64,000 nt of DNA. Source: Ascidia mentula. Taxonomy: Eukaryota; Chordata; Ascidiacea; Phlebobranchia; Ascidiidae. The notes under the pieces are model-generated. The model did no database searches. It was not told where the DNA came from and saw nothing but the letters and a program-made list of their open reading frames with translations. Location of the stretch: contig OX387198.1 in the NCBI GenBank assembly GCA_947561715.1, forward strand, positions 18,789,645-18,853,644, given 5' to 3'. Positions 1 through 64,000 of this stretch are shown one piece after another. Made by a program: the position numbers and the translations under genes. Each line of letters begins with the position of its first letter. The first letter of the stretch is position 1.

Positions 1-593
1 TCATCAAGCAGCAAAAGCTGCAGCGATTCAAAAGCCAAAAGGTGAACAAGTGCAACGCAGAAAAAGCAAGTCGCAGAGGATTCGGGTGATGAGACAACGT
101 TGAACAAAGAAACTGAGAATTCGATGCGACTTGAAGAGCTTTTGCGAAGTGGCACAACGTCTCAACATGTGCAAGACGCGAAAAGAAAGAAAAAAAGTTC
201 AAAGAAGAAGGAACCAAGGAAGGAAATCTTGCCAACTGCGGTCACTGAAGCGGCTGAAAAAAGCGATGTGGCTGTGACGAGTAAGAAAACAAAACAAAAA
301 TGCGCAAGCAACTTCCTTCTGTAAATTAAGATTTTGTTTATTGTTTCCAACGTTTTTACTATTTTGTTCACTTTTGTTTTCGTGTTCCATTGGTTGATTG
401 TGTTGCTTGTTCACATATTTTCGTTGTTTATATGATGCGTTGTTTCACTTAGTTCAATAGACTTTGAAAAAAGAACTACGTTTTTAGGAATTCTTGAATT
501 TTGCCACATTGTTTCTTAGAAGGGTACTGCGAAATAAGCTTGTGAAGGCGTCTACTAAGCAGCATGAGTGTATTACCACAAAACGACGTGGGG
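1..593. other. No gene recognised; lysine-rich reading frame
   Basis: This stretch holds one open frame at 100-324 (+), rich in lysine, glutamate and serine. It has no domain I recognise and no clear splice context. It looks like low-complexity coding or decayed sequence. It ends where recognisable 28S rRNA sequence begins, so it may be rDNA-foreign sequence joined by rearrangement. Confidence 0.3.
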
Positions 594-613
594 GCGATAG
601 GGGGCGAAAGACT

Positions 614-666
<53 letters not shown>

Positions 667-684
667 CGCTCGGTGGTCGCAGTT

Positions 685-715
<31 letters not shown>

Positions 716-949
716 GGGGACGAAACGTCCTCAACCTATTCTCAAACTTTAAATTGGTAAGAAGCCCGGCTCGCTCGGCTGGAGGCGGGCATGGAATGCG
801 AGTGCCAAGTGGGCCACTCTTGGTAAGCAGGACTGGCGATGCGGGATGAACCGAACGCCCGGTTAAGGCGCCCGACGCGACGCTCATGAGAGCCCACAAA
901 AGGTGTTGGTTGATCTAGACAGCAGGACGGTGGCCATGGAAGTCGGAAT

Positions 950-983
<34 letters not shown>

Positions 984-1127
984 TCAATCAGCCCTGAAAA
1001 TGGATGGCGCTGGAGCGTCGGGCCTATACCGGGCCTTCGCGGCGGTGCGAGCACGCCGGTGCGCTACGCTGCGACGAGTAGGAGGGAATATAGGTGATAG
1101 GCGAATGCCGTTCTGAAGTTTTTCAAC

Positions 1128-1160
<33 letters not shown>
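594..1160 (+). rRNA. 28S rRNA fragment (pseudogene copy), 5' side of the R2 site
   Basis: The sequence follows the conserved large-subunit rRNA core, from the block GGCGAAAGACTAATCGAACC (with one extra G upstream) through the GGATAGCTGGCGCTC segment and the GGATGAACCGAACGC helix, up to GCGGGAGTAACTATGAC. That last block is the sequence just upstream of the R2 retrotransposon target. Expected rRNA sequence is missing after about 1087 and again near 1118, where blocks that are normally far apart are joined. I therefore read it as a degenerate rDNA copy and not a working gene. The R2 5' end follows at 1161 and the matching downstream 28S flank reappears at 29326. Confidence 0.93.
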
Positions 1161-1161
<1 letters not shown>

Positions 1162-1850
1162 TATTATTCTATTTGAATAAGGTGGTAGGGTTAGAAAAAT
1201 ATCTCAAGCTGAGTGCGTTCACGCTGCGTGAAGCTAAGCATTACCGAGCAGGAGCAAAGAGAAGAACAGCCAAAGTCATCGGCGGCGAGAAAGTGGGCTG
1301 AGTACAAACAAATTAGAAGAACGCAAACGACAAGCGGAAATTGTCTAGAAAAATTGACTGGTCTACTTTTAGTTGGACAAAAAAGAAGTTCTACGAACTA
1401 TACCCAACCCAAGCATGGAAAAAGAAATTCCTTTACCCATGAAGACAGTCAATTTGGTCTACAACCGCCCCAACAGCATCAGCTGCAATATGTGCTCCCT
1501 CATCCTTACCACCGACCAGGGAGCACAGACCCACCTGCGAACCCACCGTATCCCCAGATCTGGCTACGCGTGCGGTAAGTGCCATCACCCTTTCGAGCGC
1601 ATTTCGCAGGTCGCCTGTTATTTCCCGAGATGCAAGATCACTCCAGAGGAAACACCATCTACTGCGACCGCGATTGCGTGCGAACTCTGCTCCCGTCACT
1701 TCGAGACCACTAAAACATTACTCCTCCACCAGCCCTGAAGGACAACGAGAAGTGGTAGACAGCATTGTGGCAGGCTTCGTTGGGGGTCACCACAATCCAA
1801 CCCTTCCCATCCGAACCCTTGCGGCGTCGCGTGACCTTGGCGGGTATGGC
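1161..1850 (+). mobile_element. R2 non-LTR retrotransposon, 5' part
   Basis: R2 elements insert at one exact site in the 28S gene by target-primed reverse transcription. Here 28S sequence stops in the R2 target and is followed by about 210 bases of leader and a frame carrying the R2-type N-terminal zinc fingers. The reverse transcriptase part is absent. After about 1850 the sequence changes to a LINE of L1-Tx1 type. The matching R2 3' part lies at 28420-29325. The 5' boundary is inferred from loss of 28S similarity. R2 leaders commonly carry an HDV-like ribozyme; I did not verify one here. Confidence 0.85.
1373..1738 (+). pseudogene. R2 protein N-terminal zinc-finger fragment
   Basis: This 121-residue frame holds three zinc-finger-like modules in the order known for the A clade of R2. 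The first is a C2H2 finger (Cys38, Cys41, His54, His58). The second is a CCHC-like module beginning Cys67-x2-Cys70 with further Cys82 and Cys87. The third is a C2H2-type start (Cys103, Cys106, His119) that ends before its last histidine. In R2 these fingers bind the 28S target. The frame stops soon after and the reverse transcriptase that should follow is missing, so this is a 5' stub. A Met at 1373 gives the only start that precedes all three fingers. Confidence 0.8.
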
Positions 1851-2640
1851 GTCGCAAACACACCACTTTACTCAAAACTATTCTTCCTCTTTCCTGTAAA
1901 AAACTATTATAAACACAGAATTTTAGATTTGTTGAGTTCAACATTGGTTTACTTCTCTCTAAGTTTTTTAATTTACGCACCCGGAATAATTTACCCCACG
2001 CCACAACACCTTCTCCTTTCTATAAATCTCTTTTTAATCTTACTCTTTAGTTTGCCCCCAAGTTAAAACCCTTTTCAGTTGACAGATAATTTTCGCATTA
2101 CTCATAATTTCTTACCCGTTAAATCGAAATATAACGACTGTTTTTGTACCCTTTGTTCTTTAAAATACGAAACTAACAAACATTTATTTTTTGAATGCAC
2201 CCAGATTCAACCACTTCTTTCCTTAGTTATCCTAATTTTTTGAATTTTCCCCAACTCCCTTACCCACACAATATAGAAAACCGAAGTAAAGTTAAAAAGA
2301 ACCCCAATGTTGCTAAGAATGTCCCTAAAAATTTTACCTAATCCTTCCGACAATCGCTAAACTTTAAACATCGGTTACTGCGGACAAGGCCTGACCCCTA
2401 ACTCGAGGTGGTACTTGCCAAAGCCAGAGATTTTTTACATAAATAACAGGACCCCACAGAGTGCAACCCTTTCTTAGCGCTTTCTTCCTCTCCCATTTCC
2501 CTTTACTTGCGTTCTCTTCCATAACTATAACAATCATATTTCTTTCCTATGTTGTTTATCGTTTTTGTTACTCGCTGGGCACCTCGAAAGTGCCCAAATA
2601 ATAAAAATAAATTAGATCAGTTTTGTCAACGTTGGAGATG
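1850..2640 (+). mobile_element. L1-Tx1-type LINE, 3' end fragment
   Basis: In the + frame around 2080-2230 the translation contains a CxxC…H…C module (CTLC followed by HLFFEC). This is the zinc-binding region found near the C terminus of L1-Tx1 type LINE ORF2 proteins. Upstream and downstream frames are broken by stops and shifts. It has no 5' part here; a separate endonuclease piece of a similar LINE lies at 7260-8240. It appears to be a 5'-truncated or rearranged copy placed in the R2 element. Confidence 0.6.
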
Positions 2641-2649
2641 CAATATTCA

Positions 2650-4270
2650 AAAAGGACCACAGTTCTGTTGAATCACAGGTAGATTGTATCACCTAATTAC
2701 TAAATAAAGTCAATGCTCCTGATCCTGTCTGTGATGGCACATCCGATGATCCGGTGGAATTATTCATTAGAAAGTTTTCACTGCTGTGTATGGCCTGTCG
2801 TGAAAAGCATGTTTTGCCTATATCAGTGTTCAAGTTTATTTTTGATAAAGTAGTATTTACACAATATCAAATTTTAACTTTCTCTAATGAAATTCATGAT
2901 GTACCAACCATAGAAACAGTTTGGTTTAACATAAGGCAAGAAACTGTATATCGGCAATTCTGCCTTTCTGTGGGTTTGATTGAACCAGTTAAATATCTAA
3001 TGCCTTCAGGCAAGGAGTCTTTTCATTCCATTGTTACAATCGCATTGCATTTCCCATATTGATGTGTTGGGCAGCATTTTGAGATGCACTAAACTGTCAA
3101 ACTACAGTCATGGTATGATATTCAAAAGCCACCCTTACTTCAAATGTAATGGAGATCTTTTGCGATTACACCTGTATTGTGATGATGTTGAGGTGTGTAA
3201 TCCATTGGGAAGTAGTAAATGTGTGCATAAGCTTACATGTTTTTATTACATTGTTGGCAACATTGAAGAAAAATATTGGTCTTCTTTGCAAAACATTCAT
3301 TTGCTTGCTTTACTTAAGCCAATACTCAGGGACTTGTCTGCTTTGGAAAAGGATGGTGTTTCAAAAAGCATTTTTTTGGTGGTTTAGCAACTATTTCCGC
3401 AGACAACCTGGGAAGCAATGAGATTGGTGAATTTCGCAGATGTTTTAGTAGTGGCTCAATATGCACATTTTGTCTTGGAAGGCATTCCGACTTGAAAGAA
3501 AAGTCCCATGAAAGCATATTTACATTGAGAGAAAAAAGCAGCCACAAGTATCATGTGCATTCCGTGGAAAGTGACCCTAAGTTGGTACTAGCATATGGAG
3601 TCCATGGCGCATCACCATTTGATGCATTGGAGTGGTTTAATGTTATTGATGCTTTACCCCCGGACATAATGCATGATGTTGTAGCAACACGCATGTTTCC
3701 CTACTAAATTCTTTACACATTGGGAACACATACGGACCGAAGACTGCAGACGGTGTTAGGCTTTCTGGCATCCTAGAAACAAATTAAACTTAAGCCACCT
3801 GGTATTGCAATCGTGTCTTTCAATCAATAAACAAGTCTGCCACGGAGTCGAACTTAGTTACCTATACAGCAAGAACACGCAAGCAGACTTCAGCTTTAGC
3901 ACAGCAGCAAGCCGAAGGAAAACTGTTTGATTCAAAGGGCTAAAGAATTATCTATTGACAGTGCAAAATATAAAGTTGGTGATAATCATGTTATTGACTT
4001 TATTGAGAATGAGTATGTTTTTGGTGAAGGCAAGTATGTGCTGAATTTACAAAATGTTTGACATTTGTGTTTCCAAGTTTTCCTCACAGTTCATTTTTGC
4101 CAAGACCTGCGCAGCTATGCTGTTCGCAAAACTGGATTATGGCACATTTTAGAGGTTGGCGATGAGCTATCAGCGCATCCATTTGACTTGTATACCTACG
4201 AAAATGCTTCATATTTTCGTTTGCCGTACTCAATTCCAAATCCATCTGAACCTAGTTTATTAGCGTAAAT
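2650..4270 (+). pseudogene. CMC/EnSpm-like transposase, decayed copy 1
   Basis: The translation shows a run of motifs typical of a widespread animal transposase of the CMC (EnSpm-like) group: YCDDVEVCNPLG, then YYIVGNIEEKYW, then the ISADNLGSNEIGEF block, a CxxC pair, and LPPDIMHDV. The conserved core lies at about 3150-3690 and the C-terminal part at 4065-4268. Reading needs several frame changes (near 3055, 3387-3490 and after 3707), and about 350 bases after 3710 are not recognisable. It is therefore a dead copy. It belongs to a different lineage from the transposases at 9507 and 43014, which carry LDYMH-type motifs. A 142-base retroposed insertion sits just after its stop. Confidence 0.7.
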
Positions 4271-4285
4271 AAAATAATCAGTAAT

Positions 4286-4427
4286 AATGTATTAAAATCC
4301 AAACACAGCAATCTTCAGACAGCTCAGATCGATTTATTTAGAGAAAAATATATTTCGCCTAAAACGGCATCATCAGTTTCTCCATTTACCAAAACTTATG
4401 ATCCAGATTTGATTTACTAATCACATT
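4286..4427 (-). mobile_element. Small retroposed insertion with hammerhead-like core
   Basis: A 142-base segment is flanked by a 15-base direct repeat (AAAATAATCAGTAAT at 4271-4285 and 4428-4442), which marks a target-site duplication. On the minus strand it contains CTGATGA, a short hairpin around GCC…GGC, then GAAA, which is the conserved core order of a hammerhead ribozyme. This is followed by a CTAAATAAATCGATC tail. Such cores are known in terminal repeats of Penelope-like retroelements and in retrozymes. It is most likely a short non-autonomous copy of that kind. Self-cleavage is inferred only. Confidence 0.55.
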
Positions 4428-4559
4428 AAAATAATCAGTAATTTTTTTTCCAGAAAGTATACATAGAAAAATGTTTCACGTAACATTTAAATCTATAATA
4501 GATAATAAAAATCTTTGTAACACACTCAGTTCAACAGTGAGTGATGTTCTTAATTATTC

Positions 4560-5020
4560 AACAGCCAGCAGTGATTCGTTTAATACTATTTTTTCCTGAC
4601 ACAATTCTTAGTGATGATGCCTCAACAAAACCCATTCCCCCTCCAGTTCGGCGCCGCATTGTAGACATTTTGTATTGTGACATAGTTAAATACACCATGT
4701 AAGATTATACTTTCATTTTTGGTGCTTTTTGTTGAAAGGTATCCTGAACGCCGGATATATGATGATGTTTGCAATGCTCTAATTGAAAAATACACTTTTT
4801 CACTACAAATGGATGCTATTATGTTAGTATTTAGAATGTAAGAAATTTGTTTATGGGTATAACTTGCAAAAAGAGGAAATTCAATACAAAAGAAGAAAAC
4901 TGCCAAGCATGCATTGCCACAATTATGAATAATTTGCTCGATGAGTTCTGGCCAAAATAACAAAATAGTTTTTTTTAATGAAAATTTATTTATGCTTCTA
5001 AGAGATGTCAAAAAGAACAT
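4560..5020 (+). pseudogene. Remnant of a second CMC-associated gene
   Basis: Short exon-like stretches on the + strand carry RRRIVDILYC and, after an interruption, YPERRIYDDVCNAL. These resemble an accessory protein of EnSpm-like animal elements that follows the transposase. It lies in the right order and orientation behind the copy-1 transposase at 2650-4270. Stops and missing sequence make it non-functional. The family assignment rests on recall of motif pattern and is weak. Confidence 0.35.
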
Positions 5021-7259
5021 AAATGGTCACTGGTAGCTACTCCAACAGTGTTTAATGAATAAAAAAAATAGACTGCAAGGTTTGTGAACATAAAAACTTT
5101 TTTTTGTTGAGTGTGTTATTTTTTTAACTTAATAGGATTTCTCCTTGCAACACATTCAATGTACATGTTGATGGTAATATCATAACAGACATCCACTCAT
5201 TAGAACAAGTGATCGCGATGTTGGCATGCTACTGATTTAGCATTTGCCTCCCGTCCAATGGAAACAGGACCCTATCATTTATGCAAAACATAGCAATGCC
5301 TTTATCAGTATAGTGTTGTGTTTCATGTTCCCTTCAATGTGTTCTTGGTCTATTCTTGCATGTGACACAGCTATGGTAACTTTGCGTAAAACTAGGGTAG
5401 AAAAAACATGTAAAATTGTAGATATCGAATTTGGGGACTTCGTTAATTTCTGCACTTTGTTTCTGAAAGGGGTGCGCGCAAAATGCACAGCCTTCACTTT
5501 CAATTCCTGCGCCAGCCGCACTTTTAAAAATTTTTTGATCACCTGAATAATCGTGTGGTAAGCCGGCTTAACACCAAAGCACATTACTACTACTATGTTT
5601 CCATGTCGCGATTGGGGTTTTTCAAAGTGCAACAACATGACAAATCGTCTTCATCGGACGCTTGTGTCACAAAAACATTGGATTTGAACTGTGTGGCAGT
5701 TGTTTTAGTATCTTTCCGCACTTTTAGTTAGTTTTCACCTTTGAAAACAGATTGACAAAAGTTATTCCAAACAACACAAGTGGTATGTTTAACTTGACTT
5801 TTATTACTAACAATGAAAAAAACAACCACTTTCAATCTTACAGATATTTGAGAATCACTGGAAAGAGATGATTACTGCAATACCAGTGCAAAACTGGACA
5901 AAATTATGAATGATAAGCAATGTGGAGCCAATGGCCATCTGTCTGCAACTTATACAAAATTATGAATGTTTTCCATTGTCCTTAAAGCTTTATTGCAAAA
6001 AAAAATAAACAAAATGGTCAGAACATGTTGTCACAGTCCTTGCTTGTCAGGCCTCAAGGGTAATGGAAAATGTAGCATGTTCAACAAATTAAATGAACTT
6101 TGACTTCCATCACTTTCTTGCAAAACTAAAATAAATGTATTTCCACAACAGTTGGTCATTGTGCTAGCTGTAGATCTGGGAAAATGACACAAAAAAATCA
6201 TTGGATATTGGATGTATTTCATCTCCAAAGCTATTGTGTTCACCAATTTGTAATTGCATAAACATGCAAAAACTTTCATTTGGTTATCTATGCATCCTCA
6301 GCACCTAAAAGGTTGCATTTAAAACTGCAGTTCAACATAACATCCATGCATAAGGCATGTATACTTTGCAAGTGGATTATATAAAGCATATATAATCCAC
6401 TTGCAAAGTAATAAATCTGCGCAAAAAGCTACCAAACCCTGCTGCAGTTGGCAAATTTTATACCCTGGAGCGTTTACGACCATTTTAAACTTTCACGACC
6501 ATCGCTCTAAAACAATTAACTCGCTTACGACCCCGATAAAAACGTGTCCGTGTCTCCGCCTTGTCTGGGACGCAGTTATAGTGCGCTGGGACATCATGAC
6601 TTGACCTAGAGGCATTTTTAACTTGAAGAAGTTTATTGTTCCAAAGAAAGTTGCAAGCGGGTTCAAAAAGCGATGTAATGCATTGTCAAATAACCAGTCA
6701 TTCAGATCAGACCACTCTAACAAAATTCAACTCGATGCCATTCAAACGATTCAACTCTTGGATTTGCTGTTTTGATGTCTGTGAAGTTTTTGCCATCTTA
6801 ATAAAAGATTGTTTATTCTGAAATGGTGTCAGATCTATACGGAGTGTTCTGAAATAGAACACGCATCCACACAGTCACTACATGGCCCAAAAGGACCACC
6901 AATTTTGATGGCCCAAAAATTCAGCCGTTTTGGCCTGCGTCATTTGCGTCACTTCCATATTTGGTAACATGGCCCACTTACATGGACAAAATTGCGTGTT
7001 TCCAGACCAATGCGAAACGATGTTTTTGAACACAGGATGCAACCTATATTACCAAAAAAATAATGCAACCTATAAAATAAGATGCCCGGGATGTGTCCAG
7101 TGTACATGCAACCTATATTATCGAGTAAAACCAAAAGAAAAAATGACATGTGGTCAGAATTCCAACTGATTTTAACCACGAAAATGTAATGAATTTTTTA
7201 ATGGACTCGCTGGAACGTTTTGTTTTGTTTTATTTAATTTTCTTGTTAAAGTAACTAAA
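5021..7259. other. No gene recognised; decayed transposon tail
   Basis: No frame in this 2.2 kb shows a domain I recognise. A 36-base stretch near 5360-5400 resembles the end of the spacer repeat found at 31097 and 32841. A near-perfect hairpin lies at 6362-6410. A CAACCTATATTA-type motif repeats at about 7040, 7067 and 7110. The region probably contains the tail of the copy-1 CMC element and older debris. Confidence 0.4.
6362..6410. repeat. Perfect 22-bp inverted repeat with 5-nt loop
   Basis: The arm TACTTTGCAAGTGGATTATA plus two more bases (6362-6383) is followed by AAGCA and its exact reverse complement (6389-6410). It would form a strong hairpin in DNA or RNA. It lies in otherwise unassigned sequence. 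It could be a tiny foldback insertion or the fused ends of a deleted transposon. Confidence 0.85.
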
Positions 7260-8240
7260 CAAAATGACGTCATATCTCATAAAATTTGCACTTTAAACGT
7301 AAATGGCATGGGCCTGGTCACCAAAAGGCAGGCCTTGGCTTTTGACATCTATCTCCTACAGGAGACTCACTCTTCACCCAAAACCGAATCCCTCTGGAAG
7401 TCCGAATGGACCTTCGGCCCTCCCCTTTTAAACTCGGCACCCTACGAAGGCCACGCCAAAGGGGGTGTCGCAGTTCTTCTCAATTCTCCGAACCTCCAAA
7501 TTCTAAAATCTATTTCTGACTCTGCCGGCCGTATTATCGCGGTCGACATCTCAACCCACACCCACACCCTCCACATTGTCAACATCTACGCCCTCTCTGG
7601 AAACCCGGTTAGTAACAATTTATTTTTTAACTCACTGTATTCCTATGTTACATCACCGCACCCTATCATTTTGGCAGCAGATTTTAATTGTGTTGAAAAC
7701 CCTTTTATTAGATAAATTTCCCCCTATCAAAACCTCTCCCCCCAGTACAAAACTAGCACAATTAACTAACCTTTTTAAGTTAAAAGACTCCTTTCGTATG
7801 TACTAGATTTAGTTCAATTTTCCCGCCGTTCATTTAATTTTCAATCCCGCTTGGACCGAATTTATGTTGCTCCTAATTTAACGCCTAAAAATCATTCGTT
7901 CAATCCATACCCCTTTTATGATCATGATTTTGTTGCCCTCACTCTTAATTTGGGCTCTGCTCCACCAAGGGGCAGAGGCCCTTGGAAAAATAATGTTAAA
8001 ACCTTTTACGGCCCCTTTTTTGTTTATGATTTAAATCGTCATTATGTTATTTGGTCATCACTTGCTCCTATGTTCAACAACCCCCTTGATTTTTGGTTAT
8101 CCCTTAAAGTCAAAATTAAATCCCGCAATTGTGTTTCATCCCTCCAACAATCCCTGGATAATCTGAGAACCACTCTTACTTTTTTTTTGAAGGGTCGCGG
8201 TTTGTATGTCGAAAGATTGCATCACCGCGAACCCAACATC
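7260..8240 (+). pseudogene. L1-Tx1-type LINE ORF2, endonuclease region
   Basis: The frame starting near 7271 encodes an apurinic-type endonuclease (EEP fold). CTLNVNGMG is the first strand. YLLQETHSS carries the catalytic glutamate, followed by GGVAVLL and a LAADFNC motif with the catalytic Asp-Asn. The SRLDRIYV and DHDFVAL motifs near 7848-7945 are the last active-site strands. In LINEs this enzyme nicks the target DNA. Frames change around 7715 and 7800, and the usual spacing after KRQAL is short, so it is broken. It is interrupted at 8303 by the composite CMC-like transposon. A LINE reverse-transcriptase piece of the same type lies on the far side, from about 27760. Confidence 0.8.
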
Positions 8241-8302
8241 AAACCAGTCCAGAAAGTTCCGGTGAGACAACATGATGCCTGCAGGTCCTGTCAGAACAAA
8301 AT

Positions 8303-9010
8303 CCCAGCTAACACAAAACGTTATGTCAACTTTCGTAACGTTTTTTAAAAGTTGTCCAATGGTTTCAGATCGTTTTTTTTGTCAAAGTAAATGTTGCATA
8401 AAGGTTGCATGGTATAACGTTGGCCTTCAACGTAACTCAAACGATATTTCGACGGTCTATTAAACACGACTTGAAAAAAACGTTTTTGTGTGGACCAAAC
8501 ACAACATTTTAGTGATGTTATTGAACATACGTACCGATATAAACGTTTCTGTATCGTTAATACAAGACGTAATAAAACTGTTTTACATTAACGTTTGTAT
8601 GAGGCAACATTAATCTGTTTTGAAAACATTATTTGAATTACGTTTTAAATTGTACGATCTTGTAACGTTACTAAACAACTAAATAAAAACGTTTCGTATT
8701 GACGTGTTCGTGTGGTTACATTAATCTGTTTTAAAAACGTTATTTGAATTATGTTTTAAATTGTACGTTCCTGTAACGTTACTAAAAAACTAAATAAAAA
8801 CGTTTCGTATTGACGTGTTCATTTGGTTGCATTAATGTTTTTTTTTAAAACGTTATTTCAATTACGTTTTAAATTGTACGTCGTTGTAACGTTCTTAAAA
8901 AAACAAATAAAAACGTTTCATAGTGACGTGTTCATTTGGTTGCATTAATCTGTTTAGAAAACGTTATTTGAATAACGTTTTCAATTGTACGATCTTGTAA
9001 CGTTACTAAA
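8303..9010. repeat. Left TIR and 111-bp subterminal tandem repeats
   Basis: After the terminal inverted repeat come four imperfect units of about 111 bp, starting near 8608, 8719, 8830 and 8942. Each holds CATTAATCTGTTT, AACGTTATTTGAATTACG and TTGTAACGTTACTAAA-type blocks. Repeated ACGTT and GTAACGTTAC palindromes are candidate transposase-binding sites, as subterminal repeats are in EnSpm elements. Similar ACGTT-rich repeats of another period occur at the right end (27100-27438). Confidence 0.8.
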
Positions 9011-9506
9011 TAACCAAATAAAATCCTGTCGCATGGACGAAACGTTATTTGAGTATGCTCGGGTATATACTGTCTATTACCAACTTGTTATTTTTTATGT
9101 TTCATTCACGCGCAAAACGTTGCAGTCAATTGCATTTAAAATTAAGAATAAATTCTGTTTTGTTTGAAGGAAACGACATTATGCATTGTAATTGTAAAAA
9201 TGTGTAATATAAAGTTTTGTCTAAATGAGGCGAAGTAGTAATTACTGTGTAATCCGATTTGGATAAACGTGTACCATTTGTCAGGATAAGGTGAGGGAAC
9301 TTCATCAACTTCGCTGTAGCAAACAACACCAAATATGTTTGTTGCGTAATTTACTGCGCATGCGCAACCTGTCACATGTAGTCAGTTGTGGCGTCAGGTT
9401 TGTTGGTACCGGTAATTTGTTTGCTTTATCGCTATACATCGAATATTCTTTGCATTGTTGAAAGTTCTAGTTAATCTTACTGGTTGTTGTAAAAATTGTT
9501 AGGCTT
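9011..9506. other. Leader of the CMC-like transposase
   Basis: This 0.5 kb between the subterminal repeats and the transposase frame has no coding signal. By position it should hold the promoter and 5' leader of the transposase gene; I see no distinctive element in it. Confidence 0.3.
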
Positions 9507-10813
9507 GTGTGTGATTTTACTGAAGATGAATCGAAAAATATATCAGCGAGGGTGGATAAAAGCAAAAAGAGCAAAACTGAAGAAAAAACGACCACCGTGT
9601 ACGAACCTAGTTCAGAAGAAGATGTTGATGTTAGTAGTGGGCCTAGTAGTATCAATAATGATGACGATTTCAAAAGTGAAAATCGCTACATGGATGAATG
9701 TGATGAAGAACATAGTAAAAGGTTTGAGTGTGTTCAACATGATAAGTTACCTTGTCTGCTTGAATTAAATGACCAAACATCATCATCATCAGATGACAAT
9801 ATTAATTGTGATGAATTTAAAGTTTTTTTGCAAGAATGGGTGACTAAATATCAGATCAAACACAATGCTGTTGATCAGTTGTTAAAAGGTTTGCTACACC
9901 AAGATTCGTAAACACCCAGACAAAATCAGGTATGGAATATTACAATTTTGGTTTAGAGGCCCAGCTATATTCTGTTTTAAATGAATACACAAAAAGCCAC
10001 AGCATAACCACATCAGTCGATTTAAATCTTGGTGTAGATGGCCTTCCTCTGTTCAAAAGTTCTAGTAAATGCTTTTGGCCGATTTTGGGTTCTGTATTTG
10101 GCATTGTTTTTCCAGTTTCTATAGCTTGTGGGAGTACGAAGCCCAGTAACTTGGATTTTCTTCATGACACCATAGAGGAGGTTTCAAAACTGCATGAGCA
10201 TGGATTGCACATTAATGATAAATGCGTTGCAATTACACTTAAATCAGTTGTATGTGATGCACCTGCTCGGGCTATGGTAAAGGCAACAAAACTTTTTTGT
10301 GGGTATTATGGTTGTGATAAGTGTATGCAGAAAGGTCAATGGGCAGGCAGGATTGTATATCCACAGTTAAAGTCTCCTGTTCGCACAGATGCTACATTTA
10401 GGTCAAAATGCAATGAGGAGCATCATAAAGGAACTTCACCGTTTTGTGACTTAAATATTGACATGATAAAATCTTTTCCACTAGACTACATGCATCAAGC
10501 ATGTTTGGGTGTCACAAAAAAGCTTCTTGTATCCTGGATTCGTGGCCAAAAAAGTACAAGAATATCCCAGACAAATTGCAATGAAATAAGTGTACGACTT
10601 TTGCATCTACGAACTAGTATTCCAAAATGCTTTTCACGAAAACCAAGATCTCTGAATGAGCTGGATAGGTGGAAAGCTACTGAACTTAGGCAGTTTTTAT
10701 TGTACACAGGCATCATTGTACTAAAAGATGTGCAAAATAAATTGTATTCTCATTTTGTATGTTTAGCCACTGCAATGAGAATTTTAGTTTCTCCAATTCT
10801 CTCAACAAAACAT

Positions 10814-10958
10814 TGAAGCGGCTGCTTTGTAACGTGTATTTTTCTGAATGCGCGTCGTTGCCAGAAAACGCTTAATTGTTTCGAGACGCGCAGAAAAAGG
10901 CAATACTAAAAGCAAAACTTATCACGCTTCAGTGAATTCAAGGGTGGCATCCGCCACA
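10814..10958 (-). repeat. 3' LTR of the Gypsy-type element
   Basis: This 145-bp copy runs TGAAGC…GCCACA and matches 14664-14808 at all but one visible base. The flanking ACAT at 10810-10813 pairs with 14809-14812. Confidence 0.95.
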
Positions 10959-13900
10959 TTACTCCCCCCCAGAAGCGGGATGTTGTTTTTTTGGTCGCCC
11001 TCTTTTACGAGCTTGCCCAACAGGTACCGGTTTGGAGCAGTCAACAATAGCAGGTTTAAGGCGATCAATCGAAATGGAATGTTCAACACCGGAAATGTTT
11101 ATCACAAAATACTTTTCGTGACGAGCAGACACTTTAAAAGGACCATCATACGGTGGCGAAAGTGGAGGGCGATATCCATCTTTACGCACAAAAACATAGG
11201 TGCAATTGCGTAACGAAGGTGGCACAAATACACGAGTTCGACAATGGCGCGACATGGGCTGCGGTAATAATGTTTGAATCGCACGACGAAGAGTTTGTAC
11301 AAACTCGGAATACTTGATAGACGTGTCTGCAGCAGCAGCAAAATCCCCAGGTTGGGTAATGGTTGAGCCGTGAACGAGTTCCGCGCTTGACGTGGTGAGA
11401 TCTTCTTTTGGCATGTTACGTATGCCGAGCAGAACCCAGGGCAGCTCGTCAATCCAATTTGGATTAGCCGATCTAGCCATGAGGCTGCTTTTGAGTTGAC
11501 GGTGAAATCGCTCCACCAATCCGTTAGCCTGTGGGTGGAACGCTGTAGTGCAGTGGTGTTTAATTCCCATGAGCTGGCAAATGTTCTTCCACAATTCAGA
11601 TGTAAACTGCGGGCCTCTGTCAGACGATATTTCCGTTGGGATCCCGAAGCGGGCAATCCAATGAAATATAAACGCTCTTGCGCAAGTGACGGTTGTCGCA
11701 TCAGACATTGGAATGGCTTCTGGCCATCGTGCAAAGCGGTCGACGATGGTAAGCAAGTATCTACTTCCTTGTGATGGCGGCAGAGGGCCAACAATATCAA
11801 TATTAACGTGGTAAAATCGCGCTTTGGGGATTTCATAACGATGAAGAGGAGAACGTACGTGTGTTTGTATCTTTGCACGTTGGCATTGCAAGCATTGCCG
11901 AGCCCACATGCAACTTGCTTGTTCAAACCATGCCACACAAACCTTGACGAAATCATTTTGCGTGTTGTTCTGATTGATGGATGGGCTAGACCATGAATAG
12001 CGTCGAACACCTTTCTTTGCCATGATGGCGGGATGATTGGTCTGCAAACACCAGTGGACACATCACATAAAAGTCTCACCTGTGAGGTGTCCATCACAAC
12101 TTCCTTAATTTGTAAGTTGGATACGGCAGTGCGGTAAGCTTGTACTTTGGGAACATGCTGCGCTTTGGCAAGAGCAATGTGATCCAAATTGATTGCAGGA
12201 TTTTCAATGGAGCCAATCACTGCTCTGGATAAGGTATCAGCAACACAATTGTATTTACCTTGTACATGGCGAAGGTCCGTTCTATATTCGGATATGGCGT
12301 GGCGCTGTTGTCTTGCTGACCATGGATCCGGTGCCCTTTGTAACGCAAAAGTCAACGGTTTGTGGTCGGTGTAGAGGATAAATATGCGGCCCTCTAGGAA
12401 GTATCGGAAATGACGAATAGCCAGATGAGCCGCCAGCAACTCTCGGTCGAAAGCGCTGTATTTCATCTCGTTAGCACGCAAATGACGGCTAAAAAATGCA
12501 AGAGGTTTCCAAACCCCGTTTATATGCTGTTCAAGCACCGCTCCTACAGCCCTATCGGATGCATCAACAGTCGGGGCGACTGTGGCATCAGGATGTGGGT
12601 GGTTAAGTTTGGTTGCATTTACCAGTGCAAGTTTTGCTGCGTCAAAAGCACATTGCAAATCACGAGACCACTGCAGCTGAGCATTCCTTTTTGACATGGA
12701 ATTATAAATGGGGAACATGATACTTGCGGCAGAAGGAATAAATCTGTGACAAAAGTTTATCATTCCAGCAAATCTCTGCAAACCTTTAACCGTGGTGGGC
12801 CGAGGAAATTTTTCTATGATTTCCACTTTACTGGGCAAAGGTTTTGCGCCTTCGGCATCAACCAAATGACCTAGAAACTGGATTTGTTTTTTTCCAAAAA
12901 CACATTTCTTTAAGTTGATTAAAAGGCCACATTCCTGCAGGCGGCGGAAAAGCTGTTCTAGGTGTAATTTATGTTGACTTGGGGAACTGCTGGCCACCAG
13001 TATGTCGTCCAGGTAAACAAAAACAAATGGTAAAGATTGACATACCTGGTCCATAAGCCGTTGAAAAGTCTGGGCTGCATTTTTCAGACCAAAAGGCATT
13101 CTTAAGAATTCAAACAGTCCAAACGGAGTTATGATAGCAGTTTTTTGGATGTCTTTCTCTGCAACAGGGACCTGGTGGTAGCCCCGAACTAGGTCGATCT
13201 TCGAAAATATCGTGGAGCCGGACAACCGCGATGTGAAGTCTTGGATGTGCGGAATGCTGTAGCGATCTGGCTGGGTGGACACATTTAGGCGGCGGTAGTC
13301 ACCGCAGGGGCGCCATTCACCTGATGGCTTTGGAACCATATGTAGTGGTGCGGCCCAAGGACTGGATGAACGACGAATGATACCATCTTGGCAAACTCCG
13401 CTCTAGCGATTGCAAGCTTTTCGGGGGATAAACGACGTGCCTTTGCATGAACCGGTGGTCCAGTTGTGCAAATGTGATGCTGGACCTTGTGTCTGGGTAC
13501 AATGCTGGAAAACTTCGGTGCAGTTAAAGACGGAAATCGTGAGAGAAGTCTTGTAAAATCTTCAGTGGATGTGGTCAATTTGCAAATGCGCGACGATTTG
13601 TCATTTGTGGCCTTTATAGGAATGCTGACGAATGATGTTGAATGAACAAGGCAACTGTGGCGTAGGTCTACCAGCAAGGAATGTGCACGCAGAAAGTCGG
13701 CTCCCAGAAGAGGTTGCGTTCCAACGAAATTTGTCAGCTGCGAGTTCCAGGTTGAGTACCTTTTCCCAAAAAGTATTAATCCTGCTGCCGTTAGCTGCAA
13801 TTAACTTGATTCATTTAGCTTGCTGTTGACGAGCAAGACGTGATGCCGGAAAAACGCTTACCTCGGCGCCTGTATCAACTAAGAAATAACGACGAGTGGT

Positions 13901-14663
13901 TTGATCCCAAATGTGAAAGAGGTTATGAGCTTTGCCGGCCGATGAAGTAACTAACAACGGCCGGCTGACGAGTTTCCCTGGAAACTGCAGGGAGGTTGAC
14001 ATTTCTTTGCCTTTTCACCAAAGCGCTGATGGTAAAAACAAAGTCTCTGATTTGCTGCAGTGCGTGTCGATGCACGTGGAGACGCCGCGAGCGTGTTGCG
14101 CTTGTCTACCTTTGCGAGAGCCGTGAACGCGTGGCGCTCCTCGCTTCTTGCCTGCCAAAGAGTGGTAGCACGTCGTGCAAAAACACGTGGGTCGTCAAAA
14201 TCTTCGTTTGCGAGTATAATTCGTATTTCTTCGGGCATCCTTTGCAGAAAGATATATCGAAAAAGGAAACACGGCTTATGACGGCCTAACAATGACAGCA
14301 TCTCATCCATTAATTCTGCTGGAGATCGGTCTCCAAGTTCAGATGTATGTAACAGTTTATGCGCTCTTTCATAATCTGAGCAGTCGTAAGTGTTTATCAA
14401 ACGTTGCTTTAGGTAATTGTACTTATCGTGATCCGGTGGGTTTTCCAATAAATCCAATAGTCTACCGGCGCTTGCTTGATCCAGGGACGAAACAACGTAA
14501 AAATATTTCGTTTCATCAGCAGAAATGCTTCGTAGCGCAAACTGGGCTTCTGCTTGCTGAAACCATATTCTTGGTTGCTGTGTCCAAAACGTTGGCAGTT
14601 TCATAGCAACTGCGTGCATGGCAGGAGTTTCTTCCATATCCTCAAACGTTCGGGGTCACCAAT

Positions 14664-14808
14664 TGAAGCGGGTGCTTTGTAACGTGTATTTTTCTGAATG
14701 CGCGTCGTTGCCAGAAAACGCTTAATTGTTTCGAGACGCGCAGAAAAAGGCAATACTAAAAGCAAAACTTATCACGCTTCAGTGAATTCAAGGGTGGCAT
14801 CCGCCACA
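14664..14808 (-). repeat. 5' LTR of the Gypsy-type element
   Basis: This 145-bp copy is the partner of 10814-10958. The tRNA-Trp-like primer-binding site abuts it at about 14650-14663. Confidence 0.95.
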
Positions 14809-15719
14809 ACATCATGAATTTGCCAAAAATTTATTGGAACATTTTGTCAAAGAAATTGGATGTTTGTATGGCCTAGAGTTTTATGTCTACAATATTCATT
14901 GCCTCTTACATCTTTCTCAGGAAGTATGTGAAAATGGGGCACTAGTAGGTTACAGTGCTTTTCAATTTGAAAACTACATGCAGTTTCTAAAACGACTGGT
15001 GAGGTCTGGAAATAACCCTCTTGTTCAAGTGATCAAGCGCATAGAGGAGCGGCAATTATGCATCACAACCCGCATGGACATACAGGATGTTTCCACAAAA
15101 TATCCAAATAACTTTTGTATTTAAAATTTGGTGCATCTGATTGTTTTTGTGTACAAGTAACCGCTAATATTGGCAATGGATATTTTAGATGTTGTGTTTT
15201 TAGAGATGTGTATAATTTTTTTGAATACCCTTGTCCCTCACAGTTGGTTGGAATTTATCAATGCAACCCAGAAAATTATAAAGAAGAGGTTATTTATGAA
15301 GAACATTTGAAAATGAAAGCAATTTGTTTATCAAATACAAAACATTTAGTATTCATTGGGATTTTGCACAAAATATGATTTTTTTTATTGCATTTTGCCT
15401 TTTTTGAAATATGGCATTAACACTATCTGTTTCAATCTTTATTTAGCAATTGTGAAAAAATTTTCAAAAAATGTCTTGGTCCTTGGCCGTGTGGCTAGAA
15501 AAAGAAAGGGAAGAGGAGGGGTGCATTCCATCTAAGTGGATTGAGGGTACAAGTGTGCGTTGGCCCACTTCCGATGTTTGTATGTCCTTGAATAAACAAG
15601 TGGACCCAAAAGAAAATTGAAAAGTGTTTCATCTTGCAAAAGTCAAATTTCGTTCAGGTTTGATTTTTTTTCCTTTGTAATTAATATTTTACTCGAAAAT
15701 TGCACCATATTACTTACAG

Positions 15720-17748
15720 CATAGAATACTAAAACATGGAATGGAAACTCCGCTGAAAGTGCGCCGTCACGCATGAGTAACACTTTACGCGAAATGAAAA
15801 ATGCATTGGGTTAAATGCGATTTTGGTGTTTTTTAAGGGGCTTAAAAACCCATTAAATAGAACAAAATTTAAAACTTTTTTAAAGAAACAGGAAGTTTGG
15901 TCCCTCGTCTTTTGAAATATGTGGATGATTTTGAATAAATCGCGTCGCATCATTTTTTAAGGCGATTTGCTGTCTACTGCCTTTTGGGTCAAACTATGAA
16001 CAAATAATTGCGCGCTTTTGCTGTTTGCAAGCAGTGGGAGGCTAAATCGAGTAATATTATCAACTACTATGCTTGTTATGTAAAATCAACTACTTGCTTA
16101 TTATGTTTTTTTCTAGGACAGTATCTCTGCACACAGTAATGCGATTGTTTGGGAATATTTATTTTGCAAAAACAGGGCATTTGACAAACGATAGTATGAC
16201 TGCTTTTTTCTGCGATTTCTGTTTCTTGATGAAGATGGAGATATTATAATGAACCAAATTATTAAAATCAGTTGATATCAGGAAATACCTCGACAACACC
16301 ATGTTCACACTGCTGAGTGCAAATGTTGTCAGTAAAGTCCAACACAAAACAACATTTTTGTGCATAATATGGGTTTGAAAAAGCTAAGCCCTGACAAAAT
16401 ATATGTTGATTGCTTGCAAATACTCAAGGGCAGTGGGAATACTTCCAATATAAACCAACTATAATTTGTTTTGAAGTGTTTGCATACGAGCAAATTCTGA
16501 AAACTTTCATCTTTTTCTTCAACATGACATGTTTCTCTCAGAAGCATTTTAATACATATCTAAATCAAATTCTGTTGTGTTTTGAACTAATCTGCGAAGA
16601 AAAAAAATGACTAGTGAAAAAGGTTATTAATATATTAGGGTCTAATATGGCTGAAACAAAAGGCACTTATGTTTAGTTCAACAAAACATTACATATTTTC
16701 AACTGTGTCATGAGCATTCAACCAAGTGTTATGATAAGAGTAAAAAAATATACTTCTGTTATGTGTGCAATTTTGACAAAAATAATTTCAATCAAATTTG
16801 TTTTCTTCTCAGGGATATTGGATTAATCAACACTTAAAGGCGAACTTTCGGACAAAAATGACAATATACAACCAAATATTTACAATGAAATCAAATAGAA
16901 AACTTAGTGGTGTGTGGGAAAAATGTATAAGGTAGATTACTAGTACAAAAAAAGCAAGTTCATTAATATTCACAGAGCATCGGCTCATATGTGGCATGAA
17001 TTGCTCAAAACCAATGGAATATAAAAAATGACACAAGAATTTATTTGATTATGTCAATATGTTTTAGATAGTTACCACTATTTATTTATTATTTAATATT
17101 ATTTGCATAAAAGATGAAAAATGGCCAGATTTAAGTATGGTTAACCAAGTAAATACAATCTTTAAAATTAAGTAGCTAAATTTGGCCCTATCTTATCTGG
17201 TTTACAAAGGCTACAATCTGACATTTTGGGCCAAAAACTACTTCATGTAGTACTGCACTTATCTGTCCAACATATGTCTTTACAAAAAGAGGAGTTATGA
17301 AAAATTTTGATACATACCCAATAATGACTGCAAAAATGTGCCCCCTGGGTCAGACTGTGTTGTTCAAATATTAGGTTTCTGAATCCCATGATTGCTTTTT
17401 AGGCATATATGCAAATCTAAAACATTACGTCATCACTTGAATGACGTAATTACATGTCTTACGTCATCTTTGAGGTTGACGCGATGACGTATTAACATTT
17501 TTTTGGTCAGTAAGGTGACTTATAACACACGGTTAAAAAGTGTATTAGAGCGCGTCATAATTAAAATCATCCACATATTTTAAAAGATTAAGGATGAAAC
17601 TACTTGAACTACATTTTAATAAATTCTTGTGGTTACATTAACTTGAAGTTTTTCGCCCCGCATTTAACCCAATGCATTTTTCATTTTGCGTAAAGTGTTA
17701 CTCATGCGTGACGAAAAGAGTTTCCATTCCATGTTTTAGTATTCTATG
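15720..17748. mobile_element. 2.0 kb non-autonomous element with long TIRs
   Basis: The ends are inverted copies beginning CATAGAATACTAAAACATGG. Similarity runs about 110 bp without large gaps and then in patches to about 210-240 bp. A 7-bp direct repeat CTTACAG lies on both sides (15713-15719 and 17749-17755). No coding frame is seen in the middle, which is AT-rich filler. CTTACAG is also the splice acceptor of the host intron, so each side of the element ends with a usable acceptor. The superfamily is not determined; a 7-bp duplication is uncommon. Confidence 0.8.
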
Positions 17749-18491
17749 CTTACAGATTCAAAAACTGCTTGTGAGGTTTATGATGATACCACTTCGGTAG
17801 AGCAGTCTGATGTAGAAATAGATTGTGATAGAAAGAGGAAGCAGCGAAAAAGGCAGTTCGAGGATTTTGTGGAAGGTATTGGTTTAAGTGGATGCAAATG
17901 TATTTTAGAAAGCTTTATGATTCTCAACCTTTTATGCTTTATTATTTCCCCACAGTAATGCTTGAAAGGTAGCAAGGTCAGAGAAACCTTAGAAAGTAAC
18001 ATAAGTCAATATGTCGAAGTCTATTTAAGTGGATTTTATGAGCACAAAGCTGTCAGTCTTATTTCTTGTTAGATTTTACTACAGAAGATGAACTTCTACA
18101 CAATACACCTACTTGTTCAAAAGGTATATAATATTTCAATGCATTTTTCACTACTGCACTATTTTGTGACACCTAAAGCACTTGTATGAGTAACATAAAT
18201 TTGTTTAGGTATACCGGCACTTACAAAAATTACATCAGCAAGTAAGTTTATTGGCAGTTACAATGCATCAGACTTGTGCTCATGTTTTTTTTTACCTTAG
18301 CTTCCTCACCGAATCAGTTTTCTCGTGAGTCGTCATTTGGCTCAAATGCATCAACCGAACCACTGTCTTTAAGTTTTGCATCATCAAATGAGTTGGATGG
18401 AGTTGTCAGTGGCAAGTTAACTTTTTTAACTGGTAATAAAAATTTTGGTGAGTTAAACAGTGATTTTTATTTTGGAAGTGAGGAATTTAGG

Positions 18492-19125
18492 CGGTACCTT
18501 CTAATACTACAGGTGCGCTAGGTGCGCTAGGTCCGCTAGGTCCTTCTAATGCTACAGGTCCGCTAGGTACCTTCTAATGCTGCAGGTCCGCAGTATCCAA
18601 CCTTCTAATACTACAGGTGCGCTAGGTCCCTTCTGTAATACTACAGGTCCGCTATGTACCTTCTAATGCTACAGTTTCGCAGTATCCAACTTTCTAATGT
18701 TACAGGTCCGCTAGGTACCTTTTAATGCTACAGGTCTGCTAGGTCCCTTCTAATACTACAGGTGCGCTAGGTCCCTTCTATAATACTACAGGTCCGCTAC
18801 GTATCTTCTAATGCTACAGTTCCGCAGTATCCAACTTTCTAATACTACAGGTCCGCTAGTTCCGCTAGGTACCTTCTAATGCTACAGGTCTGCAGTATCC
18901 AATCTTCTAATACTACAGGTGCGCTAGGTCCCTTGTAATACTACAGGTCCGCTAGGTACCTTCTAATGCTACAGGTCCGCAGTATCCAACCTTCTGATAC
19001 TACAGGTGCGCTAGGTCCCTTCTAATGCTACAGGTCCGCTGGGTACCTTATAAAATGCTACAGGTCCGCAGTATCTAACCTTCTAATACTACAGGTGCTC
19101 TAGGTATCTGGTAATGCTGCAGGTT
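18492..19125 (+). repeat. Left minisatellite end of the MULE
   Basis: More than twenty degenerate copies of a unit like CTTCTAATACTACAGGTCCG followed by CTAGGTAC. Variants differ by GTGCG/GTCCG and by a CAGTATCCAA insert. The array is in the opposite orientation to the right end. Confidence 0.92.
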
Positions 19126-19184
19126 CGTTAAAAATTATTTATTTACAACTTATTTACAAGTTAAATTGGAAAACACGAAGAGTG

Positions 19185-22100
19185 TTAACTTTTATCCTTC
19201 TTGGTCTTTGCTTCCTGAGCTTTCTTTTTGGAGGTTTTATTTGCCCTCATTCGTGTTTTTTGATTTTTCTTCTTCCCTGCTCTTGCAGGGGGAGCCTTTG
19301 TCAGCAATCTGCTGTTAGCCGCAATTCCTCTGTCTGGTTTTCTTTTCAAACAGTACGCTTGAAAGTTATTGAAATGTTTCAACTTTTGATCTGTGGACAT
19401 TTGACTCCATTGTTGCACAGACAGTTGGAAGGAGGTGTACCCCTCACTCAAGCAAAAGGGTCCTGTTTTAATAAACGCCTTTTTGACATCAACATATTGA
19501 CTCTTCACAATGCCGAATAGCAAGTTAATCAGTTGTGGTAGCTTGTTTTGCTTCCATTGGGCTTTAACTTTTATTACGTGGTTCATGCATTCCACGTTGT
19601 TGTTTGTCCACAAACCGCCAACATCTTTTTTCATATTCCAAACACGTTGTTTGAGTGACGGAAGAAATCTGCTGTTCATATAGTTATGGATTAAAGGCCA
19701 ATTTTTTGAGAATTCGATGAAAGCTTCCTCTTTTGTGGTATATGTTACTTCATCCTTTGCGTGTATTAGTTCAAAATAAAATTTTTGCAATTGTTGTTTC
19801 AATTGAATAGAAAGGCCAGCATTGTCTTCCCAATATTTGATGAGGTTACTGTGTAAGTGGCGGCTGCAGAGCACCTGTTTGCAGCCAGGAAATGCTTGCA
19901 TGGCAGCTTTGTGTAACGCCTGCTCGTCGTCCGAACCAAATATTAGGTTTTCAAAACGGTTTCCCAGCTGCGAACTTAAGTTGCAAAAAAACTCTATGTA
20001 CGTGGAATAATCGGATCTGTTGTGTAAAAATATGGGTCCAATAAATACAGGGTTGTCTCCTGTCGCATTTCTCAAAACGCCTAAATTTTTGAACGTTGTT
20101 ATTGTTGCATGAATCTTTCCGAGGTTAAAGGTTTTGTCAGCGCAAAACACGGTTTTTCCCATGAGACAAAATCTTTTCAAATCTTGCAACTGTTCTTCTA
20201 GGTATAAATGTACAGAAACTGGGACTTTTTTGCCGTGTACAACCCGTTGAACGAATTCGTGACTAATAGCCATATTTATCACTTCTGTAATTTCATCAGC
20301 ATAAGTTTGCGGCTGTGGGTTATTCATCTTTTTCTTATCATTAAACTTTTTTCTGTGCAATTGTTCCAAATCTCTTGGTCCGTTTGGGGGAGTATATTTC
20401 ATCTGAAGCTTGTCGTAAAGCGTTTTAGCATTTTGGCCTTTGCTGAGCTCGTCGCCAACGTTTGCAAGAAGCTCAGGGTTGGTTCTCAAATATACGTTGT
20501 CTTGGATTTTGGCATTGCCGTGACATTTATGGCCAGGGTGACTACCTAAATATTCAACAAGAGCAAAGTTTTGTCGTGTTTCCGAAGATTTCATAATCCA
20601 TGTAATTTTCCTTTTAAAACTATTGTCTGCTTTCAGTTTGGCGTAGTATGTTCCAACATGAGTCACATGTTTTTCTTCTGGTTGTGGTTCTAATCGAAGG
20701 TATGTGTTTTGTTTTGGAATCCTAGTGCAATAAGCACCGCGATGTATACGAACTTCAACCAATTTATGATTCTTTGGGATGTAACATATTTTAGTATATT
20801 TGCACTTTTCCCATGCACCACAGTCGTCAAAAAACTTCTTTTGCATATTTGCCGCGGCTCTGTCCATATTTTTCTGATTGTTTACTATGAAATACCTGTT
20901 GTCTTTGTTTCCCTTCGGAATTTCCTCGAGACATGTTTTACATTTAGTTAAGATATTTATAATTTCCCTTGTCGGTAAAAAGTTGTCGAGACACAGATTG
21001 CCGAACTGGGGATCTGCACTAGGTTTAGGACCTCCTTCTTCTTCAATTACAGATATTTCGTTTGATGTTGGTTTAATGTTGGATATTTTTGTATGGGACG
21101 ATTCAGGATTTATTTTTCCACTTTCAGATAGTTTGTTTGATTCCTCACTGTTGCTTGTTTTTGATTTTGCTTTAATATCCGGCAAAGAGCACTTTATTAT
21201 TGATGCTGTTTCATCTATCAACAAGTGGCTGCTCTTGTTGTGCGAGTTGTTTAAAAATGAAGAGTGGTTGTACAAAGAAGGAACTCGCGTTTGGCCTGTA
21301 ATATCACTAAAACTGGTACATTCTTCTTCTTTTAGATAGTTTTCTATATTCATTGCACTTGTTGGAGTAGAATTTGAAATACAGCTATTTTTTCGGCATA
21401 TGGCTACGAAATGGTTTGGTGTCCATGTTTTATGTGTTTGTAATCCAAGCCTTGTCCACATGATATTTATAGGTTCGGTATTAAAGCTGTGAACTGAAAA
21501 TTGCCTGTTCAAGATCGCTAAAGTGTTGTCTAGTGGGCCGTTGCAAGGAGGATATATACTGTTTATTGGTCTTCCCAACACGCTGCTCAATGCCAGCATG
21601 GTCCAAGCACTCGAAAAGTTTCCAATAACAGCACAGTCTTTGCAAGACGTTTCATATTCAGGAGATACAAGGCTCAACTGAGAAGCCATAGAATGATTGA
21701 TATATATATCCCTATTTTGGACCATTTCAATACACGTACGTGCTCTTAGTTCCTGAGAAAATTCTGCACTCCCGCAGATGCAAACGGATGCTGCGTTAAA
21801 AAGGCAGTTTCCATCCCCAACAGTTTGCAGTGCCGCCCATGTTTCATCTAGTATGTTGTATTCGGTCAGCAATTCCTGAGCATACATATCTATTGCGTCG
21901 TATTGGTGTCTGGAAATGGGCTGCTGAAACTTGCCAAACAGGTATATTCCTTCCAAAGCAGCACATTTTTTCAAAGAGTGCATTCCACATAAGGCAGCCT
22001 AAAGTCACAAGTATTTACTTGGTTTTGAAACAAATATCACGTTGAAAAAATACAAGCACCAAGTTCAATGTAGGTACCCTGGTTGATATCTACTGAAGTT

Positions 22101-22461
22101 TATTTCTAACTTGCAGCGTGTAATTGTGTTTATTTGTAATGGACATGATTGTTTAGATTTCCTTTTTTCGTGACATATTAAACAAGTACACTTCATAATC
22201 CCAGATTTTGTTTTACTTTAGGCCACTTACCTTTCCCATCCTTAAAAGACAAGCACAGTAGTTAAAAGTCCCATCAGGTGAGTTTCTGCATGACGGGCAT
22301 ATAAATGGACAGCCAGAAGCATCTTGAAAGGCTTTGAAATTATTATTGGTTAGATAAAGACAACTTTGGTGAAACCATTGAAAGCAAATTTCACAGAGGA
22401 CTGAATTTCCCTCGCATTCGTTTTGGCACTGGCCGCAAGGCCACCGTCTTCGTTTAGGCAT
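19185..22461 (-). CDS. PHD-OTU-MULE transposase, two exons
   Basis: Exon 1 (22461-22231) starts MPKRRRWPCG and encodes a full PHD finger (Cys9, 12, 23, 26, His31, Cys34, 55, 58). It ends at a GTAAGT donor. A 232-bp intron ends in TTTAG, and exon 2 (21998-19185) continues in the same phase, giving about 1014 residues without a stop. An OTU-type cysteine protease follows, with VGDGNCLFNAAS (Asp139, Cys142) and NHF (His273). Next come a low-complexity linker, a Cys/His-bearing DNA-binding-like region (about 465-575), and the MULE transposase core. The core has ADKTF (Asp698), FGSDDEQAL (Asp767/768), CSRH (788-791) and NNNVECMNH (Glu880), followed by a Lys-rich tail. PHD fingers read histone tails and OTU domains remove ubiquitin, so the protein may combine chromatin targeting, deubiquitination and DDE transposition. 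It is flanked by the element's own ends. Confidence 0.88.
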
Positions 22462-25064
22462 AACCGATCGAGGTTGAGATTAACTGCACAAGTCTTAGTA
22501 CAAACCAACCGGACAAGTCCCAAAATATCTTAAAACATGCACTGGAAATTAATGTGCATGTTTAGGTACCAACATAATGCAACTTTTTTTACCCCAAAAT
22601 ACATACACCGGCCCCATAATTGCCGAAAACAAACTGACGACATCACCAAAGCGCCAAGCGAGCAAAAACAGTATGCCACGAGACCGCATAAAGCGCTATT
22701 TGGAATTAAGAAATTAATAAGGGGAGTAAAAAAGTTTTTTTTTAAATCCCCTGTGGATAAATATTTCACAGCTCTAAAAACCAAGGAAAGTAAGGCTCAA
22801 AAAAATGGAATTAGTTACTTGCTTTGCCAACAATAAAATATAAATTATCAATGATGATTTTTTTTCTCTTAAACCCCTTTGAAATTAAATATTTTGATGA
22901 TAAACTATTAGAAACTGAAACAAGATTTAGCAAGTTACTTTGTATGCATTTTGACTTTTGGTTTAATTAAACGAGGATTTGTTACATCTTCTGACTGGGT
23001 TTTCGGTCCCATAAGTAGTTACTAACGTTGGTAGATTTCTTGTTTGTTTCATCGTACTGCGTCGAACTTTTTTTCGTCAGAAGTAAGCATCGTTATTGTG
23101 TTTCTCGTTTTATAGTAACAGATTTTGGTTGCAGTTAAAAAATAAAAGTTTGATTGTTGGCTCGATTGGTAGTTCATTTGGTTTTATATAGTATTGGTCA
23201 CAACGAATATTTGTTTCGGTGAATTGAAAACGTCTTATCGTTTCAGTTCATACAATTTGTTCGATGCAAATTCAGGTCAATACATTTTCCCGAACTCTTC
23301 GAATAATTTTAGGAAATGTGGTTGCATCGCCTATGATTTGAAACTCGGATAATCATTTCTGTTTAGAATAATACCTTAAACGTGTGACGATAAAGGACAC
23401 TCGAGGTTAATTAAGGTAGGCCATTAAAATTTTCAAAAGCGATTGTTTTGAATACATCGTAGCGTCTCGTGTTTGGTCGTTAAAAATTCCTTGTAGTAAC
23501 TGCATATTGTTTAAAGTCACCATCAATTTATTCAAACCGTCAGACTGTCGCAACATTGTCGCAAAACCCCATTGCATGTATTGAGTATCGTTTTCTCGTC
23601 CCTTTCACTTCCCTTTTGTTTTACATTCACCGAACTCGTACCTGCACCGTCGATAACAACCACTGCTTGGAACCTCTAACAATTATTTTTCTTTTCTTTT
23701 ACACCTTCGTCCTTTATAAGCCGTCACATTCCCTATCTTGATACGTTGAGAAATATATATGTTGTGATATATATATATGTTGAAACAGATATATTCAAAA
23801 ATACTCTGTAGACTATACTGTACGAATAAAACAACACGGATTTTTTTTACGTTAATCGGTGAGACGCATTGTATGCTGTCAGAAAGGTTAGACGGTAAAT
23901 ACCTTTTAAAATATCTACACAAATTTAAACTGGTAAGAAACAGAGAATATGTTCGTATATATTTTATTGCGCTTTATTTGGAGTCGGACTGTTAGTATAT
24001 GAATCTTCGGTTTTTGTCGCTTTACTAGCATTGGATTTCTTTTGAGTCAGATAGCGCATTAATAATATTAAGGCAAGTAATCGAACGCTTCAACCTCGTA
24101 GAATTCAAGAAAGTAGAATTCAGGTCCAATCCGAACAAAACGAGATCTGAGCTGGTCAAACGACTATGAGACCGAAAACTATGATCTATTTGAGAAAAGA
24201 ATCGCAAATGTGTGGGGAGATACCAAAGTCAAAAAAAGATCAAGTTTAAAGAAAATATGAAAATGTTATGAATTATGACAAGCCGAATTTTCTACAAGAG
24301 CAACAATTCCTTTTTCAGTGCGATACAACAACTTATGCACACAAGTTGTTGTGTGGGAAACAATCCAAAATTTATGTTAAAGCTGGTGTGCGGTGTAAGT
24401 GTCCAGTTGTGAAAAATACCTTTCAAAAATCTGCAGCTTACAAAGGTGAGTCACAGTTTATATCGTCCTTGAAGTTTGACATTCAGTGTATTCAAATGTT
24501 TCGTTATGTCCACAAAAAAGCTTAATCCGGGAGCCAAGCAGGTTCTGATAGTTCTTTCGTTGGTTCCTCCTTTACACAAAATAAATGTTGAACCTTTTTT
24601 CTAGGAAAGAAAAGTGCCGAACCCGACTAAACCAACTGACATCTCTGTGATAAATGATGTCTGCCAAGCAAAAAATGTTGAAACAGGCAGTATCGCAAAG
24701 CTCTTAACGAATGACATTAATCGTTTTTGTCACTGGTTTTATGACGTGATCAGATTCAAAAAACTTTTGCAAAGAGAGCCTGTTGGTGGATAATGCAGTA
24801 CAATTTAATACAGTTGCCCCTTCTTCGCTGACTTTGCTAAAGATCCACTTTGTTTACCAGTCAGGACAGGTGTACCATCAGTGACAAGTTAGGCGCATAC
24901 AATTGCTTCGACTTTCAGTATTATAGCTAGGACTACTTTTCCTAATAAAGGCGGAATGACCTACTAACGTCATCTTATACAAGCCCCCAAAAAATTTGCA
25001 AGGAATGTAATAAATTTCCGTGACGGGGCCACTTTTGTAGCGCGGGCAGATTTGGACACCCCTG
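22462..25064. other. Promoter side of the MULE; possible small spliced frame
   Basis: This 2.6 kb inner region upstream of the transposase should hold its promoter. It contains a dispersed repeat at 23486-23715 (second copy at 34037-34255) and a segment at 24155-24300 resembling 27478-27625. On the + strand a Cys-containing frame from ATG 24268 runs to a GTGAGT donor at 24446. A TTTTCTAG acceptor follows at about 24604, and the frame then closes within 25 bases, predicting a protein of about 68 residues. MuDR-type elements often carry a second gene, but I recognise no family here. Confidence 0.4.
23486..23715. repeat. Dispersed repeat, copy A
   Basis: About 230 bp match 34037-34255 with moderate divergence, including ACCGAACTCGTACCTGCACC, GATAACAACCACT and GGAACCTCTAA blocks in the same orientation. 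One copy is in the MULE and the other in unassigned sequence, so it is an older repeat carried along or inserted. No ends or family are recognised. Confidence 0.8.
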
Positions 25065-25659
25065 TATTAAAAGGTTGAATATAGCGGACCTCTAATATTA
25101 GAAGGGACCTAGCGGACCTGTAGCATTATGTTGAATATAGCGGACCTCTAATATTAGAAGGGACCTAGCGGACCTGCAGCATTATGTTGAATATAGCGCA
25201 CCTGTGGTATTGGAAGGTACCTAGCGGACCTAGCGTAGTATTATATTGCATATAGCGCACCTGTAGTATTATGTTGAATATAGCGCACCTGCAGTATTAC
25301 AAGGTGCCTAGCTGACCTGTAGTATTAGAAGGGACCTAGCGGACCTGTAGTATTACAAGGTGCCTAGCTGACCTGTAGTATTAGAAGGGACCTAGCGGAC
25401 CTGTAGTATTAGAAGGACCTAGCGTAGTATTATGTTGAATATAGCGCACCTGTAGTATTATGTTGAATATAGCGCACCTGTAGTATTACAAGGTGCCTAG
25501 CTGACCTGTAGTATTAGAAGGACCTAGCGTAGTATTATGTTGCATATAGCGCCCCTGAGGTATTATGTTGAATATAGCGCACCTGTAGTATTCCAAGGTG
25601 CCTAGCTGACCTGTAGTATTAGAAGGGACCTAGCGCACCTGTAGTATTAGAAGGTTGCC
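25065..25659 (-). repeat. Right minisatellite end of the MULE
   Basis: About twenty degenerate copies of the complement of the left unit (GACCTGTAGTATTAGAAGG type), with variants carrying ATGTTGAATATAGCG. The array ends at GGTTGCC, next to the 9-bp target duplication. Confidence 0.92.
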
Positions 25660-27099
25660 GAATTTAGGTACATAAATTTTATGAAAATATGTTTGTTTTT
25701 TCTCTGATCAAGTTCAAACCAGGGAACTTGATAGATTTTGTATTGCAGCAAAACTGGAGCGAATGGAACAGAAAATAGCACAGATTCACGGTATCTTAAT
25801 ATCCCAATTTGGAATGACAATTAAAGACAATTTTGATTGGGATAGAGCAATGGACAGTATTGAACAGTATAAGGAACTTAATGAGAAGCTTCAAGAGAAA
25901 AAATATGCAAAACAGTTAGTAAGTTACACCTCAGTCAGCCTCTGATGGGATAATTGTTTAAAAACTAGCATATATCTTATTTTATTTACATTAATTTATT
26001 TACAAACAAATTTTTAAATAAGCACCAAAGCTTATTGCCTAGGTGTTTTATTTACTGGGCCATATTTTTTCTTGTGCAATTGCTTTGTAACATCATTTTG
26101 TGCTGGGAGTTTTTTGCCAGGTAAAATACCTGTGTTCCCTTGGAGGCACTAGTGTCAGTGAAGTGGTTAGACGGATGATGAAGGAGTTAGGAACCACATC
26201 ATTATGGGCAAAGTTCAGCTTTTTTGGTAGAAAGGGAAAAGAGTCTTTTGCGGCCCAAAAGTTGTGCCAAGTTGTTTTAAGTAAGTGTGTTAATAATGCA
26301 AATATAATTAAAAACGAGTGTCATAAATTCTTGGCCAATCACATGATTTTCTTCGATGTTTATGTTTTACTATTCATAACTTCATTATTTTTTTCTGAAC
26401 CAGTTTTTGTTGGCCATGATGGGTTGTGCTCCACGGGTGTGGAGATACTGCTTCAAACCTTTAGTGCATTACCACATTTTATTGGAAATCCCAAAAGAGT
26501 AACATATTTATTCTGGTGCTAAATTTTCCAATAACTAATTTGTTTTGCATATGATTGTTTATTTATATGTTCATTATTATATTTCCTTTTTTGCCAGGAG
26601 CTGGAATGAATGCTGCCGGTGTAACTGCAAAGGAGGTTGAGACACAAATTAAAGACATCTTAAAACAGGCTCCACATAAAAAAAGGCGGGCCACTTTATC
26701 AGGTATTTCATTAGTTCAGTTTAAAATCACATATTTTATGAGATTATTGCAGTTTTGTTATATTACTGACCACAATTCACATACCAAATGTTATGAATGT
26801 GTTTGTCAACGTTTTTTTTTTAAAAGCAGTGGTATGGGCTGTGAAGCCATTTTTAGTTGGACACAGATTTTACGTTTTGTCATATGCCTAAAATGGACCT
26901 TGAAATTACAATTAACTTGGCTATGAACGACTGTAACCCTCCAACGTCTGCAAGTCAGAGTTTGCCACTTTCCGACTCTGAATAGTATCTCTTAAGTGGT
27001 GATTTTCGTACATGAATACATGGAAAGAAATGATTTTGATTGTTCTTTCTTCATCAGATGATACCAAACCACTAGGTTAGAAAAACTTTGGGCAGGTAC

Positions 27100-27438
27100 C
27101 AGCAACACATTACTGGAACGTTAATGAAATCGGTCATAGAACAAAACTGTAAAACGTTTTCAAAACAGTCATCTGTATCGTTGTAACAAAGATAAGTGAC
27201 AACGTTAGAAATGGGTATCAGTGTGTCGACATTTTTTGGTTTATATAACATTGCAACAAGACGTCGCTAGAACGTTCATAAAAAACAGCTTGCAAACAAA
27301 ACTCTGAAACGTTTCCCCAACGGTCGTCTGCACCGTTGTAACGCAGTTAATGACAACGTTAGGAATGGGTATCAACGTTTCCAACACTTTGGCAATACCT
27401 AAAACAAACGTTGTTGGGACGTTTTTTTGTTAGCTGGG
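27100..27438. repeat. Right TIR and subterminal repeats of the CMC-like element
   Basis: Two imperfect units of about 175 bp, each with AAAACTsTgAAACGTTT-like, CGTTGTAAC and GACAACGTTAGrAATGGG blocks, precede the terminal inverted repeat. ACGTT-rich motifs mirror those at the left end. Confidence 0.75.
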
Positions 27439-28415
27439 ATGAGACCAAAAACCTTGATCTAGGAGAGATCACATTATGATATGTTAGACCGAGAACCAGG
27501 ACCTGTTTATTTGTGGAAACAGTCGCAAATATATAGGGATACATCAAAGACGAGAGAGAAACAAAGAGATAATTGCTGCGATTACGCGAGGGACTTCGAG
27601 ACAAGCCGAATTCCCTACAAGTTAAAGAATCCCGTGACAACATTCGAACTACTCTTAATTTTTCACCCTTGAAATAACATTTTTATTCCGTTAAAAAATC
27701 ATTAGTTAAGCTTCCTGTTCTAACTTACTTTTTTTATCTTTAGATCCTATTTTTAAACCCATTATTGACAAGGCCCTTTAAAATTTAATCCTCCTATTTT
27801 TGAGTTGCAAGATTCTTTTGGTCTTTCTTTAACCACCCCGAAAGAGATGCTTTCACACACTTATGATTTTTTTAAGTTGTTATATTCTAATCAAAATCTT
27901 GAGTTACCAACCCCCACGAACATTTTTCTTAAACAACCTCCTAAGTTTATTCCTGATTCTTTTTTAGAAAATTTATCTGCCCCCTTTTCAGTTTCAGAAG
28001 TTAAAAAATCGGTTTTTCTTTTTCCCTACGGTAAAACCCCCGGCCCCGACGGCCTCAGTTCAGAGTTTTACAAACTGTTCTGGGACCGACCTCACATTAG
28101 CTCTTAATTTTTCTTTCCTTAACGCTTATGCCCCTCCTAATTTCACATCAGGCCATATTACTCTTATTTTCAAAAAATCTGACCCTACTATGTTATCAAA
28201 TTATCGCCCCATATCCCTTCTTAATTTAGATTTTAAAATTTTGACAAAAGCACTTAATTTACGCATTACCCCTTTTATTTCACTGTTAATTTCCCCCAAT
28301 CAGTTTGCCCAACCTGGTTTTACTTCTTCTCATGCAACTACTCTCCTCCGCGACCTTCACTATTCAGGTAAAAAACGTAATTCGGACTCCTTTTTTATCT
28401 CTCTCGATTTCTCGA
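27439..28415 (+). pseudogene. L1-Tx1-type LINE ORF2, start of the reverse transcriptase
   Basis: From about 27800 the translation carries the early RT motifs of this LINE group: KTPGPDGLSSEFYKLFW, then (after a frame change near 28107) LIFKKSDPTMLSNYRPISLL and a PNQFAQPGFTSS stretch, then FFISLDFS. The catalytic FxDD box is missing because the sequence switches near 28415 to R2 thumb-region coding sequence. The first 190 bases resemble a repeat at 24155-24300 and may not be LINE. It is the same LINE type and orientation as the endonuclease piece at 7260-8240, split by the 19.1 kb transposon. Confidence 0.75.
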
Positions 28416-28419
28416 TTTT

Positions 28420-29325
28420 ATCTCTCTCGAAAAAGAAATGTACAACCCTCGGGATTACCAACACCCGAGGCAGAACGAGCGCGACGAGATTTCGGACCTC
28501 CCCATTCGTGACGATTGGAGAAGATCCAGTTCCCGTTATCCGTCCTGGCGAGTGGACGAAGTACCTGGGGGTGCAAATAGGCCCCCAGGGAACATGTAAG
28601 CTTCAAAAGAATGCGGTCAGGGAGAACTTGGGACGGCTCCGCAAGGCAAGGCTCAAGCCTCGGCAAAAGGTGTTCATGCTGCGATTCCACTTCATCCCGA
28701 GGTGGAGTTACAGTCTGGCGATAACGTCCCAGACGGTGAACACCTTGAACTTTATCGATCAGGTAAATTGTCCATGCTCCGGCATCGTTGTCAAACGACT
28801 TCATTCATCTGCCCACAAAATGCGGAGGGCTCGGGATCCCCTGTTGTGCAGAGGCGTACTTCTTCTCGAAGTTGCGCCTAAAAGACAGGTTGACAAGATC
28901 GGAGGATCCTGCTCGTCAGCTCCGCTTTTCTGATAAGGTCCAGGGATACAGATCTCTGCACTTTTCAGGTAAGTATTGCAATAACTGGCTAGCCGGTGCA
29001 ACGGCAACTTTAACCGGACGAAACTTTGTTCAGGGATGGGTACTAAGATCTCAAACACTCCCTACCCGCGAGAGCATTACAAGAGGACGTCCGGACGAAG
29101 GCGCAGTATGCAGAAACTGCGGATTGCAGAACGAAACGCAGGCCCATATTTTGCAGAACTGCCACGTGACGAACAAGACTAGTCTTGCCTGGTACAACGC
29201 TGTTCTGCAGGTGTTGGTCGCGCGTTTGAGAAAGAGAACTGGCGGGTTCAAGAAGAGCCAATAATATCAACGGCGAGTGGAAATGCGCAATGACCCAGGA
29301 TGATGACTTAGTTCCGATTGGTGCA
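28420..29325 (+). pseudogene. R2 retrotransposon, 3' part
   Basis: The + frames encode the post-RT region of R2: IRPGEWTKYLGVQIGPQG, then KCGGLGIPCCAEAYFFSKLR, then NFVQGWVLRSQTLPTRES. The hallmark R2 CCHC finger follows, reading CRNCGLQNETQAHILQNC (C-x2-C-x7-H-x4-C). The restriction-like endonuclease that normally follows is deleted: only about 150 bases lie between the finger and the 3' end. There are frame changes near 28800. The element ends at 29325, directly before TAGCCAAATGCC of 28S, which is the exact R2 3' junction. It is the likely other half of the R2 that begins at 1161. Confidence 0.88.
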
Positions 29326-29376
29326 TAGCCAAATGCCTCTTCACCTAATTTGTGACGTGCATGAAGATTCCCGCTG
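29326..29376 (+). rRNA. 28S rRNA fragment, 3' side of the R2 site
   Basis: TAGCCAAATGCCTCttCAcC and the following TAATTtGTGACGtGCATGAA, then GATTCCCGCTG, match the conserved 28S sequence immediately downstream of the R2 cleavage site. A few substitutions and one ~11-base gap are present. The orientation agrees with the fragment at 594-1160. Confidence 0.92.
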
Positions 29377-31096
29377 AGAATGCGAGTGACACAGAGGCCT
29401 CAGGTGGCATTCTCTGAATTTGCCGAAACAATCGACAGAAATTGGAGCAGAATAGAAAAGGATGTGGGACCGCTTGCTCATAATGAATGTGTGACGCTTG
29501 GCACCGAAAACCTGAAGGTTATTCCAGCGTACCCCTGCCCATACTCTCGCATTCCCCATCTTTTCATTGCTGAAATACTTTGGGCAAAAATAAACCAATG
29601 AATGAATTGTGCAAAATCGTTTAGTTCAAAAATTAAATGAATTGTGCGAAGGCATTTAGAAAGTACGTTGGACGTAGTGAGGCTTAAATCAAGCAATAAG
29701 CGAAATGGAGGAGATCGACGAGTTTTATTTGCACAAAATGACTCACGTTGGTGCCTCCATGTTCCTGTTGGGGATTCACCTGCATGTAATGAAGTACATT
29801 TTTTAAATAAGGAGGATGTGGGTAGTAATTGCAGTGGTGATTTACTCAAAAGAAAAGAATTCCCACTCCTACAGTGAAGCCATTATTGCACACGTACGCA
29901 AAACGTGACGGAAGGCACAAGGAAACGAGTAAGGCGTTCTTTGGAGGAAATAATTTCCCTAAAAAGAAAATATTTAGCTGACGGAGGTGGGCTTTCCAGC
30001 AGTGGTACCTGCACGGGACAAGGGATCAAAGAGAAAAGAAATCAAGGAGGAGAACAAGTGCAAAACACTGCGGAAAAAGCAAAAAAGAAGAACAGAAAAT
30101 AAGGGAGAAGAAAGCTAAGGTACTCCAATGATGATTTTCTGTATTTCCGCATCAAGCTGCGTCAGTATTCGTTTGTGCAATGGAGGAAAAACGAAGACCG
30201 TGAGCGTTTGCGGCGCTTTGGAGAAATGGACATTCCAGCGGAAGATACCAATTCGAAACGGCTTGCTGTGGGAGATCGTCTTTGGAAAGTTGGATTCGTC
30301 TTGGTTTGTGCGCGTTATTTTTCGGTAAACACGTGTAATAACAGACTCGGGTTTAGGCGTCCTTACTTTTCCACATTGAAGACGTGCTAATGTAGTGCAA
30401 ATTACACTGTTCCTCGAATTGCTGATTGACCCCAATTCTTAAGACCAATAAATTCTTGCATTTTTCGCGTTGCACGTGGAATACAGCACGATTATAGGTA
30501 CAAAGAAGACGAAGATTAAATGCTAGTTCATGTGACAACGTAAATTGTTTCTTCTTGACTGCCTGCATTGCAGTTGGTCATTCGAGTCTACTACTATCAC
30601 GTGACAAGTGCATAATTTTTCTGCCTCGGTCCAATAAAGTCCTCTCGAGGATGTCGTAAAGTGGCGCCCGATTACTATTCGCTCGCACTTTGTAATGCTC
30701 TACGCTAAGATTAAGGCATTCCTACCATAGGCGTCCATTGAAGGGGGGTTGTCGACTTTTCTTTTCCAAAATTCTGAGTTAATAAACTACGTGTAAGCAA
30801 TCGCTCATAAGAAGAAGCCTACGTCGGACAGTTTTACGAACACTTCTTGTTACGACTTTTAGAATCGTAGACAAAGAACGTTGAATGCTGTTAGAAGTGA
30901 CTCTATTACGTCACAAGCTCAACTACCGTTAATGTGACAGTACAACACTAACTATGTCATAATGATCCCGTAACGTTGCAAAACTGAAAACTAGTTGTTA
31001 GCCACAAACTTCTTAGTGTTTGCAGCAGCAGTGCAGCAAATTTATTGAAACAGGAACTGAACTAACGTGAACGTAAGAAACGAAACAGTGAATGAA
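29377..31096. other. Unassigned spacer-like sequence with short frames
   Basis: By position, between a 28S end and an 18S start, this 1.7 kb could be decayed intergenic spacer of the rDNA unit. It holds several short frames, for example 29905-30102 (Lys/Gly-rich) and an exon-like stretch at 30139-30390 with a WRKNEDRERLRRFGEMDIP-type segment. I assign none of these to a family. A captured host exon is possible. Confidence 0.35.
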
Positions 31097-31275
31097 GACG
31101 ATCAGAGCGATTAGCGTGAGAATCTCATACAAACTCATCAACAATTTTGTCCAACTCAAGGGATTCGGCGACAGCTTGGTGAGAATTTATGACTCCCTCC
31201 TAAATGATTGAGACGCTTCTGTGACTGAGTCTTTAAAGTGCATATGACACGGTCATGGCAACTTTGCGCAAAACT
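31097..31275 (+). repeat. rDNA-spacer repeat, copy 1
   Basis: Blocks GACGATCAGAGCGATTAGCG, TGAGAATTTATGACTCCCTC and CATGGCAACTTTGCGCAAAA are repeated in the same order at 32841-32975. Copy 1 lies just upstream of an 18S fragment, as external transcribed spacer would. Copy 2 follows a 28S fragment. Confidence 0.85.
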
Positions 31276-31279
31276 AAAG

Positions 31280-31490
31280 GTACATGTATCCAAAGCCATT
31301 CGCTCTCGTACAGTGAAACTGCGAATGGCTTATTAAATCAGTTTTGGTTCATTTTATCGTACATCGTACTTAAAAATCTAGAGCTAATACATGCGGTCAG
31401 GGTGCGCATTTATTAGTACAAAATCGGCCGAGCCGGCTTTGCTTCGCGTCGCGCCCGCCACGTTTTGGCGACTTTGGACATCGGCGTTGA
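31280..31490 (+). rRNA. 18S rRNA 5' fragment (pseudogene copy)
   Basis: ACAGTGAAACTGCGAATGGC, TTATTAAATCAGTT and CTAGAGCTAATACATGC are the conserved 5' part of small-subunit rRNA. Similarity fades through the following variable region and stops by about 31490. Substitutions and the missing remainder show that it is a dead copy. Confidence 0.92.
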
Positions 31491-31574
31491 TTAGATCCAT
31501 GAAGAGGTCAGCACCCGACCCCGACTAGCTGTCTGTAAGGGAGCTCAAGGCGCTGAAAACGGCAGATGTCAGAA

Positions 31575-32810
31575 GGCCCGCACGATCTTTGTTCCAAAAG
31601 TTGCGATCCCGAGTGAACCGGCAGAGTTAAGACTCCTCGGGTGCTTTCACAAGCTCCTGTTTGCACCTGTGAGCTGGCTTCTTCCGATCAGTGACCGGCA
31701 GAAGGGTTTGAAGAACAAAGACAGTGTGGGTTGAAAGGATTTGCGGAAGCCAAACAACGAATGATGCCGCTTCATGTGGCGTTCATTGATGTTGCCAAGG
31801 CTTTCGATTCGGTGTCCCATGACAGTATTCCACTGGCCTTGGGACGACTGGGCGTGCCCGAACCCTTTCTCGACAACATCCGCGGAATGTACTGTAGTGC
31901 TTCTACGGTCCTGCAGTCGGGAGGTTCGGAAACTGGCACAATTCCAGTGCATCCGGGCGTGACGCAGGGTGACCCGATGTCCGTGCTCCTGTTAATTGCT
32001 GTGGTTGATTGGGCCTTGGCGTTGGCAATTATCGTTGGTGGTTAACGGGTCATCACCAAGGCAGGTACGGTGAAGGCTCCTGGTTAAATGTTGACCGACT
32101 CCGCCGACGATCGTGGTCTAACAGAGCACGCACTCGTGGGTACCTACGGCGGAGTGACCGTGGCCGCCCGGTAGCGCGGTAGAGTGCGATTGCTTCGCCC
32201 AAAGGGAAACCCTCGCACGTTTGTTGCACGGTCCACGGACTGTGTGCCACGATCGGTAGGCCCAGGTAAGAGAAAAGGGAAGCCTGACTTATTGTCAACC
32301 AAATGTGATAGATCTTTCGTGGTGGATGTCACGGTTGTGGAGGACTCACTCCACAGGGAGTTCGAGGCCAAGTAGGAAAATACCGACGTCCGGAGGTGCC
32401 CGAGAGGGTCAGGGGTCGTTTAAAGAGCACGAATGTGCTATCGTGCCCCAAAATCCGCTACATCGAGTCAGCGGACCTGCAATTGTTGGTAATTGATAGT
32501 TTTAAGTTGGGTGTGGCGGTTCTTTTAAGCAACCGATTTATGATCACGCCTGAAAGATGGCGGTGAATGTGTGGTTGTTATGTTTGGGTAGTAGAGGTTG
32601 CCTGTTGGACAGGATAGGTTGCATAGGGACCGGGGCGGTTTATTACTCGAGTGCACTATGTTTTTGCAAGGGTTGTGACAACATCGTCTTTAAGATGGGT
32701 GGAGTTTAAATTGTAGATAGAGAGAGCGTAAGAGTGGAGGCCGACGAAAAAAAAACGTATCCCCCGGCACTTGGGTGCGTGTGTACGGCTCATATGTGAA
32801 AGCGTTAACC
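31575..32810 (+). mobile_element. Second R2 element, 5'-truncated or internally deleted
   Basis: Frames encode R2 reverse-transcriptase motifs. IFVPKVAIPSEPAELR is RT motif 1. HVAFIDVAKAFDSVSHDSI carries the first catalytic Asp. HPGVTQGDPMSVLL is the QGDP motif. After a gap that removes the FADD box and the zinc finger, GKPDLLSTKCDRSFVVDVTV represents the R2 restriction-like endonuclease (PD…D). About 435 bases of 3' UTR follow, and the element ends at 32810 against 28S sequence. R2-type identity rests on the motifs and on the 28S flank. Confidence 0.85.
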
Positions 32811-32836
32811 TACCTTTATGCCTCGTCATCTGATTA
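32811..32836 (+). rRNA. Short 28S fragment flanking the second R2
   Basis: TAcCtttATGCCTCGTCATC then TgATTA matches the 28S sequence just downstream of the R2 site, with few differences. It directly follows the R2 3' UTR. Confidence 0.75.
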
Positions 32837-32840
32837 AAAA

Positions 32841-32975
32841 GACGATCAGAGCGATTAGCGTGAGAATCTGATACAAACTCGTGAGAATTTATGACACCCT
32901 CCTAAATAATTGAGACTGAGTCTTTAAAGGACATATAACACGATCATGGCAACTTTAAAGCGCAAAACTAAAGGT
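32841..32975 (+). repeat. rDNA-spacer repeat, copy 2
   Basis: Second copy of the 31097-31275 repeat, with two short internal deletions. It lies directly after the 28S fragment. Confidence 0.85.
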
Positions 32976-34678
32976 AGAATGAAAAGACTGGCGTAAGGTC
33001 TTTAGCTGCTTGCACTTGAGGTAATTATGTATGGATGCATGCGAGACTGCTGATCAGAGAATGCACGCAAAAGTTGTGATAATTTGTCACCTTTTTATGC
33101 TTTTAAATGGTCGCGGACCCCCTACATGTTTCTGCTGTAATGTTCGAGTTTAGTGCTTTGTATGCATTCAGTATGTATGTCTAATGCACCTATGTTGAGC
33201 AGAGTAATAAACAACACCAGAAAATGTAGGACTGATATTTAAATTATACTGCTCTTCTAGCATTGTATTGTCGTAATCGGTACAAGCGGCAAGAGCGCAC
33301 ATAAGCATGGTCGCGCTTGTGCTATATTGTTACGACTTTTCGTCTAACATTCATCGAGACTTTGGTACCGTAATACATGAATCACTGCGGGATGCGAAAT
33401 TGCAAGTTTTTGATGTCGGTTCAAAGCTCAAAGAACTGCTTCAAAACTATGGACACCTTCGTTTCATTTCAACGCGAGTGGGTTGGGGTATAGTCACGCA
33501 AAAAAACGAAAGTTTTTGTAAATTTTGTGCGCTATTTGCACCAAAATCTGTCGGTAGAATACATGTTTGTCTACATTTCACGCGTTTCCTCATGTTGTGC
33601 TCTGCTAGTCCTTTCTTTTTCCAATTTGTAAACAAGTCTGCTCGATGTCATAATTCGTCATATTGTACGCGTAGCTTTAACAACAGGGGCTGTACTGTGT
33701 GATGTCAAATAATTAGCCTCGAAGAAATCAGATTGCAGCAAACATCACAGGTCAATGACTTCAAATGAACTATTATATTGTTTTTGTTCCGTCTAATATT
33801 TAAAACATTTGCGTCCAAGTTGTATTATTTTCCTTGTTTCAATGAGGTGCACAATTATTAAAAGGTTAGGTCATTCAAAACGTTATGAAGTATTCTGTGT
33901 TGCGAGGATCCGACTTATTTGTATGAGACTGTCGATTTTCAGAGAATATTACTGCAAAAGGTATATAAAAACTAGAATGTGCACAAAGCACTGAAGTGTA
34001 AAATGTTGTTTGTAAGTATTTATTGTGTTTTAGAAAAATCCCTTGTAGTAACCGTATATTGTTTAAAGAAACCGCGTATTTATTCAAACCGTCAGACTGT
34101 CGCCAAACCGCGTTGCATGTATTGTGTATCGTTTTTCTCGTCCCTTTCACTTTCGTTTTGTTTTCTAATCACCGAACTCGTACCTGCACCGCCGATAACA
34201 ACCACTACTGGGAACCTCTAATAATTCTTTTTTACTTCTTTTACACCTTGTCTGCAGCTTTTCAATAATATGGCTTTTTTGCACATATACTTCAAATATA
34301 TTTGCAATGTTTTACGGAAATTGAATTATGTTCACATGCACTGTTCGATTTCTTCAATTTACTTTTAATACATTTTGGGCAGTGTTTTATTGTTGAAATG
34401 TATATTTCTCTACTTCCCAGGGTTCGTGTTTTGTCGAATATTTGCACTGTTAAATGTAGTCATTTTGCCACGGCAAGCTGCCAGCTTCACTGTTGAAATA
34501 GTTGCGAAAGTTGTCACGAACAGTATGTGCATCAGATAAACTTCTGCCGTGTTTTTGCTGGCAAAACTTCGCAACGATTAATCATCAGTTTCAGCATGAA
34601 CAGATTCTACATCTTTTTCAATGAGCAAAAGGTTTTGTAGGACGCAAATAGCCATACTTCGTATCACACATAAAGAAA
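32976..34678. other. No gene recognised; dispersed repeat copy B inside
   Basis: The longest frame (33307-33702, +, 131 residues) has no recognisable domain and is probably chance. The dispersed repeat of 23486-23715 recurs at 34037-34255. Confidence 0.4.
34037..34255. repeat. Dispersed repeat, copy B
   Basis: Matches 23486-23715 in the same orientation with moderate divergence. No target duplication or terminal repeats are seen. Confidence 0.8.
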
Positions 34679-36800
34679 AAGGCTGATTCCCACTGGCTAA
34701 CGATACGACAACGATTGGGAAATGTACGATAGTACGCTACGCAAGTGCTTCGGTGCAAACCTACTTCAATCTTCTTGTTTATAGAGAAATATTTGATAAA
34801 GCTCTACAACCACAATGTTAATGCATTCAAAATTTATTCACCTTTTCAGAACACAACACAAAACAATTGTAAATAGTTTGCTGCTATTATTTACACAAAA
34901 AATAATTTGTTGGTAGAGATATGACATAATTGTGTGAAAAACAACCCAATTTCCAGACTATGGATTGGGTCACTTCATTGCCAATTGCTTGGAAATAAAA
35001 TCTTTTGCTATGTCAATTTAATAAAGAACTAAAGATGTTACCAGGAATACATAATCTAAATTATGGGTATTCTGCAAGTAATCACTGTGCCATAAGATGA
35101 TTTACAGTGTTTGAATATTACTGACAAAACACAGCTTTGTGGCAATCCATAAACAGCCACTGACACAATATTAAACTTTATGTAACTTGAGGATAACTAG
35201 ACTCACATTCTGTATCAAAAATTCAATTACAGGTATATGCAATTAATGCACAGTCAAATTCCTGGTCCTAGTAATAGTAAATGACTGTAACAAAAGCACT
35301 ATTTGACAAAATACTGCATAAAAATGATATCATAAAAAATGAGGAACAAACTTAAATCATTCTTCGCCAGTAGTGAGCATTAAAACAATCCTAAAACACT
35401 TGTGAACAGCACAGCGAATCATATTTTCCACTCCACAACAAGCTATTTCGCTACGATGTGCTTACGACGCACGACGGAGTAAAACTCGATTCTACTCGAT
35501 CGTAGCGTCGTTGGATCGACTTCTTTCGACATCAGCATGGCAAAGCTGAAAATAGTTCATTAATCCCACCTGAAATCATATATTTTGTTCTCCCTCGTTT
35601 GATTTGCACCTCCATATGGTCGCATCAAATTTGGATGTAAACCAAATGCAGCATCTCCCACGAACACAAACGGAATATCAGGTGAAGTGGTATCTGGTAG
35701 TGCCTTGGGCTCAACCAAACAAAGACTTTCTGAAGACCCCAGCATCCCCTTCGCGGCCATAACATCATTATAAAGTTGTAATTGGCATCCACAGCTGCCA
35801 GGAGCACGATACTAATTTTTTGTAATTAAATAAATGTTGCGTATCTGTTATGTCAATTATGAGTCTCGAATCGGATCTTAACAATATTATTTATGATGGA
35901 TGGAAATCTTAGCGCATTTGACATTAGATCGCAGGTGAGTTCTAATTAACTCTCGATGCAAACACTACACCAATATTTATTTACCACGAACAATTTTGGA
36001 TACGAAATTAACATGCACAATTATACCAACGCCAAACTGAGCGAATTTACGCCCAAAACCGAATAACAAAATAGTAACCACTAACTCACTCACACTGCAA
36101 ACCACGCACACTCATTATATGAAGCGAGAATACAAAAGACCAACGGTCAGCGGACAGTTTAACAAAGACAGTTCGTTTGAAAGACGATACAGGACAGTCA
36201 CACAAGAAAAACGTCTAGCGTCTCTAAACGCCTTACGTCTCTTTGCTACCACACCAAACACTTCAAACTGGCCAATCAAATCACTTCACAACGCAACAGT
36301 TGCTTGAAAACTACACATGTCTTAACATTAATATGACACCAAAACAGTTGAATACACAACCGTTGCTAACGCTACAGTTTGAAATGAACACGCCTGGCAA
36401 GACGACCTACTTATGACTTTACCCAACCCAATGATGAGAAATTCCGAACAATGACTTACTGGCCATGCAACCTACTTCCATAAATGCACATTGTTATGCA
36501 ACGTAAAATTACGTTACAATAAATGCAGGAGATTAAATGATAGTGTTTACCTGAAATAGTATTTTTACGTGTCAATTTTACTTCCTCCAAAACAGCATAT
36601 TAAAAATACACCATACCATTTGCAACCTTTTTCCATGCTTTTTTTGTCGGGAAAAGGCATATATTTTTCATAAAACACATCCCATGTTTCAATTATAATT
36701 TTGAGCACTATTTGTTTGGTCATTCTGTATGAGCATCCTATTTGAAAATGGAAAGTTGAAAGTCTGTTTCTGTGAATTTAGAGCAGTTTGTTGTAGATGA
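34679..36800 (-). pseudogene. PIF/Harbinger transposase, decayed copy 1
   Basis: Minus-strand pieces read WDVFYEKYMPFPDKK (about 36600-36770), IVLLAAVDANYNF (about 35760-35815) and PFVFVGDAAFGLHPNLMRPY (about 35600-35680). These are consecutive motifs of the Harbinger DDE transposase, including the second catalytic Asp in VGDAAF. A GGCTGATTCCCACTGGCTAA motif at 34680 resembles Harbinger terminal sequence. The gene is interrupted by a solo LTR (35835-36518), and its C-terminal end is not found. It is dead. Confidence 0.65.
35835..36518. repeat. Solo LTR, copy 1 (fossil)
   Basis: This 684-bp segment begins TGTTGCG and ends CGTTACA (TG…CA) and is flanked by the 5-bp duplication ATAAA (35830-35834, 36519-36523). 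It matches 53176-53956 over its length with gaps. No internal retroelement sequence adjoins it. It is a solo LTR of an unidentified family, old enough to have diverged visibly. Confidence 0.85.
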
Positions 36801-37224
36801 TTGTACATGGACAAGTATCATGCACCAGCTTTGCTAGTGGTGCCTTCCGCAAAACATTTATGGCAAATCAGTTTCCCCCAAAAGATAAACTTGTAGTTAA
36901 GCTGCTTTCACCATCCAGAAAGATTTACACATTTCTGTGGAAGACCACTGCAGAATGGCAAAAAGTTTAACAGACAAGTTCTCTGAAAAAGTGCCCATGG
37001 AATAAGTATGACGATGTATTTTTTTGCAAATACAACGAAAGCTATTGAAAACTATTATTCTGGTGAATTTGTGAAATATGTAAACAATGCTATCGATACA
37101 TTTATTGAAAGTCACATTTGCAACAAATTTTGTGTTATGATGTGTCTTTCTCAACTAACAAAATCCAAGTAATACCTAAATGTGACTCTTGTGTTTTTTC
37201 AATTCTGCTATCACAAAAGCACAC
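36801..37224. other. No gene recognised
   Basis: AT-rich sequence between the Harbinger piece and the hammerhead-bearing repeat. No motif could be assigned. Confidence 0.3.
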
Positions 37225-37256
37225 ATTAAAAAACATTTATTTTTTGTGATTAAAAG

Positions 37257-37300
37257 TTTGTTCGACGTTTCGGTTGTTATACAACAAACCTTCATCAGGA
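37257..37300 (-). ncRNA. Hammerhead ribozyme-like motif, left arm
   Basis: On the minus strand: CTGATGA, a stem (GGTT.GTT…AACAACC with a small loop), GAAA, then CGTC. This is the conserved hammerhead order with a minimal helix III, as reported for Penelope-like elements and retrozymes. Activity is untested. Confidence 0.65.
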
Positions 37301-37596
37301 TAATGAAGTAAAAACGCCCACACGGTGATAAATATTCACGCGCGCATAAAGCAAAAAAAGGCGAAAGAAACAACACAAGCTAGGAAGAGGGGAGGGGAGG
37401 ACACCAATAAAAAAAATGCGCGTCAACAGGACGAAACCGAGGTCTAAAGCATAGCGCCTCGAGGTGCGCAAGACCATCACGTTCAACCAGGGGGCATGTC
37501 GTGCAGATCGTTTATCAAATTGCGATAAACGGGTGGAAAGAAGCGCTTTATGCGCGCGTGAATATTTATCACCGTGTGGGCGTTTTTACATCATTA

Positions 37597-37634
37597 TCCT
37601 GATGAAGGTTTGTTACAACAACCGAAACGTCGAA
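37597..37634 (+). ncRNA. Hammerhead ribozyme-like motif, right arm
   Basis: On the plus strand: CTGATGA at 37599-37605, stem II closed by GGTT…AACC, GAAA at 37624-37627, then CGTCG. It is the inverted twin of the left-arm motif; the loop of stem II is shorter. Confidence 0.65.
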
Positions 37635-37714
37635 CAAACAAGTTTTTCTTTTGCCAGAAGAGCTTTTAATCACAAATAGTATGCCTGGCAGCGTAAGCAA
37701 CAAACTATGTAAAC

Positions 37715-38310
37715 ATTTATATTTTATGCTGGTGCTTCACTATCAGCAACCTTCTTTTACAAGTTGTGCCATAAAATTCAGGACATTCAAAAATATGTTC
37801 AGGTACACCAGTAGGTAACAGAATATTTTTGATTGCGTATGCGATGACTGTTCCTTATAGGCTTGTAAATATAAAATAGTAGCTGACGGTCAGTTAGACA
37901 ATGTGGATCATACTTTCCATGCAGCTCCCTCCACCACACTCTCTGAAATCTCCTGAGATATGCCATGTTGCCATTTTTCTTCTATCCAGTCTTAAAAACT
38001 TTGCCATTAACAAAGAGAAATATTACTTTACGTGAAAATGTATCTATTGCACCACATATGCCCAGCGGAATCATCGTATAATAGAACAGTTGTTAAGGCT
38101 TTTTAATTTTCTGTCTTACATTTCTACTAGCAACACCCTCGGGGTCTTTTTCTTGCAACACTTTCTGAACTAAATGCCTTGGCACAAAAATTTTATGTTT
38201 ACACCGTAGCATTTGATTAGCAAAGTCTTCGGTCTAGAGTTGCAATACTACAAGAATATTCAGAAAACCGTTTTTTCACCCACTGCAAAATTTCTTTTCG
38301 CTTCATGTTT
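37715..38310 (-). pseudogene. Integrase-core-like DDE transposase, decayed
   Basis: Minus-strand pieces in order read MKRKEILQWVKKRFSEYS, VPRHLVQKVLQEKDPEGVAS, GAIDTFSRKVIFLFVNG, a WWRELHGKYDPHCLTDRQLL-type block, and HRIRNQKYSV…GVPEHIFECPEFYG. These match, in order, an integrase-core-like family common in cnidarian and fish genomes. Frames shift repeatedly and the middle of the catalytic core is missing. The family is recalled, not searched. Confidence 0.6.
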
Positions 38311-38662
38311 TTTGCAACATAAGAAAATTTGCAGTTCCGAGCGCAGTGGTTGGAATAGTTTAAACAAAGACTGTAGACCTTTAAGATTTATCCTTCAACT
38401 TACAAACCACGCATCAAAGGCTGGTTTACACTGACGCGAAGCGTGCGTCATTGTTTGTTTTGTTTTACGACGGAGCTTCACGCTTTTGTCTGGTTCTGTT
38501 CACGCACCGCATCGCGGGGAAATTCAAGTGTTGCCTGTTTGGTTGTTGTAACATGATATGGTGTTTAGGTTATATAACGAAGAAATAAAATCTTTCACTA
38601 GAGCAAGTAAATATGTCAGTATGTTTAAAGTGTTTACAGCGGAGTTTTTGTTTTAAATTACA

Positions 38663-39270
38663 ATGGAAATAAACTTTTCTGACGAGGAGCTTATTAATAA
38701 GCTGCAAGCTTACAGAAACAAGCATCTTCGGGAAAGGATTGCTTTAGAACTTCGATCTGATGGTAAAACGATACCGTTTTGTTAACAACTAAAACATCTC
38801 AATTTAAATGCACTAGTTTTTCAAACAGGGGAAACATGCAAAAAGAGATGGAAAGCACTGCGAGACAAATACCTCCGAGAGAAAGCAAAAAATGCCAATG
38901 CCTCGAGATCTGGCTCAGCTGCACCAACAACCCAAGAATGGAATCTTCTCAAGCCAATGTCTTTCATTGAACCATTTTTACAGCCACGGAAGCATGTTAT
39001 TCCAGTTAAAACCAGAATAAAATAATCTTTAACCTTCTAACATAATTTTAATAGAACTCACTGATGAAACAATTTCTCATGAACAAAGTTTTTCTTCTGT
39101 AAGCCAAAAGTGGGCAAAAGAAAACACAACTGTTTTTGTAAGTCTAAAACTTCAAACAAACATTTAAAAAAATGCTTTTAGACATGCAAGGTGATTCAGA
39201 AGATTTGTTTTTTGCAAGTATGGCACTAGAGGCAAAGGAGGTTCCAGTTCAAAAAAGGTCAAAATTACAT
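38663..39270 (+). CDS. Harbinger partner protein, MADF-BESS type
   Basis: Exon 1 starts ATG 38663 (MEINFSDEELINKLQAYR) and ends at a GTAAAA donor near 38762. Exon 2 starts after a CAG at 38828 and encodes CKKRWKALRDKYLREKAKN, the core of a MADF (Myb-like) DNA-binding domain. Small downstream exons include QGDSEDLFFASMALEAKE, a BESS-like motif (39187-39250). In Harbinger elements this protein binds the transposase and the element ends and carries the transposase into the nucleus. The exon list is partial, and whether the whole frame is open is not proven. Confidence 0.6.
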
Positions 39271-39349
39271 ATTGATTATTATTTCCACTGTTTCTGTTTT
39301 AACTTTCATTTAAAAGTACAATAACTCTATTTGTGAGACCACACCATAT

Positions 39350-40545
39350 CTAAACAGAACCAAGAATATAAAGTCTGTCTAGTTGCCATGGAACGGAGCC
39401 ATCCTCACTATGGAAATAGTTTGCAAAGGTGTCTCGAACTTGAGATGCCTCGACTGGAGATCGTCTACCTGTTCTCTGCAATGGACAAAAGTTGGAGGCT
39501 GAAGCATTTTGACTTCTCCAAACTCCCCTTGTGTCTTCAAAGTCAGCTGAATTTGGCTCCACGTAATGAAGTGATACTTTTTGTCTTAAAAAGTTATGCA
39601 GAACAGTGCAAGCTTTCACAACTAAATCCACTGTGTCTGGCTTAACTAACAGTGGCCTATGAAAAACTCTAAATCGTACGGGCACGGGATAATCTATAGT
39701 TAAACACCCTTTGCTTAACTGTTAAACCAGTTCCTGGATAAGGTCGCATTAGGTTTGTTCTCAAAGGAAAAGCCTCGTCACCTACAAACACAAAAGGAAC
39801 TTGTATATCTGTGCCAGGTAATGAATTTAACACAGGAAGGGAAAGCAAGTTATCCTTAAGCCTACTACCAAAAATAGAGTTTGACAAAATACTTCCATCA
39901 CTTTGTTTTCCAAAAGAACCAATATCCACAACTGCTAACAAAACAATACTAAAGCTTTTTTTGTAATTAAAATAGAGCGATCCTGACTTGGCAGGTGCCT
40001 GAATTAACACATGCTTTCCATCAATGCTTCCAACACAATTGGGAAATTGCCAAAATGATTGGTACTCTCTTGCATTTTTTTCCCATCGATTTTTGTCAGG
40101 AACAGGCATAACTTCTGGTTGAAGTGTTTTCCATATGGCAGCACATGTATCAGGAATAATTTTGGAAACTGTGGACTTGTGAGTATAAAAACAAAATTAA
40201 AAGTTAAGCCTGTTACCGCAAAGTTATAGCCAATCTTTCCCCAGCAGGTATTGATCTTCTTAACTGTGGCTTTCTCAATATCCTCATTTCCCTTAATAAC
40301 TTATGATATTCCCCTGACAAAAAAGTATTGTTTTGCCAAAATCCAACTAATTTTAAAGAACCTTTACCATTTTCGATGCGTGATTGAAGAATAGGATGAA
40401 CCCAATGACTTCTCGATTTTCTGATTGCTTTACTTTGTTTGAATCTCATTAGTACATACAATAGCTTTAACTTTAATTTATAATTTGACTTTCCATTGCC
40501 CCGAAACCTCGGGATAGTTGGCTTTTTCGTAAGTACAAGCTTCAT
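39350..40545 (-). pseudogene. PIF/Harbinger transposase, copy 2
   Basis: The N-terminal exon (40545-40213) carries RKSRSHWVHPI and GEYHKLLREMRI. After a short gap or intron, the core reads FPNCVGSIDGKHVLIQAPAK (first Asp), then VVDIGSFGKQSDGSI, then VPFVFVGDEAFPLRTNLMRP (second Asp) and RVFNYRLSRAR (Glu side). It then continues through LLVKPDTVDLVVKACTVLHN. A break occurs near 39670-39685, where the frame changes just after the LSRAR motif. Harbinger DDE transposases cut at 3-bp TWA-type targets. This copy is fairly young, with one or two lesions. Confidence 0.75.
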
Positions 40546-40685
40546 GGTTTTTAGCTAGTTCAGTTTCAAAATAATAAAAACTCCTGCAATTGTCTTTCAG
40601 TTAGTTAGTTGTTGCTAACAAATATGTCAACTTGGCGGCGAGTGAGCGCAGAAATGCGTGAAGTGATCGCAGTGTAAACGGAAAG

Positions 40686-43013
40686 TTCGCACCGCTTTGT
40701 TTCGCGTCGCAACACAACAGTTTTTTGATCTACTCTTTGACTTATGGTCTTGTTTGGCTCTGGTGATCGTCTCCCCTGTTGGTTCTCTCCATGTCTCTGG
40801 GTCTGTTTTTTTGATGAATATGCACGTAATATATATAGCCAAAGAGAGCTCAGGTAAAAGAAAGAAATGACGTTGGAAAAGGTGATGACAAGATAGTTGT
40901 TGAACGTCTTGATGACGTAACAGGTTGTTGTAGGGACAAAGCAATTGCTTGTTAACAATAGCACTATAATACTGGGAATTGTTCTCAAATATGATGTGAT
41001 AGATGCAGTCCCTCCAAAAACCTATTGTAGGCTGTCAATTACAGGCACCATTATATCCTCCGGAACAGCCTTACTCGTTTCATCTCCAACAGGAGATCCA
41101 GCCACTGGTGTGGTGCCCGCAAATGTTATCTTTACACCCGCGAGCAAACCGCTGACGCAACATCGTTTTTCGTTGCTACCATTCAACTGCTGCTGTGCTT
41201 GTGTGTTTTTATTTGGTTTGGTACAGGATTGCGGTCTGGAGGTCGATGTGTGCCATGGTTGCTAATCACTACAATTAAAAACATCTTGCTTGGCTGATTA
41301 AGTAGAAGTCTAGGCCAGTCCTACTTAACCAACTGCGCTTTTTTACAAACGTTTTAATATGGTCAAAGACAAGACGTATGATCACCATGAATGACAGCTG
41401 TGAAAAAAGCAACAAGCATAAGAAAATCGTTTTGAAGCTGCATGAGGTTTAACATCCTTCTACCCTCCAACAACAGAAAAGGGATGGACTTTGTCCTCTT
41501 GCTCGTGCACCGGAATATTACCAAGCAAATTAAGAACACCCCTTTGCAAGGGTATTATCGCACCAAATGACTGGAAAAGCATTCCTGTCGAGAGAAAGCA
41601 AACACAGACAGAGGTATGAAAATAAAATCAATTGGTTGTGGCACAAACAAGCCAAATCAAGACAATTGCTTGGTTTGGACAAAAATGACGGAAAGAAGGT
41701 AAAAAATGCAAGAAGCAGAAGACGTTATCGGGCTCGGAAGACTTGGCACTCAGAACCTTGGAGAAGCAAACAAAACAATATTGAATTACTCCAGTTATGA
41801 TAAGCTGTTGTTAGAAAGAAGCTAATCGTGACAACCTTGAGAGGATTCGAAATGTGGAATGGGATTTTGTGTTTAAAGATCAACCACACACAGAAGAAAA
41901 TTTGCTTCCGCGCAAATCAATGATTCCCGCCCGAGCAAAGACCAGCTTAATGAAGAAACGACAGTCTACACCGAACTGGTCGAATCAAAAGTAAAAAAGA
42001 ATTACACACACAGGAACAACCTCCCAATCCAACTGCAAAATCTGGTTTCGAAAAGAAAATTAGTAATTTGCAAAAGTGATAAAGATGAAAAATTGTTATA
42101 CTAAATTTCAACGACTACCACAACATCATGCTGGAACAATTCCAAAACCTAGACCAGAAGACTTGAAAGGTCGGTTAAAAAAATCAAAGTTCAAGACCTC
42201 TATGCTTTATCTGCCATTAGTAAAAACACGCTCTACTGTCGGGATGAAACCATTACCCAGTCGAAACGTTGACACGCTTATGACAAGTAAACTATCTTTT
42301 TGTGATTTATTCTCGAAATACACCAATAATCGTGAAAAACATTGACATACATATGGGATACGTCTCGTAATATATGGTAACCTATTGGCCATTTGACTGC
42401 GTAGATTTTGTATTTTTTGCGATTTGTTTTATTACAAATTTAGCATTCCGGACTATTGCACGGTCGCACCTATTTTATTCTGTTTTAGGGTTTTAGCGTT
42501 CATGCTTAGCATACTGCACTGATTGCATTGTTAAGTAGAAGAAAGCATACAAATCAGTGCCTCAGCAATTGTGAATGGCTATGGTGTCTCCATGCTTACC
42601 GCAAAAGCTTGCATCGTCTCCGACATTAGCGGCCAAACAAAGATGCCTCCCAACAAACGCAGAACAATTCCTTTGTTCGCTGTCGATATATGTCCTTCGC
42701 CAAACTCCCAACTTTCTACCGCGGCTGGTGGTGTGTGACGTCACCCTTTTTTTCAAAATTCCACTAACTTTGTGCAGTTTATTATCTGTTAAATAATCCA
42801 CACATATTAAAACTAGCACTTGCAGGTGCTTAGGACCAAGCAAGTAATTAGCCCCAAAGGTGAGTCTGTGGCGTGTTAGTTTAACTTTCTGGGAGCAGGT
42901 GGGGTATTTGCTGTGTTAGCGTATGATATAATCATGCTTCTGGCTAAATGTTTATTAGCCAACTAGTATTTAATTGATCTCGCAGGATTAGCTGCTTTTT
43001 AGTGTTTAGCAAA
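40686..43013. other. No gene recognised; possible retroelement tail near 42,230
   Basis: Frames at 41567-41800 and 42076-42345 (+) are rich in Lys and Arg and have no domain I can name. Near 42236-42275 the sequence GGGATGAAACC…GTCGAAACGTTGACA is reminiscent of a degraded hammerhead-type retroelement tail but lacks the exact CTGATGA. Nothing else is assigned. Confidence 0.3.
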
Positions 43014-45110
43014 ATGCCTCGCACCAAAAGCAATAGAAGTTTCTACAAACCGTATGGGTAAGAAGAAAAGTTGACAAAAAAAGAATTCTTGAAACAAGTC
43101 AACAGATTGATGAAGAAAGTGACACTGATTTTTCTTCCCTTGATCATTCAAGTGATCCAGTTTTAACTGAACAAAGTGATTTGTCTGAGGGTGAGGAAGG
43201 GCATGATTTTGAACTAGATATGCAACCACCATTGTTGGACCAAACAACTGTTTTACCTTCTCGTCCTGATGTAAGTGCTGTTGTTAAAAGCTTTGTCTGA
43301 AGTGTATGTCCCCAAATTGGCTGTCACAAGACTGCTAAAAGGACTTCAAATGGTGTATGAAGATCTTCCTTCAAAGGCCTTTTTCCTCAACCTGTTATTC
43401 ATTACCAGACAATTGGCAGTGGTTTGTATGTGCACTTTCCAAACCGGATAGACTCTCTTAAAAGTATGTTGCTACATCATTTTAATGATCGCAGTGGCAC
43501 CATTTCTTTCTGCCTTTATTTCAAAAATCACCGGATTACAAACTTCATCCAATACTTCTGACCATATACAAAGTGAAGATGAGACCAATTTGTGCAGGCA
43601 TTTACCCCTCCGAAAAATTAAAACAGCCTGTGCAGGTTTTTTGAAAGACTTTTTGGCAGACTTACAAAACATCAAGGAATATGGGATATCTGTTAAAAAC
43701 AGTGCCAATCAGAGCAAAAGAGTGCCAATTTGTCTTTTGCAAAAGAGTGCCAATCAGAGAAAGAATTTATCACATATAGACTGATACGGCAAGTTTAATA
43801 ATCTGTTAAAAACAAACTCTTTCAACTTGTTGGCAACGGCATATATGTGTGTGATGCACCAGTCCAATCATCACTGAAATGCATAAAAAGTCATTCTGGC
43901 TTTTGTGAGTGTTGCATTGCTGTAGGAAAATATGACACTTCCTCCGTTTATGTGTGCCTGATTGAAATGGATTGTTGCCCTCGAACTGATGACAATTTTC
44001 GATCACATTCTGATCAAGCACACCCTAAGGCGTGAATCACCTCTCACTACCTTTGGTGTGCAAATGGTCAGTTCATTTGTGCTGGATTACATGCACTTGT
44101 GTTGCCTTGGTGTAATGAAACGACTGCTTTCAAGATGGAAAGGAATACAAAGGTATATATGTTTAAGATGCTAGTTTAATGTGTATTTTTTGTTTCCTTA
44201 ATTATAATTTCATTAAATGCAGGCAGCATCAAGGAAAAATTGGCTCACAAGCTTTGCAGCTGCTTAATGAAAAGTTGTCTGATATAAAGGAGTTTAACAG
44301 AAAAAGAGTTCCGACTGTTCATGTTGTATGTTGGTGTTGTGGTACTAAATAATGAATCAATATTGCCCAAACCATACTATAAACATTTTTTAAAGTTTGT
44401 TATAGCTATGCGCATCTTAATTGGGCAAACAGCTACAGTTGAAAAAGCTGAAAGTTACCAAAGATTTCTCAAAATATTTATTATTGATGCCAGTACATTA
44501 TATGGGAAAGGATTTATTTCTTACGATGTGCACAGTCTTGTTCATTTACCTGAAGATTACTTTTTGTATGGGACATTGGACACTGTTAATTGCTTTCCAT
44601 TTGAAAGTTATTTGGGTCTTTTAAAAAATTGTCTTCACTATGGATTTAAGCCTTCGCAGCAAATTAGCAACTTTGAGGGTTTGCAAATGACATATTATAA
44701 AAAAAGTATCATTCTTCAATGGGTGCACTATAAACACTGCCTCAAGTGCTGACTGTGTTGTTAAATTTGGAATGAACGTGACTGGTAAAATGTGCGATGT
44801 TACCAAGTTTAATGGACTCGTACAGTTAGTTGTGCAGGGTTTTGCTGAAGGCGACCAGTAAATTCCACTAATGTTGGAATTAATAAAATTGGCAAACTAA
44901 ATTAGGAATATCTTGCTGTTGAACTAACCTGTGATGTGCACAAATATGTTATTTTTCCCTGTCGTAATAAGTTTAATGCAATTGAGCTTATTTTGTGCCG
45001 CAGGTACATCTGATGCCATCCATAAAAGTTGGTTAGTAACCGACACCAAATGTAGATGGCCTGCAAAAGGCGATGTAAGTCAGAGGAGGACTGGAAGGTT
45101 TACAAATGTG
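43014..45110 (+). pseudogene. CMC/EnSpm-like transposase, copy 3
   Basis: It opens MPRTKSNRSFYKPYG, the typical start of this family, followed by a donor-like GTAAG. Then come an acidic region with SDTDFSSLDHSSDP and a KLAVTRLLKGLQMVYEDL helix. After heavily damaged sequence come VSSFVLDYMHLCCLGVMKRLL (44062-44124), an intron with GT-AG borders (about 44153-44222), then FRLFMLYVGVVVLNN and the YDVHSLVHLPEDY and FPFESYLGLLKN motifs. The C-terminal SDAIHKSWLVTDTKC lies near 45010. Several stops and shifts make it dead. It is close to the copy-2 lineage. Confidence 0.75.
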
Positions 45111-45406
45111 TGATTTTATGCCAAGGAGGTGTTCATTATATACTTGTTGTGTTTTTTGTTCCCTGTAAATTTGTGCAAAGCATACTTGTGCAATGGGAGG
45201 TATTTTAAGCTTGCCATTTGTTCTTGTTATTTAAAAAAAAACGTATCGGTGCATTTGCAGAAACTGTGGGCAAGCTTTAAAGGAAATGGAGCGTGTTCAC
45301 AAAGCTTGCTACCTATATTACTATCGATGTAATGAAATGTAGGCATATATTTTATGTTACTGCAAAAATGTTTGAAACAAGTTGTGATATTTCTGTTTCA
45401 TTGCAG

Positions 45407-45800
45407 TGAGAGAAAATATTGTTGTGCACCAAGGAAAACTTGTGGGATTTGTCGACTATGGCGAGACCATTAAACAACAAACACTCAGCGTGGCTACTCA
45501 TTTGCTAGGTACGACTTTTTTAAAGTTAAGTGTTAAACAAGTAGAAACTTGTGTGAAAGAGAAACTTCTGTTCCACTGGCATAGTACCCAACCTAATCCA
45601 CAAGTGCTGAGTCTAGAAATGTGAATATTCACGCTGTGGTATGTGATGGTCATGCCACAAATCGAAAATTTATGAAGCTTTTGATCAATTTACCAATACC
45701 CTTGAACATGGCATTTACAGCTCCGAACCCTTACGCAGTTGATATACCGATATTTCTGTGCTCAGATCCATCTCATTTGCTAAAGGTATGTCTTAAACTT
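45407..45800 (+). pseudogene. P-superfamily (THAP9-like) transposase fragment
   Basis: VRENIVVHQGKLVGFVDYGE opens the fragment after an intron-like TTGCAG. It then reads IHAVVCDGHATNRKFMKLL and FLCSDPSHLLK, consecutive motifs of P-element/THAP9 transposases including a catalytic Asp in VCDG. A frame shift lies near 45620. The THAP domain and C terminus are not present nearby. Confidence 0.6.
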
Positions 45801-46979
45801 TAGCAACATATTTTCACGCAGTAAATTGTGGATGGCATAATTGATGCAAATGTTTTCCCAAATCCTTACAGCAAGGTAATTCAGCCTAGTTTGTTTTGTG
45901 GATGCATTTCTTTAAAGTTACTGCTTTGTAGATGAAGGTTGGATTAGCAAGAGATGTTTTAAGTTGGAAAGATAGGCAATGTCTACAACTGGAACATCGG
46001 AGTTCTGCTTTTTACAAGGTGACATCTTCGTAATATGTATTACTCATATCCAAACACTAATTATTGTGTACAGTTTTCATGTGACGTTTGTTAACAGATT
46101 TTGTTGAGTAATATATGATGGAAAAACCAAAAAAATATGGTACTTTAATGTAGATGTGGCCCTCGAAACCCAATTAAGGTGGTAGAAGATTCGAGACTAA
46201 GTTGGTTAGTGCAAGACTTTCTTAATTATGTATTGGATTGGAAGGTAATATATAAAATATTAGCGTTTGTTAAAAGTACAAGAATGGTCATAAACATTAC
46301 AGAATGATGTTGAAACAAATCATAAAGGTGAAGATCAATAAAGTAACATTTATTTTACAATTTCTTACATGCGGGAGAAGTTCCATTAACCCCGATGTCT
46401 TGCAATCGGCAAGTGACATAGCCCACATTGCTACAAGAAACATAATTTAAAAAATTTAAGGCGAAAACACCACACATGGAAAAAAATCCTTGGATTACAT
46501 TAGGGGGGGGGGGAGATAATTACATTAATATTGGAATCTTGTGAGGAGGATCTTATTTCATCCAACGAGGAAAATGACGAGAGTCATTGGCAGCGGAGAG
46601 CACGAAACTTACGAAGTAAATTAAATGTTGTATTTCTATGCAAGGCTAAGTCTTACTTTTGTGTTCAGAATCAGCCACAGATAGTGGCGGCCTTAGAGAG
46701 GATGACTAAAAAAATGTTCGATCGCCTTGTCAGTGCGATCGAACACCGAAGTAAATGAGTTTGCATGTTCATTTTTTCGTTTTTCAGGAAGTTCTGCATG
46801 TCACTGTTCTTTTCGCATTGTACATTGCTATTCATTCAAATGTTCTTTTCTTTCTGTGCTCATTTACTATACGTCCAACATATAACTGTGATACCACTTT
46901 CCACTAGACTGTATTTGTTACAATAATTCTATTCTTTTTACTGTCATGTATTTCCGATAAGAGCACACAAAAAGTAGCC
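45801..46979. other. No gene recognised; exon-like scraps
   Basis: Short stretches with splice-like borders (about 45951-46020 and 46155-46243) and a frame at 46531-46758 rich in Glu, Ser and Arg are seen. None could be assigned. A run of nine G at 46503-46511 is unusual for this AT-rich sequence. Confidence 0.3.
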
Positions 46980-47950
46980 ATTATTACCTTGAAGATTGAC
47001 GCAGTGGTAGAGTTTTGTTCATATGTTGTAGCAATGCATTTCTGCAAGCAGCACCGCTGCCTGTCTCAGTTGCACATGGTGTGCCCACAGGCTGTGAAAG
47101 TAAAGTGCTTTGTGTGGTTTGGTTACTGGCGGGAATAGGTATATTTGAAGCTTCACAAATGTTATGCAATACACAACATGCAGCAATAATATTAGGGGCA
47201 ATTTTTACGTCAGCATCAATTTTTTTCCCCCAATGTTCTCCATGGAGCTTTTAATCTCCCAAAAGCATGTTCAACAGCGTTTCCTACACTACTATGATAA
47301 CAATTAAATGACTCTTTGAGCCAAGGCAAGAGGGGGCTATAGCGTAAAGAAAAGACTCTCAGTTGCAAGGGTGATTTTTTTGTGCATTTTATTGCTTTTA
47401 TTATTACTACTACGTAATTTTTGCAGAAACTGACGATGCTTACATTAGCGAAATGGATTTTTTTTACAAATAAATCTGCTGACTTCAATCTGAGCCTTGT
47501 TGCTTCATGATATATGCGAACCAAAGTAATTTGCTGTCGCAGATTATAAAACAATGCCTAACCGAGGGCTAGATTCCTCTACAGCTACTAAGCAAGTCGC
47601 ACTTTATAAATATGTTGTTTATCATTTTTTGACATATTACCTTAGGCAATTGCGAAGCATTTTTGAACAGTTCAGATTCTTTGAAGACGGAAGCGTCACG
47701 ACAGCTGCCAGGCATTTTTACACTGTCAATAAATGTACAAATTAAAATGATTTTTTTTGTGTGTTTCAGTGTAATATGCCATAAAGCAAATTGTTTACTT
47801 GTAATATGAGGGAATCCCAACCCTTTCGGTTTGTGTAATCTTTTTTCCAATGCTTGCCGCAGTTACAGCAATATGTGTGCCATCAATGCAACCAAACACT
47901 TAGAAATATGTTGTGTGTCACAGAAAAGCAAAAGTGTTGTATGTATCATA
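46980..47950 (-). pseudogene. PIF/Harbinger transposase, decayed copy 3
   Basis: Minus-strand pieces read VFGCIDGTHIAVTAAS (about 47850-47895, first Asp), VKMPGSCRDASVFKESEL (about 47655-47715), VGNAVEHAFGRLKAPWRTLG (about 47225-47285, Glu side) and CCVLHNICEASNIP (about 47140-47180). The order is that of a Harbinger DDE transposase. Frames change between pieces, so it is dead. It belongs to a different subgroup from copies 1 and 2. Confidence 0.7.
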
Positions 47951-47999
47951 CCTGAGAAAAGTGGTGATTTGCTTCAATAAGTTTTGCAATTTTAACTGC

Positions 48000-48801
48000 A
48001 TCATCAAGTAGTGGGATGGAAATAAACTTTTTCACTTTTTTGCAAAGTGCAAAACAAAAACCTACAAATATTGCACAAGTACTAAATACATTTGATGTTC
48101 AAATTTATTCTGAACAAAAGACGAACTAACTTCAAAAAGTGCAGCAACAGTCCTATATTCAGCAGAAGATGCATCTATTAGAGGCATACAATTTATCTGT
48201 AAATGTTCCTACCAGGTTTTATATCATCCCACTCTTCTTCACACAAACACCCAAAGCAATTTTACTCAATCTGAAATGGGTCAACCACTGGGAATCATTG
48301 AAACCGGGAACTATAACATTCCACCATTGTCCTGACCTAAAACAAACGAAAATAACATTTAACTTAACCAAGATACAAAACTATGAATGCAAAGCGAAGC
48401 ACAGTATTCCAGTAAGCATAAAGCTTGGGCCATAAATACCACCAATATCTCACCTCTGTAATCGCCACGGCCGTCCAAGTCTTCGATTGTGAGAAAGCAA
48501 CGCATTGACATGTAACAACAGCTAAGCCTTCCTTCGTTTGCACCGTTTTTGGTAATTATAAACTATCTGTTGCCGCCATATCCATTTTGCGAGAACCGAA
48601 TTTCGCGCGCTCAAGTAAATTGAGCCCCGAAGCTCGCTCGTTATGGTCTGTTAGTTCTTCACAGCTCGATGCCGCAAGCTCGTTCGCAAACCATTTCATG
48701 TAAACAGGGCTGATGTTACGTTTGCACCGAAGCGCTGCTGCACATTTTTTTCTGATTTTGAGAATATACGCAGACACAATATTGACAGCATTAAATGAAG
48801 C
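48000..48801. other. No gene recognised
   Basis: Short frames on both strands (48139-48435 +, 48556-48825 -) have no assignable domain. The region lies between the Harbinger remnant and the helicase gene. Confidence 0.3.
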
Positions 48802-49422
48802 ATGGACATTGAATTTACCAATCAAAGTGCAATGTTCCTGAATTATGTTGCAGGTTACGTATCCAAAAATCTTTTTTTTCCAATACAGCTACAACAATTT
48901 TCCCGTGATGTTGCTTTCCAATATCTGAGCAAAGTTTCTCCAACGGAACCTGAGATGGTGCTTGCTCCGCCCAATATAAAATTTGCGCATACGCCTTCTC
49001 CAACAAAACGAGTTCTTCTTCCGCGCGTAGGGAACCACACTATCAAAATGTATGAAGATGCGTCGCACTTGTCCCTTTACGGATCGACAGAGTGTGCGCC
49101 CACGATGACACAGTCTCTAAGTTTATTAAACGATGAATATTTTTTCCAGGACTCACTACTTCACTGCCCGTTCAGTAAGGTTGAAATTTCCTTGTGACCT
49201 AAAGAATTTTCATTTGTGCGCATTTATTTGGATTTGTGGCACCACTGGAAACGTGGCGAAACTTCCAGTTACTTGCTGGAAAATCCAAGAAATGCAAGCA
49301 AGTTAATTCCAAAGCTCACAGTCAACCAAGAGACTTTTGTATCAGAAGCGTTGGCACATGTTTTACGATAAAGTTCATAAAGAACCGTTTTTTTCTGCTG
49401 TGCGGGCCACATGGGACTGGAA

Positions 49423-51910
49423 CACAGCGCCCTCTATAACAGGCCTGGACACCGGTCGCGCTCGTTTCAAAATTGGAGGCGGATGTGTTTCAACTTGTTT
49501 CTGCGGTCGTGCGAGACTTCTAGACAGTTTTTGGCGTGTTATTGCTCGGATAATCACAAGAAATAGATTTTGCTGTGTTATTGATAGGTTAAAATTTACG
49601 CTTATTTTAAGTTAGCGGTGTACATTTAGGTCCCTTCAATTTTATTATTTGTTTTTTGTCCCAAAATCCTAATATTGATCTCAAGGAAAGGCCTCTGTCC
49701 TGCTTTAACAAAAAAAACCTTGAGAAGTGATGTAGTAGGCAGGACAGCTCGACAAAGTCGAGGCAAAAGACTAACTACAGTAGTGCATAACTTTTTCACT
49801 GGTAAAACTGTTGTATGAAGACACATATATTTGTGAATGGTAAAACATTGTTAAATACACAATTTTAGATTCTCCAATCGCACCCAATTAGACAGACAGT
49901 AAAAGTGTATGATATATTTCAGTATTACAAACTTCAATGAAATGCTGTTGAAATCCCAAAAGGGCATATGTTGACAATTTCAAAAATACTGCTAAGTGAT
50001 TTTCTGCAGACTTTTGGCTTAACTCGTGAAAACATCAAATAACAAACTATAGACCATTGACATGCTACATCATTGGGTATTTGGAGGCCACCTCTGTTTA
50101 AATGCTGTGTATATGAACCATATTTTTCATAATACCTGTAGGTATCATCCAGATTGAAGTCATCTTTTCCAACAATGTATCCAGAAATGTACACCATGGC
50201 TGAGATTTCATAAAATGATACAACTAATTCTTTTTCTGCCAAACTGTCAAACAATTTGTAGCTGCACAACAAGTGTCTGTGTCCAATGGAACGAGCCCCA
50301 ATTGATGACATATTAACATTGCGCTGCATTGTTTAGCTTTATTTCTAGTGGGTCAGTAGAAACTTGTCCAAGCATGACAAACTCATGTGTTGATTGCCAA
50401 AGAAATTTTGCAATAGAAATAAACCTTCACATGTATGACAAAAAGCAGACGAAGTATAAGCAGATATTTGCTTTACCCTTACTTCGCAAAAAGAACTTCT
50501 GCTTCTTACATATTCCGTAAGCTTTGCCAATTCATGCAACCTATTGTCATCACATGAACTCATCACTGCTTTTCTTGGATCTCTCAACCGGATGTTAACA
50601 CCATGCTTTCTGAAATTGACTACATTCCGGAATTTGACAAACATGTTAAGAAACTTAATGGTGTCTGCATTATCACAACCAGCGACTGCACTAAGTTTCC
50701 AATGCGAATATAGTCTCATCACAAAATGCCCTTAAACAGGCTTGCACATTTTGGTGCTCAATAGGTCGAGGATACTAAGAAAATAATTTATCAACATTGC
50801 TTAGGTAATTCACTGCCTCTTGTATTCTTGACCATCTGTCCAATGTGAAAGTTTTGTTGCTAGCCAAAGACGGAATTTTTATGCCAAGGTGGAAACATTC
50901 ATGCACAAAATTCTTGAAAACTTTGATGACAAATAAAGGTGTGCCGGCTACAAATTTTTTAGACTGGATAATGACAGAATCATCACTTTCAAATGAAATA
51001 GAAGAAACAGAAATGTACGTTATTCATGTCACCAGGTAATTTGTCCTGTTTTGTGAATTCATCAACTACAGCATTTCTTGGCCTGACATGGCTTTTTTGT
51101 GGTTCTAGGTATGCTGGTAGTGGATGGAATAAACTTTTGGGGACACATGCAAATACTGGGCGGTACCTGCCATAGGACAAAACTTTTTCATAACCTTGCA
51201 GCCAGTGTCTTTCACGTACATCAATGTCTGGTTTGTCTGGAATATTGTCCCTTGATATAGCATATAGCGATCTCAATCTCCTACATCATATCCACTTATA
51301 CAACACTTTCTACCCATGGTTTTTCAATAAATCCTGAATAGATATAATTTCCATGTATATTATACATGTATTGATATTATTAAATATTTCCCATGCATGC
51401 AAGTTTCTGAAGGAATAGTGATTCAACATGATATTTTGAAACCATGACAATAATATCATAGATGAGCATCTACCCATTCAGCAATTATCCTAACCAGAAC
51501 TGGACTGTCTGATGATGGTATTAATGTCCATAGTTTCTCATCTACTGTTTCATAAGTGCACTGGAAATATTGGCATGTTTATTTATCATAATAATCTATA
51601 AACAAAAATGTTTAAATAGGCATCAAACAGGGACCTAAATGTACACAAACACAACTTTTTGACCTTGCTGGACGAGTCTCGCAAACGCTCGCTAACTCAA
51701 AATCAGCGTAAATTTAATACATTCCTACGTTTCACACGCATTAACCTATCAATAACACAGTAACAACTATTTCATGTGATTATCCGAGCAGTAACACGCC
51801 AAAAACTGTCTAGAAGTCTCGCACGACCGCAGAAACTAGTTAAAACACATCCTTCTCCAGTTTTGAAACGAGCGCGACTGGTGTCCAGGCCTGTTATAGA
51901 GGCCGCTATG
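49423..51910 (-). mobile_element. P-superfamily transposon with ~210-bp TIRs
   Basis: Termini CACAGCGCCCTCTATAACAG and, at the right end reversed, CATAGCGGCCTCTATAACAG begin inverted repeats of about 210 bp with one insertion in the right arm. A perfect 8-bp duplication GACTGGAA flanks it (49415-49422, 51911-51918). The CA[CT]A-type end, the 8-bp duplication and the coding remnants all fit the P superfamily. It contains part of a transposase on the minus strand. At 2.5 kb, with frame damage, it is an internally deleted copy. Confidence 0.85.
49934..51276 (-). pseudogene. P-like transposase, C-terminal half
   Basis: Reading down the minus strand: a WLQGYEKVLSYGRYRPVFAC region, IKVFKNFVHECFHLGIKIPS, then NMFVKFRNVVNFRKHGVNIR and a CDDNRLHELAKLTEYV helix, then MVYISGYIVGKDD and HLNRGGLQIPNDV. 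The last motifs resemble the C-terminal half of THAP9/P transposases (the AGY and NRGGL motifs). The THAP DNA-binding domain and the RNase H-like core are missing. Stops separate the pieces. Confidence 0.55.
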
Positions 51911-52779
51911 GACTGGAAAGACACTCTGTATTAAAACTCTGATTTCACGCGCCCTACAAAGCGACATGCGAGTTTACGTTGCGACGCCAGTTGGAATGCT
52001 TTCTGCAAGTTACAAAAGTGAGTTTGGAAAGAAAATCGCAAGTAACAGTGCATTCAGTTTTTTCTATTCCTGTTAACAAAGACCAAAATTACCAGACAAA
52101 CTGGTCCCTCAGGCATTTCGATATAATTGTTGTAGACGAAATTTCAATGATATCGCGAAAGCATGCCATGCATATTGTCGCTACCCTAACATCCGCAAGA
52201 GTGTCACTGGTTATATTTTGCGGCGATCGTAATCAATTACAACCCGTATACAACGATGAAGAAAACATACGTGGCAGTTTGTTCGATGATGTTCACTTGA
52301 TGTCGCTGTGCCGCCGAACAACACTTGTCCAACAACACACAACGCAAGACGTGGAGGTGCAGAAGTTTTTGGCCATTATTCGTCACATCAAACCAAATTC
52401 GACAGATGTCGAACACTTTGTGGAGGGTATTTGTCTGGGCACGTCTTATCGACCGGACGAGCAAGAAATTACGGATGCATATTGGAGCAAAACTCAATCG
52501 TTTTTTACCTTCACAAACTTCCCACTTAAACAATACGATTATCAATTGTTTACAAGCCAAACACCAGAGATCCACATCAAGTGCCCCCGCTACACTTGCG
52601 GAATGAAAATGATGCTCACAGAGAACCGTCAAAAAGAGAGAGGCTTTGTGAACAGACAAATAGTAACTGTGGTATCCGCAGTTATCAAAACAATTCTTGT
52701 TTCATATCTAACCCTATCTAAACCAACCCAAGCCCTAAGAAACCCCCCATGACCACAAGTGGGCCTTATCCTAAAAACC

Positions 52780-54590
52780 CTGCTCGCCCTGGCGACTTTA
52801 CGTAAAACCCTCTAACCTCCCCCACCCTATGCGCAAACAACAAGACATGACAACAAAGTAAACAACAGGTTGCCCCGAAGCTAACCCACCCCGAGGTCAA
52901 ATCCTCTCGGCCGAACTTCGGCGTCATAAACCGTGGCGTCCCGAACGCGCTCCGGAAAGTACTTCCATCTCCGGTAACCTTGCTCAAGGGTCACAGCACT
53001 CAAAACTCGAGGGAGTGTCGGCAGCAAAGCAAGCTTTTCCACCAATAACTCAAACGTACTGCGACCATACACCCACGCAAATTCAGAATGACAGCTGAGA
53101 AGTTAACCTCAGTCGCTCTACCACTGGGCGGCCGTATTTTGCAACTTTCGCCCTGTATTCAAACGCTAACGAGGCTGTTGCGACCTATTATGTCAAATAT
53201 GAGTCTCGAATTTGGTCTTAACAATATTATTTATGATCGATGGGAATCCTATTTGATTAGCGCATTTGACATTAGATCGCACGTGAGTTCTAAATGTTGT
53301 GTTTTTCTGACCTGACTTTACTTAACTCTCGATGCAAACACTACACCAATATTTATTTACCACGAACAATTTTGGATACGAAATTAACATGCGCAATTAT
53401 ACCAACGCCAAACTGAGTGAATTTACGCCCAAACGTCCAGACAGAATTGAACAAAACCGAATTACAAAATAGTAACCACTAACTCGCGCACACTGCAAAC
53501 CACGCACACTCATTATATATAGCGAGAATACAAAAGACCAACGATCAGCGGACAGTTTAACAAAGACAGGTCGTTTGAAAGACGATACAGGACAGTCACA
53601 CAAGAAAACGTCTAGCGTCTTTAAAAACGCCTTTCATCTCTTATAGCTACCACACCAAACATTTCAAACTGGCCACTCACATCACTTGACAACGCAACAG
53701 TTGCTTTAAAACTACACAAGTCTTAACATTAATATGACACCAAACAGTTGAGAAACAGTTGGAAAGGACACATAGGACACAAATCACGTGAATACACAAC
53801 CGTTGCTAACGCTACAGTTTGAAATGAACACGCCTGGCAAGACGACCTACATGACTTTACCCAACCCAATGATGAGAAATTCCGAACAATGACTTACTGG
53901 CCATGCAACCTACTTCCATAAATGCACATTGTTATGTAACGTAAAATTACGTTACAGAGGCGTTGTCAGCTACCATTGACATGTTAATCACGTGGCATCC
54001 CTGCCTTTTAGAGAGAACAAGATCTGGTTTAAGATGAATTCCCTCGCGCTTTATATCAAGAACCCAGATGGCATCCCAGCCGTTCTTTCTCGCGGATCGC
54101 TCAACAATCTCCGTGACTTCATCATGACGAACAATTCGTGGGCCTTGGGTCCTGGGGCATGTTTGCAGAACATGTGCCAACTTTTCTCTCAGGCCGCAAC
54201 AATCGCAATTTGCTACTCGATCTTTCTTCCCCCTTCAGCAGCGGGCTCTAGGAGGTTGCCTCTTACTTTTATCGCACCAATGTAGGAAGCACCCCGCATA
54301 TCATATGTCCCTGATTGAATCCAGGACGATGTTCCCGGGGGCAAGCCCTTCCCATCTACGAAGGCATACAGGCGCTCTGCCAGGGCTTCCTGCATGCTTT
54401 CTTTGGACGATACCCACTCTCCAGCGAGTCTTACGCTTCCGCACCATTTCTTTAAAGTCCTAGCGAAGGCCGGCGTAAGTTCAATCGCTCAATGCCCAAT
54501 CCATTACCGCATTGAACAGGGTCCCAGACATTGAATCACCCTGTCTGACACCTCTGTTAACCGAAATCGGGGCACTCTCTATTTTTAAAA
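52780..54590 (-). mobile_element. Third R2 fragment, split by a solo LTR
   Basis: Minus-strand motifs in order: APISVNRGVRQGDSMSGTLF (RT, about 54515-54585), ASYIGAIKVRGNL (about 54260-54300), the R2 CCHC finger CDCCGLREKLAHVLQTC (about 54165-54215), HLKPDLVLSKRQG (endonuclease, about 54005-54045) and, beyond the solo LTR, FEYRAKVAKYGRPVVERL (about 53110-53165). This is the back half of R2 with the catalytic FADD part deleted. No 28S flank was found on either side, so it has been moved or its flanks are lost. Confidence 0.8.
53176..53956. repeat. Solo LTR, copy 2 (fossil)
   Basis: This 781-bp segment begins TGTTGCG and ends CGTTACA. It is flanked by the 5-bp duplication GAGGC (53171-53175, 53957-53961), which lies within R2 coding sequence. 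It matches the copy at 35835-36518 in the same orientation and is about 100 bp longer because of gaps in copy 1. No internal retroelement part is attached. Confidence 0.87.
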
Positions 54591-54599
54591 AAAAGCATT

Positions 54600-54735
54600 T
54601 TCTGCACGATTGCAAAAAGCATTTCTTCTTGAGCCTGCATATTATGTACAATTCGCACATATCCTAGCAGAAGTGATTCGTTACCACTCAAAGTGGATTC
54701 GTCTATTTGCATTGAATGTTTGCATGCAAAACCGA
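54600..54735 (-). pseudogene. hAT transposase fragment
   Basis: The minus-strand translation MQIDESTLSGNESLLLGYVR followed by a short EEMLFA stretch is a strong match to the start of the catalytic domain (DEST motif carrying the first Asp) of an animal hAT family. Only about 45 residues remain. It abuts the R2 fragment without visible terminal repeats. Confidence 0.65.
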
Positions 54736-56329
54736 GGAAGCATTCTGTTGTAAAACAGTTTCCATTATATCTTTTGCGGCTGGTAACACTAGGTTTAACT
54801 GGTAGTGTGCGGCTTTGCCGTATTTGTTATTAGGTTAGATAAATGGTACGAAGCAATTAGTCCATATTCCTGTCCCCAGTCATTGTAGTTTTTTCTTGAA
54901 GTCACCGTCAATTTTATTCGGATGCATTCTGTTGAGTTGGTTTTGGATAGGGATGCACCGAATGTTCGGTTTGCCGAATTAATTCGGCCGAAACTATGGT
55001 TTTTATGATTATTCGAAACTTCTTACTGCATGCAACGCTAATACGAAAAGTTCAGTATATAATAGAATTATTGTTCAAACTGTACGAATGTGTTCGTTTT
55101 ATTTGTTTATTGTGACAGAAATGATGACATATCAACTTTAAGCATTTGGCACTACAGTCACAGTTATTCTTTAAGTGCCAAGAAAAGGCTGTATGATAGG
55201 ATCAGAAACACATAACTTTACCACCATAGGTGCCAAATATTGGATTTTCTATTACATATGTTTACTATTAATGCTCCCCCAGAGAATTTCCACACCCTCA
55301 TCTCTTATGTTTAGAATGCTTCAGATATCTCCTATCTTGTTCCTAGCGAGATCGAGTTTCCTCAAAGTTTAAAATTTTCATATTAAAGCAACAAGGCTCT
55401 GATTTACGAGTTAGTTAGTTACAAACATAAAAAAACAGTTGCCTTTGGTTTCAAAGAATTAAAAAGCTGTTTTGCTTGTTTAGCACACTTACGTGGACAA
55501 GTCGGATCACGAGAGGATTGATGTTTTGAAAAGAAAAAAAAGCAAATCCTTTTTTTCTTCTCTCTCTCTCTTTGTACGTATTTACAGTTTTGTAATTAAT
55601 TTAGGTTATTATGTTAGTTTTAATAATTTTTATTAAAAAACGTTAAAGAGATGAGTGAGATGGATTTACGGTTAGTGTGCATACGCTGCACGAATTTATT
55701 GCATTAAATGGGCATTTTGGATACTTTGAAGAGTCCATAAAGTGGTTTGGAAGTGCAAATACATTCAAAAAGGTTGTAAAAAGTAAAAATGATTGCTGTA
55801 TTTCCTAGTGTAATATTTCCAAATTTTAGCACTTTCCGACAATGGATAAGGCCTCTGAGTTCATAAATGAAGGTTACTCTTCAATAGAAACCGGTACGAC
55901 ATTTTATCTATCGTGGTTTATGTTAAGTACTTCAGTGAGAGTGGAAAACCCAGTAGCAAATTAGATTACAAATATGTTGTAACCTTGCTTGAGCAATGGA
56001 ACTTTCCACGTTTCAGCTGATTAAAATATTAAGAGTCAACAGGAGCATGCACGAAGAAATGCTAGGCAAGTTATTCAAAATGTTCATTCCGGAAAAAACA
56101 AAGCAGTGGATTGCAATACGACTTTTTACCGTAGTGTTTTGTAAAAGTGGAAACAACTCATCAGATGTAGGTTTTAGTTTTGCAAAGTTTTTAGGTATAT
56201 TTGTGCTTTTGTACAAATTCCTGTTCTTAACCATTAGAAGCCCGAATCTGATGAAACTGTGGATTGCACAAAACAGTATGAAAATAAAGTTGTTGTGAAT
56301 TACTGTCCCATAGAAAAAACAAATTCTTG
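54736..56329. other. Unassigned; hAT-like terminus at 54948
   Basis: TAGGGATGCACCGAATGTTC at 54948 resembles the terminal repeat of many hAT elements; the partner end was not found. A CT-rich run at 55556-55576 and short frames at 55175-55372 and 55996-56298 carry no recognisable domain. Confidence 0.35.
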
Positions 56330-56620
56330 TGAACGCCGGCCGCTGCTGCAGTTAACAACGGCCGGCCTTTAAGTTTTCCTGATAAGCACAAGGTTGCTGG
56401 CATTTAAGGGTAGATGCTAAAGAACCACCCCACAGCTAGGTCGGCAATTGTGGTCATAGAAATCGTGCAAATATGGGGTATATTGGTTTTGGTATAGAGT
56501 AAACAAACACCTGTCAAATTAATTTGGTAGCATTATTTAAATATCAATTAATTTTTAATCATTTGCCGAACTAGCATCTGATGCCGAAATAACAGTAATA
56601 CCTTGTAGGTCTCATGTAGG

Positions 56621-57080
56621 TCTAAAACAGAAACAAAACTGATTAGTATTTATAAACCAATAGCTTAGTACACTACAATAATAGGAAAGAATATTCACTC
56701 ACATTTGCTCCTTTCTCTGTCTGACTCTAAAACAGAAACAAAACTGATTAGTATTTATAAACCAATAGCTTAGTATGCTACAATAATAGGAAAGAATATT
56801 CACTCACATTTGCTCCTTTCTCTGCCTGACTCTAAAACAGAAACAAAACTGATTAGTATTTATAAACCAATAGCTTAGTACACTACAATAATAGGAAAGA
56901 ATATTCACTCACATTTGCTCCTTTCTCTGCCTGACTCTAAAACAGAAACAAACTGATTAGTATTTATAAACCAATAGCTTAGTACGCTACAATAATAGGA
57001 AAGAATATTCACTCACATTTGCTCCTTTCTCTGTCTGCCTCTAAAACAGAAACAAAACTGATTAGTAGTTATTAGCCAAT
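56621..57080 (+). repeat. 105-bp tandem array inside the MULE-type element
   Basis: Four nearly identical units start at 56621, 56726, 56831 and 56936, with a fifth partial unit from 57040. Each begins TCTAAAACAGAAACAAAACT and ends near TTTGCTCCTTTCTCTG. The array abuts the left TIR. Confidence 0.92.
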
Positions 57081-58244
57081 AGCACACTACATAGACTTAC
57101 AATAACCAGATTTAAATAGTGTTTATGCACGTACTAAATAGTGTTATATATAAGTATAAAGATTAGTATTTTTACATGTCTCTTCCAGAAAATTTCTTCT
57201 GGGACCCATCTGTAAAAAATTAAATGAGATAAAATTCTTTACTTGTCAACTTATTTTATATGACAGTAATGACACCACTTACTCCGATGTTTTGGGGATC
57301 TTGTTTTCACTAAATTAAAAAAAGTGTGTTGGTTGGCAAAAACTTGATTCAACTGTGATTAATTTAGTAACAATACTTTGTTTACGATCTCAGTTGGCTC
57401 CCAATATTTCTGGATGTAATGCACTTGCAAACACTCATGGCATTTGCGACACACAATTTCAAAATCTATCAGGGCAATTACATTATTGGTCACAGAATTG
57501 GCTTGTTCATTGACAGCATTTCTTCCAAAAAATTCATTTTTGAGCATAACTTGCACAGTTTAAGAACCCAACAACAAGACCAACACTTTTCTACATGTTT
57601 TTAATGGGCATCATAAAGATTTGGTTAATAAACGCAACATGTATAACAAGTATCTTACGATTGCAGCCGGCAAAATTCCTCCTTTTCGAGGAATCTATAA
57701 AATATATTCAGTTAAAGTAAAGGGGTAATCAGTGGACACCACCACAAAAATAAAACTATGCTTGTCTTCAACTTTATCTTGTGCATGAGGTTTTAAATTT
57801 TATCTGGTGCACTCAACAATTACCCAATGCACATCTTTGCATTCAGGGGTGTTACTATCGGACACTGACACCATGTATTAGTGTCATAACAATAGCCGTC
57901 CAAAATTTTAGTATAAAGAAGTGTTATTCTTACCTTTTTCGCGTTGCAAATTTCTGTGAACATAAAATTATGTCAAACGTATATTTTTTCAACAAAAAAT
58001 ATGCAAGTAATTCTCCACCTACCTTTTTGGGTTGTTGCTGGTGGTGGTGGTTAACCACCACCGATTGAACGGAATTAAAGTTAAACTCCATTTCTAAATT
58101 AACAAAAGCATTATTAAATAAAGAATACTAACAACGTACAGTTATACAAATAACTTTTCTTATGAAACCACACAAACGCCATCGCACGCTGCAAAAAAGG
58201 ACCTTGTTCACGTGATTTCTTTCCCGCCGTTCATTCCGTGATAT
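57081..58244. other. Interior of the MULE-type element, no gene recognised
   Basis: AT-rich filler. The minus-strand frame at 57359-57556 contains VCRKCHECLQVHYIQKYW, a possible zinc-ribbon scrap, without further support. Confidence 0.35.
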
Positions 58245-59250
58245 CCCTACATGAGACCTACAAGGTATTACTGTTATTTCGGCATCAGATGCTAGTTCGG
58301 CAAATGATTAAAAATTAATTGATATTTAAATAATGCTACCAAATTAATTTAACAGGTGTTTGTTTACTCTATACCAAAACCAATATACCCCATATTTGCA
58401 CGATTTCTATGACCACAATTGCCGACCTAGCTGTGGGGTGGTTCTTTAGCATCTACCGCATTTAAGGGCACGGTCGCCAAAGCGTTGGTGATAAAAACAG
58501 AAACCGTTCTTACGTGATTGCTGCGCAGGTCTTGCTGAAGGCATCTCACGCTTGCGGACTTTTGAAACAAAAAAATTGCTCGCTGTTTCTTGCCTTCCAA
58601 AGTACGTCGGCACGTTGTGCTAATTGCCTTGGTTCGACCAACGTCTGTTTTGTCAACACGAGGCAAGGTTCGAAGAAAAATGTAGTGAAACAAAAAACAT
58701 GGCTTATGACCGGCCATCAGGGACAACATTTCATCCATGAGCTGCGATGGTGATCGGTCTCCAAGCTCGGTAATGTTAAGCAATCGTGCAGCTCTTTCAT
58801 ACTCCGTAAGTCCAAATGTTCTAAGCAAGCGTTCCTTGATTGCTGCGTATTTGTTCTGCTCAGGCGGACTTTCAAGTAGATCCAAAAGACGGCTTGCTGT
58901 TAGTTGGTCCAATGCTGACACCACATAATAATACTGCGTTCTATCGCAAGATATTTTGCGTAGCGTAAATTGTGCTTCGGTTTGTTGAAACCACACTCGG
59001 GGTTGTTCAGTCCTGAACGTGGGTAGTTTCAAAGAAACAGCAGTGTGTAGTACTTCTTCTTGATCCTGCATTGTCCAAGAAATATCGTTTCTTGACGCTC
59101 GGGGTCACCAAAATGTGGCGTGCTTGCTCTTTATTCGTAGTCAATAGAATGATGCGTACATGGCGTGACACATGACACGTGAGAGAATCGCACGAAAAAG
59201 GCAAACACGCACCGAAACCAACGCAACCCGCGACGGCACATCCTTACAAC

Positions 59251-59654
59251 ATATTATGTCGCTACAGAATACAATACCGGTGTTCAAAAATTAATATAAG
59301 CCGCCCTCGAATGTAAGCCGCATGGTAATGTTAAAGACAAAGTTAGGTGACCTACAACAATAATTGTCAACAAATCTGTCGTTTAAAATAGTCAGATACG
59401 CTGACAACCTTGGGCGATAAAACGTATTGGTACGATAGAGCGAGTTGATGGTAAATTTCTTTAAAAAACAGAGCGCAGACAAAATATCGGCGTGACATTA
59501 AATAATGTATGCCGCCCTCAATTGTAAGCCGCACAAACGGTAGGTTAATAAACTTTATAAGCCGCGGCTTACAATCGAGTAAATACGGTATACAGGTAAG
59601 TTCTTATTAACTGTTTTCAGTGTGAAATTTGATATCTTTTTAGTGGGTGGTCAC
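59251..59654. repeat. Short repeats of a DNA-transposon end type
   Basis: AAGCCGCCCTC-type blocks occur at 59299 and 59510, and an inverted form, AAGCCGCGGCTTACAATCGA, at about 59560. It is followed by GTAAATACGGTA. The pattern looks like the ends of a small inverted-repeat element of about 300 bp. The superfamily is not determined. Confidence 0.45.
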
Positions 59655-62600
59655 AATGGAACATTGCCAGAACGCAATTAAGGAATTTGAAACTTCCACG
59701 ATGAAGTTCATTCAACAAAGGAAAATTTCATATGGTAAATCTGAGTTATTGCAGTAGTCTGTTGTAAAAAATTGTGATTTTGTGCAGACATTTCCAAAAG
59801 TTTAATATGCTGGGATGAATCCTTTGTTCCATATGTAATACTAAAATCTACATGGTTGGAATGTCAGCATGGAATAGACCGAAACAAAAAATACAATGAA
59901 AAGCGGAAAATAGAAGCTCCGAAACAGGTAAAGAGAAAAAGGTTTTGTCATCAGTTGCAAGACTATCCTAATTCGTTCAAGAAACACTTGTAGCAAAATT
60001 ATGCATTCAAGAAGTTTGCAAGTTTCCACAATTTCAGGTGACGAGCATTCTTAAAACTTAAATAAAAACATAATGATATTCATACAATTTAGATGTCCAA
60101 ACACAACAGACGAAATAAAGCAAATTCAAGCGCAGCCATTAGAAGTCTGTTGGCTGGAAATGATAAAAACATTATTAAAAAGTTGGAATACAAAGTTTCC
60201 TTTCCTAGTGAAAGTGAGCATTCTGGCCATGTTTTGGGTCAAGTATGTAATTTCTAACACCCTTTAAAAAGAAACTTGTATTGCATGAATGTTGATACTC
60301 ATTTCATGGTGCTGGTTTCTTACAGCCAGTTGATAAACGGTTAATTGAGAAAATTGATGAATTGGTATCTGAAGGTGTCCATTCTGTAGATGAAATTATG
60401 CGACATCACAAATATTATGTGCTTCATGAACTCTTTAAAAACGGTGATAGACCAGCACCAACAAACAGACGATTTTTTCCTAAAGCCTTCACCAGACAAA
60501 GACTCTCCAAAATTGATCAAACAAATGTCCAGTGCTTAGTTGATGAATGGACAAAAAATGCAGAGATAGGTGACAATATTTTGTTTCGACCATACAAAGC
60601 TGGTGATAGCTGGAATGAAAATTCCAAATCCGTTGATGGTCAACAATGGCAAGATAAACCACTTAACCAAACCATGCTGTTTGTTCATCAATTTGCTTGG
60701 CAGCGCAGACTCCTACTGCGTTATGGTCAAGACATTTGCCTTATGGATTGCTTTTTGTTTGTGTAAAGACAAATGTTGGCTATCAAGTCGTTGCAACTTT
60801 CATCACTCAAAATGAACGGCAACTTGACATTGAAGAAGCACTCTCAGTTCTCAAAAAATGGACACCAAATTGGAAACCAGCATTTTTTATGACAGACAAA
60901 TGTGATTCAGAAATTAATGCGATTGAAAATGTTTTCAAAGGTAAAACATTCTTTATGAGAGCTATTGCCAATGCTGAGAGCAAAGGAAGTTTTCAAAAAG
61001 CTTCGAGCAAGTTCCAGTCAAGTTCGTACTGTAGCGACAACAAAAGGCTACAAAAATATTTCACTAATGTTTGGTTGACAGAAAATGAAGTAAGAAATCA
61101 GGTTTAACACAGTATTTATGCAGCATAAAAATAGAGTTTTGGAATGCCACATCCGTTTTAGAACAGACAAATCTCTTTCTGGGCTTATTACGATTTTACA
61201 TGAAGAGTTTCTGCCCGAGGGATTGGTTAAGTAAGTTTGTTATACAGAAACTTGTGTATTTGTAGTAAGTCTTGAATTGTTACTATTATAACAAATATAT
61301 TAAAGCAGTGCATTTTAGGTGTCAACGAGAAAATATGAGATGCCTCAAAGAAAATGGATGAACCTGCAACCAAGTCATTAGACGAACCAACACATTCACA
61401 TGATTATGAAAGAAACAAAGTGCCTTCGGATAAAAGTTCAAATTTGCAGAAAAGCCATCATAAGTTTGTTGAAGTAACAAAGGCATTGCTGGGCATGTCC
61501 TATGATGTAACTTCACCAGTCGTTTTAGATGAAGCAACTGCAAATGTTGAAACAATGTTATCCACATTTTCAAATGCATGTTGTTTTGACAGCGGTTTCA
61601 GAATAATTCAAACACCAAAACTGAAGTCGCTAAAAAGAAAAAGACCAGCATATTCACAATCCAAAAACGATGAGCTGCCTAGAAAACAGCCAAATCCATA
61701 TGCTTCAAGGGTTGATGCCCGGGCAAACCTCATGCGACCTTTGCACCAAGTGAAAACATTGTTTCCTATAACAGGGGGAAAAAAACAAGACCGTTATTGC
61801 AGAACCCATGGATGACGACTTTGTTGAACCACCTTCATTCACAGGGGAATTGCATAAAACAATGATAACACCACAGATTGCAAGCAAGCAGAGCAAGGTT
61901 GATCAGCAATTGTTAAAAAATGGTCCCCATTCTCTCTGTATGCTAGACCTAAAAACAGTTGAACCTTTATTGCCAGACTGTGAGAAGGTCATCCTTAAAT
62001 CCAAAGAAAACTGATGAAGTCATCAACAGTTACTTGTGGAGATTAACCACTGCAAACAGCCATACACTGTATGTATGTTCCATGGTTGTCCGAACACTAA
62101 TGCAAAAAGGTTCTATCAAAAGATTGTGGAGTGGTGTCTCCTTTGACAAAGAACAAATTATTTTTTTGCCCTGGATAACTAAAATACATTGGATTCTTCT
62201 TGCAGTCAACATTAAAAAAAGACAATTGTTATATATTGATCCGTTGAAAAATTCCTGTGTTTACCATTTACAGGGTGTTGCTAAGGCAACATCAATGGTC
62301 GACCATTTGTTGTGGCAAAAATTCCATTTCAAAATTGAATTAGTGGAATCCCCAAAACGGGTTTATCAACCGGATTGTGACAGCTGTGGAGTATTCATTT
62401 GCATGTATGCCAAATGGCTTGCTATGGGTATAAGCCTTGAACAAAGGTGTTCTGTATACCTGTACAGAAAAGAAATATTCGACAGTATTTCTGGAAACTG
62501 CCTAACTGGCAAACTTAGAAGACAGAAATGCAAGTTTTACAATGACAATACTAAGACTCTTTGGGTTGAATGTACTAGATGCAAACAATGGTTCCATGTA

Positions 62601-62663
62601 GAGTGTGTAGGCAAAACCGTTGGCAATGCATCAGATGATATGTATTTTGTTTGCCCAAGTTAA
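59655..62663 (+). pseudogene. MULE transposase with Ulp1-type protease and PHD-like finger
   Basis: Early exons (59655-59930) encode a FLYWCH-like N-terminal region. The transposase part reads LVDEWTKNAEIGD, then FVHQFAWQRRLLLRYG and CLMDC. It continues with FVCVKTNVGYQVVATFIT, KKWTPNWKPAFFMTDKCDSE (second Asp) and AIENVFKGK; sequence is missing between CLMDC and FVCVKT and again after FKGK. A spacer rich in Lys and Ser follows. Last comes a C48 (Ulp1-like) protease in the frame 61959-62663: His77 (IHWILLAV), Asp94 (YIDP), Gln137 and Cys143 (QPDCDSCGVF). A partial PHD-like finger closes it (CTRC…WFHVEC). Frame shifts near 60770, 61110 and 62000 make it non-functional as it stands. Confidence 0.75.
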
Positions 62664-62685
62664 ACATGCAAATGTGCAATTTTAG

Positions 62686-62960
62686 CAATCGCTTGGTCAT
62701 CGAGTGAGGTGTATATGCCACTATGCTGTGCGAAGGTTGCAAAACCCTAGCCAGTGCAATCGCTTGGTCATCGAGTGAGGTGTATATGCCACTATGCTGT
62801 GCGACGGTTGCAAAACCCTAGCCAGTGCAATCGCTTGGTCATCGAGTGAGGTGTACATGCCACTATGCTGTGCGAAGGTTGCAAAACCCTAGCCAGTGCA
62901 ATCGCTTGGTCATCGAGTGAGGTGTACATGCCACTATGCTGTGCGAAGGTTGCAACCTTT
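62686..62960 (+). repeat. 71-bp tandem array
   Basis: Units start at 62686, 62757, 62828 and 62899 with CAATCGCTTGGTCATCGAGT and differ at only two or three bases. The array begins about 25 bases after the MULE-Ulp1 stop codon, so it is probably part of that element's 3' region. Confidence 0.95.
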
Positions 62961-64000
62961 TCTTAGATTAATAAACAAAACAATATGTTCTTCAGTTTAT
63001 TGGTGATGCTGAATAAAAAAAAACAATATTGTAAATGACATGCATCCATGTGGTGAAACAAAATTAGCATTGCAGTGTTGTCAGTTACCTCTGGGTCTTT
63101 CATTTCTTCGTCTAAACAAAAAAAAAAAAAAATGTAGACTGGTTTATATGAGCTTGAAAATTAGATCAAAAATTGTGTCAGTCACAAGAATTGCAGTATA
63201 GTTACCTCCGGTTTATATGTGCTTGAAGATAAGATCAAAAATTGTGTCAGTCAGAAGAATTGCAGTATAGTTACCTCCGTCTCCTTGGTTTCGTTTTGTC
63301 TAAAAAAAATAAAATGTAGACTGGTTTATATGTGCTTGAAGATAAGATCAAAAATTGTGTCAGTCATAAGAATTGCAGTATAGTTACCTCAGTGACCTTG
63401 GTTTCGTTTGTCTAAATAAAATAATGACTGGTAATGCTGTACAGTTACTTATTAGAAGCCTTAGCAAAAAGAATAAAATTATGACTGGTTTAAATGTTTT
63501 TATGGCACAAGTATTGCAATACAGTTACTTACTAAAAAATTTTTGGCTTGTTTTGTCTACACAAAAACAAGGTTAAGAAGATTTTGATTTATGTGATTAT
63601 ATGCAACCATTTTTGGTTTCTTTGTCTGCACAAAAAATAACATCACATAAACTTTCATACTTTTACTTGTCATACACTACCCAATACTTACCACAAAGGA
63701 TTCTCTTTTTTCAAACTAAAAAATAAGGTGGAGCAATATTAGAAGTTGCTGTTTCAAAAAGTGAGTATATTGTAGAACTATCAAAACCTGAAGTGGTTGT
63801 GTTTTCATAATTTACATACTAAAAACACTAGGGCCTGTCAAATTATTTGAAGAATAAAATTTGGGCCACATAACATTTTTTTTCTCGGAAAATTAATCTC
63901 GTATTTTATGATGTCAGTTGTTTAAGTTTAAGCACAACACCTACACTAAGAGACAACTTACATTTTCAAAAAATGTTCCAAGGGAACCCATCTGTGGAGT
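62961..64000. other. Further degenerate tandem repeats, then unassigned sequence
   Basis: Between about 63060 and 63580 a block with ACTGGTTTATATGTGCTTGA, AAAATTGTGTCAGTCA and GAATTGCAGTATAGTTACCT recurs three to five times with spacing of roughly 75-110 bp. After 63600 the sequence is AT-rich without recognisable features up to the window end. Confidence 0.6.

Follow-up and report, generated by a model that had tools for sequence, protein, structure and literature searches.

An intact-looking Mutator (MULE) transposon of Ascidia mentula with a predicted PHD-OTU-MULE protein and inverted tandem-repeat ends

Transposons of the Mutator (MULE) superfamily generate target site duplications (TSDs) of 8-11 bp. 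Rehavkus elements have so far been encountered in arthropods and annelids. Many Phantom members carry an N-terminal FLYWCH zinc finger, and some do not. The hallmark of Ginger1 is a Gypsy-integrase-type DDE domain with a GPY/F motif. As summarised in Table 1 and section 8 of PMC6446971, the Rehavkus entries of Repbase (Rehavkus-1_TC, Rehavkus-1_HR) have a PHD finger, a 9-bp TSD and a minisatellite; Rehavkus-1_TC is given as 9.5 kb long, with tandem units in its inverted termini (PMC6446971, PMC10218199). Tm1 is reported to have asymmetric 7-bp tips, CGGTTAA and CCTACCC (PMC3169594, PMC5225508). In Galileo, the tandem repeats of the TIRs are bound by the DNA-binding domain of the transposase (PMC3688188).

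The window, meaning the whole 64,000-nucleotide stretch of DNA analysed here, holds at 18492-25659 (7168 bp) what is almost certainly a transposon. Its features are listed below, with the strand where one applies.

18483-18491: left copy of the TSD, GAATTTAGG, read from the sequence
18492-19130: left terminal array; tip CGGTACCTTCTAATAC followed by 28-bp units holding the 9-mer AGGTSCGCT
19185-19187, minus: stop codon of the gene
19188-21998, minus: exon 2, 937 codons, from the acceptor TTTAG|G
19479-20228, minus: MULE (DDE) core; D698, D767, C788/H791 and E880 of the 1014-aa protein
20229-21068, minus: presumed DNA-binding region, lying between the OTU domain and the core
21390-21899, minus: OTU cysteine protease domain by Pfam and motifs; Cys142 and His273 of the protein
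21999-22230, minus: intron, phase 0, GTAAGT...TTTAG, predicted from the sequence
22231-22461, minus: exon 1, 77 codons, from ATG to AAG|GTAAGT; contains the PHD finger
22288-22437, minus: PHD finger, Cys4-His-Cys3, by Pfam; the nearest solved chain is Pygopus
22514-22947: 434-bp segment 5' of the gene, missing in the second full-length copy
23463-24092: independent repeat nested in the element, shared by the two full-length copies, missing in the non-autonomous copy L040
about 25061-25659: right terminal array, in inverse orientation to the left one; reverse-strand tip GGCAACCTTCTAATAC
25660-25668: right copy of the TSD, GAATTTAGG

The original prediction had placed 9-bp duplications at both flanks, and GAATTTAGG is indeed found there. 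It had also described ends built of inverted arrays of about 27 bp. The two ends are mutual inverted repeats, as claimed, and the unit length has to be corrected: TRF gives a period of 28 in both arrays, with 20.1 and 20.9 copies. Four other inverted pairs of at least 60 bp occur in the window, so inversion alone is unremarkable, and the special feature is the combination of inverted arrays with a TSD.

Between the arrays, a predicted splice joins two minus-strand exons into a gene of 1014 codons (77 + 937) that is free of internal stops, in agreement with the original prediction. All three announced domains were recovered by Pfam and by residue position. The PHD finger (1.5e-5) and the OTU domain (5.1e-6) exceed their cut-offs, and the DGNC cysteine (21804-21806) and the NHF histidine (21411-21413) of OTU deubiquitinases are present in the predicted domain. 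The core carries both Asp codons (20136-20138, 19929-19931), CxxH (19866-19868 and 19857-19859) and Glu (19590-19592), and it matches the models MULE, Transposase_mut and IS256, with no integrase model among Pfam matches at E ≤ 1. MULE (PF10551) scores 5.4e-5 and 24.0 bits by hmmscan, below the 27.6-bit cut-off, and 27.9 bits, above it, in the genome search; it also passes the cut-off in relatives, among them L003 (33.8 bits). Against the PDB, the window OTU alone matched OTUD5, but only at 0.031, and an OTU profile matched better. Structure prediction for exon 2 gave a mean pLDDT of 52.4 and a pTM of 0.35, with the OTU and core blocks mostly at 60-88. The presumed DNA-binding region matches no HMM and is modelled poorly, mostly below 50.

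A second full-length copy, L039, has an exon 2 that is 99% identical to that of the window, one stop and a different 9-bp TSD (read by eye), which rules out an assembly artefact or a single odd locus. Between the two copies, the OTU domain shows no difference over 170 codons, the PHD finger one synonymous and no non-synonymous change, and the core two synonymous and one non-synonymous. The pN/pS of the whole exon 2 is 0.47, a value driven by the divergent C-terminus (6.5 synonymous, 18.5 non-synonymous). The arrays measure 639 and 599 bp in the window and 1040 and 1462 bp in L039, with 20/19 and 60/98 occurrences of the 9-mer, respectively (at most one mismatch in the window's left array). Exact 9-bp TSDs abut the tips of eight insertions (window, L039, L040, L041, L044, L048, L049, J59), L041 having 10 matching bases, and a ninth, J64, has 8 bp. 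None was found in L042, L043, L045, L046, L047, L050 or L066, and none that is exact in L063.

Gene-less copies are also present. The 60 listed array matches cluster into 33 places, three of which lie near coding matches, so the arrays do occur apart from the gene, an outcome that the original prediction had named as contrary to a single element. Of the eight gene-less loci read (L040-L047), three (L040, L041, L044) have an exact 9-bp TSD; these loci are read as non-autonomous copies, which does not contradict one element.

Relatives with proteins about 30-50% identical to the window protein keep the PHD-OTU-MULE plan, many of them with stops or frameshifts. In L059 a single open frame spans the three domains, with weak matches (19.1, 16.1 and 16.2 bits, each below its cut-off), and in L006 such a frame covers PHD, OTU and the first part of the core. 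Two unrelated neighbouring genes, one with PHD and one with OTU-MULE, are thereby rejected, since relatives keep the pair and L059 holds the three in one frame; together with the TSD of the second copy, this supports the single-element reading. Among 15 loci, window included, DGNC is found in 12, each also with NHF, the first Asp of the core in 13, the second in 14 and WxNN..E in 10. Eight loci (L048, L049, L050, L060, L061, L063, L064, L065) have an OTU 44-51% identical to that of the window copy. In the first five of these, whose core aligned as one piece, the core is 41-44% identical, and the OTU equals or exceeds it. L059 and L006 are exceptions, with an OTU 31% and a core about 40% identical. 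The pN/pS of the OTU is 1.08 for L048/L063, on five changes, and 0.58 for L049/L060, on three.

Inverted terminal arrays recur in five further lineages, four of which have an OTU. Each has its own 9-bp word (10 bp in one) behind a similar tip. In all six array lineages, the unit is 9 or 10 bp long, nested in the window copy within the 28-bp unit, and the words differ by eye; those of the sister cores L059 and L066 are partly alike (ACGCGAACC and ACGCAATCT, by eye). Neither the PHD-OTU cassette nor the array is universal, because L066 combines arrays and a MULE core without PHD or OTU, and L049 has a 41-bp TIR without an array. For J62 (L073+L062+L072), clear ends were not found, nor was a PHD by pattern. 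None of the 36 pattern matches in IMG/VR and none of the 97 in GTDB genomes is a relative.

One pair of relatives suggests an exchange of domains. L064 shares with L050 a PHD-intron-OTU block of 1275 bp, 88% identical in DNA. It starts about 140 bp ahead of the PHD match and stops shortly past the OTU. Outside it, blastn gives no further match at E ≤ 1e-5, and core and arrays differ. By sequence, this block of L064 appears to have been transferred as a cassette. The core tree does not reject a placement of L064 with the L050 group (AU p 0.137), so the evidence for the swap, a single event, is the DNA block plus the arrays. A more general proposal, which we hold tentatively and rate slightly below even, is that PHD-OTU is a portable host-interface cassette recombining as a unit between MULEs, while the core and the lineage-specific 9-10-bp end word coevolve as lock and key, the period of about one helical turn being conserved rather than the word.

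Taken as a whole, an intact-looking cut-and-paste MULE working as follows is the probable explanation. The DDE core would cut at the short tips, which are alike across lineages, and the region before the core, perhaps with the core itself, would bind the 9-10-bp units, which recur roughly once every helical turn. Many transposase molecules loaded on each array could give a short word high specificity. That the arrays are such binding sites is reasonably probable, and multivalent binding has an experimental precedent, by analogy, in Galileo (PMC3688188). The arrays might instead have arisen passively by minisatellite expansion, through slippage or unequal exchange in the long inverted ends, with functional tips only and a word that binds nothing. 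The rapid change in array length between the window copy and L039, despite their nearly identical exon 2, and the array-free L049 fit this idea. It is nevertheless unlikely, as the same word stands inverted at both ends of an element, unit length holds at 9-10 bp across lineages with different words, the word differs between L064 and L050 where the core differs, and sister cores have partly similar words.

The PHD-OTU part would form a separable host interface. Its PHD finger would anchor the complex to the tails of histone H3, and its OTU would strip ubiquitin off either the transposase itself or chromatin or repair proteins close by, allowing the complex to survive or the break to be repaired. 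The OTU is likely an active deubiquitinase; self-protection of the transposase and action on chromatin or repair proteins are both plausible, neither favoured. A role of OTU and PHD in targeting or escape, as first proposed, is inferred. MULEs do take up gene fragments (PMC6431247), and L066 lacks both domains, as might be expected if PHD and OTU were host fragments caught by chance in the pack-MULE manner, with no role. Such capture is very improbable given the conserved order and intact catalytic residues in divergent lineages and an OTU at least as conserved as the core in the five loci whose core aligned as one piece, L059 and L006 being the exceptions; the transposon OTUs also form a weakly supported group (82/83), apart from two further OTU frames in this genome.

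The conserved D, D, CxxH and E residues and the 8- or 9-bp TSDs place the family in the MULE superfamily. As in Phantom/Muta and Tm1 (MULE/Foldback), described with 8-10-bp TSDs and tandem repeats of 9-15 bp at the ends, short repeats lie at its termini, but those transposases are given as about 416-554 aa, mostly with FLYWCH (PMC3169594, PMC5225508), against 1014 aa and no FLYWCH match here. The Tm1 paper contains neither "OTU" nor "PHD", both present in our family. Phantom membership was ruled out by the lack of a FLYWCH match at E ≤ 1 among Pfam matches in the window protein, L003, L059 and parts of L004 and L008; a genome search with PF04500 was silent, as it was in the control genomes. 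Ginger1, according to Table 1 of PMC2836005, likewise fuses its transposase to OTU or Ulp1, with PHD in one listed family, but its DDE is of Gypsy-integrase type and its accessory domains are C-terminal; membership was excluded by the core matches above. Galileo shares tandem repeats in long TIRs (PMC3688188), but it has a THAP domain and belongs to the P-element superfamily.

The family probably belongs to a Rehavkus-like branch of the MULEs, a comparison made with Rehavkus by description only. Common to both are the 9-bp TSD, the PHD finger, tandem repeats at long inverted termini (absent in L049) and large size; the unit is 164 bp in Rehavkus-1_TC and 9-28 bp here. With regard to the arthropod and annelid hosts of Rehavkus, searches of the genome with PF00379 (cuticle) and PF00876 (innexin) gave no match, and the control genomes gave none either. 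The published Rehavkus descriptions consulted mention no OTU. Whether the element is simply an undescribed Rehavkus, whose transposases may already have an OTU unlisted in reviews, concerns its novelty and overlaps with the preferred explanation; this is a serious possibility, though the less expected one, favoured by PHD, TSD, minisatellite and the similar ends of Rehavkus-1_TC (PMC6446971, PMC10218199) and opposed by the OTU. The Hydra MULE MuDR-6_HM has an OTU (Ovarian Tumour) domain too, but its TIR is given as "None" and its zinc finger type is unlisted (PMC6446971 Table 1). The original suggestion of novelty, made with no described element combining all three traits known to its author, was accordingly too strong, each being known singly from Rehavkus, MuDR-6_HM, Muta/Tm1 or Ginger1; in the literature covered, no record of PHD, OTU and terminal arrays together was found. 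Six array lineages (five with OTU), six different end words and one natural PHD-OTU swap form a natural series in one genome. It makes testable whether transposases read the tandem repeats of foldback ends, and what use a DNA transposon makes of ubiquitin proteases and histone readers, a question raised for Ginger1 (PMC2836005). One family here unites traits otherwise scattered, the PHD finger of Rehavkus and the OTU of MuDR-6_HM.

The element is real and well bounded. The original prediction had described 9-bp duplications and inverted repeat-array ends at 18492-25659, and both are borne out: GAATTTAGG stands on either side, and the left and right arrays pair in inverted orientation. Inversion alone is not special, since the window holds four further inverted pairs of at least 60 bp. 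The arrays had been described as built of units of about 27 bp; the measured unit is 28 bp, in about twenty copies per end. These units hold a tip-like 14-mer (CCTTCTAATRCTAC) and the 9-mer AGGTSCGCT. Autocorrelation is highest at 28, followed by 9, in the window arrays, and at 9 in those of L039, a second full-length copy. The tips diverge within the first four bases (CGGTACC... and GGCAACC... at opposite ends), a pair that recurs in four loci matched through the arrays (L040, L041, L042 and L044), with a variant in L043.

Features of the window
18492-25659: element of 7168 bp
22461 to 19188, minus strand: gene, with an ATG at 22461 opening a 77-codon exon, a GTAAGT donor, a TTTAG acceptor and a 937-codon exon ending at 19188
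23463-24092: 630-bp insertion nested in the element, an independent repeat with more than 20 other genomic matches, present in both full-length copies
60296-62663: second transposase-like stretch, with an ALS2CR8 domain at 60296-60766
39669-40196 and 51943-52752: DDE_Tnp_4 transposase and PIF1-like helicase fragments
8608-9023, 56621-57083 and 62685-62955: other minisatellites (units of 111, 105 and 71 bp)

Transposon-like frames abound in the window. Downstream of the ALS2CR8 domain, one frame gives matches to Ulp1 peptidase (1.4e-9) and to a PHD finger (2e-5); here, 35 kb off, a ubiquitin-like protease stands beside PHD for a second time. The flanks of the element (18246-18491 and 25669-25945) gave no match in a Pfam search. 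Its insertion point, between GAATTTAG and GTACAT, is where an open frame ends, and the element may thus have landed on a gene's exon-intron border.

The predicted two-exon gene joining PHD, OTU and MULE core is upheld by its predicted splice signals and by Pfam matches to PHD (1.5e-5) in exon 1 and to OTU (5.1e-6) and MULE (5.4e-5) in exon 2. The MULE match scores 24.0 bits by hmmscan, below the curated cut-off, and 27.9 in the genome search, just above it; a related locus, L003, reaches 33.8 bits. Among solved structures, the PHD is best matched by Pygopus (2.4e-6), whose PHD binds methylated H3K4 via the Trp of a W-F-H motif. This Trp is kept in the window PHD and in all nine other PHDs listed. 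An OTU profile built from relatives matched OTUD1 (3.6e-8); the window OTU by itself reached only OTUD5, at 0.031.

The 196-Mb source genome, eukaryotic judging by its size and introns, with the window on contig C2, was searched with the left array and the protein, much as originally proposed, and yielded the second full-length copy, gene-less copies and divergent relatives. L039, on contig C73 and with the TSD GCGTTGATG (read by eye; the automatic scan missed it), is 99% identical in exon 2, has one stop and lacks 434 bp directly 5' of the gene. Two such similar copies, both with exact TSDs, make it probable that the element was mobile in the recent past. The L039 arrays measure 1040 and 1462 bp, with 60 and 98 copies of the 9-mer, versus 639 and 599 bp with 20 and 19 in the window copy; the arrays thus change far more quickly than the gene. 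Genomic matches to the left array number at least 121, and 60 of these cluster into 33 places, with coding matches near three. Arrays do occur apart from the gene, as the refuting condition of the original prediction literally has it; the gene-less places are read as non-autonomous copies, three of them backed by TSDs, and on that reading leave the single-element interpretation intact. Among ten loci read at their ends, an exact 9-bp duplication was seen in five (window, L039, L040, L041, L044) and none was found for L042, L043, L045, L046 and L047.

The protein search returned 64 matches of 23-100% identity (49 of 87 candidates scored). The strict Cys4-His-Cys3 PHD pattern is present in nine of 16 fetched loci (L039, L048, L049, L050, L006, L059, L061, L063, L064); L005 (77.8% identical) and L065 have a PHD match without the full pattern, and no PHD was detected in L060, L062, L066, L007 and L067, some of which are cut short or broken. 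A single 805-codon frame spans PHD, OTU and MULE in L059 (19.1, 16.1 and 16.2 bits, each below its own cut-off), and that of L006 covers PHD, OTU and the beginning of the core. Among 15 loci, DGNC is missing from L066, L007 and L005 and present in the other 12, and the MULE motifs D1, D2 and E occur in 13, 14 and 10. L066 (G000:C69:12463000-12467500) has arrays and a MULE core without PHD or OTU; it is the sole one read of four matches of almost equal score within about 23 kb.

Array words, tips and TSDs by lineage
Window element: AGGTGCGCT, 9 bp, inverted arrays; tips CGGTACCTTCTAATAC and GGCAACCTTCTAATAC
L048/L063: GTGCAACTAT, 10 bp, inverted arrays; L048 tips CGGTCCTTCTAAAAT and GGGTGCTTCTAAAAT, TSD CTGCACAAC
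L050/L061/L065: GGGTTGGCA, 9 bp, inverted arrays; L050 tip CGGTTCCTCTAAATAT
L059: ACGCGAACC, 9 bp, inverted arrays with 61-bp repeats inside; tip GGGGCATCTCTAAAAT, TSD CTTTCTTAG
L064: CTATTACGA, 9 bp, inverted arrays; tips CGGTGTTGCTAAAAT and GGGTGTTTCTAAAAT, TSD TTACGCTG (8 bp)
L066: CGCAATCTG, 9 bp, inverted arrays, 18 copies at one end and 3 at the other; tip GGGCTTCTCTAAAAC
L049: TIR of 41 bp instead of an array; tip GGACCCCTTTAAATAC, TSD GCATAAACA

By eye, the outermost bases are alike across lineages. No TSD was found at the ends of L050 and L066, and no exact one at those of L063; L060, a relative of L049, was seen at one end only.

L064 and L050 have 1275 bp in common at 88% DNA identity. 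The block starts about 140 bp ahead of the PHD match, includes the PHD-OTU intron (69-89% identical) and falls to background right after OTU; outside it, no DNA match was found at E<=1e-5. Protein identity in the core and the region before it is 31-51%, and the array words differ. The OTU tree joins L064 to L050/L061/L065 (support 100/100), its position inside or beside them not being distinguished (p 0.52), and the core tree places it outside the L050 group, with a placement together with that group not rejected by the core data (AU p 0.137). The pattern is taken as one recombination event, a single case, in which PHD and OTU would have travelled together, leaving the array word with the core. 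In L064, the post-OTU linker (1835-2253) has expanded as a tandem repeat whose unit is 87 bp (29 codons), within the open frame 1214-2272.

Substitution counts are small throughout. Between the window copy and L039, synonymous/non-synonymous changes number 1/0 in PHD, 0/0 in OTU, 3/2 before the core, 2/1 in the core and 6.5/18.5 in the C-terminus (exon 2 pN/pS 0.47). For OTU, pN/pS is 0.27 (8/8) in L050/L064, 0.40 in L050/L061, 0.58 in L049/L060 and 1.08 (1/4) in L048/L063; for the core, it is 0.26 in L049/L060 and, over part of it, 0.21 in L048/L062. Constraint is evident in the deeper pairs, and some recent pairs show a decay-like pattern.

Most interesting, and beyond the original prediction, are a protein plan held in common, satellite words peculiar to each lineage and the single PHD-OTU swap. 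Tips and TSD length point to probable cut-and-paste transposition by the MULE core. A 9-10 bp word that recurs at both ends, constant inside one element and variable from lineage to lineage, fits a platform to which the transposase would bind cooperatively; by analogy, such end repeats in Galileo carry THAP domain binding sites (PMC3688188). PHD and the predicted OTU protease are best read as an exchangeable host-facing part, in which PHD would settle on histone tails and OTU would remove ubiquitin. For Ginger1, Bao et al. suggested that OTU/Ulp1 possibly activates repair factors (PMC2836005).

In the published excerpts consulted, each trait is already known singly: Rehavkus, a MULE relative, has a PHD finger, a 9-bp TSD and a minisatellite ahead of its 3' TIR (PMC6446971), an Ovarian Tumour domain is recorded for MuDR-6_HM (PMC6446971), 10 of 12 long-TIR Muta families of Aedes have subterminal tandem repeats of 9-15 bp (PMC5225508), and in Tm1 the tips are 7 bp long (CGGTTAA/CCTACCC) and the repeats measure about 14 bp (PMC3169594). 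The original prediction knew of no element combining PHD, OTU and array ends, and the texts searched held no record of the three together, of a word series or of a cassette swap. Rehavkus may itself carry an OTU. By its published descriptions, Rehavkus resembles the window family in PHD, 9-bp TSD and tandem-repeat ends, and the family is probably a Rehavkus-like MULE. Rehavkus-1_TC (9.5 kb) differs in its inverted termini, whose tandem units measure 164 bp (PMC10218199), as against 28 bp in the window element and words of 9-10 bp in its relatives.
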